A DNA stretch of 62,285 bases, taken from contig JAGMCR010000008.1 of NCBI GenBank assembly GCA_023129115.1, forward strand, positions 1-62,285. Direction: 5' to 3'. Positions 1 through 62,285 of this stretch are shown here, in pieces. The position numbers and the translations under genes are program-made. This DNA comes from Candidatus Iainarchaeum sp. Its GTDB lineage: Archaea > B1Sed10-29 > WALL01. The notes beneath the pieces were generated by a model. It made no database searches, was not told the DNA's origin, and worked only from the letters and a program-made list of their open reading frames with translations. Position 1 is the first letter of the stretch, and every line of letters starts with the position of its first letter.

Positions 1-44
1 ATGATGGCAGCTCCCCATAGACGGGTGCCACTCCCAACTGGGGT

Positions 45-785
45 TTAGCCGGTAATCTCTTCGTAGAGGCCTTCTGCCTTCACTCCCAGCTTCTTGAAGT
101 ACTTTTCCACGTTTTCGCAGTCGCGGCGCAGGAACTGGTCTGCCTTGGGGTGGCTTAGGGGGACGCCCTGGCCGATGTCAATCATCCACGGCTTTTCCTG
201 CCACCAGAGTACGTTGAACTCGCTCAAATCGGCGTGGACGATGCCTGCCTTGTGCAGCTTCTTCATGTCTTCAGCTACGAGGCGGTAGACCTGGGATGGC
301 TCGTCTAGCTCGACGTCCTTCAACAGAGGCGCGCCGAATTCGTTGCCGATAAACTGCATAATGAGTATGTTGTTTAGGCTGAAAAAGGGCTCTGGCACCC
401 TGCAACCGGCCCTGTGGCTGGTCTGGAGGTTTTTGAGCTCTTTTTGGCACCACGCCAGCACAATATGCCTTTTCACGGGCCTGACCCGCTCGAACCGCTT
501 GTCGCCCTCGATGTAGTCCCACATGGACTGGAAGTTGCTGGTCTCAATCCGGTAAATCTTGTACGCCCGGACATTGCCCTCGCGGTCCCAGCCCTTGAAC
601 ACGTTCGCCTCCTTTCCCGTGGAAACAACGCCCCCCAGGAAATCCAGGTGCCCCCTCCGCGCCAATTTCCAGACAGTGTCCGCCGTGAACTCGTCGAACA
701 CTTCTTTTTCTATCTTCCGCTGCTCAGCGCCCTTATCGCGGCCCTTTTCCCGGAGGAACTTGTCCTCGAACCTGTCCCAGTCCAC
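45..785 (-). CDS. rio1: RIO1-family serine/threonine kinase
   Basis: Atypical protein kinase/ATPase of the RIO1 family, which acts in maturation of the small ribosomal subunit. At 246 aa it has the usual archaeal length. Visible motifs are the nucleotide-binding loop STGKEANVF (about residues 55-63), the catalytic loop HADLSEFN (184-191) and the metal-binding IDIGQ (202-206). The start at 785 is supported by a reverse-strand TATA element (CTTTTAAAG, 808-816) centred 27 nt upstream, which predicts a leaderless mRNA. It is divergent from the small zinc-ribbon gene at 859. The first 44 bases of the window, beyond its stop, hold nothing I recognise. The assignment is secure. Confidence 0.95.
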   Translation of the reverse strand: MDWDRFEDKFLREKGRDKGAEQRKIEKEVFDEFTADTVWKLARRGHLDFLGGVVSTGKEANVFKGWDREGNVRAYKIYRIETSNFQSMWDYIEGDKRFERVRPVKRHIVLAWCQKELKNLQTSHRAGCRVPEPFFSLNNILIMQFIGNEFGAPLLKDVELDEPSQVYRLVAEDMKKLHKAGIVHADLSEFNVLWWQEKPWMIDIGQGVPLSHPKADQFLRRDCENVEKYFKKLGVKAEGLYEEITG

Positions 786-858
786 GCGTGCAATTATGGC
801 GGCAGCCCTTTAAAAGTGCACCGAAATGTATATATTTTGCATTGTTCAAAGTATGGGC

Positions 859-1050
859 ATGCCTCCACCGACTCGAATGCACCTTGACGAGTTCATGTAC
901 TACAAGTGCTATGACTGCGCGAAAAAGTATACTGGGCAGCTGCCGGACGAGTGCTCTGCGTGCGGCTGCAGGGACTTTGACCTAGTCCTTGGCGCGGACT
1001 GGGACATCTTTCACGGCGGTCCTAAAGTGCTGAAGGAAGTCCGGCGCTAG
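859..1050 (+). CDS. small zinc-ribbon protein
   Basis: 63-aa protein with two CxxC knuckles (CYDC and CSAC, followed by a further Cys), so a single zinc ribbon is likely. The acidic and aromatic C-terminal half (DFDLVLGADWDIF) is not a domain I recognise. In-frame ATGs occur at 826, 853, 859 and 877. I chose 859 because a TATA element (TATATATT, about 829-836) is centred 26 nt upstream, whereas the ATG at 826 lies inside the TATA box. It is divergent from rio1 with only 73 nt between the starts. A role beside ribosome biogenesis or transcription is only a guess. Confidence 0.65.
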   Translation: MPPPTRMHLDEFMYYKCYDCAKKYTGQLPDECSACGCRDFDLVLGADWDIFHGGPKVLKEVRR

Positions 1051-1138
1051 ACTAGCAGCCCTTTTTCGCTGGTAGCGAAAAAGCGCTGGCGGATGCAGCG
1101 TTGCTCGCCATTGCGGGCGAGCACTGGCGCCTTCGGCG
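1051..1138. terminator. three tandem hairpins between convergent genes
   Basis: The 88-nt gap between two convergent genes consists almost entirely of inverted repeats. TTTTTCGCT/AGCGAAAAA closes on a 3-nt loop, GCTCGCC/GGCGAGC on a 5-nt loop, and a GCGCC/GGCGC pair follows. The first hairpin sits in the block AGCAGCCCTTTTTC ... GAAAAAGCGCTGGCGGA, which recurs near 3598-3650, so this is both a probable bidirectional 3'-end signal and a member of a dispersed intergenic repeat family. Confidence 0.5.
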
Positions 1139-1357
1139 CTAGAGCAGCTTTACTGTGTTTTCCCTTCCCCGCGGCTCCCGCTTCGCGACCCCTTTTTCCT
1201 CGAGCGAGCGCATTACCTTGTTGAACTTTACGGGGTTCATCCCCGAGGCAGCCAGCAACTCTTTTTGCTTCGTCTTCCCCTGCTTCAGCAGGGACACTAT
1301 TTTTTCCTCGTCTTCGCCGAGCTTGGGCTTGCCCAGAATCTGCTCAAGAATTCCCAC
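1139..1357 (-). CDS. small winged-helix DNA-binding protein
   Basis: Predicted 72-aa protein. The segment EEKIVSLLKQGKTKQKELLAASGMNP, then VMRSLEEKGVAKREPRGRE, reads as a MarR/ArsR-like winged helix ending in a wing with Arg residues. Longer in-frame starts exist (ATG at 1417 and 1486), but 1417 would overlap the ATG of the divergent radical SAM gene. The symmetric TATA box at 1381-1392 lies about 29 nt upstream of a GTG at 1357, which gives a leaderless start, so I chose that codon. It could regulate the divergent radical SAM gene through the shared promoter (inference). Confidence 0.6.
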   Translation of the reverse strand: MGILEQILGKPKLGEDEEKIVSLLKQGKTKQKELLAASGMNPVKFNKVMRSLEEKGVAKREPRGRENTVKLL

Positions 1358-1380
1358 GCCTTCACAAACCACGTGCAGCA

Positions 1381-1392
1381 ATAAATATTTAA
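1381..1392. promoter_or_regulatory. symmetric TATA box of a divergent gene pair
   Basis: ATAAATATTTAA is nearly palindromic and sits about 29 nt upstream of both the + strand ATG at 1416 and the - strand GTG at 1357. One TATA element could therefore serve both directions with leaderless transcripts. Confidence 0.55.
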
Positions 1393-1415
1393 CCTTGCTC
1401 TTCGTTGAGTCCAGC

Positions 1416-2156
1416 ATGTACGTCACGATAGGCGGCCTGCGGCCGCTCGGCAAGGAAGCCGTGTGGGTGTTGTTCGGCGGGTGCAACTGGAAGTGCCCGT
1501 ACTGCTACGAGAAGGACATCCTGGACAAGGAGGGCTGCAAGAAGAGCAAGAAGTGCAGTGTGCTGAGCATCCGCGAGCTCGTGGGCGCTTTGCTGCAGGC
1601 GAAGCCCAAGCTGGTCAGGATTGGCGGGGGAGAGCCAACGGAGCAGCCCCGGGAACTCGAGCGGCTCTGCATGTACCTCAAGGGCCAGGGGGTCAGTGTG
1701 CAGCTGCACACGAACGGCTCGCACCCCGAGGTCGTGGGCGACTTGCTGACCAAGAAGCTAGTGGACATGATTTCGATTGACGTGAAGGCGCCGCTGGACA
1801 ACGAGCGCCTGTACAAGAAGATGACCGGCGGGTTCGGCAATCCCCAGCCGGTGCGCGAGTCGATTGACATCGCGCGGGACAAGGCGGGCTACTTCGAATT
1901 GGTCTATCCCGTGGTTCCTGGCGAGAACGACAAGAAGAAGTACGTTACCGCGATTGCCAAGGACGTCTATTACTGCAACTCGTTTGTAGTCCATGGCTTT
2001 GACAAGCGGCGGCCCATTGTGAGCGAGGCGTGGTACCGCCGCAAGCAGGTGCCGAAGCACGAGGACTTGAAGAAGCTCGCCGTGGCGGCGCGGGACGCGT
2101 TCACGAACGTGGACTCTGTGCGCGTGATTTCGCACGAGGGAGAAGAAGAAATCTAG
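1416..2156 (+). CDS. radical SAM protein (activase/organic-radical type)
   Basis: 246-aa radical SAM enzyme. The cluster-binding motif CNWKCPYC (CX3CX2C) lies about 30 residues in, followed by the SAM-contacting GGGEPT motif and a DVKAP strand typical of the pyruvate-formate-lyase-activase-like branch. A longer in-frame reading from 1155 exists but overlaps the antisense wHTH gene and lacks promoter support. The ATG at 1416 lies about 29 nt from the symmetric TATA box. The substrate is unknown. A small downstream gene follows after 8 nt with a GGTGG ribosome-binding site, so the two form an operon. The family call is good, the specific function open. Confidence 0.85.
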   Translation: MYVTIGGLRPLGKEAVWVLFGGCNWKCPYCYEKDILDKEGCKKSKKCSVLSIRELVGALLQAKPKLVRIGGGEPTEQPRELERLCMYLKGQGVSVQLHTNGSHPEVVGDLLTKKLVDMISIDVKAPLDNERLYKKMTGGFGNPQPVRESIDIARDKAGYFELVYPVVPGENDKKKYVTAIAKDVYYCNSFVVHGFDKRRPIVSEAWYRRKQVPKHEDLKKLAVAARDAFTNVDSVRVISHEGEEEI

Positions 2157-2164
2157 GTGGTAAA

Positions 2165-2509
2165 ATGGTTGATGAAGAAGAAGGCCCCAAGGCAAAGCTC
2201 ATGAGGCGGGGCATTGATGTGGCGACGCTTGACGCCGGCAAGGCGGCCCGCCTTGCGGGGATGACTGACTTTTCTGGGATTCCTAGGCGCAGGAAGGTTG
2301 CTACCACGTTCAAGAAAGAGTTGACCCAAAAGCCGGCTGGCATACCTGAAGTCTCACCCGCCACCAATATCAAAGAAGTCACGGCAAAGCTCAAGGAGAC
2401 CCCAGTTGACGTGCTTATAGGCCCGGGAGGCCTTCAGTTCGTCAAAAAGCCCGGCCAGAAAACGAAGTCCAAGAAAGACAAACTGAAAGAGCCCCACGTC
2501 AAGAAGTAG
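2165..2509 (+). CDS. hypothetical basic protein in the radical SAM operon
   Basis: 114-aa protein with no recognised domain. The start ATG at 2165 is preceded by AGGTGG (about 2154-2160) overlapping the end of the radical SAM gene, so it is translated from the same mRNA. The C-terminus is a Lys-rich tail (KTKSKKDKLKEP), which suggests nucleic-acid or ribosome contact. It ends one base before the stop of the convergent gene at 2511. Confidence 0.6.
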   Translation: MVDEEEGPKAKLMRRGIDVATLDAGKAARLAGMTDFSGIPRRRKVATTFKKELTQKPAGIPEVSPATNIKEVTAKLKETPVDVLIGPGGLQFVKKPGQKTKSKKDKLKEPHVKK

Positions 2510-2510
2510 T

Positions 2511-3497
2511 TCACTCAAAATAGTCTTCGCTGCTCTTCAATTTCGCCTCTAGCCCCGCAATCCTTTTGTTGGCCTCGTTGATGGATGCCTTGCGCGTGAC
2601 GCCGTCGAGCTGCTGCTTCAAGAACTTGTACTCTATCCTCTTTATCAGGTCGCGCGTCTCCTTTATCTCGCGAATCAATGGCTCGCGCTTCCCTATCCAA
2701 ATCTTGTAGTTCCTGAAAGCGATTTGCTTGGCCGAGCTCGCGTTCAGCCCCTTGACGCGCAGCAGCCCCTCGGCCTTCTTCGGCGTCTTGCCCGCGTCGA
2801 ACTGGAGCATGCAGTACCTGTTGTAGTTCTCGACGCGCTCTTTCCTCGGGCGGTCGTACAATTTCGCGGGCCGCTCCACAGCCGCTTCTTTCTCCGCCTT
2901 TTCCCCAATGTCTTTTGGCGGCGTGTACTTTGGCCGCGGCGCGGGCACTGCCACGATGTCGCCGAGGTCGTCGATGTCGTACTCTTCGCCGAACTGCTGC
3001 TTGAGCAGCGTGAGGTCCTTGGCGCGCGACGGCAATGGCTTTTCTGCCCCGGCCTCTTCCCTTATTTTTTCTTCCATGCCTTCCTTGACGTCGTCCGGCA
3101 GGTCGGGCGCTGCGCCGGGCGTTGCCTCGAACTTGACTTTTTCCAGCCCTGCCTCGACGTTCGTCCGTTCCTCTGCGCCGATTGACGGAGCTGCGTCGAT
3201 GGGCTGCGCCAGCAGGGCCTCGAGCCCCCCGGTCTCGACGCTCATGCCCGCGGTCTCTTCCTCGTCCACTGTCTCGGGCGTGTCGACGCCCTTGACCCCT
3301 GCCTGGGGCGCCATCATGTCCTCGAGCTCGGTGTGCTCTCCCTCGCCGACTCCCGCGGCCTCGGGCTCTTCGCGGTGGCGGATGTGGTGGCGCTTGGGCG
3401 CCTCTTTCCGCCCGCCGAGGAGCTTCAGCGCCGCGACTAGCACAACTATTGCCGCAATCCCGCCGAAAAGCGCTTCGTCAGGTATGCCGAATACCAC
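2511..3497 (-). CDS. membrane-anchored acidic/charged protein
   Basis: 328-aa protein with one N-terminal hydrophobic segment (ALFGGIAAIVVLVAALKLL), then a long low-complexity acidic linker rich in E, A, G and P, then a basic helical C-terminal region (from about residue 220) likely to form coiled coils. The architecture suggests a membrane-tethered scaffold, but I recognise no catalytic domain. An upstream ATG at 3530 is in frame. I prefer GTG at 3497 because a TATA element (GTTTTTAAG on the reverse strand, 3520-3528) is centred 27 nt upstream. Confidence 0.6.
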   Translation of the reverse strand: MVFGIPDEALFGGIAAIVVLVAALKLLGGRKEAPKRHHIRHREEPEAAGVGEGEHTELEDMMAPQAGVKGVDTPETVDEEETAGMSVETGGLEALLAQPIDAAPSIGAEERTNVEAGLEKVKFEATPGAAPDLPDDVKEGMEEKIREEAGAEKPLPSRAKDLTLLKQQFGEEYDIDDLGDIVAVPAPRPKYTPPKDIGEKAEKEAAVERPAKLYDRPRKERVENYNRYCMLQFDAGKTPKKAEGLLRVKGLNASSAKQIAFRNYKIWIGKREPLIREIKETRDLIKRIEYKFLKQQLDGVTRKASINEANKRIAGLEAKLKSSEDYFE

Positions 3498-3539
3498 GCT
3501 ACCGCTTACTGAGCGCTGGCTTAAAAACATTACCGCAGA

Positions 3540-3720
3540 TGCTAGCCAAAAAAGGTGTTGGCCCTTGCGGGCCAGGTAGAAAGGAGGGGGGTGGGAAGCA
3601 GCCCTTTTTCTGTTACTCGCTTGCGCTCGCTGGGTGGAAAAGCGCTGGCGGAAAAAAGCGTTGGCTAGTGAAGTAGGTACCGGCCCAAAGGCCGGAGATA
3701 GAAAGGAGGGGGTGGGGGGC
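3540..3720. repeat. intergenic repeat cluster with flanking inverted repeats
   Basis: This gene-free stretch (3498-3825) begins with GCTAGCCAA (about 3540) and its 130-bp core ends with the inverted copy TTGGCTAG (about 3662-3669). Inside are a hairpin GGCCC/GGGCC and the block AGCAGCCCTTTTTC ... GGAAAAGCGCTGGCGGA, also found at 1051-1100. A second hairpin CCGGCC/GGCCGG follows. Both hairpins are followed by a G-rich TAGAAAGGAGGGG stretch. Similar pieces occur at about 51745 and 59531. It looks like a dispersed small repeat or MITE-like element. No protein is supported here. Confidence 0.5.
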
Positions 3721-3825
3721 TGTTAGAGACTTGCCCCCTATTTTACGCGAGGTGTTCCACAAAGATTTAGTTTACCAAGAGCAGCGGCAACGAATCCTGG
3801 TTGCTGTTCCCACCCCAGTTGAGTG

Positions 3826-4242
3826 CTATCGAGTCAGGAAATACACTTTCCTCCCGACCCGTGTTTTGGCGAGGAACCCGTCCTTCACCAGCGCGTTCAG
3901 GCGCGCGCTTGCGGCGTTCTTTCCCTTGTACTCGAACGCCGCCTGGACTTCTTCCGCGCACGCCTTTCCGGCGCCGCGGACGAACTCCAGGATTTTTTCG
4001 TCCTGTTCCGACAGCAGGGCTTCGCGCGTGTCGATGCCCTGCTTCTCCATTAGCTGGGTAAGCTTGTTGAGCTTCTTGTGAATGTCACGCAGCATCGTGT
4101 TGGTGAGCTTCCGTTCCTCCACGAGCCGGTGGATCATGGCCCCAACCACGTAGGGGTCCTTGAACTGCTCGATGTCGTACTTGACGTCCTTTGAGAGCTC
4201 TCCGTACTCTTCCGTTCCATAGAGCTCGGTCATTTTCGTCAT
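3826..4242 (-). CDS. winged-helix regulator, probably autoregulated
   Basis: 138-aa protein. The N-terminal half is helical with a likely dimerising coiled coil (KLTNTMLRDIHKKLNKLTQL). The C-terminal half (VRGAGKACAEEVQAAFEYKG ... VGRKVYFLTR) reads as a winged helix with a basic wing. The start codon is embedded in the palindrome GTCATGAC. Three more copies of (G)TCATGAC surround the TATA box upstream (4238-4308), the arrangement expected for an autorepressor. Target genes other than itself are unknown. Confidence 0.7.
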   Translation of the reverse strand: MTKMTELYGTEEYGELSKDVKYDIEQFKDPYVVGAMIHRLVEERKLTNTMLRDIHKKLNKLTQLMEKQGIDTREALLSEQDEKILEFVRGAGKACAEEVQAAFEYKGKNAASARLNALVKDGFLAKTRVGRKVYFLTR

Positions 4243-4308
4243 GACTCACCAACGAACTGTCATGACTTAATCATGACACATATATAAGGGTTTCGGTTTC
4301 GTCATGAC
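4238..4308 (-). promoter_or_regulatory. four-site TCATGAC operator array around a TATA box
   Basis: GTCATGAC palindromes lie at 4238-4245, 4259-4266 and 4301-4308, with a near copy ATCATGAC at 4270-4277. Centre-to-centre distances are 21, 11 and 31 bp, about 2, 1 and 3 helical turns, so all sites face the same side of the DNA. The TATA element (ATATATAA, 4280-4287) lies between the third and fourth sites, and the first overlaps the start codon of the wHTH gene. I infer cooperative binding and repression by that regulator. Confidence 0.65.
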
Positions 4309-4403
4309 TCAAAAAAGAACTAGTGATTCATTCGTTACTCCAACTTGCTTTAAATTCGTTTGGTTTTCTTGGCTTTGCACAAGAAATAAGTGCTGCACAA
4401 AAA

Positions 4404-4883
4404 TCAGGGCGTTTCGAAGTAGGCCGTCTTGGTGCTGGGGTTGAAATAGAACCCAAGGTTGTTTTCAACGAGAAAATCGCATCCTATGATTGGCGGGATA
4501 TTGTCAAGTTCGTTCATTTGCTTTCTACTAAGTTTTGTTGAAGTGGGGATTATGGAGGCTATTGGGTGTTTTATCGGAACGACATTTCCATCTTCATCAC
4601 GGAAGGAAAATTCTCCCTCCCCTAAGGGATGCTTAACAAACTTGAAGCCAGCCAATGTTAAGGACTCTCCTCTTTTTAGGGGCTTAGTTGGTATTTGCAT
4701 TCTCAAAACTTCCCTAGTTGACAATACGGTGAACGGACTTCCGGTGTCAACCAGCGCCTCCAAACGCACATGCCTCTGTCTGTACTTTGGCAAGCTGATA
4801 GTAAAAGATACAAATGGAGAAAGTGTATCTTTCACGAACTTCCTGACAGTACAAGGTATTTTTACGATTGTTCTCACGCTCAC
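4404..4883 (-). CDS. retropepsin-like aspartyl protease
   Basis: 159-aa single-domain protein of the retroviral-type aspartyl protease fold. The active-site motif LVDTGSPFTVLS (Asp-Thr-Gly) is at about residues 45-56 and the second psi-loop element PPIIGCDFLVENN near the C-terminus, as in retropepsins that function as homodimers. There is no membrane segment. Its start overlaps the stop of the upstream DUF5678-like gene by 4 nt, so the two are translationally coupled. The cellular substrate is unknown. A non-catalytic clan member is unlikely because the DTG is intact. Confidence 0.75.
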   Translation of the reverse strand: MSVRTIVKIPCTVRKFVKDTLSPFVSFTISLPKYRQRHVRLEALVDTGSPFTVLSTREVLRMQIPTKPLKRGESLTLAGFKFVKHPLGEGEFSFRDEDGNVVPIKHPIASIIPTSTKLSRKQMNELDNIPPIIGCDFLVENNLGFYFNPSTKTAYFETP

Positions 4884-5119
4884 AGGATGAAGGAGACACT
4901 GCTGGGAGGCATTGTCTCCAAAAGTACTGTTCGTGGGTCAATCCCCTTTGACTGAAGCTTCTTCAGGAGATTCACTGTGTCGGTTCCGGATTCTATCACT
5001 TGCCTGTTTTTTACCGCGATTATCTTGCTCCCGTACTTCGCTTTAAGCTGGTTGTAGTTAGTAGTAACCCACTCGCTGTCCTCATTGGTTTCTTTTAGGA
5101 TTTGAACTACGCTCAGCAT
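4880..5119 (-). CDS. DUF5678-like small protein, partner of the protease
   Basis: 79-aa protein that resembles DUF5678 (pattern W...Y..L...YG.K.IAV....VI.SG.D...LL..L). Such small proteins are often encoded next to retropepsin-like proteases in archaea, as here with a 4-nt overlap. I chose ATG 5119 over 5137. A TATA element (about 5150-5160) predicts a transcript start near 5128, which leaves a 9-nt leader before 5119 but would exclude 5137. The gap from 5138 to 5223 holds only this promoter. Confidence 0.65.
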   Translation of the reverse strand: MLSVVQILKETNEDSEWVTTNYNQLKAKYGSKIIAVKNRQVIESGTDTVNLLKKLQSKGIDPRTVLLETMPPSSVSFIL

Positions 5120-5223
5120 ATATACCCCTCGAGGCATATTGTTGCATACAAATATTTAAATGTAGCCCCATTCTGTTAAAACCCCCTCTATTGGGCATAC
5201 GCCGCTTCTACCTAAAGTCCGGC

Positions 5224-7338
5224 TCAGAAACAGTACTCCCCTGTTGCTTTCACAATCTTCTGCGAGGGCGAGCGCTCGCTTTCCTTCAGCACCACGCCAC
5301 TGAGGGGCAGGAATCCGAAGATATCAAACAGTGGCACGTTGTCTTTCGCGAGCCTGAGTATTTCCGATGGTTTTATGCGGAGCCTTTTCTTGGCCACGCG
5401 AATGTTGTGCTGGGCCTCTGCGTAGTACTTGCTTGATTCCGGGATTGTCTCAAGGATTTTTATTTGTGCCACCAATTCTTTCTTTTCGCGCTCGAGCCAC
5501 CCTGGGAATTGGATGAGCGTATTTGGATAGTATTGCGGCACCCGCTTCTTGTCAAGTATGTCAGCGGCTTCACCGAACTTTTCTTCTTCCACAAGCTTGT
5601 TAATTTGCTTGTTGTTGTACCTGCGTGCGCCTTTCTTGACGTTATCAATTAGTCCATTGTACTTTATCTCTCGATGCTGCCGCACTACTCTCACAGTCTT
5701 CTTCAGCTTTTTCGCGAGCCACTTCTCACCAATGCGGTTTTCTGTCCAGAGACGCGTAATCATTTTTTCGGGCCTTTCTCTTGTCGGCGACTTCGCATGC
5801 TCCCTTACTCTAGACATGAAGAACTTGTACTGCTTCGGCAGGAGCTGTTCCTTGTACTCCTTGAGAAGGCGCATGGAAGCCTGGAGCGGAAAAGTGAGGG
5901 AACTATCCGTGTACAACCCCCAAAATCTCCCGAACTTCTTATCAGTCAATGACGGGTGTTTGATGTATCGCTGCACCCTACGAACCGAGGGCCAGACAAA
6001 GAAGAACCTGCCCTTTGCCATTTGCATTTCTATATCTATCTTTGGATTGGAGGGGTGCTCTCCCCGCGAAATCATGCCCACAACTCTTTTGGCTTCCGCG
6101 TCGAGTGACGCTTCGACTGCCTTTTTTGGAAGCCTGCCGATGAATTCTTTTCGGTATCTCGGGTCTAAGTCCATATCCCAATGTTGATAGTCCTCGACAT
6201 CGCCGACGAGCTTTAGCGCGGCGTCAACCTCTTGCAATCGAGGAAAGTGAAGTATACACTTGAGGGGGATTGGCCTCCCATCTTCTTTGTTGAAGTCGAA
6301 TGTTTCTTTCGTGTCTGGGTCATAAAGCTTTATTTTTCCTTCTCCTTTGAACCGGAGTTTTTTGGCTTTGGCTTTCTGGCCGGTTCGGGTGTAGTAAGCG
6401 TGGAGGACTGAGTTTGCCTTCCAGTCGTCTGGGAGTATTTTCCGGGTAAGATTTTCCATGACTTTTTCGACTGGATCTTCCCACATGTTCCCAATCAAGC
6501 TGTCCCTTGGAGCATTTATCCATTGGCTGGCGTGGTCGCTTAAGGTGACGCGGCCATCCATGCCGACATAGAACCACATTCGGTGGGGATAAGCATGGTG
6601 GTACATGACCTCGGTGATTTGGAGTGGCCGGGGCTCTTTCCCGAGTTTCTTGAGCTGCTTGGGGTCGCCCTCCTTGAGCAACCCCTGTATGAAGAACAGC
6701 TTGGACGCCTGATGGTACTTGCCCTTGAGCCCATACTCATCCAAGAAGGAAAATAAGCGTGCCCCCCGTGCTATCCTTACGTTGTACCCTATTGTGAGGC
6801 CCAGCCTCTCCGCGGCTTTTTCGGCTGCTTGTATTCTCTCCTTGAGCTTGGGAATGTTTTTTTCGTGTTGTCTGTCAACACTCAGAATCAGCCGGCCGTT
6901 CTTGATGAAGTTCTTTGGGAGGCGGGACAAGGCCTTGTACGCGCCTTCCTCGTCAGGCGGGATAAAAGAGCCATTGCTGTTCACGCGCACTTCCGAGAAC
7001 GAGTCACCCGCCTTTTCTAGTATGTTGTATATCTCCGGGAGCAGGAACGGCTCGCCACCGCTTATGTGGAGAATGCCTTCCCTGCCCTTGAAGGCCTTTA
7101 TTACTTTGTACGCGCCTTTTATCTGCTTTTTTTTGTACGCCTCTGGCCCGCCAGGATACTCCCTCGCCTTTTTCACTATTGACTTGCGCAGCGGGGCATT
7201 GAAGCAATGAAAACAATTTGCGTTGCATAAGTGGGTCACGTCCATGAAAATGGGCGTGTCCTTGAACGAGCGGTGGACGCTGCCCAGCACATCAAAGAAA
7301 ACCGTGCCCCTCCCCTTCTTTTCCAGCTTTTTAGGCAT
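5224..7338 (-). CDS. large radical SAM protein of an uncharacterised operon
   Basis: 704-aa protein. The radical SAM domain occupies roughly residues 25-330, with the cluster motif CNANCFHC (CX3CX2C) and the SAM motif ISGGEPF. The position of the cluster motif after FMDVTHLC resembles SPASM/peptide-modifying or MoaA-like enzymes, but I see no SPASM-type Cys-rich tail. The C-terminal half (about 350-704) is a long charged helical region with no recognised domain. It is 23 nt downstream of the HTH-repeat gene and shares its promoter, so the two probably work together. The substrate is unknown; a modified protein or nucleic acid bound by the HTH partner is one possibility. Confidence 0.8.
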   Translation of the reverse strand: MPKKLEKKGRGTVFFDVLGSVHRSFKDTPIFMDVTHLCNANCFHCFNAPLRKSIVKKAREYPGGPEAYKKKQIKGAYKVIKAFKGREGILHISGGEPFLLPEIYNILEKAGDSFSEVRVNSNGSFIPPDEEGAYKALSRLPKNFIKNGRLILSVDRQHEKNIPKLKERIQAAEKAAERLGLTIGYNVRIARGARLFSFLDEYGLKGKYHQASKLFFIQGLLKEGDPKQLKKLGKEPRPLQITEVMYHHAYPHRMWFYVGMDGRVTLSDHASQWINAPRDSLIGNMWEDPVEKVMENLTRKILPDDWKANSVLHAYYTRTGQKAKAKKLRFKGEGKIKLYDPDTKETFDFNKEDGRPIPLKCILHFPRLQEVDAALKLVGDVEDYQHWDMDLDPRYRKEFIGRLPKKAVEASLDAEAKRVVGMISRGEHPSNPKIDIEMQMAKGRFFFVWPSVRRVQRYIKHPSLTDKKFGRFWGLYTDSSLTFPLQASMRLLKEYKEQLLPKQYKFFMSRVREHAKSPTRERPEKMITRLWTENRIGEKWLAKKLKKTVRVVRQHREIKYNGLIDNVKKGARRYNNKQINKLVEEEKFGEAADILDKKRVPQYYPNTLIQFPGWLEREKKELVAQIKILETIPESSKYYAEAQHNIRVAKKRLRIKPSEILRLAKDNVPLFDIFGFLPLSGVVLKESERSPSQKIVKATGEYCF

Positions 7339-7361
7339 TGAATAAGCGACGCATTTGCGGG

Positions 7362-9509
7362 TTAAATTCGTTTGCTTTTCTTGCGCTTGATTTTGTACAT
7401 CTCTGCCTCGACCTCTGCGTGGTTCACGAGCTTCTTGAGGGGTTCCATGCTTGCGTGCCTCCTCAGCACCAGTGCCAAGCGGTCTGCTCTTGCTCCGCCT
7501 TTCTTGAATGCCTTCAGCACCTGCTTGATGGTCATCTCTCCGTGGCTGGGAATGGAATACACCCGCTCCTCTTTCTCTTCCCGAATCTCTTCCTTGAGCG
7601 CTTTCCCTCCTCCCCTCATTCGCTTCTCGCGCTGCTTTTTCGTCTTGCGTTTTCCCCTTTCCTGCCGCTCACGCTCGGCCGCTCTTTTTTCCAGCTCTTT
7701 GGCACTGACTTTTTCGCCGCGTTCGTACGCTTTTTCAATCCACTGCATGCCCTCTTCTTTTCTTCTCGCGCGCTCACTCTCCCGCTTGGTCTTCTGTTTG
7801 TACTTCCTCGCCTTTTCCCTCTCTTCCTTCTTTTCCTTTCTCAAGGCCTTCAATTCCCTGTTCATTACTTCCGCCGAGTCAAACCGAACGTCCGGGAACT
7901 TCTTGACCCAAAAGCTGTGGAACTCTTTCCGCTCCCTATCGCTGAGGACCAGCGCAAAGTTTTCCCGCACCTGCTCCCGCTGCGCGTCAGTCAAAACGTG
8001 TGAAAAGTAAGAGTGTCCCGTAGTACTCCAAAGCGCCTTGAATAACTTGAGCGCGGGCACCCCACTGATGGAGCCGTCAAACGACCCACGCGGCTTTATG
8101 GAGCTGTGGCGCACTACCTTTTCCTTCATCCAGTCCTGCACCTCGTCCGCGAACTCTTCGTAGGCCTGCTTGCCCCTCCTCGCGCGGCCCACAGTGTCGT
8201 GGTGCAGCATAAGCCTCGCGGCAATCACGTGGTCCCTTTCAGAAAGGTCCAAGTGCTCGTAGTCTGGGTGGTTCCGCATCTCAGTATGCATTTTCTGCAC
8301 CAAGTCAAAAGTTTCCCGCACAGTCCTCTTCCCAACCCTCTCAACGCTTTCGGGCCGGTAGCCCGTGTAATCAGCAAAGGGATGGTCGCAGCACCGCGCG
8401 TTCAGGATGTAATTCTTGCCCAGCCCAAGCCTCTCCGACAAAAACGCGTCCATCTCTCTTGGCCTCATACCCAATGAAGTGGGGTGCTTCAGCAAAGTGT
8501 CGTAAGCATGCATTATTACTAAAAACGTCTTTAGTCTTTGCTCTTCCCTCACAAACCTCTGGTCAACAAACTTGCTGAACTTTTCGTAGGGCCCGTACCC
8601 TCTTCGTGCCTGGCCAACAATCTCAGGGTGCAACCCCAACCGCTCTGCCACAACTTTGTCCTTGTGCTTCGTGTCAAGTAGCCGCAACAGCGGGCGCTCA
8701 TCAATCATGCGCAGCTCCTCCCGTACACGATAAAAAGTCTCTCTGATGGTCTCTTTGAGAGTCGCTTTGGGGTCGTCAGAGCGTATCTTTCGCTTTGGCA
8801 CGAGCCGCGGGTCAAGCAAATGCCTGAAGTCCGCATAGCTCCCGTGCCCAATCCGCGCCTGGTAAACCGTGCTTGTGCTCATCCCCAAGTTCTTCGCCAC
8901 AATCGCGTCCCGCTCAAAAACATTCAGCTTCGCCGTCTTCGCATCTTTCAGCAGCTTCAAGTGCTCTTTCTTTACTTGCCTCACCCGTTTGGCCGCGGGC
9001 ATTGGTGGCGGAGTCCCACGCAGCTCCTTTGGCACTCGCCTGGCAAAATCCGCATACTCCTTCAGGCCAAGCCGCACCCGCAAAACAAGAACTTTTGAAA
9101 TTGGGTTCAGCGGCGTGCTCATCTTCTCAGCGACAATTTCGTCCTTTTCGTCCCAGCTCTTGTCCTTGTGCTCCGGGTCGTCCAACAGCCCAAGATGCTC
9201 TCCCTGCACGGCCAGGAAAAACTCTTCTTTCTTGGCAGTGCCCCTGCCCTGCCTCTTCCTGTCAATCAACCGCGGGTCTACCTGGTCCGCGAACTCCGCG
9301 TGCTTGCCAAAGCCAAAGCGCGCTGCAGAAACACCCCCAACATTAAGCCCCAGCCTCTCCGCCACAATCTTGTTCCTCTCCCCGCTGGACAGCTTCGCAG
9401 TCTCCGGGTCCTCAATAAGCTTGATGTGCTCCCGCTGCACAGCCCGGAAAGTCCGCTTCTTGTTCCATCCCGGCTTCCACTTGTGTACCCGCCCCTTCTT
9501 GCCTGCCAC
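7362..9509 (-). CDS. protein with six tandem HTH-like repeats and a basic coiled-coil tail
   Basis: 715-aa protein of unknown function. Six degenerate units of about 62 aa occupy roughly residues 21-82, 97-163, 176-237, 259-320, 329-389 and 401-461. Each runs from a helix (V..EH..LL.DP) through an ERD.IVAE.LGL....V..AR helix-turn-helix-like core to a G.Y.EFA...DPRL end. The remainder (about 530-670) is extremely basic and helical, with a short folded C-terminal part. The array suggests modular DNA or RNA binding. The start is GTG at 9509, with a TATA element (GATATAAAAAG, reverse strand, 9530-9540) 26 nt upstream. It is co-transcribed with the radical SAM gene downstream. Confidence 0.75.
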   Translation of the reverse strand: MAGKKGRVHKWKPGWNKKRTFRAVQREHIKLIEDPETAKLSSGERNKIVAERLGLNVGGVSAARFGFGKHAEFADQVDPRLIDRKRQGRGTAKKEEFFLAVQGEHLGLLDDPEHKDKSWDEKDEIVAEKMSTPLNPISKVLVLRVRLGLKEYADFARRVPKELRGTPPPMPAAKRVRQVKKEHLKLLKDAKTAKLNVFERDAIVAKNLGMSTSTVYQARIGHGSYADFRHLLDPRLVPKRKIRSDDPKATLKETIRETFYRVREELRMIDERPLLRLLDTKHKDKVVAERLGLHPEIVGQARRGYGPYEKFSKFVDQRFVREEQRLKTFLVIMHAYDTLLKHPTSLGMRPREMDAFLSERLGLGKNYILNARCCDHPFADYTGYRPESVERVGKRTVRETFDLVQKMHTEMRNHPDYEHLDLSERDHVIAARLMLHHDTVGRARRGKQAYEEFADEVQDWMKEKVVRHSSIKPRGSFDGSISGVPALKLFKALWSTTGHSYFSHVLTDAQREQVRENFALVLSDRERKEFHSFWVKKFPDVRFDSAEVMNRELKALRKEKKEEREKARKYKQKTKRESERARRKEEGMQWIEKAYERGEKVSAKELEKRAAERERQERGKRKTKKQREKRMRGGGKALKEEIREEKEERVYSIPSHGEMTIKQVLKAFKKGGARADRLALVLRRHASMEPLKKLVNHAEVEAEMYKIKRKKSKRI

Positions 9510-9529
9510 AACTAAATTACTTGAAGCGA

Positions 9530-9602
9530 CTTTTTATATCTTCCGGGCAAATTAGTATATCTTAATCCTCACACTTAACCAGCTCTGCTCATGTTTTTAT
9601 AC
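9530..9602. promoter_or_regulatory. divergent TATA boxes
   Basis: A reverse-strand TATA element at 9530-9540 serves the HTH-repeat/radical SAM operon (start 9509). A forward element (GTTTTTATAC, 9593-9602) serves the membrane protein at 9626. Each is centred 26-28 nt from its start codon, so leaderless transcripts are predicted in both directions. Confidence 0.6.
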
Positions 9603-9625
9603 TCCCAACCGCTAATTAGCCCTCA

Positions 9626-10213
9626 ATGGAGTTCGTGTTGGCGTACTTGTTCTTCGGCCCGCTCGTGGCAATTCCCCTGGGCATCACGACGATGTCGTGG
9701 GGCAGCATGCTCCTCCAGGGGATGGTGGCGCAGCTCGCCGAGCTCACGTTCATTCACTACTTGCTGGAGGGCCTTGACTACCCAATCATGCACCGCCGCG
9801 CCCTCCTGGAAAAGTTCGCGAACGCCGCGAACAAAAAGGTCAAGGACATCCGCCACAACACCGAGGCACTGGAGGCCTACTTCTACGACGAGTTCGGCCA
9901 CTTTGGCTACTACCTGTCCCTAATCTTTTTCTCGTTCACGCTTGGCGTCACGTGGTCCGCGATAATCGCGTTCGCGCTGCGGCTCCGCACCGCAGCGTCC
10001 GCCGTCTTCATCATCATCGGCTCCGTGCTCGGCTTCGCTTTTTGGTACTGGGCGTTCGAGCAGTCACTCACCTACGTCGCGGCCGACGCCTTGTCAGTGC
10101 TCGCTTTCGTGCTTTCGGTGATGCTCTTGTTCTACGGCGAAATCCGCGAAAAGCACATACTCCGCCTCGCCGTGAAGGCAATCGGCAAAAGAAAGAAGAA
10201 AAAGAAGCGCTAA
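9626..10213 (+). CDS. polytopic membrane protein of unknown function
   Basis: 195-aa protein with about four or five hydrophobic segments, a soluble helical stretch in the middle (ALLEKFANAANKKVKDIRHNTEALE) and a very basic cytoplasmic end (KRKKKKKR). No family was recognised. The ATG at 9626 is 28 nt from a TATA box. The last codons overlap the 3' end of the convergent PEP synthase gene by 4 nt. Confidence 0.65.
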   Translation: MEFVLAYLFFGPLVAIPLGITTMSWGSMLLQGMVAQLAELTFIHYLLEGLDYPIMHRRALLEKFANAANKKVKDIRHNTEALEAYFYDEFGHFGYYLSLIFFSFTLGVTWSAIIAFALRLRTAASAVFIIIGSVLGFAFWYWAFEQSLTYVAADALSVLAFVLSVMLLFYGEIREKHILRLAVKAIGKRKKKKKR

Positions 10214-12858
10214 ATCTTGAACCCGAACAAGTTCAGCTTTTTTCCCTCTTTTTTCTCTCCCTCAAGAGTCCCGGACTGGTAAGACGACTCTTCTTGTTTC
10301 GGCTTTTCTCCTTCCCCCGGAGAACTGGATGCCTCAATCCCAGCAGAACTGGAGGCCTCGGTCCCAGCAGAACTGGAGGCCTTGGTCCCAGCAGAACTGG
10401 GGGGGGCGTCAACTGACGCCCCCCCGGTTGGAACGCCGGCTTCTGCCTCGGCTGGAGTAGTTGGTTCTGACGCCCCCCCGGTTGGAACGCCGGCTTCTGC
10501 CTCGGTTGGAGCCGGTGGTTGTGTGGGCTCTGGAGCTACGGGTTGCGCTGGTTCTGGAGGCGCGGGTTGCGCTGGCTCTGGAGCGGATGGTTGTGCCTGC
10601 CGCTCTTTCTTCTTTTCCGCCTCTGCCACGACCTTCCGCACTTTCACCACTGCGTCGGGGTTGACGCTCATGCTGTCAATCCCCTCCTTCACGAGGAACT
10701 CTGCGAAGTCCGGGTAGTTGCTCGGCGCCTGGCCGCACAGCGACACAGTCTTGCCCTTCTTGTGCGCCCCCCTGATAATCATGCGAATCGCTTTCTTGAC
10801 CGCCTCGTTCCTCTCGTCGAACAATCCCATCTTGCCCAGTATCTCGGAGTCGCGGTCCACCCCCAGCACCAATTGCGTCAAGTCGTTGCTCCCAATCGAG
10901 AACCCGTCCACGTACTCAGCGAACTCTTCGGCCAGCAATGCGTTGCTCGGGATTTCGGCCATCATCCACAGCTTGAAGTCATGGCCGCGCTCGAGCCCCT
11001 CCGCCTTCATTATTTCTTCCACTTCCTTGACCTCGTCCACGGTCCGGACGAACGGGAGCATTATCCAGATGTTCTTGTGCGTCTCGCGGGCCTTCTTGAT
11101 TGCCTTCAGCTCGAGCACGAACGCGTCCCTATAGTTTTCGTGGTAGTACCTCGACGCGCCGCGCCACCCAATCATGGGGTTGTCCTCCTCTGGCTCGAAC
11201 TCCTCGCCGCCCTCGAGGTCGCGGTACTCGTTGCTCTTGAAGTCACTCGTCCGCAGCACGACCGGCTTCGGCGAAAACGCCGCCGCCACAGCCGAAATCC
11301 CTTCCACCAGCTTGTCGATGAACACCTGCTCCCTGCCCTCGCGGATTAGCTTCAGCGGGTGCTCCTTGACGTAAGTCGCGATGATGAACTCTTCTCGCAT
11401 CAGCCCGATGCCGTCCACTGGATAGTCCTTGTACTTCTCCGCCATCTCGGGCACGCCGAGGTTCATGTAAATGTGCGTCTTTGTCTTCGGCGCGCTCGCC
11501 AGTTCCTCGGCAGTCAGCTTTGCCTCGGCCTCGATGCCGATAATGCCCTTGTACACCACGTTGTTGGACGCGTCAACAGTGATCTTGTCGCCGTCGCGCA
11601 CCAAGTCCGTGATGTTTTCCGTGCCGACGATGCACGGGATGCCCAGTTCCCTGCTGACAATCGCGGCGTGGCACGTAATGCCGCCCTCGTTCGTGACAAT
11701 CGCCGCCGCACGCCGCATCGCGGGGACCATGTCGGGGCTCGTCATCGCGGTGACGAGGATGTCGCCCTTCTGGACCTTGGGCAGGTCTTCCATTGAATGG
11801 ACGACTTTCACAATGCCACTCCCCACGCCGGGCGACGCGCCGAGCCCGCGGATGAGCTCTTCGCCCGTTGGCTTCACGCCCTCTTCCTTCTTCATCTGCA
11901 GAGTAGTAACCGCCCGGGACTGGAGGATGTAGAGCTCCCCGTCCTGCAGGCCCCACTCAATGTCCTGCGGCGACTGGTAATGTGCCTCGATTTTCTTGCC
12001 TATTTCCATAAGCTCCAGGATTTTTTCGTCTGGGAGCTTCTGCAGCCCCTGCTTGATTGGCGGCACCTGCGCCACCACTGTCCCGAGGCCGCGCTCGTTG
12101 CGGACAATCATTTCTTTTTGCGTGCCGAGCTTCTTGGACTTAATGCTGCCGCTCTTCTTGTCCACCAAATAAGTGTCGGGCGTGACCTTGCCGCCCACCA
12201 CTGCCTCTCCCAAACCGTACGCGCTTTCAATCACGAGCTCGTCGGGCCGCATGCCCGTCGGCTCTGAAGTGAACATGACCCCCGCGACTTCGCTCTTGAC
12301 CATTTCCTGCACAACGACCGCGATGCCTACCTTCTCGTGCGAAAATCCTTGCTGCACCCGGTAGAAAATCGCGCGCGGCGTGTACAATGACGCCCAGCAC
12401 TTCCGCACCGCCTTTATCAACTCGTTTTCGCCCTGGACGTCCAGGTAGGTCTCCTGCTGGCCGGCGAAGCTCGCCTCCGGCAGGTCCTCCGCAGTCGCGC
12501 TGCTCCTTGCCGCGATGTAGACCTGCTCGCCCCGCTGCTTGCACAGCTTGTTGTACTCTTCTTTGATGTCGTCCACGATGTCCCTGAGCATGGGCGCGCC
12601 GAGAATGGTCTCCTGGATTTTCCGCGCCGTGGCCTGGAGCTCGGCTGTGTCATTAACATCAACAGAGTTGGCCAGCTCGATAATCCGCTTCTGGATGCCC
12701 GTCCTCTTCACGTAGCTGAAGTACGTTTGGGCCGTGACGATGAAGCCGCCGGGAATCGGGAACTTGGCGTTCGCCATCTCGCCCAAATTCGCCCCCTTCC
12801 CACCCACAGTGGGGATATCGTCCTTGCCGATGTCCTTGAACCAGACTATGCTAGCCAT
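10210..12858 (-). CDS. ppsA: phosphoenolpyruvate synthase with a repetitive C-terminal tail
   Basis: Pyruvate, water dikinase: ATP + pyruvate + water gives PEP + AMP + Pi, the entry to gluconeogenesis. At 882 aa it is about 100 aa longer than typical. Order of domains: N-terminal ATP-grasp/PPDK_N domain (VGGKGANLGEM near the start), swivelling phosphohistidine domain with GGITCHAAIVSRELG (catalytic His), and C-terminal PEP-binding TIM barrel (GSNDLTQL, LCGQAPS). After about residue 750 comes a Pro/Ala/Ser-rich low-complexity tail encoded by tandem DNA repeats and ending in KLNLFGFKI. The start is ATG 12858, with a TATA box at 12881-12890, 27 nt upstream. The upstream in-frame ATG at 12870 would precede the predicted transcript start. 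Confidence 0.93.
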   Translation of the reverse strand: MASIVWFKDIGKDDIPTVGGKGANLGEMANAKFPIPGGFIVTAQTYFSYVKRTGIQKRIIELANSVDVNDTAELQATARKIQETILGAPMLRDIVDDIKEEYNKLCKQRGEQVYIAARSSATAEDLPEASFAGQQETYLDVQGENELIKAVRKCWASLYTPRAIFYRVQQGFSHEKVGIAVVVQEMVKSEVAGVMFTSEPTGMRPDELVIESAYGLGEAVVGGKVTPDTYLVDKKSGSIKSKKLGTQKEMIVRNERGLGTVVAQVPPIKQGLQKLPDEKILELMEIGKKIEAHYQSPQDIEWGLQDGELYILQSRAVTTLQMKKEEGVKPTGEELIRGLGASPGVGSGIVKVVHSMEDLPKVQKGDILVTAMTSPDMVPAMRRAAAIVTNEGGITCHAAIVSRELGIPCIVGTENITDLVRDGDKITVDASNNVVYKGIIGIEAEAKLTAEELASAPKTKTHIYMNLGVPEMAEKYKDYPVDGIGLMREEFIIATYVKEHPLKLIREGREQVFIDKLVEGISAVAAAFSPKPVVLRTSDFKSNEYRDLEGGEEFEPEEDNPMIGWRGASRYYHENYRDAFVLELKAIKKARETHKNIWIMLPFVRTVDEVKEVEEIMKAEGLERGHDFKLWMMAEIPSNALLAEEFAEYVDGFSIGSNDLTQLVLGVDRDSEILGKMGLFDERNEAVKKAIRMIIRGAHKKGKTVSLCGQAPSNYPDFAEFLVKEGIDSMSVNPDAVVKVRKVVAEAEKKKERQAQPSAPEPAQPAPPEPAQPVAPEPTQPPAPTEAEAGVPTGGASEPTTPAEAEAGVPTGGASVDAPPSSAGTKASSSAGTEASSSAGIEASSSPGEGEKPKQEESSYQSGTLEGEKKEGKKLNLFGFKI
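10317..10520 (-). repeat. tandem DNA repeats encoding the PEP synthase tail
   Basis: Two adjacent arrays lie inside the ppsA 3' end. A 24-bp unit recurs at about 10317, 10341, 10365 and (half) 10389 and encodes an 8-residue Ser/Ala/Gly/Thr motif. A 54-bp unit starts at 10415 and again at 10469 and encodes the repeated AEAGVPTGGAS block. The in-frame periods and near-identical copies point to recent slippage or unequal exchange. Confidence 0.8.
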
Positions 12859-12891
12859 AAGCCAAGGCAACGAGCGTGGGGAATAAAAAGG

Positions 12892-13755
12892 TTAGTCCTT
12901 CTTCCGCTTCTTAACGAGGTCCACGAGGCCCTCGGCGCTTTCGGCGTCAGTAATCTCTTTTTCGCGCACCACCGGCACCCCCCTGACTTCCTTGCGCCGG
13001 CTCTCCATCACAATCACGGGGTGGCTTCCGAAGAAGTCCGCGGCCTTTGTCACGAACTTGGCCTTGCGCTTGGCATAGGCCTCGCTGCGCTCCTTGTCAA
13101 CGAGCAGGGACTCCTTTTCCCTGGCGAGCGCGTCGAACCCGCGGTGCACGGGCACCACGTCGAACCCGAGGCCGTGCATCTTCTGCAAATAGCCGGTGAG
13201 CACGGGGCTCTCCCTCGCCGGCACGGAAAACGGGTTGATGTCCTTAATCAGTGGCTCGTCAAGCACTTCTTCCAGGCGCTTGGCCTTCTCGAACTCGATG
13301 CGCGTGCCGTGGCGGTACGCATAAATCGCCTCGCGCGTCACGTGCAGCTCCCTCGCGAGCTCGGTCGGGCTCGTCCCCTCAAGTTTCTTTACGTCGATTT
13401 CGGCGACCACGCGGCCCTTGTAAAACCTTTTCCTCGGCAGCATCCCGCCGAGCAACGCGCTGAAGGTCTCGAGGGAGACGACGTTCACGCCGTACCTGTC
13501 GTAGACCATTCCCACTTTCAGCTCATAGGCCTTTGACTTTTCGCCAATCACCATCGGCGTCGCGCCCAGCGAGGCCGCTAGCGCCTTGAGGTCCCTTGCC
13601 TGGCTGTCCCGAAAAGAGTCAATGTTCGTAAAGGCCTTGAGGAGCAGGAGCCGCTCGCCAGAGCGGGCGGCGATGTCAAAGCAGCTCTTTTTCTCGAGTG
13701 GCACGAAGCACTGGTAGCCCGTGCCCTCCAGCTCGCGAATCAGCTGCTCAATCAT
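12892..13755 (-). CDS. archaeal HTH-type transcriptional regulator (COG1395-like)
   Basis: 287-aa protein with an N-terminal restriction-endonuclease-fold-like region (GYQCFVPLEKKSCFDIAAR ... LLLLKAF), a central Xre-type helix-turn-helix (TSPTELARELHVTREAIYAYRHG) and an uncharacterised C-terminal domain. This layout matches the conserved archaeal HTH regulators of COG1395. The start ATG at 13755 lies 2 nt after the L40e stop (TAACAATG), so translation is coupled to the ribosomal protein. A longer reading through L40e in another frame is rejected. Confidence 0.8.
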   Translation of the reverse strand: MIEQLIRELEGTGYQCFVPLEKKSCFDIAARSGERLLLLKAFTNIDSFRDSQARDLKALAASLGATPMVIGEKSKAYELKVGMVYDRYGVNVVSLETFSALLGGMLPRKRFYKGRVVAEIDVKKLEGTSPTELARELHVTREAIYAYRHGTRIEFEKAKRLEEVLDEPLIKDINPFSVPARESPVLTGYLQKMHGLGFDVVPVHRGFDALAREKESLLVDKERSEAYAKRKAKFVTKAADFFGSHPVIVMESRRKEVRGVPVVREKEITDAESAEGLVDLVKKRKKD

Positions 13756-13757
13756 TG

Positions 13758-13901
13758 TTAGCGCCTGGGTTCCTTTGCCTTCCGCCTCAGCTTCTTGCTG
13801 TGGCATTTCCTACACTTCAGTGCCTTGGGCGCGTTCAGGGCGCCGCACTTGAGGCAGACCTTCTTGTTGAGCCGCGCCTTGGCAGCCAGTTCTTTTGACA
13901 T
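13758..13901 (-). CDS. rpl40e: 50S ribosomal protein L40e
   Basis: 47-aa zinc-finger ribosomal protein. The product begins [20 protein letters not shown] and has the L40e CLKCG ... CRKC zinc site and basic tail. It is short but complete. The start ATG at 13901 has GGTGGG just upstream. A TATA-like element TTTAAAAAC further upstream (about 13952-13962, reverse strand) gives room for a leader. It is first in an operon with the HTH regulator at 12892. Confidence 0.9.
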
Positions 13902-14035
13902 AATCCCACCCAACCCTTTAAATAAGGAGTATTGCCAAGTTATACGCCCCTTTGTTTTTAAACCTTAATACTTTTTAAGGGATTAAAGGCAAAAACAGCG
14001 GGCACGCTCCGCTAGGAGCCGAATTCGCACCGGCC

Positions 14036-14110
14036 GCTCCCGTAGTCTAGTCCGGTCAAGGATCCCGGCCTTTCAAGCCGGTGGCGTGGGTTCGAATCCC
14101 GCCGGGAGCA
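14036..14110 (+). tRNA. tRNA-Glu (anticodon TTC)
   Basis: Cloverleaf with acceptor GCTCCCG/CGGGAGC, discriminator A, an anticodon stem enclosing the loop CTTTCAA (anticodon TTC) and the T-loop TTCGAAT. No intron and no encoded CCA. A box-A-like TATA (CTTTTTAAGG, about 13971-13980) lies upstream. Its 3' end is duplicated 145 bp downstream. Confidence 0.95.
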
Positions 14111-14259
14111 TTCCCAGGGAATGGGGACACCCCCTTCCCCTAGGGATCCCTAACCCCCGCAAGCTCGCTCCGCTCGCGGTTCGTCCGCTGGCGGCAAAGC
14201 CGGCACGGACAACGTGCCAGCTGAGTTTGCAGCTGTTAGGATCCCGCCGGGAGCATTCC
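14096..14259 (+). repeat. 19-bp duplication of the tRNA-Glu 3' end (att-like)
   Basis: ATCCCGCCGGGAGCATTCC occurs at 14096-14114 (T-arm and acceptor 3' half of tRNA-Glu) and again at 14241-14259. The 126 bp between them contain no gene. They hold small inverted repeats such as a CCCTAGGG-like block and GCTGCAAAC/GTTTGCAGC-type stretches. A duplicated tRNA 3' end is the usual scar of integrase-mediated insertion, here with almost nothing left inside. Confidence 0.55.
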
Positions 14260-14344
14260 GCCTGAAACTCAGGCGGCACGTTAGACGGGGGCTGCACGGG
14301 GCAGCCCGGGCGGCATGCGCCGCACACAAAGAAAAGGTGAAAAA

Positions 14345-14449
14345 GTGATACTGTTCTTCAGTGGTGGAGACAAAGAAAAGAAGAAGAGGCGCTCGCGCCG
14401 CAAGTGGCGAATCAAGAAAAGGCGCAAGAAGACCCGCGGCAAGGACTGA
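14345..14449 (+). CDS. 34-aa basic peptide, possibly L41e-like
   Basis: A GTG start at 14345, preceded by AGGTGA, opens a 34-codon frame whose C-terminal half (SRRKWRIKKRRKKTRGKD) is almost entirely Arg/Lys with one Trp. It resembles the tiny ribosomal protein L41e in composition and in the RKWR..KRR pattern. It lies between tRNA-Glu and tRNA-Leu on the same strand. The evidence is composition, ribosome-binding site and context only. Confidence 0.4.
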   Translation: MILFFSGGDKEKKKRRSRRKWRIKKRRKKTRGKD

Positions 14450-14464
14450 GCGCCTTTAGCCGGG

Positions 14465-14487
14465 GCACTGGCCGCCCGCCAGTGCCG
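14465..14487 (+). terminator. perfect 8-bp hairpin between the basic peptide and tRNA-Leu
   Basis: GGCACTGG/CCAGTGCC closes on a 7-nt loop, ending 8 nt before tRNA-Leu. It could terminate the upstream transcript or act as a processing spacer. There is no obvious T-run, so the role is uncertain. Confidence 0.4.
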
Positions 14488-14495
14488 GTTTGCGC

Positions 14496-14579
14496 GCGGG
14501 GGTACCAAAGTGGACAAATGGGATGCGTTTAGGGCGCATTGGCTTAGTGCCTTCGAGAGTTCGAATCTCTTCCCCCGCA
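14496..14579 (+). tRNA. tRNA-Leu (anticodon TAG)
   Basis: 84-nt class II tRNA. Acceptor GCGGGGG/CCCCCGC, discriminator A, anticodon stem ATGCG/CGCAT enclosing TTTAGGG (anticodon TAG), a long variable arm (TGGCTTAGTGCC region) and T-loop TTCGAAT. No intron. I see no strong TATA box directly upstream. The metallo-hydrolase ATG follows its 3' end after only 12 nt. Confidence 0.93.
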
Positions 14580-14591
14580 TTTGGTGTTTAG

Positions 14592-15170
14592 ATGGCCGAA
14601 CTAAAAGTATTGGTCGAGGGCTATGCCCGCGAAATAGATGGCGGCTGGATAGCGAATCCAACAGTGACGCTGGTAAAATCCAACGGCAAGAACATCGTTG
14701 TCGACCCGGGGTGCAACCGCGAAAAGTTGTTGGCTGCACTCAAAGGGGAGGGATTAACTACTGCGGACATAGACTACGTTATTCTCACACACAACCACAG
14801 TGACCACATCCTGCTCGCAGGGATTTTTGAGAACGCAAAAGTGATTACTACTGACGAGATTTATGACGGCGACCACCAAGTCTATCACCACAACAAAATG
14901 CCAGAAACCGAGCTTGAGTTGATTCCCACGCCGGGGCACTGTGAAGACCATGTTTCAGTCAAAGTCCCAACAGCCAAAGGCACTTATATCGTGGTCGGCG
15001 ACGTGTTCTGGTTCATAGACGGCGAAGAGCAAACCCTTGAAGTTGAGCGGGAAGACCCCGCCCCTGAACCGGGTGTGGACATGAAAGCGCTCATTGAGTC
15101 AAGGAGAAAAGTCCTCGGGCTCGCGGACTTCATTGTCCCGGGGCACGGAAAAATAGTGAAGGTGAAATGA
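14592..15170 (+). CDS. metallo-beta-lactamase-fold hydrolase
   Basis: 192-aa MBL-fold protein with the metal-binding motif THNHSDH (HxHxDH), the later ligand in PTPGHCEDH, an Asp in VVGDVFW and a final His in VPGHGKI, so a complete binuclear Zn site is likely. It resembles small MBL hydrolases of the glyoxalase-II/MBLAC1 type; the substrate is unknown. GGTG lies 5 nt before the ATG. The 12-nt gap to tRNA-Leu means 3' processing of the tRNA would release this mRNA with a very short leader. Confidence 0.85.
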
Positions 15171-15171
15171 A

Positions 15172-15360
15172 ATGGAATGCCGCAAGGAAGAAAACCTGAA
15201 GGACTGCAACTGCACTTACTCGTGCTCCAAGAAGGGCATTTGCTGCGAGTGCATCAAGTACCACCGCGAGCGCGGCGAATTGCCTGCGTGCTACTTTGAC
15301 AAGGCAGCCGAAAAGACGTATGACCGCAGCATCGAGCACTTTGTCGAGCTAAACTCTTAG
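15172..15360 (+). CDS. small cysteine-rich protein (DUF6485-like)
   Basis: 62-aa protein with [20 protein letters not shown], eight or more Cys in the first half, followed by GELPACYF. This matches the conserved DUF6485 pattern and probably binds a metal or cluster. It starts 1 nt after the metallo-hydrolase stop, forming an operon. Its last 12 nt overlap the 3' end of the convergent GDPD gene. Confidence 0.75.
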
Positions 15361-16017
15361 CGCGCCAGGGTCGTCAGAAACAATTATGTCGACGCCAGCG
15401 CCCAGCATTTTCTTGTACGTCTCGCTGTCGTTCACTGTCCAGACCCCAACTTCGAGCCCTTCGCCGTGCACGGCTCCTACGGCTTCCGGCCCGGCTTCTC
15501 CTGTTGGGAGAATCAGTGCCCGCGCGCCAAGCGACTTCGCGGCCCCCACCGCCCCACTCGTGTAATCGCGCGAGATGAACGCAACAGCCAGTGATGAATC
15601 GATTTCCTTGACCCTTTCAAGTTCTTCTTTCTTGAAGGAAACGAAAATCACTTTTTCCAAACCGTTTTTCTTCACGAGCTCCACGGACTTCGCTGCCGTG
15701 TCGCTTCCCTTGAGCTCGACAATCAGCCCAACTTTTCCCTTGACAGTGTCAATGATTTCCTGGAGCGTTGGAATCTTCTCGCCCTTCCCCGCGTCCAATT
15801 CCTTCAGCTCGGCAAGGCTCTTCCCCTCTACTTCGCCCGTGCCGTTCGTCGTGCGCTCGAGCGTGGAGTCATGCATCGCGACCAATTCGCCGTCTTTTGT
15901 GAGCCGCACGTCGCACTCGACGTAGTCCACTCCAAGCCCTATCCCTTTTCGGAACGACAGCAAAGTGTTTTCCGGCTCGGCGTTGCGGGCGCCGCGGTGG
16001 CCCACAATCACGGTCAT
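15349..16017 (-). CDS. glycerophosphodiester phosphodiesterase
   Basis: 222-aa GDPD-family TIM barrel that hydrolyses glycerophosphodiesters. Motifs: [14 protein letters not shown] (catalytic His and metal Glu), [17 protein letters not shown] (metal ligands and second His), LIVELKG and VGVWTVND. No signal peptide, so it is cytosolic. The start ATG at 16017 overlaps the ParB-like gene by 4 nt. The longer frame upstream is antisense-like and rejected. Confidence 0.92.
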
Positions 16018-16415
16018 TTCTCCCACAAGTCCCCTATCTTGCCCTCTGCCAGCTTCTCGACCCCGAACTCCTTCTGCTTGTCCGGGACCATAATCAGGGC
16101 GGGCCACTCGATGCCGAGCTCCCACGCCGCGCGTATCCGCCTGTGCCCGTCGATGAGCAAATCGCGGTCCCGCTTCCGCAGCACTATCACGGGCGTGTTG
16201 TAGCCGTGGCCAATGGCGCGCTTTATCTCCTCGACCTTCTGCCCGTAAGTGACAACGTTCTCGAGGCTTGGGAGGGTGTAGTACAACTCCTTTATCTCGG
16301 CGGGGCTGAGCATTTCCTCTCGCTTGACGAACTTGACTTCCTCGTGCAGGGAGTGGTAGTACTCAAGGATTTTGTCGAACAAATCCCGTTCCTCGTGGGG
16401 CTGTATGAGTGTCAT
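16014..16415 (-). CDS. ParB/sulfiredoxin-like domain protein
   Basis: 133-aa protein with the ParB-type nucleotide-binding motif LLIDGHRRIRAAWELGI (GHRR) in its C-terminal half. Free-standing ParB-like domains can be nucleases, kinases or CTPases, so the function is open. The start ATG at 16415 is 26 nt from the TATA element CTTATAAAG (16437-16445, reverse strand). It is followed by GDPD with a 4-nt overlap, a two-gene operon. Confidence 0.7.
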   Translation of the reverse strand: MTLIQPHEERDLFDKILEYYHSLHEEVKFVKREEMLSPAEIKELYYTLPSLENVVTYGQKVEEIKRAIGHGYNTPVIVLRKRDRDLLIDGHRRIRAAWELGIEWPALIMVPDKQKEFGVEKLAEGKIGDLWEK

Positions 16416-16497
16416 TGGGCAAATAACTCGCAACCGCTTTATAAGCTTTGTTGCAAATCCGGCTTTTTTTTATACCCCCTCATTCACAACAGCTTCC

Positions 16498-17082
16498 ATG
16501 CGACCCATGTTCATAGTATTCGAGGGCCTGGACGGCTCAGGCCAGTCCACCCAGGCCACTATCCTCTCGGCACGCCTCAACGAGGGCACCAAGTCCGTGG
16601 TCACCAAAGAGCCCACGAACAACCTCATCGGCGGCCTCATCCGCGCCCAGCTCACCAAGGAATGGTCCACGACCCAGGAATGCCTCCAGCTATTGTTCGC
16701 CGCGGACCGCGCGCACCACCTAGAGCGCACTGTCGAGCCCGCGCTCGCCAAGGGCTTCAACGTCGTGAGCGACCGCTACATGTTCTCGTCCATTGCCTAC
16801 GGCTCGGTGAGCGCGGACAAGGAGTGGCTAAAGCAAATCAACTCCAAGTTCCGCCTGCCGGACCACACCTTCTTCCTCGACGTCCCGCCGAAGACCTGCA
16901 TCAAGCGCATGGAGTCGTCCCGGTTCGAGCTCGAATTGTTCGAGCAGAGCGACTACCTCGAAAAAGTGCGCGAGAACTACCTCCAGCTCTCGAAAGAGTA
17001 CGCCAACTTCCACGTTATTGACGGCGACCGCCACAAGGAAGAGGTCCACAACGACATCGTGAAGGTGCTCGGGAATGATTGA
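16498..17082 (+). CDS. tmk: thymidylate kinase
   Basis: 194-aa dTMP kinase (ATP + dTMP gives ADP + dTDP). P-loop FEGLDGSGQSTQ at residues 8-19, the DR motif VVSDRYMFSSIAYG and a LID region near the C-terminus. Gln replaces the usual Lys in GSGKST (GSGQST), as in several archaeal dTMP kinases. ATG 16498 is 27 nt from a TATA element (16464-16475). Its end overlaps the start of the next gene by 8 nt. Confidence 0.92.
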   Translation: MRPMFIVFEGLDGSGQSTQATILSARLNEGTKSVVTKEPTNNLIGGLIRAQLTKEWSTTQECLQLLFAADRAHHLERTVEPALAKGFNVVSDRYMFSSIAYGSVSADKEWLKQINSKFRLPDHTFFLDVPPKTCIKRMESSRFELELFEQSDYLEKVRENYLQLSKEYANFHVIDGDRHKEEVHNDIVKVLGND

Positions 17083-17557
17083 GGCCTATCACATCGAGCC
17101 CACCGAGGCCCGCGAGACCATCGTCGGCCAGGGCAACTTCTCGCTGAAGACCGTCGACGACCTGGCGCGCGCGTTGATTGCGACCGCGTCCGGAATCAAG
17201 GTCGGCGTCGCGATGAACGACGGCGGCATGTCCATCACGCGCACGAGCGGCAACGACCCAGTGCTCGAGAAGGACGCGGGGCGCATCTGCCACGACCTCG
17301 GCGCGGGGCACGCGTTCGTCTGCCTCGTCGAAAAAGCGTTTCCAATCAACCTCTTGAACGACTTGTCGCACGTCCACGGCGTGGTCACAATCTTCGCCGC
17401 GACCGCCAACCCGCTCGACGTCTTGGTGTACAAGACCGGGCTCGGCAAGGCAGTCATCGGCGTGGTCGACGGCAAGGCCCCGACCGCTATAGAAGAAGAG
17501 CCCGACAAGCAAAGGCGCAAGGAAACCCTCAAAAAGTTTGGCTACCACCTGGGGTAA
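17075..17557 (+). CDS. adenosine-specific kinase (DUF355) family protein
   Basis: 160-aa protein of the archaeal/thermophile adenosine-specific kinase family (PF04008), usual length 160-165 aa. Recognisable segments include VGQGNFSLKTVDDLARAL, the KVGVAMNDG stretch, GAGHAFV and VHGVVTIFAATANPLDVLV. The biochemical role in nucleoside salvage is known for few members. It is coupled to tmk by an 8-nt overlap (ATGATTGA), which fits nucleotide metabolism. Confidence 0.88.
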   Translation: MIEAYHIEPTEARETIVGQGNFSLKTVDDLARALIATASGIKVGVAMNDGGMSITRTSGNDPVLEKDAGRICHDLGAGHAFVCLVEKAFPINLLNDLSHVHGVVTIFAATANPLDVLVYKTGLGKAVIGVVDGKAPTAIEEEPDKQRRKETLKKFGYHLG

Positions 17558-17591
17558 AAGCTTTTTATATTTTGTTTTCCTTATTCTTGGT

Positions 17592-18431
17592 ATGATTGCC
17601 CACCGCTGGGAAATGAAGGCGCCTGAGCGCAAGGCACTGAAAAAGTCTCTTGCCAAGAGCGACGGCAAGGCAAACGCTGTGATGCACCTAGGTTTTTTTG
17701 GCGGCCTCGAGGAAGGAGCTATCCCGGGGTACTCGGAATTCTTGGGCAGGGTCAAGGACTTCTTGAGGAGGGACAAAAAGCCCGTGTTTTTCTTTGTTCC
17801 GCATAACGAAACACCAGTTATGGAATCAACTATCAAAAACATGGGGCTTGGCGTGCCCGTGGTTATTGTGCCAACGTTTAGGGCCTGTGCTGTGCCTGCC
17901 CACAAAGACAAAAAGAAGCGGGAGGAGTACACCTGGCCGGAAACCATGAAGCAAGCGAAAGAGTTCGAGGAGGCGCAGTGGAAAGAACTCGCCAGTGATT
18001 TGGAGGGCTTGGGAGTGCGCGAGCTGGCTGTTGGCGGCGAGGTTGGGGGGTACAAGCGGTTTGGGGAGATTGCTGAAAAAGCAACTAGTGTTGAGAAGGC
18101 TGTGAAACAAGTAAGGAGGCATATGTATCACGACATTTCCAGGCCGCGTGACAAGGAGCGGTTTATTGAAGGGGAGATTGCAAGGAAAATCGCGCACGGC
18201 AAGAAGAATGAGTCGAAGGCTGTGAAATGGTTCAAAAAAGGTTTTTACCCACGGGATGGTTGTGTTGGCGAGTTGCTCGTCAGCATTGCGAGGCACTCTG
18301 ACCAAATCAAGCTCCGCCCCCTCGCTAACTTGATGTGGGAGAATTTTCCGGGCGACAAAGAATTAGGCGAGCCCAAGGAAAAACGGGTTGGGCGCATAAA
18401 ACGCTTTTTCAAGAAAGTTTTCCGTCAATGA
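17592..18431 (+). CDS. hypothetical protein
   Basis: 279-aa soluble protein that I do not recognise. It has an alpha/beta-looking N-terminal half (VFFFVPHNETPVMESTIKNMG, VPVVIVPTFRAC) and a basic amphipathic C-terminus (VGRIKRFFKKVFRQ). The motif HNET followed by a second conserved-looking block (GGEVGGYKRFG) could mark an active site. The start ATG at 17592 is 26 nt from the TATA element CTTTTTATAT. The 3' end overlaps the convergent HAD gene by 23 nt. Confidence 0.65.
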   Translation: MIAHRWEMKAPERKALKKSLAKSDGKANAVMHLGFFGGLEEGAIPGYSEFLGRVKDFLRRDKKPVFFFVPHNETPVMESTIKNMGLGVPVVIVPTFRACAVPAHKDKKKREEYTWPETMKQAKEFEEAQWKELASDLEGLGVRELAVGGEVGGYKRFGEIAEKATSVEKAVKQVRRHMYHDISRPRDKERFIEGEIARKIAHGKKNESKAVKWFKKGFYPRDGCVGELLVSIARHSDQIKLRPLANLMWENFPGDKELGEPKEKRVGRIKRFFKKVFRQ

Positions 18432-19053
18432 GTTCTGGAAGCTTAGCGATTGAATCAAGCACTTCCACGTCGCCGAAGTCCTGCTTTTCGTTGTGGCCCG
18501 TGAGCACGGCAATGAACTTGATGCCTGCCCCCGCCGCTGCCGCCTCGTCGTTGGGCGAGTCGCCAACGTACACTGTCTCTTCCCTGGTTATGCCCTTGAG
18601 CCCCAGCACGGTGAGCGCGGGGCCGAACACCCTGCCGTCGGGCTTGCACACGGGCGTCATGCCCTCGCCGTGCACAAACTCGAACCACTCGAGGTCAAAC
18701 CCTTCTTTTTGGAGCTGGCGCTCGGCGCTGTCGGTTGGCTTGCCGGTGACAATCCCGAGCACGAACCCCGCCTGCTTCAGCTTCCGGACTGCGTCGACCG
18801 CGCCGGGAAAGGCGGCGTACCCCTTCCTGGGCGTCCTGGAATAAACAGAAACGAATTCTTCGACGTCGACGTCGGGCCACATGTCGTGGATGGCTGTTCT
18901 CCAGCCCTTGCCGCTCTGCCTAGTGTACTCTTCGCGGCTGGCGGACCGTAGCCCCATTTCTTTTGCAGTGGCCTCGTGCCTCTGTATAATCGTCTGGAGC
19001 GAGTCAATCAGCGTCCCGTCGACGTCCAGAATAACTGCCTTTAGCCGTGCCAT
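18409..19053 (-). CDS. HAD-family phosphatase (phosphoglycolate-phosphatase-like)
   Basis: 214-aa haloacid-dehalogenase hydrolase with a C1 cap. Motif I DVDGTLIDS (residues 9-17), motif II TGKP, a Lys in CKPDG, and motif IV YVGDSPND. It is close to phosphoglycolate phosphatase or beta-phosphoglucomutase-type enzymes; the substrate cannot be fixed. The start ATG lies only 4 nt after the 3' end of tRNA-Ala on the same strand, so tRNase Z cleavage would yield an almost leaderless mRNA. Confidence 0.88.
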   Translation of the reverse strand: MARLKAVILDVDGTLIDSLQTIIQRHEATAKEMGLRSASREEYTRQSGKGWRTAIHDMWPDVDVEEFVSVYSRTPRKGYAAFPGAVDAVRKLKQAGFVLGIVTGKPTDSAERQLQKEGFDLEWFEFVHGEGMTPVCKPDGRVFGPALTVLGLKGITREETVYVGDSPNDEAAAAGAGIKFIAVLTGHNEKQDFGDVEVLDSIAKLPELIDGKLS

Positions 19054-19057
19054 GAAG

Positions 19058-19153
19058 TGGACTTGGGGGGATTTGAACCCCCGACCTCAACGTGTTCCGG
19101 AACCGCTAGCGATTCTTGCGAACGTTGCGCTCTTCCGACTGAGCTACAAGCCC
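19058..19153 (-). tRNA. tRNA-Ala (anticodon CGC) with a 23-nt intron
   Basis: Acceptor GGGCTTG/CAAGTCC contains the G3:U70 wobble that identifies alanine tRNAs. Discriminator A, anticodon loop TTCGCA|A after splicing (anticodon CGC). The intron lies at 19094-19116, between positions 37 and 38. It forms a canonical bulge-helix-bulge: anticodon stem CAACG/CGTTG, bulges CA|A and AC|A, central helix TTCG/CGGA and inner helix GAATCG/CGGTTC. No CCA is encoded. Confidence 0.93.
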
Positions 19154-19224
19154 GTGCTCCTCTTTTCTATAAAGATAACTATTTAAACTTTAACTCCAGA
19201 ATAAAGCCCGCGAGGTGCTTAGAT

Positions 19225-19605
19225 ATGTCTCTTTTGCTTAAAGGACGAGTGGTTTCTGGTGACAAAACGGGGGCGTATTTCATCAGCAAGTACGCTGCCA
19301 AGATGAAGGCCAGGCTCGGCTACGACCCGTTCCCGGGCACGCTCAACATCGAGGTGCCGGTGGCCCCGAGCTTCCCCACGCGCTCGAACTTCATTTCTTC
19401 GTGGACAGACTCCGGCAAGCAGTTCGGCGCGGTGTGGATGTACCCCGCCGTGATGCTGAACACCAAGGTAACCGTTGTAGTCCCCGAGCTCACGCACCAC
19501 GGCAGCAAAGTCGTCGAAGTAATCTCGCAGCACTGCCTCCGCGCAAAGTTCCACCTCAAGGACGGCGACTACGTGGAAGTCGAGGTAGAGGAATTCACCC
19601 GATAA
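19225..19605 (+). CDS. ribK: archaeal CTP-dependent riboflavin kinase
   Basis: 126-aa protein of the DUF120/RibK family, which converts riboflavin + CTP to FMN. It carries the cradle-loop barrel signatures GDKTGAYFISKYAAKM, LGYDPFPGTLNIEV and DYVEVEV near the end. The length is normal for stand-alone RibK. ATG 19225 has GAGGTG 8 nt upstream. It is convergent with the ferredoxin-thioredoxin gene (11-nt overlap) and shares the upstream AT-rich promoter zone with tRNA-Ala. Confidence 0.92.
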   Translation: MSLLLKGRVVSGDKTGAYFISKYAAKMKARLGYDPFPGTLNIEVPVAPSFPTRSNFISSWTDSGKQFGAVWMYPAVMLNTKVTVVVPELTHHGSKVVEVISQHCLRAKFHLKDGDYVEVEVEEFTR

Positions 19606-20203
19606 TCGCGTTGACCTTTCCCAGCAGTTCTTTCTTCCTGCCTATGCCGTAGTAGCCCTCAACCTTTCCCTTGAGCTCGCCGCCCTCGAAAAACGCGAGG
19701 CACGGCAGTTCAGTGATGCCGTACTTTTTCAAGAGCTCTGAGCCCGGAACAACCTCTATCTTCCGGTACTTCACAGCCATCTCGCCAAACAATTGCTTGA
19801 TGGGGATGCTATTTATGAGGCACTTGATTGTCTCCGGAGCATAGAACTCGACCACCGCCAGCTGCGTGGCCTCAAGAATCTGCACGCCGAACCGCTCCCT
19901 GCAAATCTCGAACGCACGGTCGACTGTCTCCGCGCCGTACCTGTCGACGAACAAGTCCGAGACCTGGCGGGGGTCATCGTCGATTTCTTTTTTGATTCGC
20001 TGGTACTCCTCATCACTGCCAGCGACGCGGATGGCCCCCACCGGGCACGATTTTTCACACGCGCCGCAGCTCACGCACTTGGCGTCATCAATCCCAATTT
20101 TACTGTTTTCCTCGTCCCAGAAAAGCGCGTGCGTCGGGCAAATCCCAATGCCCGAGCAGTCCTTGGAGTTGTCGCAAATCTTCCGGTTAATCAAAACCGC
20201 CAT
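19595..20203 (-). CDS. ferredoxin fused to a thioredoxin-like domain
   Basis: 202-aa redox protein. The N-terminal 60 residues form a bacterial-type 4Fe-4S domain: an irregular first motif (C10, C16, C22-Pro) and a full second motif CVSCGACEKSCP. The C-terminal about 90 residues have a thioredoxin fold (VVEFYAPETIKC, cis-Pro segment ITELPCLAFFEGG), but the WCGPC site is changed so that only the second Cys remains, with another Cys after the cis-Pro. It probably transfers electrons or binds a partner rather than acting as a classical thioredoxin. Confidence 0.8.
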   Translation of the reverse strand: MAVLINRKICDNSKDCSGIGICPTHALFWDEENSKIGIDDAKCVSCGACEKSCPVGAIRVAGSDEEYQRIKKEIDDDPRQVSDLFVDRYGAETVDRAFEICRERFGVQILEATQLAVVEFYAPETIKCLINSIPIKQLFGEMAVKYRKIEVVPGSELLKKYGITELPCLAFFEGGELKGKVEGYYGIGRKKELLGKVNAIIG

Positions 20204-20256
20204 AACCCTTATTCTGCACGTAAACCTTTTTATTCCCGACCCGTGTTTCCTGCTTT

Positions 20257-20679
20257 ATGAAGAAGATAGGCCGCGACCCTGTCAAAAAGCACATGCGCAA
20301 GAAGTTCCCCACCCTGAAGCCAGGCGACTCCATCGCCAGGGCAGTCAAGGTGTTCAAGGGGACCACGCTCTCCGCGATTCCAGTGCTCAGCAACGGCAAC
20401 TTCGTGGGAGAGCTCCACGAAAGCGACCTACTCAAGCTCGCGGTCGACCCCACGCGCGTCTCAGAGGCAAAGGTCGCGCGCTCAGGCCTCGCGTTCTTCG
20501 CCGAAAAAGTAAGTGAATTGATGACGCGCCACGAGGACACCATCGCGCCAGACGCCCTTGTGTCCGAGGCCGCGCTCATGATGCTCAACGACGGCGACGC
20601 AATCGTCCCGGTCACTGAAGGCGGCAAAATAGTCGGCGTAATCACGAGGCAAGACATAGTCAACAGGATGGTGAAGTAA
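20257..20679 (+). CDS. CBS-domain pair protein
   Basis: 140-aa protein consisting of two CBS motifs (AIPVLSNGNFVGELHESDLL and IVPVTEGGKIVGVITRQDIV), which bind adenosine ligands and usually sense energy state. ATG 20257 is 27 nt from a TATA element (about 20225-20235). Its stop overlaps the ATG of the antiporter gene (TAATG), so it may be a regulatory subunit translated with the transporter. Confidence 0.88.
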   Translation: MKKIGRDPVKKHMRKKFPTLKPGDSIARAVKVFKGTTLSAIPVLSNGNFVGELHESDLLKLAVDPTRVSEAKVARSGLAFFAEKVSELMTRHEDTIAPDALVSEAALMMLNDGDAIVPVTEGGKIVGVITRQDIVNRMVK

Positions 20680-21827
20680 TGGAGTTCCTCCTCGACCTCG
20701 CGCTGGTCCTCATCCTCGCCAAAGTCTTCGGCGAGTTCTTCGAGCGCATCGAAATGCCCGAGCTCCTCGGCGCCATCGTCGCCGGGTTCCTGCTTGGCCC
20801 CATCCTGGGCTTGGTCGACATTAACAACATCGCGGCGTTCGGCCAAGTCGGATTGATACTATTACTGTTCATCGTGGGCTTCGAGGAAGTCAACCTGGAG
20901 CAAATGCTCCGCAACAAAAAGTCCTCGGTAATGGCTGGCCTGTTCGGCTCCATACTCCCCCTAATCGCGGGCTACTTACTCGCCCAGTACTTCGGCTTCG
21001 GGTTCGGCGCGTCGCTCTTCATCGGCGTCGCCCTCGCAGCCACTTCAATAACCATTTCGCTCGGCTCGTTCATAGCCAAAGGCCAGCTCAACACCCGCGT
21101 CGGCCGCACCATACTCGGCGCGTCCGTGGTGGACGACATCGTGGGCCTCTTCCTCCTCGCGTTCGTCGTGTCCATGGCGGCCACCGGCGCGCTCCCGTCG
21201 CTTGGCGAGCTGGGCAGCATAGTGTTTGGCATGGTCGCGTTCGCGGCCATCTTCTTGGTCGCGGGCTGGCTGTTCCCCAAGCTCGTCGCAATCTCCAAGC
21301 GCTTCGAGGCAGAGGAGGCACAGTTCTCCGTGACAATCGTCCTGGTAATCCTCCTGGCGTTCCTCGCGGACAAGCTCGGGCTCTCCACAGTCCTCGGCGC
21401 GTTCCTAGCGGGAGTAATCCTGTCCCACACGTCAATCGGCACCAAGCGCTTCTCTGGCAAGCTCGATGTCATTTCCGAGGGCTTCTTCATCCCCCTGTTC
21501 TTCGCGTGGGTGGGGCTGCAAATCGTGGTGGACGCCAGCGCGCTCAGCATGTTCACACTCGCCCTCGTGGCAGTTGCCCTGGCGTCCAAGATGATCGCGT
21601 GCTACGGCGCAGGAATGCTGTCGGGCCTGAACAACAAGGAGTCCCTCGCGCTCGGCATCGGCATGATTCCCCGCGGCGAGGTGGCGATGGTAATTCTCGT
21701 GCTTGGCACGGGCATCGGCGTCCTCTCCGCCAGCGTGTTCAGCTCGTTCCTCATACTGATTTTCGTGAGCGTGTTCCTAACGCCAGTGCTCCTCTCGCCG
21801 CTCTTGTCCGGCAAGCTGCCGAAGTGA
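20679..21827 (+). CDS. CPA2-family cation:proton antiporter
   Basis: 382-aa polytopic membrane protein (about 11-12 TM segments) of the monovalent cation:proton antiporter-2 family. It shows the LLGAIVAGFLLGP entrance motif, the paired acidic motif SVVDDIVG (DD, typical of electrogenic or Kef/NapA-type members) and the IPRGEVAMVILVLG motif. It lacks the RCK/TrkA domain of Kef channels. The upstream, translationally coupled CBS protein may provide regulation in trans. Confidence 0.9.
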   Translation: MEFLLDLALVLILAKVFGEFFERIEMPELLGAIVAGFLLGPILGLVDINNIAAFGQVGLILLLFIVGFEEVNLEQMLRNKKSSVMAGLFGSILPLIAGYLLAQYFGFGFGASLFIGVALAATSITISLGSFIAKGQLNTRVGRTILGASVVDDIVGLFLLAFVVSMAATGALPSLGELGSIVFGMVAFAAIFLVAGWLFPKLVAISKRFEAEEAQFSVTIVLVILLAFLADKLGLSTVLGAFLAGVILSHTSIGTKRFSGKLDVISEGFFIPLFFAWVGLQIVVDASALSMFTLALVAVALASKMIACYGAGMLSGLNNKESLALGIGMIPRGEVAMVILVLGTGIGVLSASVFSSFLILIFVSVFLTPVLLSPLLSGKLPK

Positions 21828-21864
21828 CGAAAGCCTTTTATTCCCCCCGTTCGTTGAACCGCTC

Positions 21865-21969
21865 ATGCGAGCAGCCCAAACCTGGGCTACCCCGACAATC
21901 TTTGGGGATTCGCCAGGTGGCGCGGTCGACTAAAAGCGGGGGGCAAGCCCCCGCGGATAGGCAGGTGAT
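21865..21969 (+). ncRNA. structured leader RNA upstream of the riboflavin-synthase-like gene
   Basis: A TATA element (CTTTTATTCC, about 21834-21843) predicts transcription from about 21865, 109 nt before the start of the next gene. The leader folds into four consecutive hairpins: AGCCC/GGGCT (21873-21888), CCCC/GGGG (21890-21907), CGCC/GGCG (21911-21922) and a 7-bp GCGGGGG/CCCCCGC (21936-21954) directly before the ribosome-binding site AGGTGAT. Long leaders are rare in this window. It may be a riboswitch or thermosensor, but no known class was recognised. Confidence 0.45.
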
Positions 21970-21973
21970 ATGA

Positions 21974-22411
21974 GTGAGAGCAGGAATAGTTGAAGTATTA
22001 AGCGCAGAAGAGGTAAACAACTTCCTTGAGTCAGAGTTCGAGAAGGAAGTCTCCACGCTCGAAATCAAGCGCGAGCTCGTGCCGACCATCGACGACGCAG
22101 CGCTGGGCGCGAAGCGCCTCATCGAGGACACTGCGTGCGACTTCGTCGTGATTGGCTATGCCCTTGAGGAGGGCGAGAAGCTTTCCCAGGCCTTCGAGAA
22201 CAGCATTCTCCACGCGCAGTTCACCTTGAAGAAAAACATTTTCCGCGTGATTGTCCCACACGACAAGAAGACAGAGGACTATGCCCGCGAGGCGGCCAAG
22301 GAAATAATCCGCTACTTCTACAAGCCGCACGAGCTCCAGCACGAGCGCAGCACCATGGCAGAGGGACAAGAGACCGACTCGTCGTTCAACCCGTTCGCCA
22401 TGTTCGGGTGA
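21974..22411 (+). CDS. ribC: archaeal riboflavin-synthase-like (RibC/lumazine synthase fold) protein
   Basis: 145-aa protein resembling archaeal riboflavin synthase (MJ1184 type), which dismutates 6,7-dimethyl-8-ribityllumazine. It begins RAGIVEV..., with VPTIDDAALGAKRLIEDTACDFVVIGYA in the expected order and a C-terminal EIIRYFYKPHEL helix. The start is GTG at 21974. An ATG at 21970 is in another frame and gives only a 7-codon ORF. It lies 4 nt before cutA. With ribK at 19225, two flavin genes occur within 3 kb. Confidence 0.7.
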   Translation: MRAGIVEVLSAEEVNNFLESEFEKEVSTLEIKRELVPTIDDAALGAKRLIEDTACDFVVIGYALEEGEKLSQAFENSILHAQFTLKKNIFRVIVPHDKKTEDYAREAAKEIIRYFYKPHELQHERSTMAEGQETDSSFNPFAMFG

Positions 22412-22415
22412 TTGA

Positions 22416-22712
22416 ATGATAATCGCGGTGACCACTTTTTCCACCGAGCGCGACGCCAGGATTGTGGCAAAAACAGTCGTCGACGAAAAGCTCGCGGCGT
22501 GCGCCCAGATAAGCAAAATCAATTCCGTCTACAGGTCCGAGGGCGAGATGAAGGACGAGACAGAGTACAAGCTCGTGCTAAAGACAACGAAAGAAAAGCT
22601 CCCCGCGCTCGAGGAAAAAGTGAAAGAAATGCACAAGTACTCCATGCCCCAATGGGTCTGGTGGGACGCAGAAGCATCCAAAGAATACGGGGACTGGGTC
22701 GAGAAAAGTTGA
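22416..22712 (+). CDS. cutA: divalent-cation tolerance protein CutA
   Basis: 98-aa CutA1 homologue, full length, trimeric in known structures and linked to divalent metal tolerance. It contains the conserved VVDEKLAACAQI and the C-terminal YSMPQWVWWDAEASKEYGDWV. Same operon as the ribC-like gene (4-nt gap). A diverged second copy of its last residues is found 650 bp downstream (23360-23413). Confidence 0.92.
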   Translation: MIIAVTTFSTERDARIVAKTVVDEKLAACAQISKINSVYRSEGEMKDETEYKLVLKTTKEKLPALEEKVKEMHKYSMPQWVWWDAEASKEYGDWVEKS

Positions 22713-22961
22713 TTACTCCAGAAGTAGCTTTTTGAGCTCTTTTAGTTTAGTTGGGTCCAGTGAAATCCTGGCCCCCTCTTTTTTCTTTTTGTACAATAGA
22801 AAGCCGTCACGTATCAGGCCTTTCACAGCCCTCCGGACTTCTTTGGCTTCCCCCACAGGAAATCCTTTGGCCGCGTTTTCTTCAAGCATTTGCTTGTTGC
22901 CTATATACCGCTTCCGCAGCATTTTCTTCAAAAGGGCTTTTTCGTGCCTATCAACTATCAT
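22713..22961 (-). CDS. small winged-helix protein
   Basis: 82-aa basic protein. LLKKMLRKRYIGNKQMLEENAA, EVRRAVKGLIRDGFLLYKKKKEGARISLDP has the order of a winged helix with a basic wing. I prefer ATG 22961 over the upstream in-frame ATG at 23012. TATA-like ATATTTAA (22986-22993) lies about 29 nt upstream of 22961, whereas 23012 overlaps another TATA element. Its stop directly abuts the cutA stop (convergent). Confidence 0.6.
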   Translation of the reverse strand: MIVDRHEKALLKKMLRKRYIGNKQMLEENAAKGFPVGEAKEVRRAVKGLIRDGFLLYKKKKEGARISLDPTKLKELKKLLLE

Positions 22962-23050
22962 CAAACCACTGATTGACTTGGTGTCATATTTAAGTTGATT
23001 TTTGGGAAACATTTATATTGTTGTTTGTTTACTATACTGGTGTGGTTTAA

Positions 23051-23356
23051 ATGGGTTTCGTTGACTTGTTTGGCGACACGACAATGTCAAGAGTCCTGGA
23101 TTTCTTGACTACTTATGAGGGGTTTGACTACTCCTTGACAGAGATGGCCAGGAATGCTGAAGTCAGTTACCGGAGTCTGCAGAGGATTTTCCCCCAGCTG
23201 GTTGAGTGGCAGTTCGTGAAGAAGACCCGCCGCATTGGCCGGGCTGAAATGTATACTGTAAACACGGACAACGAGATTGTCAAGGAATTGGATCGCCTGG
23301 CAACTGAAATTGATTTCCTGATGGTAGAGAAAAAAGCGCTTGCTGCAACTTCTTAA
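23051..23356 (+). CDS. winged-helix transcriptional regulator
   Basis: 101-aa protein with a predicted HTH (YSLTEMARNAEVSYRSLQRIF) and wing (FVKKTRRIGRAEMYTVN), followed by a C-terminal dimerisation helix. This is a common archaeal one-domain regulator type. A TATA element (ATTTATAT, 23011-23018) and GGTG ribosome-binding site precede ATG 23051. Together with the divergent wHTH gene at 22713 it fills the gap between cutA and a cutA 3' remnant, suggesting the pair was inserted. Confidence 0.75.
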   Translation: MGFVDLFGDTTMSRVLDFLTTYEGFDYSLTEMARNAEVSYRSLQRIFPQLVEWQFVKKTRRIGRAEMYTVNTDNEIVKELDRLATEIDFLMVEKKALAATS

Positions 23357-23359
23357 GGG

Positions 23360-23413
23360 GCCTGGTTCGAGGCCAACGCAAGCAAGGAGTACTCGGACTG
23401 GGTTTCCCGCTAA
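23360..23413 (+). pseudogene. remnant of a second cutA 3' end
   Basis: The reading [21 protein letters not shown] at 23360-23413 matches the C-terminus of the intact CutA (WWDAEASKEYGDWVEKS) in order and spacing but differs clearly in nucleotide sequence. It has no start and is only 17 codons, so it is a leftover of a displaced or duplicated cutA. Its stop overlaps the 3' end of the pyrophosphatase gene. Confidence 0.65.
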
Positions 23414-25416
23414 AACAATGCGTACGTCGCGATTAACGGCGCGAAGACCAGCGACACAATCGACATGAGCTTCAGCAGGATGTTCAGCGACGGCCCTGAA
23501 GTGTCCTTGAACGGGTCGCCCACAGTGTCGCCAATGACTGCCGCCTGGTGCGCGAGGCTTCCCTTGCCGCCGTGGACGCCGCTCTCAATCAGCTTCTTGG
23601 CGTTGTCCCACGCGCCCCCCGCGTTCGCCATCTCTACGGCCAGCAGGAACCCCGTGACAGTCGCCCCAACCAACAGGCCGGCAAGCGCCGCCGGGCCGAA
23701 CAAGAACCCGAACGCAACCGGGCTCACGACAGCCATCACGGCCGGCGCAATCATCTGGCGCTGTGCCGCCTTCGTGCTGATGTCGACGCACTTGCGGTAG
23801 TCAGGCCTGACCGTCCCGGCGAGTATGCCCTTGTTCTTGAACTGCCTCCTGACCTCGTCAATCATGTCCTTGGCCGCGCTGCTCACGCCCAATATGGTCA
23901 GGGACGAGAACAGGAACGGCAGTGTCCCGCCGATGAAGACGCCGACCAGCACAATTGGGCTCGCCAGGCTTATGCTGGTGGGGTCGAGGCCCGCGGCCTG
24001 TATGTAGGCCGCGATGAGCGCCAGTGTCGTCAATGCCGCGCTCCCAATCGCGAACCCCTTGCCTGTCGCGGCAGTGGTGTTGCCCATGGCGTCGAGCGCG
24101 TCAGTGCGCTTGCGCACGTTCGCAGGCATCTTCGCCATCTCTGCGATGCCGCCCGCGTTGTCCGCGACCGGCCCGTACGCGTCCGTGGCCAGGGTGATGC
24201 CCAGCGTGGAGAGCATTCCGACCGCTGCAATGGCGATGCCGAACACTCCGGCGAAGTAGTACGACGCAAGCACTGCGATGGAGATTGCAATCACTGGAAT
24301 TGCGGTGGAAGCCATTCCCACGGCCAGCCCGAACATGATGTTCGTTGCCGCGCCGGTGAGTGACGCGTCCGCGATTTCTTGTGTCTTCTTGTACTGCTCT
24401 GACGTGTAGTACTCTGTGCCGAACCCAATGATGGTGCCGGCGATTAGCCCCATGAGCACAGGCACGAACAGTTGGATTGCCATGTCCGGCGCGAGCAGCT
24501 GGAGCGCCGCGTAAACGAACACGAGCATGAGCACAGCCGCGCCAATCGTGCCCTTCCTTAGGGCACTGAGGAGGGCGGCCATGCCGCCCTTCTTGAGCTT
24601 GACGAACTTGGTCGCCACGACAGAAGCGAGTATCCCGCAAGCCGCAATCGCGAACGGAATCTCAAAGCCGAGGAGCCCAAACTGCGCGACGCCGAGCGCC
24701 GCCGCGGCAATCATCGCCCCGACGTAGGACTCGAACAGGTCTGCTCCCATTCCGGCGACATCGCCCACGTTGTCGCCCACGTTGTCCGCGATGACCGCGG
24801 GGTTGCGCGGGTCGTCCTCTGGAATCCCGGCCTCTATCTTCCCGACCAGGTCAGCGCCGACGTCGGCGGCCTTGGTGTAGATGCCGCCCCCGACGCGCGC
24901 GAACAATGCAATCGAGGAGGCGCCGAACCCGAAGCCGACAATCAGCTCCGCGATTTTCGTGTAGTCAGCGGGGAAGAAGCTGTTGAGCACGAGGTAGGTC
25001 AGCGAAAGCCCAATCAGGCCAAAGCCAACCACGCACAGGCCCATTACCGCGCCGCTTGAGAACGCGACGAGAAGGCCCTTGCCCAGGCTTTTTTCTGCGG
25101 CCTCGACTGTCCTGGCGTTTGAGTTGGTCGCCATGTACATGCCGAGGAAGCCCGCGAGCCCGGACAGCACGGCGCCAAAGACGAAGGCGCCCGCCGTGAA
25201 CGGGCTGATGAAGTAGTAGAGCAGGGCAGTGATTGCGACCACGAATACGGACATGGTCAGGTACTGCCGCTTGAGGTACGCCATGGCGCCCTCGCGAATC
25301 ATTCCTGAGAGCTCGGCGGTCTTCTTGTGCCTGAGCTTCTGTTTAAGCACTTTGTTTGCGTAGTAGTAGGCCGCGCCAAGCGCTATTAGCCCAACAAGTA
25401 TTGCCAAGTAAATCAT
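23410..25416 (-). CDS. hppA: membrane-bound ion-pumping pyrophosphatase
   Basis: 668-aa integral membrane pyrophosphatase (about 16 TM segments) that couples PPi hydrolysis to H+ or Na+ export. Substrate-site motifs: [38 protein letters not shown] and, near the end, [18 protein letters not shown]. The segment [16 protein letters not shown] has Ala at the position that is Lys in K+-independent enzymes, so K+ dependence is predicted. Whether it pumps Na+ or H+ cannot be settled here. Upstream is a short gap with its promoter. Confidence 0.95.
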
Positions 25417-25469
25417 TAGAAATACACCTCTTAAGAGAGTTCAGTTATTGATGAACACCTTTATAAACG

Positions 25470-26435
25470 TTAAAGGCTGCTCAGCTCTTCCCACAGCGCG
25501 TCGTCGACCTCAATGAAGCCGTTCTTGAGGTTTTCCCGCTTTTTCCTCGCGCTTTTCTCGCCGGGCACGAATATCTCTTCCACTCCCTCTGCCTTGCGCG
25601 AGGCCTTAACTTCCTCGACGAGCCTGCTGACTTTTTCCTCGAACTCGTCGCGGCCAGCGAATGCCTCTGGGTCAATTACCTGGAACAGGAATCCCCTGCC
25701 CGTCTTTTCCGTGCCGACCTTTGCCTTCACGAGCGGCCCGACGAGCGCCTCGATGGCGAGCCCGAGGCCGTAGCCTTTGTACCCGCCGAAGGCAACCATG
25801 GAGTGGACTTCATCGGGGTCGCGCGTGGGGTTCCCGCTCTTGTCAATCGCGCAGCCCTCCGGGATTTCTTCGCCGTACCTTTTGGCGTACCTCGTGACGC
25901 CCTTGGCGCGCACCGTGGTGGCCATGTCAACTATGATGGGCTCTTGCTTCGACGGAATGCCAATCGCAATCGGGTTCGTGCCGTAGACCGGGTCTATGCC
26001 CCCGAACGGGGCGGTGGCCGCGTTTGCCACGGTCGTTACTATGCCAATCATGCCTTGTTTCACGGCGTGGCGGGCCTGGTAGCCAGGCATCAAATAGGGC
26101 GGGTGGTTGTACGACCCAACCATGGCGACTCCGCTTTCTTTCGCTTTCTTGGCGGCGAGCTCCATCGCGAACTTTCCCACGAGCTGGCCCGCGTTGCCGT
26201 TGCCGTTCACCAGGGCGTACGCCGGCCCCTCGCGCTCTATCTCGATTGCACCCTTCGGCGCAATGCCCTTAATTTCGATGGGGAAGGCAATGAGGCCGTG
26301 GCAGCTGTCGCTCCTGCCGCGCAGCTCGCCGTCCATGAACTCGTCGGCGACAATGCCCGCGTCTTCCGCGGACAACCCTTTCGCAGTAAGCTTTTCTTCC
26401 AGCAGCTCCCGTGCCTCTTCAATTTGTACCTTCAT
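25470..26435 (-). CDS. malate/L-lactate/ureidoglycolate dehydrogenase family protein
   Basis: 321-aa NAD(P)-dependent oxidoreductase of the Ldh2/MDH2 family, which is unrelated to Rossmann-type LDH. Signatures: LRGRSDSCHGLIAFP (usual R..H.SHG region), GSYNHPPYLMPGYQ (position of the catalytic His), TTVANAATAPFGG and GGYKGYGLGLAIEAL. The substrate among malate, sulfolactate or other 2-hydroxy acids is open. It is 34 nt from hppA in the same direction. Confidence 0.85.
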   Translation of the reverse strand: MKVQIEEARELLEEKLTAKGLSAEDAGIVADEFMDGELRGRSDSCHGLIAFPIEIKGIAPKGAIEIEREGPAYALVNGNGNAGQLVGKFAMELAAKKAKESGVAMVGSYNHPPYLMPGYQARHAVKQGMIGIVTTVANAATAPFGGIDPVYGTNPIAIGIPSKQEPIIVDMATTVRAKGVTRYAKRYGEEIPEGCAIDKSGNPTRDPDEVHSMVAFGGYKGYGLGLAIEALVGPLVKAKVGTEKTGRGFLFQVIDPEAFAGRDEFEEKVSRLVEEVKASRKAEGVEEIFVPGEKSARKKRENLKNGFIEVDDALWEELSSL

Positions 26436-26439
26436 TCAA

Positions 26440-27090
26440 TCACTTCTTTTGTATGATGAGTTCCCAGGGATAGCGCTTTTGCATACCAAAAACTTTTTTG
26501 TCGCCTTTGCTGCCTTCACCATACCTCTTCATTAAATAATCAAAGTTTTTGAAAAACCTGTCCAGGATCCCCTCGTCGCAGACGTAATGGGGCTCTTCAG
26601 ATTCTGGGCCATGGATGCCCACGTAAACATTGGGGGCGATTTCCCTGCCTTCACTTATTTTTGGGTCCTTGTGTGAAATCATTGTCGCCACCAGTATGCC
26701 TTTTGGCTTCAGCACGCGTTCTATCTCTGAAATTGTTTTTTCGATATCCGCGTGGAGGCCGTGGAGTATAACCCCAACACTCACCACAGCGTCAAAGGAG
26801 CTGTCCGGGTAAACCAGGGAACGCATGTCACCCGCGTCTATCCGTGCCTCCAGCCCAGTTTTTTCAAGGAGCGCTTTAGTTCTCTTGACCGCTTCTTCAG
26901 AGATGTCAACCCCAGTCACGTCGAATCCCTGCTGTGCAAGGAATACGGTGTGCCTTCCAGCGCCACAGCCGTGGTCGAGGACAGTTCTCACGTTATGCTT
27001 TTTCAACACCGGAATGGAGTCCACAACAAGCTTTCTTGGCTCGGTCATTCCCAACTGGTATTTCTTGATAAACTCGTCCCAGCCACTCAC
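26440..27090 (-). CDS. class I SAM-dependent methyltransferase
   Basis: 216-aa methyltransferase. Motif I VLDHGCGAGRHTVFLA (about residues 37-52), acidic motif II VTGVDIS, GDMRSL and motif IV SFDAVVSVGVILHGL. It is similar to small-molecule or UbiE-like methyltransferases; the substrate is unknown. Its start overlaps the RNase HII stop by 4 nt, and it is followed after 4 nt by the Ldh2-family gene. Confidence 0.85.
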   Translation of the reverse strand: MSGWDEFIKKYQLGMTEPRKLVVDSIPVLKKHNVRTVLDHGCGAGRHTVFLAQQGFDVTGVDISEEAVKRTKALLEKTGLEARIDAGDMRSLVYPDSSFDAVVSVGVILHGLHADIEKTISEIERVLKPKGILVATMISHKDPKISEGREIAPNVYVGIHGPESEEPHYVCDEGILDRFFKNFDYLMKRYGEGSKGDKKVFGMQKRYPWELIIQKK

Positions 27091-27714
27091 TCAAACTCAC
27101 CAAGCCTCGCCTGCAGCTTCTCCTCTTCCATCCGCTTGCTCGTGTCCCACGACTTCCGCGCGAACGGCGGGAGCTTGCCGTGCTCCTCGAAATAACTCTT
27201 CAAAAACTCTTTTGTCACCGGGTCCGCGGGGTAGCCACTCCCAATCTCGCCGTACTTGGCCCGTGTTTTCTTGACCCACTCGTCCCGCGCGACCTTCGCA
27301 ATAATCGACGCAGCGGAAACAATCGGGTAGTTCACGTCGGCCTTGTGCTCAGCGATTGCGTCAAAATCCGGCCCCAAGTACTTCCGCAGCCGCTGGATGA
27401 ACCTCGTTGGCTCGGTGTCGGGACAGTCGATAATGATTTTGTCCGGCTTTTCCTTCAGCCCCATAATCAGCTCGGCGATTTTCTTGGCCTCGACCTCGTT
27501 GAGCGACATGACTTTCCGCATTGAGTCAATCTCGTGCGCAGAAATCTCTATCACGGCGATTTCCTTTGCAGCGTTGCGTATTTTTGCAGCCAGTTCTTCC
27601 CTGCGCGCCGGCGTGAGCAGCTTCGAGTCCTTGCACCCCATCTCGCGGTAGCTGACGCTAGACTTCTCTGTGTCTACTACTCCGGCAATAACCATCGGGC
27701 CGAAAACGGGGCCT
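27087..27714 (-). CDS. rnhB: ribonuclease HII, main (third) exon
   Basis: RNase HII cleaves the RNA strand of RNA-DNA hybrids. This exon encodes GPVFGPMVIAGVV, the KDSKLLT motif and the catalytic Asp segments to the end. The essential N-terminus is missing here. It is found upstream as a mini-exon (about 27767-27783, reading DEAG) and a leaderless first exon at 29021-29035 (ATG; MLVLG), separated by introns of 52 nt and about 1.24 kb. Joined, the product reads MLVLG-x-DEAGRGPVFGPMVIAG and is about 219 aa, normal length. A start at the internal ATG 27695 would lack the first catalytic Asp-Glu. Confidence 0.85.
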
Positions 27715-27766
27715 TTAGGAGGGGCATAAATCCTTCATCGATTTGATGATAGGTGTCTATACCCCA
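27715..27766 (-). other. 52-nt bulge-helix-bulge intron in rnhB
   Basis: Reverse-strand elements: inner helix GGGGTATA/TATGCCCC (8 bp), 4-bp central helix GGGA/TCCT (one G-U), 3-nt bulges AG|T and AA|A. Cutting after the second bulge base on each side, the rule also obeyed by the tRNA-Ala intron here, removes 27715-27766. The join AG+A makes an Arg codon and gives the canonical DEAGRGP. Unspliced, the frame reaches a stop two codons after DEAGSG. The outer helix is weak, so this would be a relaxed motif. Confidence 0.75.
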
Positions 27767-27789
27767 CTTCCCGCCTCGTCACAGCCCAA
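27767..27789 (-). CDS. rnhB: rnhB mini-exon encoding the DEAG active-site motif
   Basis: Between the two introns only about 17-23 nt of coding sequence remain, reading (LG)CDEAG plus the first two bases of the Arg codon. It carries the first catalytic acidic pair of RNase HII. The left boundary is uncertain by a few bases because the large-intron splice site is not fixed. A TTG at 27789 could in principle start translation here, but the nearest TATA-like sequence is too close for the spacing used elsewhere. Confidence 0.6.
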
Positions 27790-29020
27790 TATTAGAGTAT
27801 TTTTATTTTTTTGTTTGTCTCCACTTTTTTCCATAATAGTCCTTCTTTCTTGACTAACCCTAATTTTTCAAGCTCTTTGAGCCTTAGTTTCGTTGTCTTG
27901 AACGCTCTATTTAACTCTTTTGCCACTTCAAACGTCCTCCTGGGCGTATCCAACGTGTCTAGAATACTCTTTTTGAGCTGAGAGATTATGATGGTATTAG
28001 AATCCATTCGAATCCAGTAAGATAAACTGCCGGATTGGTAGTTCATTATTTTCCCTTCTTTTTTCAATTCAATCAAGACGTCTTGTATCCGGGCGAAGCT
28101 CCGCTTGTACTTCTTCGAGAGAGCCCGCGCGGTCGTGGGCCCTTTCAAGTCCTTGTAGGCTTGCGTCTTCAGATAGTTGGCGCTGTAGTGCTCTTCTTTC
28201 ACTGTGCTCATCATTTCTTTGAACTTCTCGCGCTTGTCTTTGTGCAGAAGGGTCAAGCCAATCCGGTCAACAGTCCTTAAGTTGTTCAGCCCGAAAATGC
28301 TGTACATCCTGTTGCTTGGCGTGAACCTGTAGCTCAATCCGAAGTAGTCAAGCATCCTCTCAATTAAGGGGTTGGGAATGCCTTGCGATATCCTGACGGA
28401 ACGGCGGTGATGGTGCTTGAGTGAGTAGTGGATGTTACCTTCTCCAGCGAAGAATCCTTGTAGGATGTATCCATAATACTCTTCTTTTCCGCAAAAGTCC
28501 CTCACTGTTTCTTTCCATTCTTTTGCCAGTTTGGTTTTCGCCAACCTGAACAGAAGATAAGGTTTCCTTGCCCTATTGTCAATATAGCGCCTTATCCGCA
28601 CATTTTTTAGGTTTGGTGTTACTTCTTCTGCATCTTCTTTTGAATAGATGTAAACTCTCGCGTTAAATTCTTCGTCCTTGTAGTGCTCTTGGATTGTGTT
28701 CCCGAAAAACTCAACTAACTCAATACAGTTGTTTGTGAAAGTAATCTCACGAATTGTCTTGTTATCGCCTTCGGCTAGCCAGAGGCCTACACATTGTGCT
28801 ATTCGCTGGTCGGTTGGCACAGAACCCTCTTCCCCGAATACCTTTGCTGCGCTGGCGCTTAAATACTTTTTCATGGGCCAAACCTTCTTTGAAATTTTTA
28901 CGGGGGCGATTTTAGCTGTTCGAGTCTTAGGATTTTCGTCCGCGAGCGAAAATTCATAAGAACGAGCAACGGCGGGAGAACCCGTAAAAATTGGGGGGGT
29001 TTGGCTTCAAGGTGTTAAAA
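27784..29020 (-). mobile_element. about 1.24-kb homing intron in rnhB
   Basis: This interrupts rnhB between the codons for MLVLG and DEAG. Ends are approximate. It contains a LAGLIDADG endonuclease gene and, upstream of it, a large folded region: AATTTTTACGGG/CCCGTAAAAATT (28893-28904 with 28981-28992) and CCAAACC/GGTTTGG (28878-28884 with 28998-29004), enclosing further hairpins including ATTTTCG/CGAAAAT. An archaeal endonuclease-processed intron is more likely than group I, because only about 165 nt lie outside the ORF. Confidence 0.65.
27792..28874 (-). CDS. LAGLIDADG homing endonuclease in the rnhB intron
   Basis: 360-aa protein with two LAGLIDADG-type helices, CVGLWLAEGDN (residues 28-38) and YILQGFFAGEGN (136-147), so a monomeric two-domain enzyme is likely. 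The acidic residues at the ends of both motifs are Glu rather than Asp. The C-terminal third contains two winged-helix-like segments (TTARALSKKYKRSFARIQDVL and RRTFEVAKELNRAFKTTKLR) that could add DNA specificity. It is AT-richer than its neighbours, as expected for a mobile gene. It presumably cleaves intronless rnhB alleles. Confidence 0.85.
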   Translation of the reverse strand: MKKYLSASAAKVFGEEGSVPTDQRIAQCVGLWLAEGDNKTIREITFTNNCIELVEFFGNTIQEHYKDEEFNARVYIYSKEDAEEVTPNLKNVRIRRYIDNRARKPYLLFRLAKTKLAKEWKETVRDFCGKEEYYGYILQGFFAGEGNIHYSLKHHHRRSVRISQGIPNPLIERMLDYFGLSYRFTPSNRMYSIFGLNNLRTVDRIGLTLLHKDKREKFKEMMSTVKEEHYSANYLKTQAYKDLKGPTTARALSKKYKRSFARIQDVLIELKKEGKIMNYQSGSLSYWIRMDSNTIIISQLKKSILDTLDTPRRTFEVAKELNRAFKTTKLRLKELEKLGLVKKEGLLWKKVETNKKIKIL

Positions 29021-29035
29021 GCCGAGAACAAGCAT
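29021..29035 (-). CDS. rnhB: rnhB first exon (MLVLG)
   Basis: ATG at 29035 is exactly 27 nt from the centre of the symmetric TATA box at 29057-29067, so a leaderless transcript starts at this codon. It encodes MLVLG, which aligns with the beginning of archaeal RNase HII (M-x-x-x-G-x-DEAG). The frame hits a stop two codons later (TTT TAA), so it is meaningful only if spliced to the DEAG mini-exon. Exon end uncertain by a few bases. Confidence 0.6.
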
Positions 29036-29056
29036 ATTCCGGGATTAGGCAATAAA

Positions 29057-29067
29057 GCTTTATAAAC
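29057..29067. promoter_or_regulatory. symmetric TATA box shared by rnhB and rpl35ae
   Basis: GCTTTATAAAC is nearly palindromic. To the left it is 27 nt from the rnhB ATG (29035). To the right it predicts transcription near 29089, giving a 19-nt leader with GGTGATT before the L35Ae ATG at 29108. Confidence 0.6.
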
Positions 29068-29107
29068 CCGTTGGCGCATAAGGATACCCTCAATTCTGGT
29101 GATTACA

Positions 29108-29512
29108 ATGGACGGAATACTTGTGAATTACCGCCGTGGAAGGCGAACCATGAGGGGCAACCAAATGATTGTCGAGGTAAAGGGCTTTGACACCCGTGCC
29201 AAGGCAGCCCAGCTCATAGGCAAGCGCGTGGTCTGGATGACTCCAGCAAAGAACGAAATCCACGGCAAAATCGTTGGGGCCCACGGCAACTCCGGGGCAG
29301 TGCGCGCGCGGTTCAACCGCGGCATGCCCGGCCAGGCAATCGGCGGCAAAGTCGAGATAACCGACAAGGGCGCCAAAAAGGCGGCGAAGAAGGAAGCCCC
29401 AAAGAAGCCGCCCGCGAAGAAGCCCGCACCGAAGGCACGGGGGACGCCCGCGCCAAAGGCGGCGGCGCCCCCCAAAGCGCCAGCCGCAAAGAAAGCGCCG
29501 GCGAAGAAATGA
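29108..29512 (+). CDS. rpl35ae: 50S ribosomal protein L35Ae with an Ala/Pro/Lys tail
   Basis: 134-aa protein. Residues 1-85 form the L35Ae domain (GILVNYRRGRRTMRGNQMIV, GKRVVWMTPAKNEIHGKIV, HGNSGAVRARFNRGMPGQAIG). The last about 50 residues are a histone-H1-like tail of A, P and K (KKAPAKK-type repeats) absent from typical L35Ae. ATG 29108 follows a GGTGATT ribosome-binding site; the GTG at 29099 belongs to that site. It overlaps trm1 by 4 nt. Confidence 0.93.
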   Translation: MDGILVNYRRGRRTMRGNQMIVEVKGFDTRAKAAQLIGKRVVWMTPAKNEIHGKIVGAHGNSGAVRARFNRGMPGQAIGGKVEITDKGAKKAAKKEAPKKPPAKKPAPKARGTPAPKAAAPPKAPAAKKAPAKK

Positions 29513-30513
29513 CTTCTGAAGAAATAACCGAGGGAAAAACGCGTCTAGCCATTTCCCCAAAAGTCTTCTTCAACCCATTGATGGAGAGCAACCGCAGCAT
29601 CACAGTGCAGCTCCTCAACTCTTTTTTCAAGAAGCCGTTCACCGCAATCGACGCACTCTCCGGAAGCGGCGCCAAAGGCGTCCGCATCGCGAACGAGACG
29701 CGCGCAAGCTTGGTCATCCTCAACGACATGAACCCCAACTCCAAAAAGCTCATGCAAAAAAGCGTCTCGCTCAACAAGCTAAAGAACACAGAGATTACTT
29801 CGGAGGACGCCAACGTCCTTTTGTCCAAGCACAAGTTCTCCACAAACTTCGTGGACATCGACCCGTTCGGCTCCCCAGCGCCGTTCACCGACTCCGCGGT
29901 CCGCGCGCTCCTCCCCAAGGACGCGGTTTTGGGCCTCACCGCGACGGACACCGGCGCGCTCGCGGGCTCTTTCAAGAACGCTGCCCGCCGCAGGTACGGC
30001 GTGCGGCTCGAAAAGACTCCCTTTTACAACGAGCTCGGCGTGCGGGCGCTCGCGGGCTTCGCGGTGCGCGAGGCAGGCAAGTACGACACCGGCCTCTCGG
30101 TATTGTTCGCCCACGCGACGGGGCACTACTACCGCGTCTTTCTCCGCACGCACCGCGGCAAGGGCGCCGCCGACGCCGCGCTCAAGCAAGTCCGCCTACT
30201 GCTCTACTGCCCCAAGTGCGGCAACATGAAGTACGGCCGCCACGATTCCTGCCACGGCACAATGCTTTCGCTGGGCCCGGTGTGGTCAGGCAAAATCTAC
30301 GAGCTGAACCTCTTCGACGAGCTCGACACGGAGCTCCCTTTCTTCGACCTGCACCGCCTCTACCAGCGCTGGGGAAAGAAGCCGGAAAAGTTCGTGGAGA
30401 TAGAGAAGAAGCTGGGCAACGCAGGATACAAAACGTCGCGCACGCACTTTAGCCGTTACGGCATCAGGTGCGACGCATCTTTCAAAGAGTTCAGGAAAAC
30501 GTTAGAAGTTTAG
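29509..30513 (+). CDS. trm1: tRNA (guanine26-N2) dimethyltransferase
   Basis: 334-aa Trm1, which uses SAM to make m2,2G26 in tRNA. N-terminal EGKTRLAISPKVFFNPLMESNR, SAM motif DALSGSGAKGVRIANE, catalytic DIDPFGSPAPF, and a C-terminal domain with a CPKCG zinc element. Slightly shorter than the usual 370-380 aa. Translationally coupled to L35Ae. Its 3' end overlaps the convergent gene by 12 nt. Confidence 0.93.
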   Translation: MTSEEITEGKTRLAISPKVFFNPLMESNRSITVQLLNSFFKKPFTAIDALSGSGAKGVRIANETRASLVILNDMNPNSKKLMQKSVSLNKLKNTEITSEDANVLLSKHKFSTNFVDIDPFGSPAPFTDSAVRALLPKDAVLGLTATDTGALAGSFKNAARRRYGVRLEKTPFYNELGVRALAGFAVREAGKYDTGLSVLFAHATGHYYRVFLRTHRGKGAADAALKQVRLLLYCPKCGNMKYGRHDSCHGTMLSLGPVWSGKIYELNLFDELDTELPFFDLHRLYQRWGKKPEKFVEIEKKLGNAGYKTSRTHFSRYGIRCDASFKEFRKTLEV

Positions 30514-30903
30514 GTTCTTTAGTTCTTCTTTGGCGGCGACTACCACGTCAAAAAAGTGTTGACTCACGTTGTCTGGGTGTGTTGTTATTCCAGGAACACG
30601 AGGGGGTAAGTCGTCCGGGTTTGTTTCGTCAGTAAATCTGACAAGGGGTTCTGTGTTACCGTTTTTTCTGTTTAACGCTTTTTTCCATAACTCCGCGATT
30701 AATTTTTGTTCTCCTGTTTGATTAGTTACTCTTATCCAGGAAGAAATTTGTCCGTGCTTGCTGTGGAATATTTCTACGTGCACGCCCTCTTTGGTGTGAA
30801 ACTTGGCAAACTGGCCCCCGTGACCTGGTAGGTCTTCAATTTCTCCGCCACCGAATTTTTTACGAAGCCTTTCCGCGGCCTTTACATGTTCTTTCCCAAG
30901 CAT
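30502..30903 (-). CDS. hypothetical protein
   Basis: 133-aa soluble protein with no recognised family. Gly/His-rich middle (EDLPGHGGQFAKFHTKEGVHVE) and mixed alpha/beta character. The start ATG at 30903 has GGTGG at optimal distance and lies 8 nt after the stop of the surface-protein gene, so it is the second gene of that operon. Base composition is slightly AT-richer than its neighbours. Confidence 0.55.
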   Translation of the reverse strand: MLGKEHVKAAERLRKKFGGGEIEDLPGHGGQFAKFHTKEGVHVEIFHSKHGQISSWIRVTNQTGEQKLIAELWKKALNRKNGNTEPLVRFTDETNPDDLPPRVPGITTHPDNVSQHFFDVVVAAKEELKNLNF

Positions 30904-30911
30904 TAATCCAC

Positions 30912-32579
30912 CTACAGCAGTGCTTTCCACAAAGTAGCGATTATCAAGAGCACGCCGATTATCAGCGCGGCAATCACGACGTCTTCCTCGGTCAGCCTCA
31001 CGCCTTCTTCCGTGACCACGACGTCAAACGTGTACACCGACTCGGACGAGACGTACCCGATTTTTGACGCGACGAGCTTCAGGGTGTACTGGCCAGTGTC
31101 GATGAACGTGTACTCGCTCTCGTAAAACCCGGTGGCAGTGTTCCGGCTCAGCTGCACAGTGTGCGTGCCCGTCAGTGGCGTCGTCACAACCGCGCGCACG
31201 TTGGCGCCGGTCACTGTCTCGCCGTCCTGGTCAGTGAGCTTGACCTGCATCGTGGTGAAGTCGTCGGTGACATTGCCGCCCGGCAGGGGGTTCAAGGGCA
31301 TTATCACGAGCCTGTCCGGTGACACGTGGAGAGTGATGTTCTTGGACACCGAGATGCCCCCCTTGGCTGCAGTAAGCATGACCGCATAGTCCCCGCGGCT
31401 CATGTTGCCCGTGGTGTTCCCGTAGTACCCGTTCCAGTCGTACGTGAGCGCTTTTGTCGTGTTGCCCCACTTGGCGGTTACGGTTGCGTCCGCCACGGGG
31501 CTGGCGGACTCGTCGATGACTTGGACCTTTATCTTTACCGAAGTGCCGTCTGGATATGTCTCTGTCTCGCTCGGGGACTCGACGCGGATGCAGATGCCGT
31601 ACTGGCAGAACACGTCTTCCGGCAATTCGGGCGCCTCTTCGCCGACGCGTATGGTGGGCATGTACAATTCCACGTCCTTGTGCCCGCTCTTGCTGGCAGT
31701 GACCTTGGCCTCGTAGAACCCGTCTTCTGCGAACAGGTAGTCCACTTCGTAAACCGTCTTGCCGCCGACCAGCTTTTCGCTGAGCGCGACGTTCTGCTCG
31801 GCGCCGCTGGGCGTCTTCACGATCGCGGAAACGCCTGCCCCTGCGACGCGCTGGTTCTGGTTGTCCAGCAGGTAAACGCTTATCACCATTTCTTCGCCGG
31901 GCCCGTACTGCGCCCGGGTCGGCGACACGCGCTTGATTTCCATTGCCTTGAGCCCCGGCACGTAAATAGTTTCGTTGCCTTCGCCGGCCTCGCCCGCGAC
32001 AGTGAACTCGACTGAAGCGCTCGCCGTTTGCCCGCCCTTGCTGACGGTCAACTCGGCAGTGTGTTCCCCGGCGCCCAGCGCCGCCTCGGCGCGGTAGCTG
32101 TTCTGCGCCTCTGGCAGCGAATACGTCGTGTTGCCGATTTCCATTGCAACGTCTGCGCCGTGGAGGAACAAGTCGTCCTGCGTGGCCTCTGCCTCGAGCA
32201 GGACCGCGCCGTAGTAAATCGTGTCTTCCGGCGAAAGAATTGTCACATAAATCTTCGATGTAGTTACTTCAAACGACGTGCTGTTCTCGTAGTCCGTCTC
32301 GTTGTGCCTCGCCGTCGCCTTTACGGAATAGCTGCCTTTTTCGTTGACCTCGAACGACGTGCTGTAGTCCGCGGTGGCTGAGTCAACGTTACTGGTCTCG
32401 AGCAGCTTCCCGCCTTCCATGAGCTCGAACTTGACCGTCTCTCCCGCGACGAACGTGGCAGAAACCGGGATTGTGCCGTGCCCGTAGCTCCCACTGGGCT
32501 CTGTTATTTGTAGGCTCGCGGCTGAAGCCGCCAAAACAAGCAATAGCAAAGCAATAACTCTTTTCAACTGGACCACCAT
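30912..32579 (-). CDS. secreted, membrane-anchored protein with Ig-like domains
   Basis: 555-aa surface protein. Signal peptide (VIALLLLVLAASAAS), several beta-sandwich Ig-like or CARDB-like repeats with alternating strands, many N-x-S/T sequons (NTT, NMS, NET, NIT), and a C-terminal TM anchor (VVIAALIIGVLLIIATLW). One Cys pair (CQYGIC). It probably lies on the cell exterior as an S-layer-like or adhesion protein. ATG 32579 is 27 nt from a TATA element (TGTTTAAATA, 32601-32610). Confidence 0.75.
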   Translation of the reverse strand: MVVQLKRVIALLLLVLAASAASLQITEPSGSYGHGTIPVSATFVAGETVKFELMEGGKLLETSNVDSATADYSTSFEVNEKGSYSVKATARHNETDYENSTSFEVTTSKIYVTILSPEDTIYYGAVLLEAEATQDDLFLHGADVAMEIGNTTYSLPEAQNSYRAEAALGAGEHTAELTVSKGGQTASASVEFTVAGEAGEGNETIYVPGLKAMEIKRVSPTRAQYGPGEEMVISVYLLDNQNQRVAGAGVSAIVKTPSGAEQNVALSEKLVGGKTVYEVDYLFAEDGFYEAKVTASKSGHKDVELYMPTIRVGEEAPELPEDVFCQYGICIRVESPSETETYPDGTSVKIKVQVIDESASPVADATVTAKWGNTTKALTYDWNGYYGNTTGNMSRGDYAVMLTAAKGGISVSKNITLHVSPDRLVIMPLNPLPGGNVTDDFTTMQVKLTDQDGETVTGANVRAVVTTPLTGTHTVQLSRNTATGFYESEYTFIDTGQYTLKLVASKIGYVSSESVYTFDVVVTEEGVRLTEEDVVIAALIIGVLLIIATLWKALL

Positions 32580-32651
32580 GTATAATTTTGCAGAATATGC
32601 TATTTAAACAGGTAGGCGCTTGGGGGGGCGCTTGCGCCCCCCAACTCATAC

Positions 32652-33560
32652 TCAAGCAGCTATCTTAATCCCAAGCTCGCGCTTGAGCTCGCGGTACCTG
32701 TTCCGAATCGTGACCTCAGTCACTCCCGCGACGTCTGCCACCTCTTTTTGCGTGCGGCGCTCGCCCATCACCACGCCAGCTATGTATACAGCCGCCGCAG
32801 CAACGCCCGTCGGCCCGCGCCCGGAAATCAATCCCTTCTTAATGGCCTGGTCCAGAATCTCTTTCGCCCTTTCCTGTACTTCGCCGGACAAGCCAAGCTC
32901 CGAAGCAAACCGCGGAACGTAGTGCACCGGGTTCGTTAGAGGGACTTTGACGTACAACTCTTTCTTGATGAACCGGTACGTCCTCCCGATTTCTTTCTTG
33001 GGAATCCCGCTCACTTCAGAAATCTCGTCCAGTGTCCTCGGAATCCCGTACTGGCGGCAAAGAGTATACAGCACCGCGGCAACAACGCTTTCAATCAGCC
33101 TGCCGCGAATCAACCCCTTTTCAACGGCTTTCCGGTACAGCAATGCGCTTGCCTCGCGCACGTTGCTCGGCAGCCCCAGCGCGCTGGCTATCCTGTCCAG
33201 TTCACTGAGCGCAATCGTCAGGTTCCTCTCCATCGAGGACGAAATAGAGCTCCGCTTGTGCCACTTGCGCAGCCGGTACATCTGTGCCTGGCTCTGCGGC
33301 GAAATCTTTGAGCCGCGAATGTCGCGGTTGTACCTGTCAATCTCGGTTACCAATCCCTTGTTTGGCTTGGTGTACTTGATTGGCGCGCCGGTCCTCTGCC
33401 GCTTGGCGCGCTGGTCGGCGTCGAAGGCCCTCCACTCTGGGCCGAAGTCCACCATATTCTCCTCAATAACCGAGCCGCACTTCTGGCAATACAGCTCTGC
33501 CTTGGAATAGTCGTGTTTTAGCGCGTTGCTCCCGCACTCGGGGCATTTTGCCTCTGCCAT
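32652..33560 (-). CDS. tfb: transcription initiation factor B (TFB)
   Basis: 302-aa archaeal TFIIB homologue that bridges TBP-TATA-BRE and RNA polymerase. N-terminal zinc ribbon (CPECG ... CQKCG, residues 6-30), B-finger/linker ([19 protein letters not shown]), then two cyclin-fold repeats with [15 protein letters not shown] and [11 protein letters not shown], and a final HTH ([21 protein letters not shown]). Full length. It follows gar1 by 3 nt, a conserved archaeal pairing. Confidence 0.97.
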
Positions 33561-33563
33561 ACC

Positions 33564-33773
33564 TTAATCACCCACGAATAGCTCCTGGCCGGCCTTGGAG
33601 TTGCTTTTGACGAGCACGAACGGCTCCTCAACAGGCCCCACGATATCGGCCACAAAGCCCACTTTCTTGTTGTTCTTGTTGAAAACGCGCGCTTTTAGCC
33701 TCGGCACGTCTTTGCATCGAATTATTGCAAAGCCCGATGCAGACTTGCCGATGACAATGCCTAGCGACCGCAT
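33564..33773 (-). CDS. gar1: H/ACA RNP protein Gar1
   Basis: 69-aa Gar1 core beta-barrel (FAIIRCKDVPRLKARVFNKN, KKVGFVADIVGPVEEPFVLVKS), which regulates Cbf5 pseudouridylation in H/ACA ribonucleoproteins. It is short, lacking extensions. ATG 33773 is 28 nt from the TATA element CTTTATATATTT (33796-33807). A second TATA-like TATTTAAATA lies further upstream. Operon with tfb. Confidence 0.9.
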   Translation of the reverse strand: MRSLGIVIGKSASGFAIIRCKDVPRLKARVFNKNNKKVGFVADIVGPVEEPFVLVKSNSKAGQELFVGD

Positions 33774-33862
33774 TTTTGCACACCAAGAACAAAAGCTTTA
33801 TATATTTGGAGCTAACCTTATTTAAATACTTTTTGGGGAATTTGGCTCAAAATGCCCTAGGA

Positions 33863-33895
33863 CTGCACAAAAACCCCTAGCGGCTGCACAAAAAC
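33863..33895. repeat. CTGCACAAAAAC direct repeats, left edge of island
   Basis: CTGCACAAAAAC occurs at 33863-33874 and 33884-33895 (21-bp step) in the 89-bp gap between the gar1 promoter and the CHAT-like gene. The same word in both orientations forms inverted repeats at 35533-35607, and related copies occur at about 4374-4400. The two clusters bracket the accessory genes between. Confidence 0.5.
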
Positions 33896-33913
33896 ATGTT
33901 TGGATAGTGTACT

Positions 33914-34567
33914 TCATAGTTTTGTGTTAGGTGCACCAAAATGAGTTTGTATAGCCATATCCCAAAGCAATACTTCAAGGATGTGGGGGGCGTTTGGGTT
34001 CGCCGAGGCATTTGCCCAGTAATATCTTATCCAATCCCGATACCGATCTTGCGAAGAATTATACGCCTCTTCTAGGGTATTACCCTTAATCAACGAAATC
34101 ACGGGTTTAATGGCTGAGTCTCTAAAGGGCTTTACAAGCGGATCCTGCTCAGGGCGACTTTCATAGTTGTGATCGCTCAAAAAGACGAATTCATCCTCAT
34201 ACCCAATAAAACCGTCTGCTCCCTTCTTAACGCTTTTAGGACCCAACTCTCTTCCTGAATCACACGCGAGTGCAGAAATCACTCTTGATTTTAATTCACT
34301 CCCCAGTGTTTTGGAATCTACGAGGACCTCACCACGTTGCCCAGTAATTTGGGATGGGGAGCCATGGCCATTGAAAACTATAAATCGCGGGTCTCTTTTT
34401 TGAATGACTTGATCAACTTTCTCCTTGTTAGCCCGGTCACCAACCAAATCAATTACCTTGAATCCGTGCTTTCTCCCTTCTGTTATCACTCTATTGTTCC
34501 ATGACTTAAGGAAATGGACAGTATGGTCATGATTAGGGCGAGTAACAAGCATGGTTTTTTTAGGCAT
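33914..34567 (-). CDS. CHAT/caspase-like cysteine protease
   Basis: 217-aa protein with the two hallmarks of clan CD proteases of the CHAT/caspase type: a strand ending in His-Gly (FIVFNGHGSPSQ, about residue 67) and a later strand ending in Ala-Cys-Asp-Ser (VISALACDSG, about residue 101), followed by GADGFIGYEDEFVF. Single domain without TPRs. Third gene of a compact operon with two small proteins (2-nt and 18-nt gaps), suggesting sensor or inhibitor partners. Prokaryotic relatives often act in defence or cell death. The fold call is by motif only. Confidence 0.65.
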   Translation of the reverse strand: MPKKTMLVTRPNHDHTVHFLKSWNNRVITEGRKHGFKVIDLVGDRANKEKVDQVIQKRDPRFIVFNGHGSPSQITGQRGEVLVDSKTLGSELKSRVISALACDSGRELGPKSVKKGADGFIGYEDEFVFLSDHNYESRPEQDPLVKPFRDSAIKPVISLIKGNTLEEAYNSSQDRYRDWIRYYWANASANPNAPHILEVLLWDMAIQTHFGAPNTKL

Positions 34568-34569
34568 GA

Positions 34570-34812
34570 TTATGCACTCTCTGCCGTTAATTTGCCAAGT
34601 TGTTGAAGGTAGTTTAGTTGCATCCTAGCAAAAACAGCCCCGGTAGGATCCTTAACCCGTAGGTGTTCCAAGATCTCATCTTTTGTTAAAGGATCACCGC
34701 CTCCAATGGAAACCCTTATGTTTGAGGGCATAGAGGCGAGCCTATTCTGTGCTATTTCCCATACATCGTCTGGAATCTTCTCTTTCTTCTTGATTTCCTC
34801 GTTCCCTTCCAA
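34570..34812 (-). CDS. small protein in the CHAT-like operon
   Basis: 80-aa charged helical protein with no clear family (DDVWEIAQNRLASMPSNI, SIGGGDPLTKDEILEHLRVKD, then a C-terminal helix). Its stop lies 2 nt before the CHAT-like start, so stoichiometric expression with the protease is likely. It could be a substrate, an inhibitor or a targeting subunit. Confidence 0.55.
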   Translation of the reverse strand: MEGNEEIKKKEKIPDDVWEIAQNRLASMPSNIRVSIGGGDPLTKDEILEHLRVKDPTGAVFARMQLNYLQQLGKLTAESA

Positions 34813-34830
34813 ACGGTCACCTCCATAGGG

Positions 34831-35022
34831 TTATATGATGTTTAGTTCGGCCAGCTTTTTAAGTATTTCCATACCCAGTTTGGTATTGGCGATTACTTCA
34901 GTATGTGCCCGCTGCCAATTATACGGCTCTCCAGCAATGACTACTACTGTTAGTTGCCTCTCGCTAAGCGGCAATGAGGTGTACAATTTCATGAACTGCT
35001 CTGCCTTCGCTGTTGCTGCCAT
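34831..35022 (-). CDS. small protein, first gene of the CHAT-like operon
   Basis: 63-aa protein (EQFMKLYTSLPLSERQLTVVVI ... EILKKLAELNII), alpha-beta-alpha in appearance, not recognised. ATG 35022 is 32 nt from the centre of a TATA element (CTTTTTATAG, about 35050-35059), so this is the promoter-proximal gene. An 18-nt gap with GGTGACC precedes the next gene. Confidence 0.55.
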   Translation of the reverse strand: MAATAKAEQFMKLYTSLPLSERQLTVVVIAGEPYNWQRAHTEVIANTKLGMEILKKLAELNII

Positions 35023-35106
35023 CCCACCCCTCTCAATGAAGGCGAACTATAAAAAGGCAAGAGTAACCACAAGTGATGGAAGCGAGGCAGCAAAGTTTGG
35101 GCAGAG

Positions 35107-35355
35107 CCCCCCCACTTCTTCGCCATGCACCAGGACGAGTTCCTCCAGCAGTACCACAAAAGGTCCAACGTGGAAAGCACGTTCCACATAATCAAGGCAA
35201 AGTTCGGCGAGTACCTATACTCCAAAACGCAGCAATCTCAATTCAACGAGGCGCTATGCAAGATATTGTGCCACAATATTGTGGTGCTGATTCACGGGAT
35301 GTTTGAGTTGGGTATCGACGTCAATGTTTCAAAAATCCGACAATTGACGGGGTAG
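35107..35355 (+). pseudogene. C-terminal remnant of a DDE transposase
   Basis: The frame from about 35107 reads HFFAMHQDEFLQQYHKRSN, then VESTFHIIKAKFG, SKTQQSQFNEALCKILCHN and IVVLIHGMFELG. The YHKRSNVE...IK.KFG...NE.LCK.L.HN pattern is the C-terminal end of IS4/IS5-type transposases (the catalytic Glu lies in VEST). The N-terminal two thirds with the DD residues are missing, so it is inactive. Confidence 0.75.
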
Positions 35356-35387
35356 ATTATAAAAAGAAATAGCGGGCGAAGTAGATT

Positions 35388-35528
35388 ATGGTCAACATAA
35401 ATTTGACTAAGCAACAGAAAATCTTGGTAGTTAGCGTTGGCATAGTGGGGATAGCCTTTATCCTAAGCTATCTCGGCTGGCTTGGACCAATATCGACAGC
35501 GCCGATATCTGGAACGATAACGCCTTGA
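35388..35528 (+). CDS. 46-aa single-pass membrane peptide
   Basis: ATG at 35388 is exactly 27 nt from the centre of a strong TATA box (GATTATAAAAAG, 35355-35366), the same spacing as proven-looking genes here. The product begins MVNINLTKQQKILVVSVG and has one TM segment (LVVSVGIVGIAFILSYLGWLG). Function unknown. Transcription away from the transposase remnant and the TATA fit argue that it is expressed. Confidence 0.5.
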   Translation: MVNINLTKQQKILVVSVGIVGIAFILSYLGWLGPISTAPISGTITP

Positions 35529-35532
35529 ACCC

Positions 35533-35607
35533 GTTTTGTGCAGGGGGTTAAAACCCTGCACAATAACCTGGTCAGTCCTGCACAAGAACCCTGCTCGTTT
35601 TTGTGCA
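35533..35607. repeat. paired TTTTGTGCAG/CTGCACAA inverted repeats, right edge of island
   Basis: TTGTGCAGGG (about 35535-35545) and CCCTGCACAA (35554-35563) form one inverted repeat. GCACAAGAAC (about 35580-35589) and GTTTTTGTGC (35597-35606) form a second. Both lie between the membrane peptide and the 3' end of gdhA and share the CTGCACAA word with the left edge at 33863. Confidence 0.55.
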
Positions 35608-35635
35608 AAGCCGGGGAATTCCGATCAAAACGGCT

Positions 35636-36733
35636 TCAGGACTGCTTCCTCGCCTTCAAAATCCTCTGCTTGGCCATGTCCAGCGCGGCCTCGCGGGGAG
35701 TAATGTTTTCTTTCTTGGCTTCCTTCAGGACCTTCAGCGTGTTCTTGCTCACGATGTCCTTCACCAGCTTGAACATCTTTTTCTCGCTTCCGCCCCTGTG
35801 CTCCACGTACGAGCTGATTACGCCGCCCGCGTTCGCCACGAAGTCCGGCACAATCGTCACGCCCCTCTTCCACAAGAGCCTCTCAACGCTCGCCGTCATT
35901 GGAATGTTCGACCCCTCGACAATAAGCTTCGCCTTAATCCGCTTCACGTCACGCACGCTGATGAAGTCCGGCACCGCAGCGGTAACCAGTATGTCCACCT
36001 TCAGCCCAGGCATCGCGTCGTTCGGCATGATTTTCCCGGGCAAGTACTTCGTGACTGTCCGCTTTTCTTTCTTCACCGCAGCCAGTTCCTCGAAGTGAAT
36101 CCCGCCAGGGTTGTAAATCATTCCCCGCGAGTCAGAGACAGCAACCAGCTTCGCGCCCGCCTCGCACAAGAACTTCGCGACGAACCAGCCCACGTTGCCG
36201 AACCCCTCAATCGCGACAGTCGCGCCCTTCAGCGGAAGGCCAATAAACTTTGCTGCGACACGCACCGCGTGGAACGTCCCCCAGCCAGTGCTCCCCAGCT
36301 CGTGCGGCAGGCCGCCAAGCTCCTTTGGCTTTCCGGTCACCGACTTCTTGCCGTTTACTTTGGCGATTATTCTCATCTCGGGCTCGGCCATGCTCATGTC
36401 CGGCGCACAGATGTACCTCGACGGCGACAATTCCTGAATCGACTTCGCGAACGCCTTCACGATTTCGGCCTTGCGCTTCGGCGACATGGCCCGCGGGTTC
36501 GCAACAATCCCGCTCTTCGCCCCGCCGAACGGCAGCCCAGCGAGCGAGCACTTCCACGTCATCGCCCGCGCCAGGCGCTTCACCTCGTGGATGCCCACGG
36601 TCGGCGTCATGCGAATCCCGCCCTTCCCGGGGCCTAGCGCAGTGTTGTCAATCACGAGCACGCCGCGCATTCCAACGGACGGGTCGTACACCTCAACAAT
36701 TTTTTCAGGGCCAAAGTCGTCAACGTCTTCCAT
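35636..36733 (-). CDS. gdhA: Glu/Leu/Phe/Val-type amino-acid dehydrogenase
   Basis: 365-aa NAD(P)-dependent dehydrogenase interconverting an amino acid and its 2-oxo acid plus ammonia. Catalytic region: GPGKGGIRM, KCSLAGLPFGGAKSGI (catalytic Lys), APDMSM; Rossmann domain ATVAIEGFGNVGWFVAKFL. It is shorter than hexameric GDHs (about 415-450 aa) and has a reduced N-terminus, so leucine-dehydrogenase-like specificity is possible. It follows trxB by 1 nt. Confidence 0.88.
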   Translation of the reverse strand: MEDVDDFGPEKIVEVYDPSVGMRGVLVIDNTALGPGKGGIRMTPTVGIHEVKRLARAMTWKCSLAGLPFGGAKSGIVANPRAMSPKRKAEIVKAFAKSIQELSPSRYICAPDMSMAEPEMRIIAKVNGKKSVTGKPKELGGLPHELGSTGWGTFHAVRVAAKFIGLPLKGATVAIEGFGNVGWFVAKFLCEAGAKLVAVSDSRGMIYNPGGIHFEELAAVKKEKRTVTKYLPGKIMPNDAMPGLKVDILVTAAVPDFISVRDVKRIKAKLIVEGSNIPMTASVERLLWKRGVTIVPDFVANAGGVISSYVEHRGGSEKKMFKLVKDIVSKNTLKVLKEAKKENITPREAALDMAKQRILKARKQS

Positions 36734-36734
36734 T

Positions 36735-37634
36735 TCATTTCGCCTCTAGTGACTTGATGTAATTGTAAGCAGAATAGGCGGCGATGCTGCCGTACCCGGC
36801 GGCCACAATCGCCTGCTTCCACACGGGCGTCACGTCGCCCGCCGCGAACAATCCCGGCACGTTCGTCTCGCAGTCCTCGTTGATTACTACCTCGAGCTTT
36901 TCGTTCAGCTTCGCGCCCAATTTTTCGGCGAGGTCGCTCGCCGGGATGCCCCCAATTTCGATGAACAATCCCTCGAGCTTCATGTTCTTGCCCGTGTCGA
37001 GGTCAACGCTCTCCAGCATTTTTTCGCCGTTGATTTTCACGACGTTCGCGTTGTTGATTATCTCTATCTTGGGGTTGGCGTATACCAGCTTCTTGGTCGC
37101 CGGCTCTGCACGGATTTCCGGCTTGCGGTAAATGATGTACACTTTCTTGGCGTATTCCGCGAGGAGCAGGGCCTCCTTCGCCGCCGAGTCGCTTCCCCCC
37201 ACAACACCCACGACCGCGCCCTTGAACAATGCGCCGTCGCACGTGGCGCAGTAGCTCACGCCCTTGCCCATCAGTTCCTCCTCGCCCGGGACCTTGAGCT
37301 TGCGGCGCTCGCTGCCCGTCACGAGCACGATTGCCTTCGCCTCGTACTCTTCTTTGGCGGTCTTGACCTTGAACGCCCCGTTCTTGGTTATGCCGATGGC
37401 TTCCTCTGCCTTGATTTCGACTTTGAATGACTTGGCGTGGTCCTCGATTTTTTTCATCAAGTCGTAGCCAGTCATTCCGGGGAAGCCGGGGTAGTTGTCC
37501 ACCATCGGCGCAGTGGCGAGCTCTCCGCCCATTGCCTTGGCAATGAGCAGTGCCTTCATCTCGTAGCGCGTGGCGTATATGGCTGCCGCGAGGCCGCCTG
37601 GCCCACCGCCAATGATTATGATGTCGTACACCAT
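36735..37634 (-). CDS. trxB: thioredoxin reductase
   Basis: 299-aa FAD-dependent pyridine nucleotide-disulfide oxidoreductase. FAD motif DIIIIGGGPGGLAAAIYA, redox-active CATCDG (CxxC), NAD(P) motif VGVVGGSDSAAKEA and C-terminal FAAGDVTP. ATG 37634 is 28 nt from a TATA element (CATTTAAAGG, 37657-37666). The longer in-frame reading upstream has no support. Operon with gdhA. Confidence 0.93.
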   Translation of the reverse strand: MVYDIIIIGGGPGGLAAAIYATRYEMKALLIAKAMGGELATAPMVDNYPGFPGMTGYDLMKKIEDHAKSFKVEIKAEEAIGITKNGAFKVKTAKEEYEAKAIVLVTGSERRKLKVPGEEELMGKGVSYCATCDGALFKGAVVGVVGGSDSAAKEALLLAEYAKKVYIIYRKPEIRAEPATKKLVYANPKIEIINNANVVKINGEKMLESVDLDTGKNMKLEGLFIEIGGIPASDLAEKLGAKLNEKLEVVINEDCETNVPGLFAAGDVTPVWKQAIVAAGYGSIAAYSAYNYIKSLEAK

Positions 37635-37677
37635 TGACTCACTATTATTCACTAGTCCTTTAAATGGGTTACAGAAT

Positions 37678-38061
37678 TCAGGCCTTGACGAGAATGCCGT
37701 TGACGACCCCTTCCTGGCTCGGCCTTGAAGTAATCCTGGCGTCGCCGAGCTCGGTCTTGACAATCGCGCCCTTGGTGAGGATGTTCATCCTCTCGTAGTG
37801 GCGGTTGGCCTTGTTCTCGACTACGGTGAGTATCTTGGTCTTCTGTATTTTCTTGGTCTTGGGGTCGAGGACGTTGATTTCCTCGGCGTGGCGGAGGCCG
37901 AGCTTTACGTTGCCGCCGCGTGCCTTGTCCGAAACGCGCTTCGTTGTGCCGACAGTGACTTTCTGGGTTTTCCGCCCTAGCTCTGCCTTTATCTTGTCGC
38001 GCTTTTTCCTGTGCTTTGCGCCGGTCTTGGTCCTTTTGCTCCTGCCCTGTGACTCACTCAT
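37678..38061 (-). CDS. rps8e: 30S ribosomal protein S8e
   Basis: 127-aa S8e, normal archaeal length. Begins with a basic RSKRTKTGAKHRKKRDKIKAELG segment and contains TRRVS-like KRVSDKARGGNVKLGLRHAEEINV and the C-terminal SRPSQEGVVNGILVKA. ATG 38061. The TATA element at 38059-38067 belongs to the divergent Cgi121 gene; a clear promoter for S8e was not found in the 28-nt gap, so its transcript may start within the Cgi121 region. Confidence 0.95.
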   Translation of the reverse strand: MSESQGRSKRTKTGAKHRKKRDKIKAELGRKTQKVTVGTTKRVSDKARGGNVKLGLRHAEEINVLDPKTKKIQKTKILTVVENKANRHYERMNILTKGAIVKTELGDARITSRPSQEGVVNGILVKA

Positions 38062-38089
38062 TTAAACCACTTCTTCCATAATTCCTTCA

Positions 38090-38557
38090 ATGAAGTCCGG
38101 TTCGGTCGAGGGCACGGAATACGCCTTCGGCGCTGTTGTTCTTCCAGAAGGATGGCTCTTCCCCACCAGCCGGCTTACAGTCCAATTGGTTGCCCCGGCT
38201 TTTGTGTATGGGGAAAAACACTTGCTAGCTTCTATATACTCCCATTTAAAAGGCTTGCGGCTCGCGAAGGGCCCCAAAATCAACCTTTTGCTGCGGATAA
38301 CGGGGCTTAAGCAGATAAAGGATGCCTTGGCTGCAAAGCCTGGCGGCCGGGGCGCTGACCATGACGTTGGTCACGCTGGACCAACGTCCAGTTGCGCCAA
38401 CGTCAAGTCAAACGCGGTGATGGTTGTTGTTGGGAAAGGAGCGGTTAAGGAATACAAGAAATTACTCGCGTCTTTGAACGCCACTGACTCAGGAAACGTA
38501 AAAACACACGCGGGCGAGCTGGACGCGATTGAGCGCTCTGCATTGGTTGGGGTTTAG
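38090..38557 (+). CDS. cgi121: KEOPS complex subunit Cgi121
   Basis: 155-aa protein of the Cgi121/TPRKB family, which presents tRNA to KEOPS for t6A37 synthesis. Recognisable blocks: APAFVYGEKHLLASIYSHL (the hallmark AGREHL-type segment), LLLRITGLKQIKDAL, VMVVVGKG and the C-terminal IERSALV. ATG 38090 is 27 nt from the TATA element ATTTAAACC (38059-38067). Confidence 0.8.
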   Translation: MKSGSVEGTEYAFGAVVLPEGWLFPTSRLTVQLVAPAFVYGEKHLLASIYSHLKGLRLAKGPKINLLLRITGLKQIKDALAAKPGGRGADHDVGHAGPTSSCANVKSNAVMVVVGKGAVKEYKKLLASLNATDSGNVKTHAGELDAIERSALVGV

Positions 38558-38610
38558 TCTCTGTTTAGTATCTTAATTGCTGGTTTACTTGCTGCACCAG
38601 CCAGTGCTCG

Positions 38611-38925
38611 TCATTTTCCTTGGCCGTACTTCTTTGTGAACAGCTGCAGCAGGCTCCACATGCCAAGCATGAGGCACGCGGAAATCGTGAGAGGGAGGAG
38701 TAACTCGTCGACTGTTGAAATCAGCCCCCCGCCGGGCAGCAGGCCCAACAGAATTGAGAGCGTTGTCACGCGCCTCACTGTCTGCACAAGGAGGGCTACT
38801 ATAATCAACCCCCACGATACCATCCCGCCCGTGAACTTCAATATCCTCCACGCGAAGAACGCTGCAAGGAGCTGGAAAGCCACCTGCAGGAGCGCAACCG
38901 CTACCAAAGTCATATCTGCCATCAT
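38611..38925 (-). CDS. small three-TM membrane protein (paralogue 1)
   Basis: 104-aa protein with about three TM helices. FFAWRILKFTGGMVSWGLIII..., then TVRRVT and a C-terminal LFTKKYGQGK. It is a paralogue of the next gene (shared AW+I...T.G...WG.II.ALL..T.RRVT and FTKKYG). ATG 38925 overlaps the preceding stop by 4 nt. Last gene of the KaiC operon. Function unknown; a membrane receptor or anchor for the KaiC ATPases is plausible. Confidence 0.65.
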   Translation of the reverse strand: MMADMTLVAVALLQVAFQLLAAFFAWRILKFTGGMVSWGLIIVALLVQTVRRVTTLSILLGLLPGGGLISTVDELLLPLTISACLMLGMWSLLQLFTKKYGQGK

Positions 38926-39230
38926 TTGCCTCCGTACTTCTTTGTGAACATCCCGAGGAGGTCCCACATGCCAAGCAGCATCAGCACCGAGATAATCAGC
39001 GGCAAAGCAAGCTTGTCCACGATGCTGATTGCCTCAATCTCGGGCATCAGCCCGAACATTAGCAGCAGCGCCGTCACCCGCCTCAAAGTCATGAGCAGCA
39101 GCGCAATTATGATGAAGCCCCACGCCCGAATCCCGTCAGTATACCTCGTTATCTTCCACGCCAGGAACGCGGCGCCCAGCTGCACCACTATCTGTGCCAC
39201 GGCAAGCGGAGCAAGACCGGTATCAACCAT
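38922..39230 (-). CDS. small three-TM membrane protein (paralogue 2)
   Basis: 102-aa protein with about three TM helices and the same arrangement as the downstream paralogue (FLAWKITRYTDGIRAWGFI, then TLRRVT and C-terminal MFTKKYGGK). Lies 4 nt after the 105-aa membrane protein stop. The tandem paralogues could form a heteromer. Confidence 0.65.
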   Translation of the reverse strand: MVDTGLAPLAVAQIVVQLGAAFLAWKITRYTDGIRAWGFIIIALLLMTLRRVTALLLMFGLMPEIEAISIVDKLALPLIISVLMLLGMWDLLGMFTKKYGGK

Positions 39231-39234
39231 GGAA

Positions 39235-39552
39235 TCACTTACCCCTCACTTTGTAGAGCGTGTAAACAATCAAGAGCCCGCCAACCGTTAGGATGAGCTT
39301 TGCATAAATCCACTGGGGCTGGACAAGCGGGAACAGCGAGCTCATTATCGCGACCTTGTTCGGGTCAGTCAACGTGTTCACGCCAAAGTAAAACTCCTGA
39401 AGCGTCAGGATTGCCGTCAACGCCGCGAGCGTCGTCACGACCACGCGCGTGTCGCCGGTCGCTGTCTTGCGCTTTCTCCAGAAGTACCACGCCAAATAAG
39501 CAAAAATCAGTACATCGAGGACGTAAATTGATTCAACAAACCACCAGTACAT
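39235..39552 (-). CDS. small membrane protein of the KaiC operon
   Basis: 105-aa protein with three TM segments (IYVLDVLIFAYLAWYFW, VVTTLAALTAILTLQEFYFG, IYAKLILTVGGLLIVYTLY). Not a close paralogue of its two neighbours but the same size class. Follows the dual KaiC gene by 10 nt. Confidence 0.65.
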   Translation of the reverse strand: MYWWFVESIYVLDVLIFAYLAWYFWRKRKTATGDTRVVVTTLAALTAILTLQEFYFGVNTLTDPNKVAIMSSLFPLVQPQWIYAKLILTVGGLLIVYTLYKVRGK

Positions 39553-39562
39553 TATTCATCGC

Positions 39563-41026
39563 CTACAACTTGAATGCCTCAACAAACTTTTCTTCCGCTG
39601 TCTTCGTCGTTCTCCCCGACATTATTCCCTCGAGTCCCATGAATTTGTCCTTCAGGACCATGCCCTTGTCAGTTATCTCAAACTCGCGTATTTTCGTGTC
39701 CTGCTTGCTGCCGCGGATTTTCAGCACGACCAGGGAGCGCTTGATTTCACTCGCCATTTCCACGTACTTAAGCAGTATGATGGCGTCCGAGAGTGTGGAC
39801 AGGTGGCCTTCTGAAATGCTGTCTGTCTTGAGCAAATCAGCCGCAGTGAATGTCACAAAGAGTGTGGTGCCACGGCGCTTGCACTCGTTGTTCAGCGCTC
39901 TCAACATACGCCTGGTTTCCTTATCCCCGAATACGTTGGCTATTGCCGAGAGCGAGTCTATGACGAGGCGTTCGGCTTTTGTCTCATCAATCAGTTGGAC
40001 TATTGCCTCGATGTGTTCCTGCACATCTGCTTCCTCCGGGGTTTTGCTGCGAATCTTTAGCTTGTTTTCTTTCCCATATTTTTTTAGGTCCCACCCAAAT
40101 GCAGATGCTTGCCGGTATATCTCATCTACTGGTTCTTCAAAAGACACGAACACCACGGGCTCGTTTTTGTCCAGTCCCCCCCGGGCGAAGTGCAGGGAAA
40201 AAACCGTTTTTCCTGTGCCCGAACTCCCCGAGACAAACACGCAAGACGCTTTGAACAATCCCCCCCCAACCACTGCGTCTAATCCCGCCACTCCCGTGCT
40301 AATCCTCTTGTCAAATGACTTGTAATCCAAGTGGGGGGTAATCGGGGGGATAATATCGATGCCCTTGGCATTTATCCTGAAGTAGATTGGCTCGCGCGGG
40401 ATGGCCCGCCCACGCATCTTTTTCAACTGGAGGAAGCGGTTTTTTCTGCCATTTTCCTGGACCTGTTCCAGGGTAATCACAGCATCGGCAATGAACTTCT
40501 GGTCAGAGAACGGCATGTATGTCCCTTCTCCGGGGGAAGACTCATCTGTAACCAGTGTTGTGCACCCCACAATTGCGAGTTGTGTACTGAGTTCGAATAA
40601 GAATGAGTAAGTATCCATCTCCAAGACCTTGCTTACCCCCCTTATCGAGTCTATTACAAGCCTCTGCACATTGTTGTCACGCACCAGCGTCGTGATATTG
40701 TCAATCAGTTTCCAGTCAGCGTTCTTAACGCCTGTTGAGCGGGCCTCTTTGGCCAGTTCGTTGAAGTCGAAGAATTCAATAAGCTTCTTTTTTATAATCG
40801 ATTTTTCATAAAAATCAAAGCCCGAGAAGTAATCCACGTTTTTGAACGTAGGGGCGCTTGTAGTGATGAGCAAGCCTTTTTCACCTTTCTTGGCCCCGTG
40901 CGCAAGAAACTGCGTACAAAAAATGGTCTTGCCCGTTCCTGGTGAGCCCTCAACTAAGACCACGTACCCCTCTGGAATCCCCCCCACTATCTCATCCAAT
41001 CTCGTGCCGGTTTCGCAAAGTTTCAT
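39563..41026 (-). CDS. dual-domain KaiC-like ATPase
   Basis: 487-aa protein with two RecA/KaiC domains. Domain 1: P-loop VEGSPGTGKTIF with Walker B RLVIDSI. Domain 2: P-loop VSGSSGTGKTVF with Walker B RLVIDSL and FEEP at the catalytic-Glu position. Both Walker A Lys are present. KaiC-like ATPases are proposed signalling hubs in archaea, often with small membrane or V4R partners. The start overlaps a 26-aa peptide gene by 4 nt; three small membrane proteins follow. Confidence 0.88.
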   Translation of the reverse strand: MKLCETGTRLDEIVGGIPEGYVVLVEGSPGTGKTIFCTQFLAHGAKKGEKGLLITTSAPTFKNVDYFSGFDFYEKSIIKKKLIEFFDFNELAKEARSTGVKNADWKLIDNITTLVRDNNVQRLVIDSIRGVSKVLEMDTYSFLFELSTQLAIVGCTTLVTDESSPGEGTYMPFSDQKFIADAVITLEQVQENGRKNRFLQLKKMRGRAIPREPIYFRINAKGIDIIPPITPHLDYKSFDKRISTGVAGLDAVVGGGLFKASCVFVSGSSGTGKTVFSLHFARGGLDKNEPVVFVSFEEPVDEIYRQASAFGWDLKKYGKENKLKIRSKTPEEADVQEHIEAIVQLIDETKAERLVIDSLSAIANVFGDKETRRMLRALNNECKRRGTTLFVTFTAADLLKTDSISEGHLSTLSDAIILLKYVEMASEIKRSLVVLKIRGSKQDTKIREFEITDKGMVLKDKFMGLEGIMSGRTTKTAEEKFVEAFKL

Positions 41027-41103
41027 TTGAATACCCCCGCCTCCAAAGCTCTCTGGGCAATAAGCACATTCAAGGCCAGTACGGCAAGCCAGATTATATC
41101 CAT
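41023..41103 (-). CDS. 26-aa hydrophobic peptide coupled to the KaiC gene
   Basis: ATG at 41103, stop at 41023-41025 overlapping the KaiC ATG (ATGA). The 26-residue product begins MDIIWLAVLALNVLIAQRAL and forms a single TM helix. It starts 4 nt after the stop of the upstream KaiC-like gene, fills the gap exactly and has coupling on its 3' side, the main argument that it is real. Confidence 0.5.
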   Translation of the reverse strand: MDIIWLAVLALNVLIAQRALEAGVFK

Positions 41104-41107
41104 TGTA

Positions 41108-41779
41108 TCACTTTAGAAATTCCTCGACTTTTATCTCGAACGCTTGTTTTGTTATAACAAACGGAATCCACACCAATGGATGTTCCGTCCCAATCATGCG
41201 TGTAATCCGCATCAGGCGTTTCTCTCCATCTACACGCATTTCAATAGTCCCATCTGTTATGTAGTTCAGGGCATTCTCTATTGCAGGTGCATGAATGCCC
41301 GACTCCAGGCAAACAACCATCAAAAGCTTCTTTTCTTTTACGACGCCCACAAGCAACTGCAAAAGTTTGTAAACCGAAGTTGGCTCATTTTTCATTAGCA
41401 AATCACTTACGCTGTCGATAATCACGAGTTTGTTATGCTCTATCTTTTTCTCGAGCCTGATTTTGAAGTCATTCAAATCGCTCAAAGAGTGAACCGCGTC
41501 CGAGCTGGGCTTGCCCTTTCTCCAAGAATAACCATTGAGCACCGCGACATCCGTAATGCCCTTTTTTTCTAACATCTCATGCAGTTGCTTGGGCTCCATA
41601 TTCGTAAGCACAATCAGGGAGCCAAGGCCCTTCTTAAAGAGTTGGTTCACCAGTTCCCGGCAATAGGTGGACTTGCCCGAGCCCGGGGGCCCGGAGACAA
41701 GTATGGAGGAACCAAGCACGAACCCGCCGCCCACCAGCCCATCCATGCCCGGGATGCCTGTTTTGATGCGTTCGTCCAT
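41108..41779 (-). CDS. single-domain KaiC-like ATPase
   Basis: 223-aa RecA/KaiC-family protein. Walker A VSGPPGSGKSTY (about residues 28-39), Walker B LVIIDSVSDLL. No second ATPase domain. First gene of a six-gene operon (41779 down to 38611) with a 26-aa peptide, a dual KaiC and three small membrane proteins, all with overlaps or gaps of at most 10 nt. Probably a regulatory ATPase working on the second KaiC. Confidence 0.85.
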   Translation of the reverse strand: MDERIKTGIPGMDGLVGGGFVLGSSILVSGPPGSGKSTYCRELVNQLFKKGLGSLIVLTNMEPKQLHEMLEKKGITDVAVLNGYSWRKGKPSSDAVHSLSDLNDFKIRLEKKIEHNKLVIIDSVSDLLMKNEPTSVYKLLQLLVGVVKEKKLLMVVCLESGIHAPAIENALNYITDGTIEMRVDGEKRLMRITRMIGTEHPLVWIPFVITKQAFEIKVEEFLK

Positions 41780-41914
41780 ATGCCTTATAACCCCCTTGTT
41801 TCTTTTAAAACTACCGCCAATTTATAAACAAATATGCATAAATGTTTATATATTCGGTATAAAGCGTTATGTGGATAGGCTATTTATTTAAACAAGCGGG
41901 GTCATGTATTAACC

Positions 41915-43033
41915 ATCTTATCGAGAAATATAACAATTGAGGACACGACGCTGAGGGATGGGGAGCAGATGCCAGGGGTCTATTTCAGCCCAGAGCAGAA
42001 AATCCACTTGGCCCAGGAAATATCTGATTTCGGCGTTGACATTATCGATATTATGCCAGCCGTATCCAAGTCCGAAGCAGAGGTCACGAAAAAAATCTCG
42101 AACATGGGGCTGACCGCTGATATAGGCGCTACCGCAAGACTCAAAAAAGAGGACATCGAGCTGGCTGCTGACTGCGGTGCTCAGAGGGTAACCTTGTTCA
42201 CCCCCCTTTCTGACATTCACTTAAAGTATAAGCTCAAAATTGACAGACAAACAAACCTCCAGCGGGCACTTGAGTATATCGACTTTGCAAGAGAGCATGG
42301 CCTTACTGTAGATTTTGTTGGCGAAGACGCCACCAGGGCAGACTTGGATTATGTTGTAGAATTCATCAATTCTTTGAGGGGGAAAATAGGTTACTTCATT
42401 GCCTGTGACACATTGGGTTGTTTAACTCCCTTTCAAACATATGATTTTTTCAGGGAGCTTTCTAGTCGTTGCAACGCCAAAATTGGAAGCCATTGCCACA
42501 ACGATTTTGGCATGGCCACGGCCAACACTCTTGCCGGGATAAAGGCGGGGGTAGGTCTATTCTCTGGAACTTTTTGTGGTTTGGGTGAAAGGGCTGGGAA
42601 TGCCCCCATAGAAGAAGTGTGTGTTGCCCTAGACACATTTGAGGATGCGAATCTCAAAGTCAAATTCAACGACCTCACCAAGCTTTGCAAGCTTGTCGAG
42701 AGATATTCCAATCTAAAGATACACCCACATAAGCCATGGGTTGGGGAAAATGCATTTGCACATGAGGCTGGGGTGCATGTACACGGGGTAATAGCGAATC
42801 CAAAAACCTATGAGAATCTTGAGCCCGAACTTGTCGGCCAGAAAAGAAGGTTTGTGTTTGGTAAGCATTCTGGGAAGGGGGCGCTCAGGTATGCGCTGCA
42901 GCCACATGACATAAAACCAGATGAGGGCCAGCTTGCTGTTCTGCTCGATAGAATCAAAGAACTGTCAATTGAAAGAAAAAGGGCATTGACTGAAGAAGAA
43001 GTTTTGTCTCTCGCACGGGGCGAGCTTGGATGA
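41915..43033 (+). CDS. HMGL/LeuA-family (homocitrate or isopropylmalate synthase-like) enzyme
   Basis: TIM-barrel acyl-CoA/2-oxo-acid condensing enzyme. The first in-frame ATG (41969) lies inside the protein: the essential EDTTLRDGEQMPG is encoded upstream of it, so the gene must start earlier. No in-frame ATG, GTG or TTG exists there. ATC at 41915 is about 27 nt from the TATA element (TATTTAAAC, 41885-41893) and is my best start, either a near-cognate codon or a sequence error. Other motifs: SHCHNDFGMATANTLAG (metal His), FCGLGERAGNAP and GKHSGKGAL. About 372 aa. Which acids it condenses is open. Operon with UbiA and UppS genes by 4-nt overlaps. Confidence 0.8.
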   Translation: MLSRNITIEDTTLRDGEQMPGVYFSPEQKIHLAQEISDFGVDIIDIMPAVSKSEAEVTKKISNMGLTADIGATARLKKEDIELAADCGAQRVTLFTPLSDIHLKYKLKIDRQTNLQRALEYIDFAREHGLTVDFVGEDATRADLDYVVEFINSLRGKIGYFIACDTLGCLTPFQTYDFFRELSSRCNAKIGSHCHNDFGMATANTLAGIKAGVGLFSGTFCGLGERAGNAPIEEVCVALDTFEDANLKVKFNDLTKLCKLVERYSNLKIHPHKPWVGENAFAHEAGVHVHGVIANPKTYENLEPELVGQKRRFVFGKHSGKGALRYALQPHDIKPDEGQLAVLLDRIKELSIERKRALTEEEVLSLARGELG

Positions 43034-43806
43034 CCAAAGACCTTTTGGAATTCATCCGATTCAAAATTTGCGTGTTCCTGGTATTTTTTGCCGGGACCGG
43101 ATTCCTTTTGTTTAATCCACTTGGGCCAAAGCTTTCTTTTGTTGTACTGGCCGCATTTTTTGGCACTGCAGCCGCATATTCGTATAATAATACACAAGAC
43201 GTGAAAGAGGACAGCATAAACCGGGGCCATATCAATAGACACTGCACTGAAGGCAGTGGCAAATGGCTCCCCGCACTGTTGTTTGGTGTGGGGCTTGTCC
43301 CCACTTTTTTTCTGGCGTTCGAATCAACTATTTTTTATATCTTAAGCGTACTTTCGGGTGTAGTGTACTCATTCCTTAAGCTGAAGAAATACACCACCCT
43401 CAAAAATGTTTATTCTGCAGTTGGGATAACCTTCATTTTCCTGATGGGGGCTTCGGGAAATGCTTTTCCAGTGCAAAGTATACAATACGCCTTACTCTTC
43501 TGTGGTGTAATACTCATTGGCAGCATAATATCGGACTTAAGGGACGTTTTGGGGGATGAAAAAGCAGGATTTAATACTCTCCCTGTTCGATGTGGCGTCG
43601 AGCAAACAAAGGGAGTTATTTATTCGCTAGTGCTATTATTGCTTGTACTGCTTTTCGTTCTCCACTCAACTGTCAAGATTTTGTATATCTTCTTGCCGCT
43701 TAGCGCAGCGCTTGTTGCAAAAGAGAGGTATCACAAAGCGCACACAATGACAGGATATTCTTTTGTGGCTATATTCCTAATTGCGTTGCTGGGGGGGCCA
43801 GTATGA
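43030..43806 (+). CDS. UbiA-family prenyltransferase
   Basis: 258-aa polytopic membrane protein (about eight TM). First Mg-prenyl motif is altered to NNTQDVKEDSINRGH (family: NDxxDxxxD), second DLRDVLGDEKAG is intact. UbiA enzymes attach prenyl chains to aromatic or sugar-like acceptors or to archaeal glycerol phospholipids. The first Asp to Asn change may alter substrate or activity. Coupled by 4-nt overlaps to its neighbours on both sides. Confidence 0.82.
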   Translation: MTKDLLEFIRFKICVFLVFFAGTGFLLFNPLGPKLSFVVLAAFFGTAAAYSYNNTQDVKEDSINRGHINRHCTEGSGKWLPALLFGVGLVPTFFLAFESTIFYILSVLSGVVYSFLKLKKYTTLKNVYSAVGITFIFLMGASGNAFPVQSIQYALLFCGVILIGSIISDLRDVLGDEKAGFNTLPVRCGVEQTKGVIYSLVLLLLVLLFVLHSTVKILYIFLPLSAALVAKERYHKAHTMTGYSFVAIFLIALLGGPV

Positions 43807-44468
43807 AGCCGAGACATATACTGGTAATACCAGATGGGAATCGTAGGTTTGCCAAAAAGAATAAGCTTTGTCTCGAAGAAGCTTACACAGTAGCAGCGGA
43901 AAAGATAAGCGATGTAATCAATTGGTTTGCTGAAGAAGACGGGGTAAAAGAATTAACTGTGTACGGGCTATCATACGATAATATCCAAAAAAGGGGGGAA
44001 GAGGAGTTAGACCCAATCCTGAAAGCGTGGGCAAACGAATTTATAAAATGGTGTGGCTACAAGCCCATTTCCGAAAACGATGTGAATGTCAAGATAAAGA
44101 CGAGCAATTTTGAATTCCCGGCCTACTTCTGTTCGGCAAAAGAATCGGTTGAGAATAAGACCAAGAAAAACAGTAAAAAACAGGTGAACATCTTGATTGG
44201 GTATAGCGGAACACGCGATATCCAAAAAGCAATAAACAATGTTGGGGAAGGAGAAAATCCTGATATAATGAGTTACATGCAAGTTGATAATGCTATTGAC
44301 GCAATGATAAGAACCGGAAGTGCCTACAGGCTATCGGATTGCCCATTACACCAACTGTGTTACGCAGAACTATTTTTCTTGGACAAGCTTTTCCCAGAAT
44401 TAGGGCAAGATGATTTCAAGAAAATCATGGAAGAATACGGAAAGCGTGCTAAGAGATTTGGAAGATAA
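43803..44468 (+). CDS. uppS: cis-prenyltransferase (undecaprenyl diphosphate synthase family)
   Basis: 221-aa enzyme that extends allylic diphosphates with IPP to make polyprenyl carriers. Catalytic Asp in VIPDGNRRFAKKN, LTVYGLSYDNIQKR (E/N motif region) and the C-terminal IRTGSAYRLSDCPLHQLCYA, which binds IPP. Third gene of a coupled operon. Convergent overlap of 20 nt with the next gene. Confidence 0.88.
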   Translation: MKPRHILVIPDGNRRFAKKNKLCLEEAYTVAAEKISDVINWFAEEDGVKELTVYGLSYDNIQKRGEEELDPILKAWANEFIKWCGYKPISENDVNVKIKTSNFEFPAYFCSAKESVENKTKKNSKKQVNILIGYSGTRDIQKAINNVGEGENPDIMSYMQVDNAIDAMIRTGSAYRLSDCPLHQLCYAELFFLDKLFPELGQDDFKKIMEEYGKRAKRFGR

Positions 44469-45456
44469 GGGCCAGGGCCTCGCCTTTTTTTGTTGAGCTC
44501 ACAAACTGGAATTTTTTGTTTATTAGGCGTATGTAGCCCAGGATTACGCTAGACAAAAACGCCCAGTTCTCGTTCTCAAGTTGCAGGCCATAAGGTGGCT
44601 TGTATATTGAAAGAATAACCTTATTTGTTTCCATTTGTATCGTAACCCTCCCCCATCCCATCACCTGGAGCAAGGTTTTTAGCAGATTAAGTTTTTCGCT
44701 GGCAGAAGCCGTTTTTTCAATTATTTCGCTGAAGAACCCCTGGCTTATGTCTGGGACCTCGTCAAGCAGCAGATTATTGTTTGATAGGAGATGAAAAATC
44801 GTATTTTCTATGATGCATATCCTTTTCCCCCTGAAGTAAATCCTACTGTCCCTTACTCTAAAAATCCCTTTCTTAATGGCGTCATTTAGTGTAAACCCAT
44901 CTATTGGCGAAAGTTTATTTAGCTTATTATATTTTTCTTTGTCTTTTGCATTGAAAATTGGTTTCCCTTTGGTTAACCGAATGGTGTAAATGATTTTTTT
45001 GTTCTTCCCCACTACTTTGACAATCTCGGCATTTGAATTGAAAACAACTTTGGTTGTGCCCACAAAAAAGCCGGTCATCGCAGCGTTTGGGCCTATCAAC
45101 TCACTTAAAAACTCATTTTCAGTAATAAGCTTTATCTCAGTTCCGGAAATGCGGGTGTGTACATCTGTAAGAAGCCCCAAATTTTTCCATACCTCTCCAG
45201 ACATCAAAAATATGAGTCTCGGGGGGGAGGATTTTATTGGGGCGGGAATAAGTATGTGCGACGTTAGCCTGCCCCACTCGTCGCATATCTCTCTTAATTT
45301 ATCGCCTTTGCCTCTTCTCTCACAAGCTTGGGCGTATCTGGCGATTAGTTCCTCAAAGAAAAGAGTGTTTCTCCTCTTTTTTACTTTGAATTTATTTATT
45401 ACGCTGCCAACTGTGGTCTCCAGTATACCTCTGTGCAGCGAGTGAGAGAGCTTCAT
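44449..45456 (-). CDS. V4R-like sensory protein of a KaiC operon (tentative)
   Basis: 335-aa AT-rich gene product. The C-terminal 120 residues (TASASEKLNLLKTLLQVMGWG, VILSIYKPPYGLQLENENWAF, SSVILGYIRLI, KKGEALALIFQIS) follow the secondary-structure order of V4R small-molecule-binding domains but lack their Cys. The N-terminal part (RRNTLFFEELIARYAQACERRGKG) is helical. Downstream of a KaiC-like ATPase and an AbrB-like gene, as known for V4R-KaiC partners. Family call is weak. Confidence 0.5.
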   Translation of the reverse strand: MKLSHSLHRGILETTVGSVINKFKVKKRRNTLFFEELIARYAQACERRGKGDKLREICDEWGRLTSHILIPAPIKSSPPRLIFLMSGEVWKNLGLLTDVHTRISGTEIKLITENEFLSELIGPNAAMTGFFVGTTKVVFNSNAEIVKVVGKNKKIIYTIRLTKGKPIFNAKDKEKYNKLNKLSPIDGFTLNDAIKKGIFRVRDSRIYFRGKRICIIENTIFHLLSNNNLLLDEVPDISQGFFSEIIEKTASASEKLNLLKTLLQVMGWGRVTIQMETNKVILSIYKPPYGLQLENENWAFLSSVILGYIRLINKKFQFVSSTKKGEALALIFQIS

Positions 45457-45476
45457 CTGGATACCTCAAGTGAGGC

Positions 45477-46151
45477 CTAAATCACTTTTGTCTTGCCAAA
45501 TTTAATGCCCTTGCTCGTTATGTCTAATCTGTGATGGACTCTTGGGTCAAACCCGGTGTACCTCATTTTATAGATTGAGAGTGCGCGCATTGGCTTCTCC
45601 TCCACACCCATAAAGCTCAGGTACACGACCCCATCGCATTCATAGGCTTCGCCGTTTTTCGTGTCGAGTGCGTGGTCCAGGGTCTCGCAAATTAGGAGGG
45701 AGGCGGACGCTTTTGACTGCAAATGCTTTATGAGTTCAGACAAGTTTGCCCTGTACTCCCGTTTACTCTCGGCAAAGATAAGCAGCTTGTTCACGTTGTC
45801 GATTACTATGCGGTCCACGTCTGGATAAGAGGCAAAAATCTTTGTGAAAAACTCTAGGTCGACCATGTCTTTTATTTGCACTTCCTCAATCACCAATGTT
45901 TTTCCAAGATATTTCCTGGTCTTACTCAAGGATTTTATGGAATCGCATGCCCTCAGCAAATTATCTTTTCCTTCGTTCAATGTTATGTAAACGCACTTTT
46001 CACCTTTTGAGGCGCCATCAACCAAAAAATTTAAGCCAACGAGGGTTTTGCCAGTGCCAGCATCTCCGGACAGAAGCACACAGGTCTTTTCCGGAAATCC
46101 ACTCCCCAAGAGACGGTCTAATCCGGTTAGGCCAGTAGTTATCCTTTTCAT
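45477..46151 (-). CDS. KaiC-like ATPase
   Basis: 224-aa single-domain RecA/KaiC protein. Walker A LSGDAGTGKTLV, acidic switch ITLNEGKD, Walker B RIVIDNVNKLL. Third KaiC-like gene in 7 kb. Lies between the AbrB-like gene (5-nt gap) and the V4R-like gene (20-nt gap) in one operon. Confidence 0.85.
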   Translation of the reverse strand: MKRITTGLTGLDRLLGSGFPEKTCVLLSGDAGTGKTLVGLNFLVDGASKGEKCVYITLNEGKDNLLRACDSIKSLSKTRKYLGKTLVIEEVQIKDMVDLEFFTKIFASYPDVDRIVIDNVNKLLIFAESKREYRANLSELIKHLQSKASASLLICETLDHALDTKNGEAYECDGVVYLSFMGVEEKPMRALSIYKMRYTGFDPRVHHRLDITSKGIKFGKTKVI

Positions 46152-46156
46152 CTAAA

Positions 46157-46489
46157 TCACTCCTTGAATTTAGGTTTGCCAATACTTGACTCACCTAAGC
46201 GGACCACCAAGAACTTTTCCTTGTTTAGTTCAAAAACTCCCGCAATTGCTTTATGTGGCAGTTCCTCTTCCTCAATCCCGTACTGCTTAAGCAGCTTTTT
46301 TGGCAGCATTATACGGTAACTGTTTCCCAGCTTCCCAATTGTCAAAGAATTGTTTAACGTCTTTTCTCCAATAGGCAAACAAAGGAGATGGTGGTTCTCG
46401 GGCTTCAGGATGTCGTACTCCTCATTTGAGATCTTGAGTGTAACCAAGGCCCGGCGACCCGTTAGGTCAAAAGACTGGACAACTGCCAT
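46157..46489 (-). CDS. AbrB/SpoVT-like domain protein
   Basis: 110-aa protein. LTIGKLGNSYRIMLPKKLLKQYGIEE matches the swapped-hairpin AbrB-type DNA-binding fold in its middle. First gene of the AbrB-KaiC-V4R operon, so it may be the transcriptional output or autoregulator of that signalling unit. Confidence 0.65.
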   Translation of the reverse strand: MAVVQSFDLTGRRALVTLKISNEEYDILKPENHHLLCLPIGEKTLNNSLTIGKLGNSYRIMLPKKLLKQYGIEEEELPHKAIAGVFELNKEKFLVVRLGESSIGKPKFKE

Positions 46490-46544
46490 ACGCTAGTTGA
46501 GGGGTTATACACATTTAAACCTTTTGGAATTACGTTTAAACAGA

Positions 46545-47699
46545 TTATAACCCCCCAAAAAAGGGCTCCATCCGCTCAATTGCCCCATGCAACTTTTCCC
46601 TAGGAACAGAATACGCAAACCGCATGTACCCCCCGCCGTTCTCGCCAAACGCTGTCCCGGGGACCCCAACAACTCTTGCGTCTGTCAGCAGCCCATCACT
46701 CAAATCAAATGCGCTTAGGCCCGTCTCTGTTATGTTGGCAAAGCAGTAAAACGCCCCCTGCGGCTCGATGCAGGAGACGCCCTTAAGGGAATTCAGGCCC
46801 TTTGTTAGGATGTCTCTCCGCTGTCCATATTCTTTTCTCATCTCTTCAACACAGTCCTGTGGCCCGGTCAGTGCTGCAACGCCCGCCTTCTGCGTCGCTG
46901 TGTTGACGCATACCACAGAAAACTGGTGGGCCTTGAACACGTTGGATATCACTTCCTTTGGCCCGATTGCATACCCGAGCCTCATTCCGGTCATGGAATA
47001 CGTCTTGGAAAAGCTGTTTACTGTAACCACTTTGTCTTCCACGCCGAGCGAGGCAAAGTTTGTGTGCTTTTTCCCGTAAACCAGCTTCTCGTATACTTCA
47101 TCAGAGATTACAACAATGTCCCTGTCGTTCACAATATCTGCGATTGCCTGTTGCCCTCTTTTGCCCATTGTTGTCCCCGTCGGATTTGAAGGAAGGTTCA
47201 AGACCAAGACTTTTGTCCTGTTAGTGATGAGCTCATTAAGCCTGTCGGCCATTACATTGAAGTTCTCTTTTTCTTTGAGTTCCAGCATTACGGGCTTTCC
47301 CCCGGCTATTCTCACTATTGGCCCATAAAGCAGGAATCCGGGGTCAGGAATGATTACTTCGTCACCCGCGTTAACGATGGAAGTAATTGATGCGAAAATT
47401 GCTTCACTTGCACCACTCGTCACAATGACCTGTGTCTTTGCGTCATAGTCCACGCCGTATTCATTCCCGTACTTCTCGCTGATTGCTTGCCTTAGCTCTG
47501 GTATCCCCATTGTTGGAGCATACTTTGTGAAGCCTTTGTCAAGCGCATCCTTGTATGCCTCTATCACGTGCCCTGGCGTGGGGAAGTCCGGTTCGCCAAG
47601 CCCAAGGCTTATCAAGCCCTCAATTCCTTGGCTCAGCTCAAAAAGCCGCCTGATGCCAGAAGGCGGTATACTGGATATCCTAGTTGATGCAGGGGCCAT
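46545..47699 (-). CDS. class I/II pyridoxal-phosphate aminotransferase
   Basis: 384-aa fold-type I aminotransferase close to aspartate/aromatic aminotransferases. GLGEPDFPTP (substrate entry), PSNPTGTTMG, ISDEVYEKLVY (PLP Asp/Tyr) and NSFSKTYSMTGMRLGY (Schiff-base Lys and Arg). ATG 47699 lies about 30 nt from a TATA-like AATTAAAAG. Specificity not determinable. Confidence 0.9.
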   Translation of the reverse strand: MAPASTRISSIPPSGIRRLFELSQGIEGLISLGLGEPDFPTPGHVIEAYKDALDKGFTKYAPTMGIPELRQAISEKYGNEYGVDYDAKTQVIVTSGASEAIFASITSIVNAGDEVIIPDPGFLLYGPIVRIAGGKPVMLELKEKENFNVMADRLNELITNRTKVLVLNLPSNPTGTTMGKRGQQAIADIVNDRDIVVISDEVYEKLVYGKKHTNFASLGVEDKVVTVNSFSKTYSMTGMRLGYAIGPKEVISNVFKAHQFSVVCVNTATQKAGVAALTGPQDCVEEMRKEYGQRRDILTKGLNSLKGVSCIEPQGAFYCFANITETGLSAFDLSDGLLTDARVVGVPGTAFGENGGGYMRFAYSVPREKLHGAIERMEPFFGGL

Positions 47700-47767
47700 T
47701 GCAGCAATAGGACTCTTTTGTTTCTTTTAATTGTTTGCTAAAAATGTTTAAACATTTTCGTATTCCT

Positions 47768-48070
47768 TCACCAGCACGCGGCGGGTTTCCTTGGCGCTTT
47801 TTTCTTTTTGTATTTCCGGTTAAGGAACTTGTAGTCGGCCGGCTGTGCATTGGCGTACGCCAGGTGCGGGCAGTTTTTTTCCAGGCAAATGTAGTTAGGA
47901 ATGCCTTTACAATAACTGGGCTTTCGGGGGGTCCGGTAGTTAGGGTCATAGCTCGTGTTCTTGACTTTTGTGAACGAGCCGTCGTCCTCCATCAGGTATA
48001 CGTATTTGCCTTTTTTAGTGCTCCACTTGCGGGCACAGTACGCTTCAATAATAACATGTGTCCAACACAT
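47768..48070 (-). CDS. small Cys-containing basic protein downstream of toxin module 1
   Basis: 100-aa protein starting MCWTHVIIEAYCARKWST, with Cys at several positions (CKG, CLEKNCPH) and a very basic C-terminus (RKYKKKKAPRKPAACW). Possible zinc binding. ATG 48070 lies 4 nt after the RelE-like stop, so it is a third gene in that operon. No equivalent follows the second module. Confidence 0.5.
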   Translation of the reverse strand: MCWTHVIIEAYCARKWSTKKGKYVYLMEDDGSFTKVKNTSYDPNYRTPRKPSYCKGIPNYICLEKNCPHLAYANAQPADYKFLNRKYKKKKAPRKPAACW

Positions 48071-48074
48071 ACAT

Positions 48075-48443
48075 TCACTTCCGCTTGTAACCGAACTTTT
48101 TGATGTATTCTTTGTGGTCGAGTATATCCACAACAAACGCGATTATTTCTATTTGCTGCTCCCCCTCTGTCAAGGAATAAAACATTCTCCAGAAGCGTGG
48201 GAGCCCAACCCAAAACAAGTTAGTTATCCCGTACTTTCGCTTGTATTCTGCCGGGATTTTTGGCTTTGCAATTGGCCGGCCATAATGAAAGTTTGCTTTT
48301 ATCAATTCCACTTTTTTGTTGATTGCCTCAAGCATCTGCGGTTCCTCCACTCTTTTGCCTGGAGGCGCTTTGCCTGCTTCCCTGTTGAGATAAGTGTACA
48401 CCTCTTCTGCTTCAGGGGACAGCTTCACCCTAACTGTTTTCAT
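48075..48443 (-). CDS. RelE/ParE-like toxin, module 1
   Basis: 122-aa protein. The C-terminal half NLFWVGLPRFWRMFYSLTEG ... IIAFVVDILDHKEYIKKFGY resembles RelE-fold toxins (Arg/Trp-rich strand then V..I.DH..Y). Clear paralogue of the protein at 48805-49173 with the same length. Its start overlaps the wHTH gene stop by 4 nt, the typical antitoxin-toxin layout. Confidence 0.7.
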   Translation of the reverse strand: MKTVRVKLSPEAEEVYTYLNREAGKAPPGKRVEEPQMLEAINKKVELIKANFHYGRPIAKPKIPAEYKRKYGITNLFWVGLPRFWRMFYSLTEGEQQIEIIAFVVDILDHKEYIKKFGYKRK

Positions 48444-48724
48444 AGCTCAAGCCCGTGTGTTGCCGCGGCCAACAGCGTTGCATTGCGGTTGTGTATCCAC
48501 GTAATGCCTTTAATGCTGACAGCAATCTTATTGCTCTCCTCAAGGTACTCCAGTATCTGTATGAGGGTGTTGTGGTTCACCTGGCGCGGGAGGAGCTTCT
48601 TCAGCTCAGCCACTGTTAGCACTGACTTGTCCGAGCCCTTTATCGCTTCTTCCACCATTAACACGGTGTTCAACGTCGGCGAGTGAAGCATTTGCTGCAC
48701 TGTTTGCATACTCATAACAATCAT
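48440..48724 (-). CDS. winged-helix antitoxin-like protein, module 1
   Basis: 94-aa protein. SPTLNTVLMVEEAIKG, LTVAELKKLLPRQVNHNTLIQILEYLEES, then a wing (VSIKGITWIHN) reads as a small wHTH. Paralogue of 49170-49442. ATG 48724 is 27-28 nt from the TATA element (48747-48756), leaderless. The palindrome TTACATTTATGTAA just upstream is a likely operator. Confidence 0.7.
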   Translation of the reverse strand: MIVMSMQTVQQMLHSPTLNTVLMVEEAIKGSDKSVLTVAELKKLLPRQVNHNTLIQILEYLEESNKIAVSIKGITWIHNRNATLLAAATHGLEL

Positions 48725-48738
48725 TTACATTTATGTAA
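48725..48738 (-). promoter_or_regulatory. palindromic operator of module 1
   Basis: TTACAT-TT-ATGTAA sits between the TATA box (48747-48756) and the start codon (48724), over the predicted transcription start. Module 2 has an unrelated palindrome at the equivalent place. Confidence 0.55.
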
Positions 48739-48795
48739 CTAACAAGTATATAAATATACCTATTCTGAATACTTTTTCGTCAGAACCCGCCGAAT
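48739..48795. repeat. 57-bp exact duplicate of the hef 3' end plus TA promoter (copy 1)
   Basis: Identical to 49459-49515, exactly 720 bp away. It contains the module promoter and, read on the reverse strand, the last codons of hef (IRRVLTKKYSE-stop). Here those codons are an orphan, which shows that a unit running from the hef tail through one toxin-antitoxin pair was duplicated in tandem. Confidence 0.85.
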
Positions 48796-48804
48796 TTCCT
48801 TGAA

Positions 48805-49173
48805 TCACTTCTTTTTGTATTTGAAGAGCTTGTCGTACTGCTTGTGGTCCAGCAGTTCGATGACAAAACACACGACTTCTATCTTGTCGCCCCTTAGCGT
48901 GTACAGCATCCGCCAATAATTTGTGAGCCCCACTCGCCACAAGTTCGTCAGCGCGTATCTCTCAGCGAGTTCCTTCGGCCAGTACTCGCGGGGTATCTTG
49001 TCCCCGTACGTGGGATTGAGCTTGAGTAGCTCGCCCTTCTTCTTTATTGAGGCGAGCAATTGCATTTCTTCAGAGCTCTTGATGCCCCGGCTCCTTTGCC
49101 TGCCCACAACCGCGTTTAGCTTCTCGAACTCTTCACGTGCGTCGTCTATGATAAAAAGATTGACTTTTCTCAC
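48805..49173 (-). CDS. RelE/ParE-like toxin, module 2
   Basis: 122-aa paralogue of the module 1 toxin (NLWRVGLTNYWRMLYTLRGDK, then VVCFVIELLDHKQYDKLFKY). Start is GTG at 49173, overlapping the antitoxin stop (GTGA), matching the 4-nt overlap of module 1; the longer in-frame ATG at 49230 is rejected. The two toxins differ at many positions, so the duplication is not recent. Confidence 0.7.
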   Translation of the reverse strand: MRKVNLFIIDDAREEFEKLNAVVGRQRSRGIKSSEEMQLLASIKKKGELLKLNPTYGDKIPREYWPKELAERYALTNLWRVGLTNYWRMLYTLRGDKIEVVCFVIELLDHKQYDKLFKYKKK

Positions 49174-49442
49174 AGCTGTATGCCTCTGTTCTTCATTGCC
49201 TCTATTTCTTGCCTTGGGGCAAACACCCAAACAATGCCTTTTGTCGTGAGGAGTACCTTCCCGCTTTCCTGGAGGTAGTCAAGCACTTGCAAGAGTGTGG
49301 AGTGCATGACCTTCCGTGGCAATTCCCTCTTCAGCTCTGCGAGAGTAAGTGGCTCGCCAGCCCCCTCCAACGTCTCTTCAATCATGAGCACAGTATTTAG
49401 CGTGGGCGAATGCTCCACTTTCTCGATAGCAACAGTCTGCAT
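49170..49442 (-). CDS. winged-helix antitoxin-like protein, module 2
   Basis: 90-aa paralogue of 48440-48724 (SPTLNTVLMIEETLEG, LTLAELKRELPRKVMHSTLLQVLDYLQES, wing TTKGIVWVF). ATG 49442 is about 29 nt from the TATA element at 49467-49476, leaderless. Preceded by its own palindrome AGGTATA-N4-TATACCT. Confidence 0.7.
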   Translation of the reverse strand: MQTVAIEKVEHSPTLNTVLMIEETLEGAGEPLTLAELKRELPRKVMHSTLLQVLDYLQESGKVLLTTKGIVWVFAPRQEIEAMKNRGIQL

Positions 49443-49460
49443 AGGTATATACTTATACCT
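49443..49460 (-). promoter_or_regulatory. palindromic operator of module 2
   Basis: AGGTATA-TACT-TATACCT lies directly upstream of the antitoxin ATG, over the predicted transcription start, in the same position as the different palindrome of module 1. The copied promoter next to it is otherwise identical between modules. Confidence 0.55.
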
Positions 49461-49479
49461 AACAAGTATATAAATATAC

Positions 49480-51693
49480 CTATTCTGAATACTTTTTCGT
49501 CAGAACCCGCCGAATCTCTTTCGCTTTCTTCGGCCCGATTTTCCCGACTTTCTTGAGCTTCCGCTCGTCCGCCTTGAACACTTTCTCGACCGTGCCGAAA
49601 TGGCTTAGCAAGTCCTTCGCCAGCAGCCCCCCCACGCCCGGCAAGCCGCCGACCAGGAATTCCTGCTGGTCCCTGTCAGTCATCGCGCGCTTGTCGCCGC
49701 GCAGGCGAACGTTCCGCTTCTGGTCCTCCTGCTCTCTCTTGGCAAGAACAGTTATAATCGCGGCCGAGTCCTCCACCCCAGTCGACCAAATAATCGGTAT
49801 CTGGAAGTCAATCGCAATCGCCGCCAGTGCCCCACGGATTGCGTTGGGGTGCACGTTCCGCACGCTGTATAGGTCTTCCCCCTCAATAAGAATAATGGGG
49901 TTGCGGAAATTGTCCTTCAATGCCTGCGCCTGCCCGAACAGCCGCCCATCTATCATTGATTGAACAAAATCGTTCGCGCTCTTCCGCTCCACAACCACGC
50001 GCTCGCTCACCAGGAAGTCCCCGACCGGCAGCTGCATCGGCTTAATCGCAATCCCGTCGTTGCGCATCAGCTCCCTAGTGATGCCACTCGCCCTTTCCCG
50101 GTTATCGACAAAGATAGTGACTTTCCCCGGCGTCGAAAACTCTTTCAATGTCTGCTGCTTCTCCGCGATTGGCGTCGAGCTGATTTCTTCAAGCGCTTCC
50201 TTCATGTTCTTCTCCTTCCTCTTCGAGGCCCAGTAATACGCCTCGTCGACCGTTCCCTTCGTGATAAGTACAACCACTCTCCCCGTGCCGTGCCTGCCAG
50301 TGCGGCCGGCCCGCTGAATCTTCCTTATCTCACTTGCCACAGGCTCGTAGAATACAACCAAGTCCACTGATGGGATGTCCAGCCCCTCTTCCCCCACCGA
50401 AGTAGCCACCAATACCTGAAAGCACCCGTTCCTGAACTCGTTAATCATCTCGATTTGCTCTTTCTGCCGCAGCCCCTTCTCGCCTTCCCTCGTGGTCTGG
50501 CCGACGAACCGCCGCGCAGTAATCCCGTTGTCGTTCAAGAACTTCGCGACGCGCTTCGAGCTGGTCCTGTAGTGAGTAAACACAATCGCCTGCCCCGGCA
50601 ATCCTTTGGGATTTGCCAGGTGCTCCTTGCCGCCCAATAACTCCAGCAGCTTCTCGATTTTTGGGTGATGGATTTCTTCGGCAACCGCTTTTTCCACAAG
50701 CACTTTTGCCTTCTGCATTTTCGCGCTTTCCCTCATGCGCTTCGACGCCTTTGTTTCTTCTTTCCAAAGCTTTTCGAAGTACTCGCGCACCTGATCTATT
50801 CCCTGCGCCTCCACCAATTCGTGCGCGTGGTGCAGCTTCATCAAGGCGGCGACGTGCGAAATCGCTTTCCACGCCTGCGGGTTCTTTCCCTTGATTTTCA
50901 TCAGGTACTGCTGCATCTTCAAGAGGTTCCTGCGGTTGTACCACTTGATGCTCGTGTTCTTAGCCATGCCCAGGCTCTTCAGCACCGTCAGCGACGCCTT
51001 CATCTCGCCTTCGATGAGCTCTTTTATTTCCGCGTATTCCTCGGGCAAGTCGACGTAAATCCACTCAAAGTCCTTCTCGTGGACGTACGGCTTGACGTCG
51101 TCGTCTTTTTCTGTCCGGACTTCGACGTTCTTGATGAACAGGTTCCCGCACACTTCCTGGATTTTTTCGCGGGACGAGCCCGGCGACGCAGTAAGCGCCA
51201 GCATGTGCCCCTTTGTTTTGCGCTTGTACTGGTCCGCGATGAAGACATAGGCATAGTCGCCAACTGCCCTGTGCGCCTCGTCGAACACGATGAGCGAGAT
51301 GTCGTCCAGCGAGACGTCGCCAGCGAACAGGCACGACTCAATCGTTTGCGGGGTGGCGAACAATACGCGTGCGTCGTCCCACTTCTGCCTCCTTTTTTTG
51401 GCAGGTGTCTCGCCCGTCATCATGTCCAGCTCAAGTATATTGGTAAAGTCTTCGAACGACTTCAAGTGCTGCGCCACAAGTGGCTTGGTGGGCGCGAGGA
51501 AGAGGATTTTTTTCTTTGGCTCCTGCGCGAGATAATGCAGCGACACCATTAGCGCGATTGGCGTCTTCCCGAGCGCGGTCGGAGCCACAATCAGGGTGTT
51601 CCCCTGCTCAATCGCCCGCGTGGCCAATAACTCTTGATAGAGCCGTGCCTCCATTTTCCCGGGCTTCAAAAAGGGGTGGTCGAGGTACTTCAC
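49480..51693 (-). CDS. hef: Hef-like helicase-nuclease (FANCM/XPF family)
   Basis: 737-aa protein for processing stalled forks and branched DNA. Superfamily 2 helicase: APTALGKT (Walker A variant, Ala-Leu for Gly), DEAH, LTASPG, and motif VI QRAGRTGRHGTG. XPF-type nuclease: VDNRERASG, PVGDFLVSERVVVERKS (ERKx3D with D in NDF). C-terminal tandem HhH (LPGVGGLLAKDLL, VGKIGPKKAKEI). Both activities appear intact. GTG 51693 is 28 nt from a TATA element (TATTTAAAAG, 51717-51726). Its 3' end is part of the 57-bp duplication. Confidence 0.95.
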   Translation of the reverse strand: MKYLDHPFLKPGKMEARLYQELLATRAIEQGNTLIVAPTALGKTPIALMVSLHYLAQEPKKKILFLAPTKPLVAQHLKSFEDFTNILELDMMTGETPAKKRRQKWDDARVLFATPQTIESCLFAGDVSLDDISLIVFDEAHRAVGDYAYVFIADQYKRKTKGHMLALTASPGSSREKIQEVCGNLFIKNVEVRTEKDDDVKPYVHEKDFEWIYVDLPEEYAEIKELIEGEMKASLTVLKSLGMAKNTSIKWYNRRNLLKMQQYLMKIKGKNPQAWKAISHVAALMKLHHAHELVEAQGIDQVREYFEKLWKEETKASKRMRESAKMQKAKVLVEKAVAEEIHHPKIEKLLELLGGKEHLANPKGLPGQAIVFTHYRTSSKRVAKFLNDNGITARRFVGQTTREGEKGLRQKEQIEMINEFRNGCFQVLVATSVGEEGLDIPSVDLVVFYEPVASEIRKIQRAGRTGRHGTGRVVVLITKGTVDEAYYWASKRKEKNMKEALEEISSTPIAEKQQTLKEFSTPGKVTIFVDNRERASGITRELMRNDGIAIKPMQLPVGDFLVSERVVVERKSANDFVQSMIDGRLFGQAQALKDNFRNPIILIEGEDLYSVRNVHPNAIRGALAAIAIDFQIPIIWSTGVEDSAAIITVLAKREQEDQKRNVRLRGDKRAMTDRDQQEFLVGGLPGVGGLLAKDLLSHFGTVEKVFKADERKLKKVGKIGPKKAKEIRRVLTKKYSE

Positions 51694-51726
51694 GCCAATA
51701 ATTAGGGAGAACGGCTTTTAAATAGC

Positions 51727-51804
51727 TACAGCTACGGCTTGCCGAGGAAAGGAGGGGGACACCCCCTCCCTTACCAGCCCTCCCCCACTTGGCGCCTTCG
51801 GCGC
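51727..51804. repeat. intergenic hairpins between divergent hef and mbf1
   Basis: GGAGGGG/CCCCTCC closes on GACAC, preceded by GGAAAGGAGGGGG as in the 3540-3720 cluster and followed by GCGCC/GGCGC around a TT, also seen at about 1127-1138. Another member of the dispersed G-rich repeat family. The TATA for mbf1 follows at 51805-51814. Confidence 0.45.
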
Positions 51805-51839
51805 ATTTTTTATACTCCTTCCACCTCAATACTGCCTTG

Positions 51840-52289
51840 ATGCAGTGCGAGATATGCGGCTTGGAGACCAAGTACCCCAAGGTCATCATGGTCGAGGGCT
51901 CGAGAATCACTGTGTGCAGCCGCTGCACGTCCCACGGCACCCTCGTCGGCAACTACCAGAAAGGCCCCGCCCGGGTCTACCGCCGCTCGCGTTACAAGCG
52001 CGAGGAGCAGTTCGACATCGCGGCGGACTACGACAAGCTGATTAGGGACGCGCGCGGCAAGCACGGGTGGAAGCAGGAAGAACTCGCCCGCAAAATCAAC
52101 GAGACCACGTCGGTCGTCACCCACCTCGAGAAAGGCAAGCTGTCCCCATCAAAAAAGCTCGCCGAAAAGCTCGAGAAAACACTCGGCATAAAGCTAATAG
52201 AAGCTGTTTCTGACGAGCGCGTAGAGGTACAGCAGGAAAAATCTGGCCCCGTCACACTCGGCGACATCGTGAAAATCCGCAAGCGCTGA
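51840..52289 (+). CDS. mbf1: MBF1-type transcription/translation factor
   Basis: 149-aa archaeal multiprotein-bridging-factor-1 homologue. N-terminal zinc ribbon (CEICG ... CSRC), then a Cro/Xre-type HTH (WKQEELARKINETTSVVTHLEKGKL) and the family's DIVKIRKR C-terminus. In archaea MBF1 associates with ribosomes. ATG 51840 is about 29 nt from a TATA element. Confidence 0.92.
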   Translation: MQCEICGLETKYPKVIMVEGSRITVCSRCTSHGTLVGNYQKGPARVYRRSRYKREEQFDIAADYDKLIRDARGKHGWKQEELARKINETTSVVTHLEKGKLSPSKKLAEKLEKTLGIKLIEAVSDERVEVQQEKSGPVTLGDIVKIRKR

Positions 52290-52290
52290 C

Positions 52291-55200
52291 TTACCAGAAC
52301 TCTCCCCAGCTGTTCAGCTTAAGGGCCCATAGCGCGTAGTTGCTGCCGCTCCTGCGCCTTGTGCCGCCCACGGCGAGGCCCCCGTCGCTGGTCTGGGCAA
52401 CGCCCTGGCCCTCGTCAGAGCCACCACCATCGTAAATTTGGTCCCACATGTAGTTGCCGCCCAGGTCAAGCTTCAGGACAAGGACGTCCGCCGCCGCGGT
52501 GCCGACTATCACGTAGCCGTCACTCACGTTGGTGATGGCCGCCCCAATGTCTGTGCCGGCCCCGCTGTCGAACGTCGTGTTCCACACCTCGTTTCCACTC
52601 GTGTCCACCTTGATTGCCCACACGTCAAAGTTGGTCCTCCCCGTGATGACGTAGCCGCCGCCGTTGGCGTGCGTTATGTCAAACCCATGGTCTGTGCCTG
52701 CGCCGCCGTCGAAAGTGCTGTTCCAGACGTGGCCGCCCGCCGAGTTGGCCTTCATGACGAGGAACTTGTCGTTGCTCATCCCCCCGATTATGAAGTCAGT
52801 CCCGTCCAGTATTATGGAGTAGCAGTAGTCATGGCCCGCGAAGTGGTGGGTCTCGTTCCACATCTGGGTGCCGTCGGTCTTGTTCAGCTTCAAAATCAGC
52901 ACGTCTGCGTCTCCGCCGGCGTTGAACACGTGCCCGCCGACGACGTACCCGTCAGCCGCTTCGACAGAGCCCCACCCAACGTTGTTGTCCCACCCACTGT
53001 AGAACAGTGACTCCCACTCCTTGCCGCCGGTGCTGTTCAGCTTGATGGTCCACACTTTTGTGTCGAACCCAAAGTTCACTTTCGCGTACCCGGTGACGAG
53101 ATAGCCGCCGTCACTGGTCTTGGTGATGGCACGCGCGCTGTCGGCATAAATGTCTTTGTCGAAGGTGCTGCTCCACACCTCGTTGCCGTCGTCGTCCAGC
53201 TTGTAGACAATCATCTCGGTGTCGATGGGGGGAGTGTTGTCTATCACTTTCTCCCCGGCAATGACCATGCTCCCCTCGGCAATGTCCCAGCCAGCGTCCT
53301 CCATCGAGCTCGGCGTGAGCATAACGCTCCACGTCGGGTGCGGCGGGGCGCACGAGCCGTGCCAGCAAATCGGCCACTGGCCCATTCCAATATCCGCAGT
53401 GGGCAAGGCGATGGCGGTCGTCGTCGTGACCCCAGTCACGTCAGTGGAGTTAGCGATGAACGTCATGTTCCACGACGTCGTCAGCGCAGCCGTGCTAACG
53501 TCACTCGTCCTGTCGCTGTACTCGCTGCAGTTCACGCAGTCGCCGTTCCTGTCCGTCTTAATCAGCCAGCCGTTGTAGAACGCGTCGGCGTAGTCGCCAG
53601 TCTCCGCAGCGATTATCATCCCCCCGTCGTCCGTGGCCTCCACGTCATACGTGTAGCCCTCTGGGTCACCATCGCCGTACTGGTTTGCCCACTGAAGGGT
53701 TCCGCTTGAGTCAACTTTCATTCCCAAAACCGCAGGGTCGACATCAGTGCCAAGCTGGCCCGCCACCACGTACTCCGTGCCCGAAACGTCAATCGAGCCA
53801 GTGCCCGACCCGAAGTCAAGCCGGTTTGATGAGTTATAGTAAGCGTTCGCCCACTCAATCAAGTTGGAGTCGTTCAGCTTCAGGACAATTCCGCCATCGT
53901 CACCGCCTGGCCCCGAAGCAGCCCCCATGTACCCGCAAACCACGTAGTCGTTGTTGCTGTCCTTCGCAATCCCGCCGGGGGACACGAAGTCATTGTTGTC
54001 CACATAAATCGCGCTCCACTCGACCCCGCCGCTCCAGTTGAGCCTCAGCAGGAACATGGACGGCGTCGTGTTTGACATGTATGGGTAGCTGTCCGCCTCA
54101 CCGGCAATCATGAAGTCGCCGCCCGGCGTCTCGACCACGCCCCACCCGCGCTCGTAATTGTTCCAGCCCGGCACCCCGTTGTCGGGCTCGCCGTACCTGT
54201 ACGCCCACGACACGACGCCCCCACTGGTCACCTTGACCGCGAACACGTCGAAGTCACTCGCGGCAACCACCGCCTCGCCGACCAGCAGGTACCCGCCGCC
54301 GCTGTACTCAATCACTTCATGGGCCTGCTCTATAGTCCCCACCTTTCCGTACGCGTTCGCCCAGCTTACCGCGCCGTCCTCGTCCAGCTTTATGAGGAAA
54401 GCGTCCCCACTGCCGGCACCGTAGCTGGCGGTGTACCCCGCGAGTATGTACCCACCGTCCGTCGTTTGCTTTATGGACTCTACGCGGTCCTCGCTTGCCC
54501 CGCCGTACTCCTTTGCCCAGACAACGGTCCCGTTGCTCGTCATTTTAGCGACCGATATGTTTGCAGGGCTGCCCCACCTGCCGGCGACTATGTAGCCCCC
54601 GTCATCAATCTGCTGGATTGCATATGCCACATCGAGTTGAGCGTTCAAGCCATACTCCCTCATGAAGTTCTGGACCATGTCAAAGTCCTGCATCGCGCTC
54701 GTGGACCACTGGTCCGCAGTGTCGTTCGCCTTGACGTAGTACCTGAACACCCCAGCCATGCCCGGAGTGAACGTCGTCTCCCACACGTTCCCCCCGATGC
54801 CCGCCATGGACCTGTTCGTCGAGCCGTCGTCCACCCACGCACTGTCGACGTCAATGTCGTCAGTGATTGTCGAGTTCACCGACACAGCCAGCCCGCACAT
54901 AATCTCGCCGCTGCTGTTGTCGAACACATTCCAGATGACCGGCGGGTTGTCCCTCACGTGGAACCAGTAAGTCCCGTTCGTGTTGGTGTGGCCCGCCGTG
55001 TCGTTCGCCCACGCGTAATACTGCACCAGCCCCCCAGCGGTGGCGTTAATTGTGACCGCGAAATTGTCCCCACCAGCCGGCGCCATTGCATAGCCCACCA
55101 TGCCGCCGGTGATGTTCGTGAAGAGCTTGACAGTGTCGAGGTCGCCGTCCGCGTCGGTCACTGTTGCAGTGAAGTTAACGTCCGTCAAGGGGTCCACAAG

Positions 55201-55632
55201 CCCACCAGTGTCCTCGCCGATGAAAGTAATCATTGGGACGTGGCCGGTCCCGACCGCCGTGCAGTTGCCGCCCATCAGCGTAATTGCAGTCGCCGTCCCC
55301 TCCCCCCAGAACAGCATTTCGCAGAATGGCGGCGCGCTCGTCGTGCACGTCGCACTCTCGCCCGGCGCCAGCGTCGTCAGTACCGGGAAGTCGCACGTAA
55401 TCCCCGACACAGTGTCCAGCCTCGCCAGCTCGATGTATTCCTCGCCCATGTTCGTCACGAGGAACTTGCCCGCGTCGACGTCCACCGGCGTCACGCTTAT
55501 ATCGACAAAAGTGGCCTGCCGTGGCGCGGACACGTCCTGCCCCGCCGCCCAAAAATAAATCCCCATCGCGGCCACCACCGCAACCGCAATCAGCAGCACC
55601 GTCGCAACAACCGGATTAATGCCATGCTTCAT
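52291..55632 (-). CDS. giant surface protein with pilin-like anchor and two beta-propellers
   Basis: 1113-aa extracellular protein. N-terminal archaeal type IV pilin/DUF1628-like segment KHGINPVVATVLLIAVAVVA (class III signal and hydrophobic helix), an all-beta domain with Cys pairs, Ig-like domains (about residues 120-320), then about fourteen propeller units of the form DGGYIVAG...KLD..G...W...YG, apparently two seven-bladed propellers separated by a linker near residue 740. Many N-x-S/T sites. Likely adhesion or envelope function. ATG 55632 overlaps the preceding stop by 4 nt with GGTGA upstream. Confidence 0.8.
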   Translation of the reverse strand: MKHGINPVVATVLLIAVAVVAAMGIYFWAAGQDVSAPRQATFVDISVTPVDVDAGKFLVTNMGEEYIELARLDTVSGITCDFPVLTTLAPGESATCTTSAPPFCEMLFWGEGTATAITLMGGNCTAVGTGHVPMITFIGEDTGGLVDPLTDVNFTATVTDADGDLDTVKLFTNITGGMVGYAMAPAGGDNFAVTINATAGGLVQYYAWANDTAGHTNTNGTYWFHVRDNPPVIWNVFDNSSGEIMCGLAVSVNSTITDDIDVDSAWVDDGSTNRSMAGIGGNVWETTFTPGMAGVFRYYVKANDTADQWSTSAMQDFDMVQNFMREYGLNAQLDVAYAIQQIDDGGYIVAGRWGSPANISVAKMTSNGTVVWAKEYGGASEDRVESIKQTTDGGYILAGYTASYGAGSGDAFLIKLDEDGAVSWANAYGKVGTIEQAHEVIEYSGGGYLLVGEAVVAASDFDVFAVKVTSGGVVSWAYRYGEPDNGVPGWNNYERGWGVVETPGGDFMIAGEADSYPYMSNTTPSMFLLRLNWSGGVEWSAIYVDNNDFVSPGGIAKDSNNDYVVCGYMGAASGPGGDDGGIVLKLNDSNLIEWANAYYNSSNRLDFGSGTGSIDVSGTEYVVAGQLGTDVDPAVLGMKVDSSGTLQWANQYGDGDPEGYTYDVEATDDGGMIIAAETGDYADAFYNGWLIKTDRNGDCVNCSEYSDRTSDVSTAALTTSWNMTFIANSTDVTGVTTTTAIALPTADIGMGQWPICWHGSCAPPHPTWSVMLTPSSMEDAGWDIAEGSMVIAGEKVIDNTPPIDTEMIVYKLDDDGNEVWSSTFDKDIYADSARAITKTSDGGYLVTGYAKVNFGFDTKVWTIKLNSTGGKEWESLFYSGWDNNVGWGSVEAADGYVVGGHVFNAGGDADVLILKLNKTDGTQMWNETHHFAGHDYCYSIILDGTDFIIGGMSNDKFLVMKANSAGGHVWNSTFDGGAGTDHGFDITHANGGGYVITGRTNFDVWAIKVDTSGNEVWNTTFDSGAGTDIGAAITNVSDGYVIVGTAAADVLVLKLDLGGNYMWDQIYDGGGSDEGQGVAQTSDGGLAVGGTRRRSGSNYALWALKLNSWGEFW

Positions 55633-56780
55633 TTCTTCACCTCTAAGTAAAACGCCGTAAGGCACGCCATCGGGATTACAACATTAATCGACGTAGCCAC
55701 CCACTCCATCAGCAACGCAACCCCTGCTCCCGAGGCAACAGCCACCACGCCCTCGACGATCATAAGGGACACTTCTATACAGGTCGTCGACACCACAATG
55801 ACCCCAAACAGCCCGATGAACAGGGCCAGGTTTGCCTTGACTGTGCGGTAGCTGTTCGCGAAGGCCTCGAGCACCTTCTTTTTTGACAGCAGTATGGACT
55901 GCGGCAACAGGGATATGGCCACAAGGTACGCTATTGCCAGCAGTGCCAGCAAGGGAAGCAGCGCAGCCACTGCCGCCGCAGCGTCGCCCAGCCCAACCAG
56001 CGCCGCCCCAACAGCGAGTGCCCCAGCCGCCAGCGGCACCATCCCCGCCAGCGCCGCCAGGAAGACGGGCTTGCTCTTCTTCACGGACTGCCTCAGCAGC
56101 TCCTGCAGCCCCCACTTCTTCTTCACCGCGAGCACAATGGACGTGACTGCGAACGCAGTCAGCAAAAACATCAGCAGCCCCGCCACTGCAGAGGCCGCCA
56201 GCACCAGTTCCTCTGGCGCCGCAATGCCACCGACGGCGTCGCGCAGGCCAAGCATGAGGAGAACGAACCCGAACGGCAGCACGAGCGACGCCGGCGCACG
56301 GGCATACGCCTTCCACGCGCGCTTGAGCGATGAGCCAATCACTGACCCCCCTCCCTTGCCGCTCATCTTTGCGAACAAAATTCCGCCCAACGACGTGAGG
56401 AATAGCCCGCTGACCCCCAGGGTGATGAGCATTTCCGTTGTATTGAGCGCCACCAGCCCAATGGACGTGCCTGCCACGAGCATGTAGGCGAAGAACAGCA
56501 CGGACACGCCCAGCGCCGTGATTATCCCACTCAGCGTCGACGCGGACAGCGCGCGGTCCACGCGGTCCTTGGCCTTCTTTCCCGCGAGATACGCGGCGAT
56601 GAACCCACCCCCCGTGAACGCCAGCGCAGCCAAAATCAGCATCAATATGGTCGTGGCATCGACATCGACCTGCACTCCGCTCTGCAGCGACGCCGCGGCA
56701 TAAGCAGTCAGTATAATGAGCATGAAGCCAGTGCCCAAAGAGCCCATCACTGCCGGCGGTAACACGTCCTTGAGCTTCAT
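55629..56780 (-). CDS. polytopic membrane protein
   Basis: 383-aa protein with about eight to ten TM segments rich in Ala/Leu/Val and a basic loop (AVKKKWGLQELLRQSVKKSK). No family recognised; it looks like archaeal DUF membrane proteins that accompany secreted pilin-like proteins. First gene of a two-gene operon with the propeller protein, so it could assist its export or anchoring. It overlaps that gene by 4 nt. Confidence 0.7.
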   Translation of the reverse strand: MKLKDVLPPAVMGSLGTGFMLIILTAYAAASLQSGVQVDVDATTILMLILAALAFTGGGFIAAYLAGKKAKDRVDRALSASTLSGIITALGVSVLFFAYMLVAGTSIGLVALNTTEMLITLGVSGLFLTSLGGILFAKMSGKGGGSVIGSSLKRAWKAYARAPASLVLPFGFVLLMLGLRDAVGGIAAPEELVLAASAVAGLLMFLLTAFAVTSIVLAVKKKWGLQELLRQSVKKSKPVFLAALAGMVPLAAGALAVGAALVGLGDAAAAVAALLPLLALLAIAYLVAISLLPQSILLSKKKVLEAFANSYRTVKANLALFIGLFGVIVVSTTCIEVSLMIVEGVVAVASGAGVALLMEWVATSINVVIPMACLTAFYLEVKK

Positions 56781-56835
56781 AGCGCTAACCTAAACCACTC
56801 ACCCTTTTAAACATTGTGGGAGTAAGGAAGCGGGC

Positions 56836-58197
56836 ATGATAGAGCTCACAATGTGGGAGCTGCTTTTCTGGGGGTTTCTCCAGGCCTTTGCCGTTTCTCT
56901 CGTAGTGGCGAACACACTGCCCGGCCTAAAGGTAACAGGGCCCGTCGTGCTCTGGAAGAGCCGCAGGGGGCTCAAGAAAATCAATGCAATCGCCAAAAAG
57001 CACCACAGGCTCTGGGAGATTTACGGCGACTTCGGCATCATCCTCGCCTTCGGCATTGTGGGCGCGCTCTACGTATTCCGCAGGTCCCGGCGCAAGTGGC
57101 TGTACTCCCTCGCGGCGTCGCTGTTCCTCATGTCGCCGTCCATCTCAAATGCAGTAATATACCTGGTGACGGGCGAGCAGTACCTCACCACGAACACCCT
57201 GTTCGCGGGAGACCTGGTGTCCCAGCTCGCGCTGCAGGCACTGCTGTTGTTCTTCGGCTACTCCGTCTCCCTCGTCTACCTAATCATGCAGTCTGCCTTT
57301 GACATAGTGCTCGGCTACCTGACGGGCACAGCGGTCCAGGCCGCGGTCGCGCCGGCACTGCCGGGCATCGCTATCAAGGGCTCGCCGTTCCAAATCCCGT
57401 GGTACGGCTGGCTCGCGTTCCCAATACTCATATTCGTCCATGAATTAAGCCACGGAATACTCGTGAAGGCCACGGGCCTCCGACTCAAGGCCACAGGCCT
57501 TTTGATGTTCGGCGTGTTTCCGTTGGGCGCGTTCGTGGAGCCGGACGAGAAACAATTGAAGAAAGCGCCCGCCCAGAAGCGCCTGCGCATTTATTCGGTC
57601 GGCTCGACCGCCAATTACTTGACGAGCTTCGCGGTGCTGGCGTTCTTCATCCTCGCGATGGTGCCGGCGCTTGACGCGGCCGGCTACTACGACCGCTTTG
57701 AGTCCTACTACGACCACCCCACGATTGGCGGCGTGCTGGAGACGTCTGACGGCTACGGCCGCCTCGCCGACGGAATGAAAATCATTTCCATCAACGGCAC
57801 GAATGTCCCCAGCATCGCAGTGCTGCACAACATAACTTCCGGGGCAGGCCCGGGGTCATTGCTGTCCATAGCCACGGACCAGGGCACTTTTGGCGTGCGC
57901 CTAAGCAACGAGTCCATGATTGGCATCACTGGCCTGCAGGACACGTTCCACCCCATGCCGCTTGAGATGGACGTGGTGACGTGGCTCATCCGCTTCACCG
58001 CGCTCGTCGTGTTCTTTAACTTCATCGTGGGCGTCATGAACCTGCTCCCGATGTACCCACTGGACGGCGGGCTCATGCTCGAGGCGCTCACGTCCACAAA
58101 AATCGGCAAGAAAAAGGCGCGCAGAATCGCAAAGGCAGCCACAGTCCTCGTGCTCGCGCTAATTTTCATCAACATGCTGCCCTTGTTTTTCCCCTAG
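56836..58197 (+). CDS. site-2-type intramembrane metalloprotease (M50)
   Basis: 453-aa membrane protease with HELSHG (HExxH zinc motif, about residue 203), an inserted PDZ-like domain (GGVLETSDGYGRLADGMKIISING) and the third ligand motif NLLPMYPLDGG. This topology matches archaeal S2P proteases with PDZ domains, which release membrane-bound factors. ATG 56836 is 28 nt from a TATA element (CCTTTTAAAC, 56803-56812). Divergent from the membrane protein gene at 55629. Confidence 0.92.
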   Translation: MIELTMWELLFWGFLQAFAVSLVVANTLPGLKVTGPVVLWKSRRGLKKINAIAKKHHRLWEIYGDFGIILAFGIVGALYVFRRSRRKWLYSLAASLFLMSPSISNAVIYLVTGEQYLTTNTLFAGDLVSQLALQALLLFFGYSVSLVYLIMQSAFDIVLGYLTGTAVQAAVAPALPGIAIKGSPFQIPWYGWLAFPILIFVHELSHGILVKATGLRLKATGLLMFGVFPLGAFVEPDEKQLKKAPAQKRLRIYSVGSTANYLTSFAVLAFFILAMVPALDAAGYYDRFESYYDHPTIGGVLETSDGYGRLADGMKIISINGTNVPSIAVLHNITSGAGPGSLLSIATDQGTFGVRLSNESMIGITGLQDTFHPMPLEMDVVTWLIRFTALVVFFNFIVGVMNLLPMYPLDGGLMLEALTSTKIGKKKARRIAKAATVLVLALIFINMLPLFFP

Positions 58198-58255
58198 TTC
58201 ACCATCACGACAAGGCGTATTAGTTTGAGTGGAGATGCTGCTGTTTGTTAGCTAG

Positions 58256-59386
58256 CTATTCCCAGAATGCTTTTTCCTCGCGCCACACGGTTTTGTTTAC
58301 TCCACTCTCTGTTGACTTTGTTATATAATACCGCCCATTACGGTATTCTAGATGTAGTTCCCCGCCAATCGGTCCGATTGTATGGCCGGGGCATGGCGTA
58401 ATGAAGCCGCGGCTTGTTTCCATTGTCCTTGCAAGCAACTTAACTTCCTCAAATTGCTCTGGAGTCATGTCCTCAAGGGGTGGCTTTTTCATTGAATGGA
58501 AAATGGTTTTGTGGTTCTTTTGTTCTTCTTCAGTGGCACGACGCGCCATAATCATGCCTGGTTTTTCCCCCCGTTCTTTTTCGTAGTTAATCTTGTCCAG
58601 CCACTCTTGGGTGTGACCGAGGTCTTTTCTTATCTTCAGTATGGACTCGCCACGAAACACATTTCCTTCAGCCACTACCCGGGGGTTTTCCTCAAGGAGC
58701 ATTCCCTCAGGGGTTGGTTTTCCGTCTCTGCCCACGAGCTGGATTTTATCACCTCTGGCATACCCCCCCTCCAAAACAGAGAACCCCACGTCTTCAGTAA
58801 ATATATGGGCCTCGCCTTTTGGCTTGAGAATCTCTACAACATTGTGCAGTCCTTTCACTTTTGGCAGTGGCGTATAAGTCAATCCACCACTGCGGGACAC
58901 GACCAAGTGAAAGCTCTCCTTGCCGAACTTTTCGAGCAGCTCTTCCGGACTCAATTGATAGTAGTTGTTTGCCTCTAACTGAATCCCTTTTTCATCAAGC
59001 CTCTTGTTTTCTTCGGCAATTAACTCCTTGAAGCGTCCTGGTGAATAAACGTCGGTGCGAATCACTTCTAGGTCAACGCCCTTCTTCTTGCACTTGTTAA
59101 CAAGTTCTTCAGGAAAGGTGCTTATGCCACACCCCTCAAAAAGCACTCTGATTTTTTCGTTCGGAAACCTTTTTTTCATTTCCTTGGTTAGTCCCACAAA
59201 ATCAGTGTTCAATACACTACACACGTCTACCAAGGATGACACGTCACGAACCTTAACCGCGACGTGCCTCTCACTCCCGCCTGTAGGCATCCTTCCATGA
59301 GTCCAAACGCGCCTGTTGGCACTCCTTTTTATTCCTTTAATGACCTTTCTTTCTTCAGCCGTTAGCGCATGCTTCCGTGGTGGCAT
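58256..59386 (-). CDS. methyltransferase-like protein of unknown role
   Basis: 376-aa protein. Residues about 79-90 (IRVLFEGCGIST) resemble SAM motif I, followed by DLEVIRTDV (motif II region) and FHLVVSRSGGLTYTPLP, NVVEILKPKGEAHIF, the order of a class I methyltransferase. The N-terminus is basic (HALTAEERKVIKGIKRSANRR) and the C-terminus charged. ATG 59386 is 27 nt from a TATA element (59409-59417). The gap 58198-58255 shows nothing. Confidence 0.55.
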   Translation of the reverse strand: MPPRKHALTAEERKVIKGIKRSANRRVWTHGRMPTGGSERHVAVKVRDVSSLVDVCSVLNTDFVGLTKEMKKRFPNEKIRVLFEGCGISTFPEELVNKCKKKGVDLEVIRTDVYSPGRFKELIAEENKRLDEKGIQLEANNYYQLSPEELLEKFGKESFHLVVSRSGGLTYTPLPKVKGLHNVVEILKPKGEAHIFTEDVGFSVLEGGYARGDKIQLVGRDGKPTPEGMLLEENPRVVAEGNVFRGESILKIRKDLGHTQEWLDKINYEKERGEKPGMIMARRATEEEQKNHKTIFHSMKKPPLEDMTPEQFEEVKLLARTMETSRGFITPCPGHTIGPIGGELHLEYRNGRYYITKSTESGVNKTVWREEKAFWE

Positions 59387-59425
59387 ACCCAGAATTAGGT
59401 ACCGAGGAGATAAAAAGCCTTTTGC

Positions 59426-59527
59426 CTAGCTGGCGTTCGCCTCGTACTCGGGCTTTATCGATTCTTCTGCCATGGCTATCCAGTCAACGCCTTCTTCTTC
59501 CTGCTTTTTCTCTTTTTTCTTTGCCAT
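59426..59527 (-). CDS. 33-aa charged peptide downstream of ftsZ
   Basis: ATG 59527 opens a 33-codon frame starting MAKKKEKKQEEEGVDWIAMAEES, soluble with a basic start and acidic middle. It lies 40 nt after the ftsZ stop, separated by two hairpins. No clear ribosome-binding site. It might be cotranscribed with ftsZ. Weak evidence beyond size, position and sensible composition. Confidence 0.35.
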   Translation of the reverse strand: MAKKKEKKQEEEGVDWIAMAEESIKPEYEANAS

Positions 59528-59530
59528 GGC

Positions 59531-59567
59531 TAGCCAACAAAAAAGTGTTGGAAGGGCTTCCCGCCCT
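59531..59567 (-). terminator. paired hairpins after ftsZ, member of the dispersed repeat family
   Basis: Reverse strand: AAGGGC/GCCCTT around GGGAA, then CCAACA/TGTTGG around a T-run. The sequence GCTAGCCAA...GTGTTGG recurs at about 3540-3561. Suited to be the ftsZ terminator. Confidence 0.45.
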
Positions 59568-60650
59568 TCACATTATGGAGTCAATTCCGAGGTCTGTCTT
59601 GCTGCTGGTCGTTGGCTGCTCGTCCATGCCGACCGTGCCGCTGGAGCCGCGGATGTGCGGCGACTGCACGCCGGTGAAGATGCCGATGACCTCAATCTTG
59701 CCCTCGTACTCCGGGATGATTCTCGAGCCCCAAATCACGCTCGCGCTCGGGTCGATTGCCTCGGTCAGGCGCTCGCCAATCTCGTTGGCCTCGCCCAGCG
59801 TCAGGTCCGGCCCGCCACTGATGTGGATGAGCGCGCCCTTGGCGCCGCGGTAGTCGACGTCGAGCAGCGAATTCTTGAGGGTGTCGCTCACGACTTCGTC
59901 CACGCGCCTGTGGCCCTTGGACTCGCCGACCGAGATAACAGAGACTCCGCCAGTGCTCATGATTGCCCGGACGTCAGCATAGTCCAGGTTAATCAGTGAC
60001 GGCACGGTAATCGTCTCCGTAATGCCCTTCACGGCGCGGGCAATCACTTCGTCCGCGACCGAGAACGCCTGCTCAATCGGCAGGTTCGGCACCAATTCAA
60101 CGAGGCGGTTGTTGTCGATTATAATAACGGTGTCGGTGACCTTCCTCAGCTTCTCAATCCCTTCCTCCGCCTTCTGGATTCTCGCGCGCTCGAGCAGGAA
60201 CGGGAACGTGACCATCGCAACAACGATGGCGCCCTGCTCCTTCGCGATGTCCGCCACGATTGGCGAGCTGCCAGTGCCGGTGCCGCCGCCCATGCCCGCC
60301 GTGAGGAACACCAGGTCGGCGTCCTCAAGCGCCTGCGAAATCGCTGCCCTGGAGACTTCGGCTGCCTTCGCCCCGACCTCGGGGTAGCCGCCTGCGCCCA
60401 GGCCTCGCGTCACGCTCTGCCCAATCAAAAGCTTCTTGACAGAGTCGTGGACAAGCGTCAAGTGCTGCTTGTCGGTGTTCAGCGCCACCAGCTCGGCGCC
60501 GCTGATGCCGATGCGGGCAAGCCGGTTGACGGAGTTGTTTCCTGCACCACCGCATCCAATGACCACAATCTTGGGGCCGTCAAAGTCATCACTGGGGGTT
60601 GGGGCCGGTGCGCTTGAGTAAGAAGTTGCTGTCTTCACTAGATTTTCCAA
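59568..60650 (-). CDS. ftsZ: cell division protein FtsZ
   Basis: 360-aa tubulin-like GTPase of the division ring. IVVIGCGGA, TAGMGGGTGTGSSP (tubulin signature), T7-loop region NLDYADVRAIM, and a short conserved C-terminal peptide LGIDSIM preceded by a flexible linker. The start is TTG at 60650 with GGTGATT 6 nt upstream and a TATA element (60683-60693), giving a short 11-nt leader. Confidence 0.97.
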   Translation of the reverse strand: MENLVKTATSYSSAPAPTPSDDFDGPKIVVIGCGGAGNNSVNRLARIGISGAELVALNTDKQHLTLVHDSVKKLLIGQSVTRGLGAGGYPEVGAKAAEVSRAAISQALEDADLVFLTAGMGGGTGTGSSPIVADIAKEQGAIVVAMVTFPFLLERARIQKAEEGIEKLRKVTDTVIIIDNNRLVELVPNLPIEQAFSVADEVIARAVKGITETITVPSLINLDYADVRAIMSTGGVSVISVGESKGHRRVDEVVSDTLKNSLLDVDYRGAKGALIHISGGPDLTLGEANEIGERLTEAIDPSASVIWGSRIIPEYEGKIEVIGIFTGVQSPHIRGSSGTVGMDEQPTTSSKTDLGIDSIM

Positions 60651-60728
60651 GAGGAATCACCCGCCATTTTTCTAACGGTGAAGTATTTATAGGTTTTGCC
60701 CACTCCCACGGGGTTTCCGCTAATTGCT

Positions 60729-61271
60729 TTATAAAGGAGCCACGCAGGCGAGCGCCGCGCGGACCGCCTGGGCCGGGGACTCCGAAAGCAGGCGAATCAT
60801 GGGCTCCTTCCCGACATCGCCCCTGTCGTAGACCGCGTCCGGCACCCCCCCCAATTTCTTGATTGCTTCCTCGAGCACGAACGAGACGCTCCTGCCCTCC
60901 AGCGCCTTGCTCCCGCTTGGCTCCCCGGCACGGTCCACGAACACCACCTTGAGCCCCCCCCGCCCCTCCAGCGCCTTCACGTTGGCCTCGGAGTACTTGA
61001 TGTTCATGGCGCACCGCTTCGACGCGTCGCGCTTCATCGCCTGCAAGGCCAGTTTTGCCATGTGCGACTCCACGCCAAACGCCGCCTTGAACGCCACGCT
61101 CGGCGTGCCGAACGCCTTCCTGATTCTCCCTGGGAACGCGGCCACGTCCTCCAGCCCCTTGGCGCCTTCTTTGGCGTAAGCGATGTTCATCCCGACCTCG
61201 GGAATCAGCCCGGCCGACTTCGGCGCGGCCTTGAGTTCCTTGAGTGCCTGGTCAAGGTCGTCTGTTTCCAC
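60729..61271 (-). CDS. thiN: stand-alone ThiN-domain protein (thiamine phosphate synthase type)
   Basis: 180-aa protein matching the ThiN domain: AGLIPEVGMNIAYAKEGAKG, DVAAFPGRIRKAFG, FGVESHMAKLALQAMKRD, RCAMNIKYSE. ThiN condenses HMP-PP and thiazole phosphate in archaea and is usually fused to ThiD or an HTH. Here it stands alone. GTG 61271 is about 27 nt from a TATA-like TTATTAACA. Divergent from thiL, the next pathway step. Confidence 0.85.
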   Translation of the reverse strand: METDDLDQALKELKAAPKSAGLIPEVGMNIAYAKEGAKGLEDVAAFPGRIRKAFGTPSVAFKAAFGVESHMAKLALQAMKRDASKRCAMNIKYSEANVKALEGRGGLKVVFVDRAGEPSGSKALEGRSVSFVLEEAIKKLGGVPDAVYDRGDVGKEPMIRLLSESPAQAVRAALACVAPL

Positions 61272-61274
61272 AAC

Positions 61275-61285
61275 CGTTTTATTCC
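61275..61285 (+). promoter_or_regulatory. TATA box of thiL
   Basis: CGTTTTATTCC is centred 27 nt before the thiL ATG (61307), so the mRNA should be leaderless. The divergent thiN gene starts only 36 nt away, so the promoters overlap. Confidence 0.55.
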
Positions 61286-61306
61286 CCTTTCATGTTAATA
61301 AAACCC

Positions 61307-62224
61307 ATGCGGCTGACCGAGCTCGGGGAGCGTGCGATTGTGGAGAGGCTGCGCTCCCTCCTCCGCAACCCCCCCGAGAAACTAACAACGCTGCAAGAGG
61401 ACGCGGAAGTCTTCGACTTTTCCGGCCTGCTTACGGTGTCGGTGGACATGAACGTTGCGGGCAACCACTTCCAGTCCGACAACCCAAAAGTCATCGGCGC
61501 GAAGAACGTTGTTTCGGCCGCGACCGACCTATTGGCGAAGGGCGCGTTGCCCAAGTACCTCTTAACCTCCATTGGCCTGCCCGCGGACTACGGCATCGAG
61601 TTCGTCGAAGAGCTTTATTCCGCAATGGACTCCAAGCTGAAAGAGCTCGACGCCTTCCTCGTGGGCGGCGACACCGTGGAAGCCAAGGAATTGACAATCG
61701 CGAACACGTTCATCGGCCGGACAGAAAAAGCTCTTTTGCGGAGCAACATGCAGGCCGGCGACTACATTGTCTTGACCGGCGAAGTCGGCTCGGCCGCGCT
61801 GGGCTACACCATGTTCAAGAACAATCTCGTGCCCGAGGAGCCGTTCGTGCAAGCACAGCTTTCGCCTTCGATTGACTTCGAGTTGTGCAAGAAAATAATC
61901 CCGGGCGCGAACGCTGGGATTGATGTTTCGGACGGCCTTGGCTTCGAGCTGAACGAGCTCGCGAAGCAGTCGAACAAGAAAATAATAATCCACGAAGCAA
62001 AGCTCCCGGTGAACCCGCGCCTTTACTCGTACTGCGCCGAGCACGGCCTTGACTCTGACAAGCTTATTTTCCACAGCGGCGAGGACTACCAGGTCGTTTA
62101 TTCCACGCCCGAGAAAAAAGGCATCGTAATCGGCCGCGTTGAGGAAGGCAGCGGTGTTTCCCTCGTGCGAAAAAACGGCAAAGAAGAGCCGCTTAGCGAC
62201 GCTGGCTGGCAGCACTTTCGCTAG
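61307..62224 (+). CDS. thiL: thiamine-monophosphate kinase
   Basis: 305-aa ThiL of the PurM superfamily, which phosphorylates TMP to thiamine diphosphate. LTELGERAIVERL, DAEVFDF, the Mg-binding VSVDMNV (usual D.....D), GAKNVVSAATDLLAKGA, VGGDTV, and C-terminal GIDVSDGLGFEL and FHSGEDYQVVY. Complete. ATG 61307 supported by TATA spacing. Pairs with thiN in the same pathway. Confidence 0.93.
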   Translation: MRLTELGERAIVERLRSLLRNPPEKLTTLQEDAEVFDFSGLLTVSVDMNVAGNHFQSDNPKVIGAKNVVSAATDLLAKGALPKYLLTSIGLPADYGIEFVEELYSAMDSKLKELDAFLVGGDTVEAKELTIANTFIGRTEKALLRSNMQAGDYIVLTGEVGSAALGYTMFKNNLVPEEPFVQAQLSPSIDFELCKKIIPGANAGIDVSDGLGFELNELAKQSNKKIIIHEAKLPVNPRLYSYCAEHGLDSDKLIFHSGEDYQVVYSTPEKKGIVIGRVEEGSGVSLVRKNGKEEPLSDAGWQHFR

Positions 62225-62264
62225 ATTCTCAGTGTTTTTTCGTGCTTGGCTATCAACACCCCGT

Positions 62265-62285
62265 GGGGGGGGGGGGGGGGGGGGG
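62265..62285. other. terminal poly-G run, probable sequencing artefact
   Basis: The window ends with 21 consecutive G after CACCCCGT. A homopolymer at a contig edge is typical of two-colour sequencing-by-synthesis dark cycles. Bases 62225-62264 before it contain no gene. Confidence 0.8.

Follow-up and report, generated by a model that had tools for sequence, protein, structure and literature searches.

A predicted bulge-helix-bulge intron in archaeal rnhB and a likely homing endonuclease gene directly upstream

How does an archaeon make a complete RNase HII, an enzyme of DNA repair, when the rnhB reading frame lacks its N-terminus? The window (the whole 62,285-nt stretch of Candidatus Iainarchaeum DNA analysed here) carries such a truncated frame at 27087-27695 on the minus strand, as the first-pass annotation had pointed out. 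That annotation placed the missing parts in two upstream exons, set apart by a 1.24-kb intron holding a LAGLIDADG endonuclease gene and by a second intron of 52 nt. Our reading, to which we give a probability of about 75%, is that rnhB contains a predicted bulge-helix-bulge (BHB) intron and is preceded by a likely homing endonuclease gene outside any intron, and that the two spread jointly. The locus is laid out as follows.

29059..29066, minus strand: TATA-like box TTTATAAA, predicted to be the old rnhB promoter, now ahead of the endonuclease-rnhB pair
29015..29035, minus strand: ATG CTT GTT CTC GGC TTT TAA (MLVLGF, stop), best read as the ancestral rnhB start, displaced (read directly and compared with loci G001 and L079)
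28893..29003, minus strand: part of the endonuclease leader able to form hairpins, from its fold and partial repeats
27792..28874, minus strand: LAGLIDADG gene, 360 aa with two motifs and two winged-helix domains at the C-terminal side; predicted homing endonuclease, apparently outside any intron
28820, minus strand: GTG, possible later start of the endonuclease gene
27767..27834, minus strand: rnhB exon 1, begun by an in-frame ATG within the endonuclease gene, whose 3' end it overlaps
27786, minus strand: TTG, alternative rnhB start
27715..27766, minus strand: predicted BHB intron of 52 nt, within the Arg codon (AG/A, the slash marking the cut) of DEAGRGP
27087..27714, minus strand: rnhB exon 2, the remainder of RNase HII, matching PF01351 from profile position 8

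The 52-nt insert at 27766-27715 is very likely an archaeal BHB intron, with splicing predicted from the sequence. The earlier proposal that it is an intron is strongly supported by its fold, the DEAGRGP product that its removal restores, the conservation of its site, and covariation. The motif is defined by two 3-nt bulges flanking a 4-bp helix, with the cuts within the bulges (3-4-3). The window insert has a left bulge of 3 nt and 4 central pairs, and its right bulge can be drawn either as 3 nt with a one-pair outer helix or as 4 nt with a three-pair outer helix. The fold has a z of -4.8, and none of 200 shuffled sequences was equally stable. The DEAG codons end at 27767, as had been proposed, but the splice register must be corrected to AG/U...AA/AG, which supplies the Arg and gives the product DEAGRGP, read as DEAGRGPVFGPM in the window. 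The genome encodes one splicing endonuclease gene (PF01974) and the ligase RtcB (PF01139).

Interruption of this codon was read in 68 loci, all from different contigs. From 55 candidate loci, 44 were kept for analysis of the junctions. Six intronless loci were dropped, two giving no product (L090, L117) and four giving spurious products only (L089, L092, L096, L114), as were five (L069, L070, L071, L076, L077) that are interrupted at a second intron site a few codons away. Splicing gives Arg at the conserved place in 44/44 loci, and the BHB motif is found in 42 of them with the best junction and in 37 in a fixed register. The central helix is fully paired in that register in the same number, 37 of 44, compared with a mean of 8.5 and a maximum of 17 in shuffles; when the register is slid, full pairing is seen in 0-2 of the 44. 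Compensatory base changes across the BHB of the interrupted loci are strong, with a covariation score of 0.846 versus 0.215 when shuffled and none of 500 shuffles as high (alignment A3, 37 of the 44 loci, without L057, L060, L066, L075, L079, L104 and L113). A second covariation test is only partly independent, since it shares the window and several contigs with the first and used an alignment fitted to the model. One of five measures, pairs changed on both sides, rose above shuffles in neither test. Folded singly, L039 and L107 show little beyond shuffles (22/200 and 28/200 as stable, respectively).

The two-motif LAGLIDADG reading frame described earlier is present, and its product is likely a homing endonuclease, judged from sequence and a predicted structure. 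A search of the PDB by sequence alone returned only weak LAGLIDADG matches (I-SmaMI, E about 0.25), so the structure was predicted (pLDDT 90.5, with residues 1-17 under 50). The model matches E-DreI, I-DmoI and I-Tsp061I, consistent with a double LAGLIDADG fold. In an alignment of the window protein with 24 of 31 endonuclease loci (A5, without L109 and L113-L118), the LAGLIDADG_3 profile matches 23/25 members at E <= 0.01, the window protein itself reaching only 0.058. The acidic residue closing each motif is kept in 25/25 members for motif 1 and 24/25 for motif 2, the exception being a Lys in L090. The leader at 28860-29035 has a fold z of -3.6, and its hairpin-forming stretch has two partial copies elsewhere in the genome. 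Among 67 pattern stretches in viral_contigs, none was related to the endonuclease.

Endonuclease relatives lie directly before rnhB in 31/31 loci found in one scan of genome_contigs, and the intron is present in 25 of these and absent from 6. The endonuclease gene is thus linked to the intron while lying outside it, the arrangement of a collaborative homing pair. Its stop codon overlaps an rnhB start as NTGA in 16/31 loci, and in 3/31 it reads in frame into the rnhB exon. Among 371 genomes of one phylum, a strong endonuclease match comes with an adjacent intron in at least 12 of 15 genomes, compared with at least 16 of the other 356. The endonuclease itself is patchy, present in 18/371 genomes at E <= 1e-10. 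At 44 of the 59 loci inspected for it, no recognisable endonuclease turned up (E <= 1e-3); the intron is therefore often unaccompanied. In G007 (L038) what looks by eye like an endonuclease remnant precedes rnhB; it gives no match at E <= 1e-3 and was not counted. Endonuclease and rnhB identities correlate (rho 0.30, p 8e-8), and the history may therefore be partly vertical.

The start of rnhB need not be sought in the distant MLVLG codons. The DEAG codons, earlier taken for a mini-exon, are in place, but the frame continues upstream without a stop as far as an in-frame ATG at position 27834 (MEKSGDKQKNKNTLILGCDEAG), so that no further exon is needed. This ATG is 40 nt ahead of the endonuclease stop, inside the 3' end of that gene, and a start at the same offset (-40) occurs in 7/31 related loci. 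Intronless rnhB, for which the first-pass annotation suggested a search in related genomes, was found: congener G001, free of any insert, keeps the TTTATAAA box and has the same promoter and start as the window MLVLG. In L079 the start is duplicated (1018-1044 and 1258 onward) beside an endonuclease remnant. These observations make a displaced former start of rnhB the best reading of MLVLG at 29035; the codons at 29035-29021 and the box ahead of them are as annotated, but a role as an exon is unsupported.

Could the 1.24-kb stretch nevertheless be spliced too, joining a leaderless MLVLG to CDEAG? The spacing between MLVLG and the TATA box does suit a leaderless start, and MLVLG would be in frame with CDEAG if joined, but we regard this as quite unlikely, and the stretch lacks support as an intron on several grounds. 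Five of six junctions that preserve MLVLG-CDEAG have 0-3 of the 4 central pairs. The sixth, CT/C...TT/GGGC, has a nominal 4-pair central helix flanked by just 2 inner pairs and 3 outer ones, and ranks ninth among 2240 register pairs, tied with others. A scan with relaxed bulges over five of the six junctions gave one match, a level also reached by 239/2240 background pairs. No group I or group II intron was matched by Rfam in the window at gathering score. The rnhB gene also has its own ATG and its own L-x-L-G ahead of CDEAG, and in relatives the endonuclease gene adjoins rnhB, overlaps it or is fused to it, which leaves no room for such an intron where the two overlap or fuse. The LAGLIDADG gene thus has the appearance of a cistron ahead of rnhB and not of part of an intron. 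It is unlikely, too, that its product has lost cleavage and regulates its own operon in the manner of WhiA, even though WhiA (3hyi, E 3e-7) is the top structural match of the model and the LAGLIDADG part is followed by two winged-helix domains. Both motif acids are kept in 24/25 members, and patchy presence in association with the intron is hard to square with a regulator.

Two further readings concern the short insert and the gene body. In phage T4 gene 60 the ribosome bypasses 50 nt, likewise linked to a homing endonuclease (the MobA cassette), and an unspliced insert skipped in this way would account for a short hairpin with early stop codons next to an endonuclease gene. We hold bypass to be very improbable, because the Arg codon is split: skipping whole codons predicts Ser or Asn at loci reading AGT, AGC or AAT (such as the window, L068 and L102), whereas splicing gives Arg throughout. 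The pairing also falls exactly at the BHB register, and inspection by eye showed no take-off and landing codons that match. Least credible of all is that rnhB is decaying or that the interruption arose in assembly. A search with PF01351 of the 1.25-Mb assembly found one RNase HII gene and no second intact copy, which had been named as grounds for doubt; the assembly is 88.6% complete, so another copy may lie in the part not covered. These readings are opposed by an intact gene body, 79% identical to G001 in exon 2, and by the recurrence of the interruption, with its covarying motif, in the 68 loci.

Returning to a spliced intron with an external endonuclease, several steps could connect them. 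The tRNA-splicing endonuclease would likely cut the intron from the RNA and RtcB would join the ends, keeping RNase HII whole. The endonuclease may cleave the intronless DEAGRG codons of rnhB; the occupied allele, used as repair template, would copy the intron, and co-conversion over a few dozen bases could carry the upstream endonuclease gene along. As the intron splits the target, a carrier allele would be protected. The endonuclease gene would have borrowed the old rnhB promoter, translation of rnhB would begin at a new start codon lying within or beside the endonuclease stop, and in the window the MLVLG start would have been left ahead of the inserted gene. On balance we favour the broader view of a split archaeal mobile element, a protein-spliced mRNA intron of 17-52 nt plus an external LAGLIDADG-winged-helix homing endonuclease translationally coupled to its host gene or even fused with it, moving through rnhB of DPANN and some larger-genome archaea.

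Parts of this arrangement have precedents. WhiA (DUF199, 3hyi) likewise joins a LAGLIDADG fold to a DNA-binding helical domain; its catalytic acids are lost, unlike the motif acids of the rnhB-linked proteins. T4 gene 60 and MobA also form one mobile cassette of short insert and adjoining endonuclease, with ribosome skipping in place of splicing. Archaeal rRNA BHB introns enclose their endonuclease gene, whereas the rnhB-linked gene is outside and ahead of its host gene. The accessible part of one source describes these rRNA introns (I-DmoI type) as similarly combining a linked LAGLIDADG endonuclease with a conserved site (PMC6125680). The crenarchaeal cbf5 intron is, in the portions available of two papers, also a short (16-44 bp), patchy BHB intron of a protein gene; it differs in gene and lineages, is said to be too short for an endonuclease, and has no linked one described there (PMC2738675, PMC7714728). 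Collaborative or trans homing in T-even phages, as far as the available text covers it, pairs endonuclease-less introns with free-standing neighbouring endonucleases at the same conserved target gene, with borrowed upstream promoters and overlapping start and stop codons, but its introns are of group I and its nucleases come from other families (PMC2988022).

The available part of the 2020 paper names cbf5 as the single earlier archaeal mRNA BHB intron (PMC7714728), and the literature searched, which left preprints and most subscription papers outside, yielded no earlier intron in RNase HII, as the first-pass annotation had supposed. The rnhB gene would be the second gene after cbf5 with predicted mRNA BHB introns, in dozens of genomes from several lineages and within the most conserved codons. 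Interrupted rnhB frames are easily missed; the longest listed reading frame of the window begins past the intron. The linked endonuclease suggests a route by which archaeal messenger RNAs may gain introns. It would also give archaea an equivalent of collaborative homing, where the partnership of intron and endonuclease begins with the two side by side. If this is true, introns of archaeal messenger RNA have a hot spot in rnhB, and an intron may be mobile without a gene of its own on board.

The RNase HII gene (rnhB) lies in pieces on the minus strand of the window, and all of the sequence features described there in the first-pass annotation are present on reading:

29066-29059, minus strand: TTTATAAA
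29035-29015, minus strand: ATG CTT GTT CTC GGC TTT TAA
between the MLVLG piece and the LAGLIDADG ORF, minus strand: a hairpin-forming stretch (fold z -3.6)
28874-27792, minus strand: the LAGLIDADG ORF
3' of the LAGLIDADG ORF, minus strand: codons T L I L G C D E A G, then the 52-nt insert
downstream of the 52-nt insert, ending at 27087, minus strand: the remainder of rnhB

The 52-nt insert, proposed earlier as the second of two introns, is very likely an intron, with splicing a prediction from sequence. It adopts a bulge-helix-bulge (BHB) fold (z -4.8), its excision after AG (27767) and before AGG (27714) restores DEAGRGPVFGPM, and the same codon, the Arg of DEAGRGP (site A), is interrupted in other genomes. 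At all 44 site-A loci of a first batch, the unspliced reading meets a stop or loses frame. A second intact rnhB, with this copy decayed, had also been considered; one RNase HII gene was detected in the assembly (88.6% complete). The genome has both a splicing endonuclease gene and RtcB. RtcB, the predicted exon ligase, is matched by two segments (G000:C4:41556-44339; L121, L122) separated by about 1.5 kb in a single 994-aa open frame, which may contain an intein.

Of 97 genomes with a PF01351 match, 6 (G000, the window's own, and G002, G007, G008, G055, G084) have that match start late, at profile position 8 or 9, as do 4 of 18 with a match in the window's phylum (19 genomes). When these and further loci were read, the site-A codon again carried a short insert. 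Altogether 68 such loci, all on different contigs, were read in two batches of 44 and 24. The phylum of G084 (rnhB matched in 139 of 156 genomes, part of the loci inspected) holds at least 18 genes with a site-A insert and at least five in which 17-22 nt are inserted at another site, DE|AGR. BHB-like inserts of that length at DE|AGR occur in L069, L070, L071, L076 and L077, from five genomes of one family. A covariance model built from 37 introns was used to scan two genome sets. Intron-length matches were found in at least 28 of 371 genomes of the G055 phylum (276 match at any length; the remaining listed matches inspected were 44 nt, the uninterrupted gene) and in at least 21 of 394 genomes of an archaeal sample (246 at any length). 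They include genomes of 1.9-3.5 Mb (G627, G660, G771, G782, G844). L150, L151 and L152 (G660, G627, G782; archaeal genomes of 2.9-3.5 Mb, all from one family) also have this intron, with no recognisable endonuclease. In G243:C11, G248:C7 and G249:C23 (L081), RNase HII matches stop at profile position 163 within open frames of 708-710 aa, which may represent a fusion or an intein.

With the best junction taken per locus, 42 of 44 have all four central BHB pairs (shuffle maximum 15). Because that choice favours pairing, the register was then fixed: the four pairs form in 37 of 44 loci (shuffle mean 8.5, maximum 17), and in 0-2 when the register is slid by 1-3 nt. For the inner four pairs the count is 34 of 44 (comparison mean 6.8, maximum 16). 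Covariation by pair counting was 0.846 versus 0.215 in 37 loci, a value reached by 0 of 500 shuffles, and 0.885 versus 0.193 in 34 loci found with the covariance model, aligned to it and partly shared with the first set. The count of pairs altered at both positions was not above shuffles in either set. Among single-sequence folds, L041 is distinct (z -2.8); L039 and L107 do not stand out (z -1.3, -1.2).

The other proposed intron, a spliced 1.24-kb insertion enclosing the endonuclease, is not supported: the BHB test at its junctions failed or was weak, and relatives of the endonuclease gene abut, overlap or fuse with rnhB. The LAGLIDADG gene probably lies outside any intron. A single genome_contigs scan, with four members of the family as queries, identified 31 relatives; their records are named Pacearchaeota, Woesearchaeota, Aenigmatarchaeota, Nanoarchaeota, Nanohalarchaeota, Thermoplasmata, Thaumarchaeota or merely archaeon. 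The endonuclease gene is immediately upstream of rnhB in all 31 loci; 25 have the site-A intron (not L089, L090, L092, L096, L114, L117), and in 16 the endonuclease stop and rnhB start overlap as NTGA. In L104, L112 and L113 the endonuclease frame continues through exon sequence of rnhB and terminates within the intron. Unspliced mRNA from these loci would therefore yield only the endonuclease, whereas splicing would join it to RNase HII in one fusion protein. In the window, the rnhB frame is open from an ATG that lies 40 nt upstream of the endonuclease stop codon, with TTG 27786 as an alternative start. The same offset recurs in L089, L091, L094, L098, L102, L111 and L117, and in L102 this ATG is the sole in-frame ATG, GTG or TTG. 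The recurrence is not independent proof of use, because a conserved Trp codon in the endonuclease reading frame shares nucleotides with this ATG.

At E <= 0.01, 23 of 25 family members match LAGLIDADG_3 (Pfam); the window's own protein does so only at E 0.058. Its structure model (pLDDT 90.5) best matches WhiA, then E-DreI, I-DmoI and I-Tsp061I, with two winged-helix domains C-terminal to the LAGLIDADG part. The motif 1 acid is present in 25 of 25 members and the motif 2 acid in 24 (Lys in L090). Low confidence in residues 1-17 of the model suggests that GTG 28820 may be the start. A 130-aa ORF at L063:187-579(-), pointing away from the endonuclease gene, has one LAGLIDADG-like motif, GFIDGEGTI, by eye.

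In the intronless G001, of the same genus, the region from the promoter to the end of (M)LVLG aligns with its counterpart in the window, and on that alignment the MLVLG piece is the predicted ancestral rnhB start. In L079 (G192), laid out as in the window, the start ATGAAAAAAGTTCTTGGCATAGATGAG is fused to what remains of an endonuclease, at its N-terminus, and another copy of the start lies upstream of the intron. We infer that the cassette would have entered near its own target, its left side joined roughly and its right side by homology. Two further loci in the genome hold partial copies of the leader hairpin, 28893-29003(-): L053:1501-1589 and L054:1501-1554 (78% and 82% identity). By eye, paired changes preserve the fold of the L053 copy. 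The hairpin stretch may be a structured RNA or a small repeat element.

Do intron and endonuclease travel together? In one phylum a strong endonuclease match occurs in 15 of 371 genomes (E <= 1e-24; 18 at E <= 1e-10). At least 12 of the 15 have an adjoining intron versus at least 16 of the other 356 with an intron (p = 1e-12, genomes not independent; G613 and G603 entered as intronless, the length of their site match not displayed). Arguing against a close coupling, no endonuclease could be recognised in the neighbourhood of 44 of 59 loci examined. The correlation between endonuclease and rnhB identities is weak (rho 0.30, 300 pairs, p 8e-8), compatible with transfer as well as descent. All 44 intron alleles have AGR as the site's Arg codon, and 53 distinct intronless sites comprise 29 AGR, 18 CGN and 6 Lys (AGR excess p 1e-6, kinship uncorrected). 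Asp-Asp replaces Asp-Glu in three of these 53, the endonuclease-bearing L089, L096 and L117; this may be a lineage effect, since three intron alleles share it. Of other intronless loci, L090 has lost one motif acid and the endonuclease match in L114 spans residues 3-287 only.

BHB introns in mRNA are already known; splicing, cleavage and homing are predictions here. The portions of the literature available to us describe one additional BHB intron reported to date, in cbf5 mRNA (PMC7714728), at 16-44 bp too short for encoding an endonuclease (PMC2738675), archaeal group I introns that are in rRNA genes in 39 of 39 cases (PMC6125680), and collaborative and trans homing in T-even phages, whose endonuclease genes use borrowed upstream promoters (PMC2988022). 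Our literature searches found no report of an intron in an RNase HII gene. Within the literature searched, what is new is rnhB as a host gene, the breadth of the spread, and an escorting endonuclease that probably lies outside the intron.
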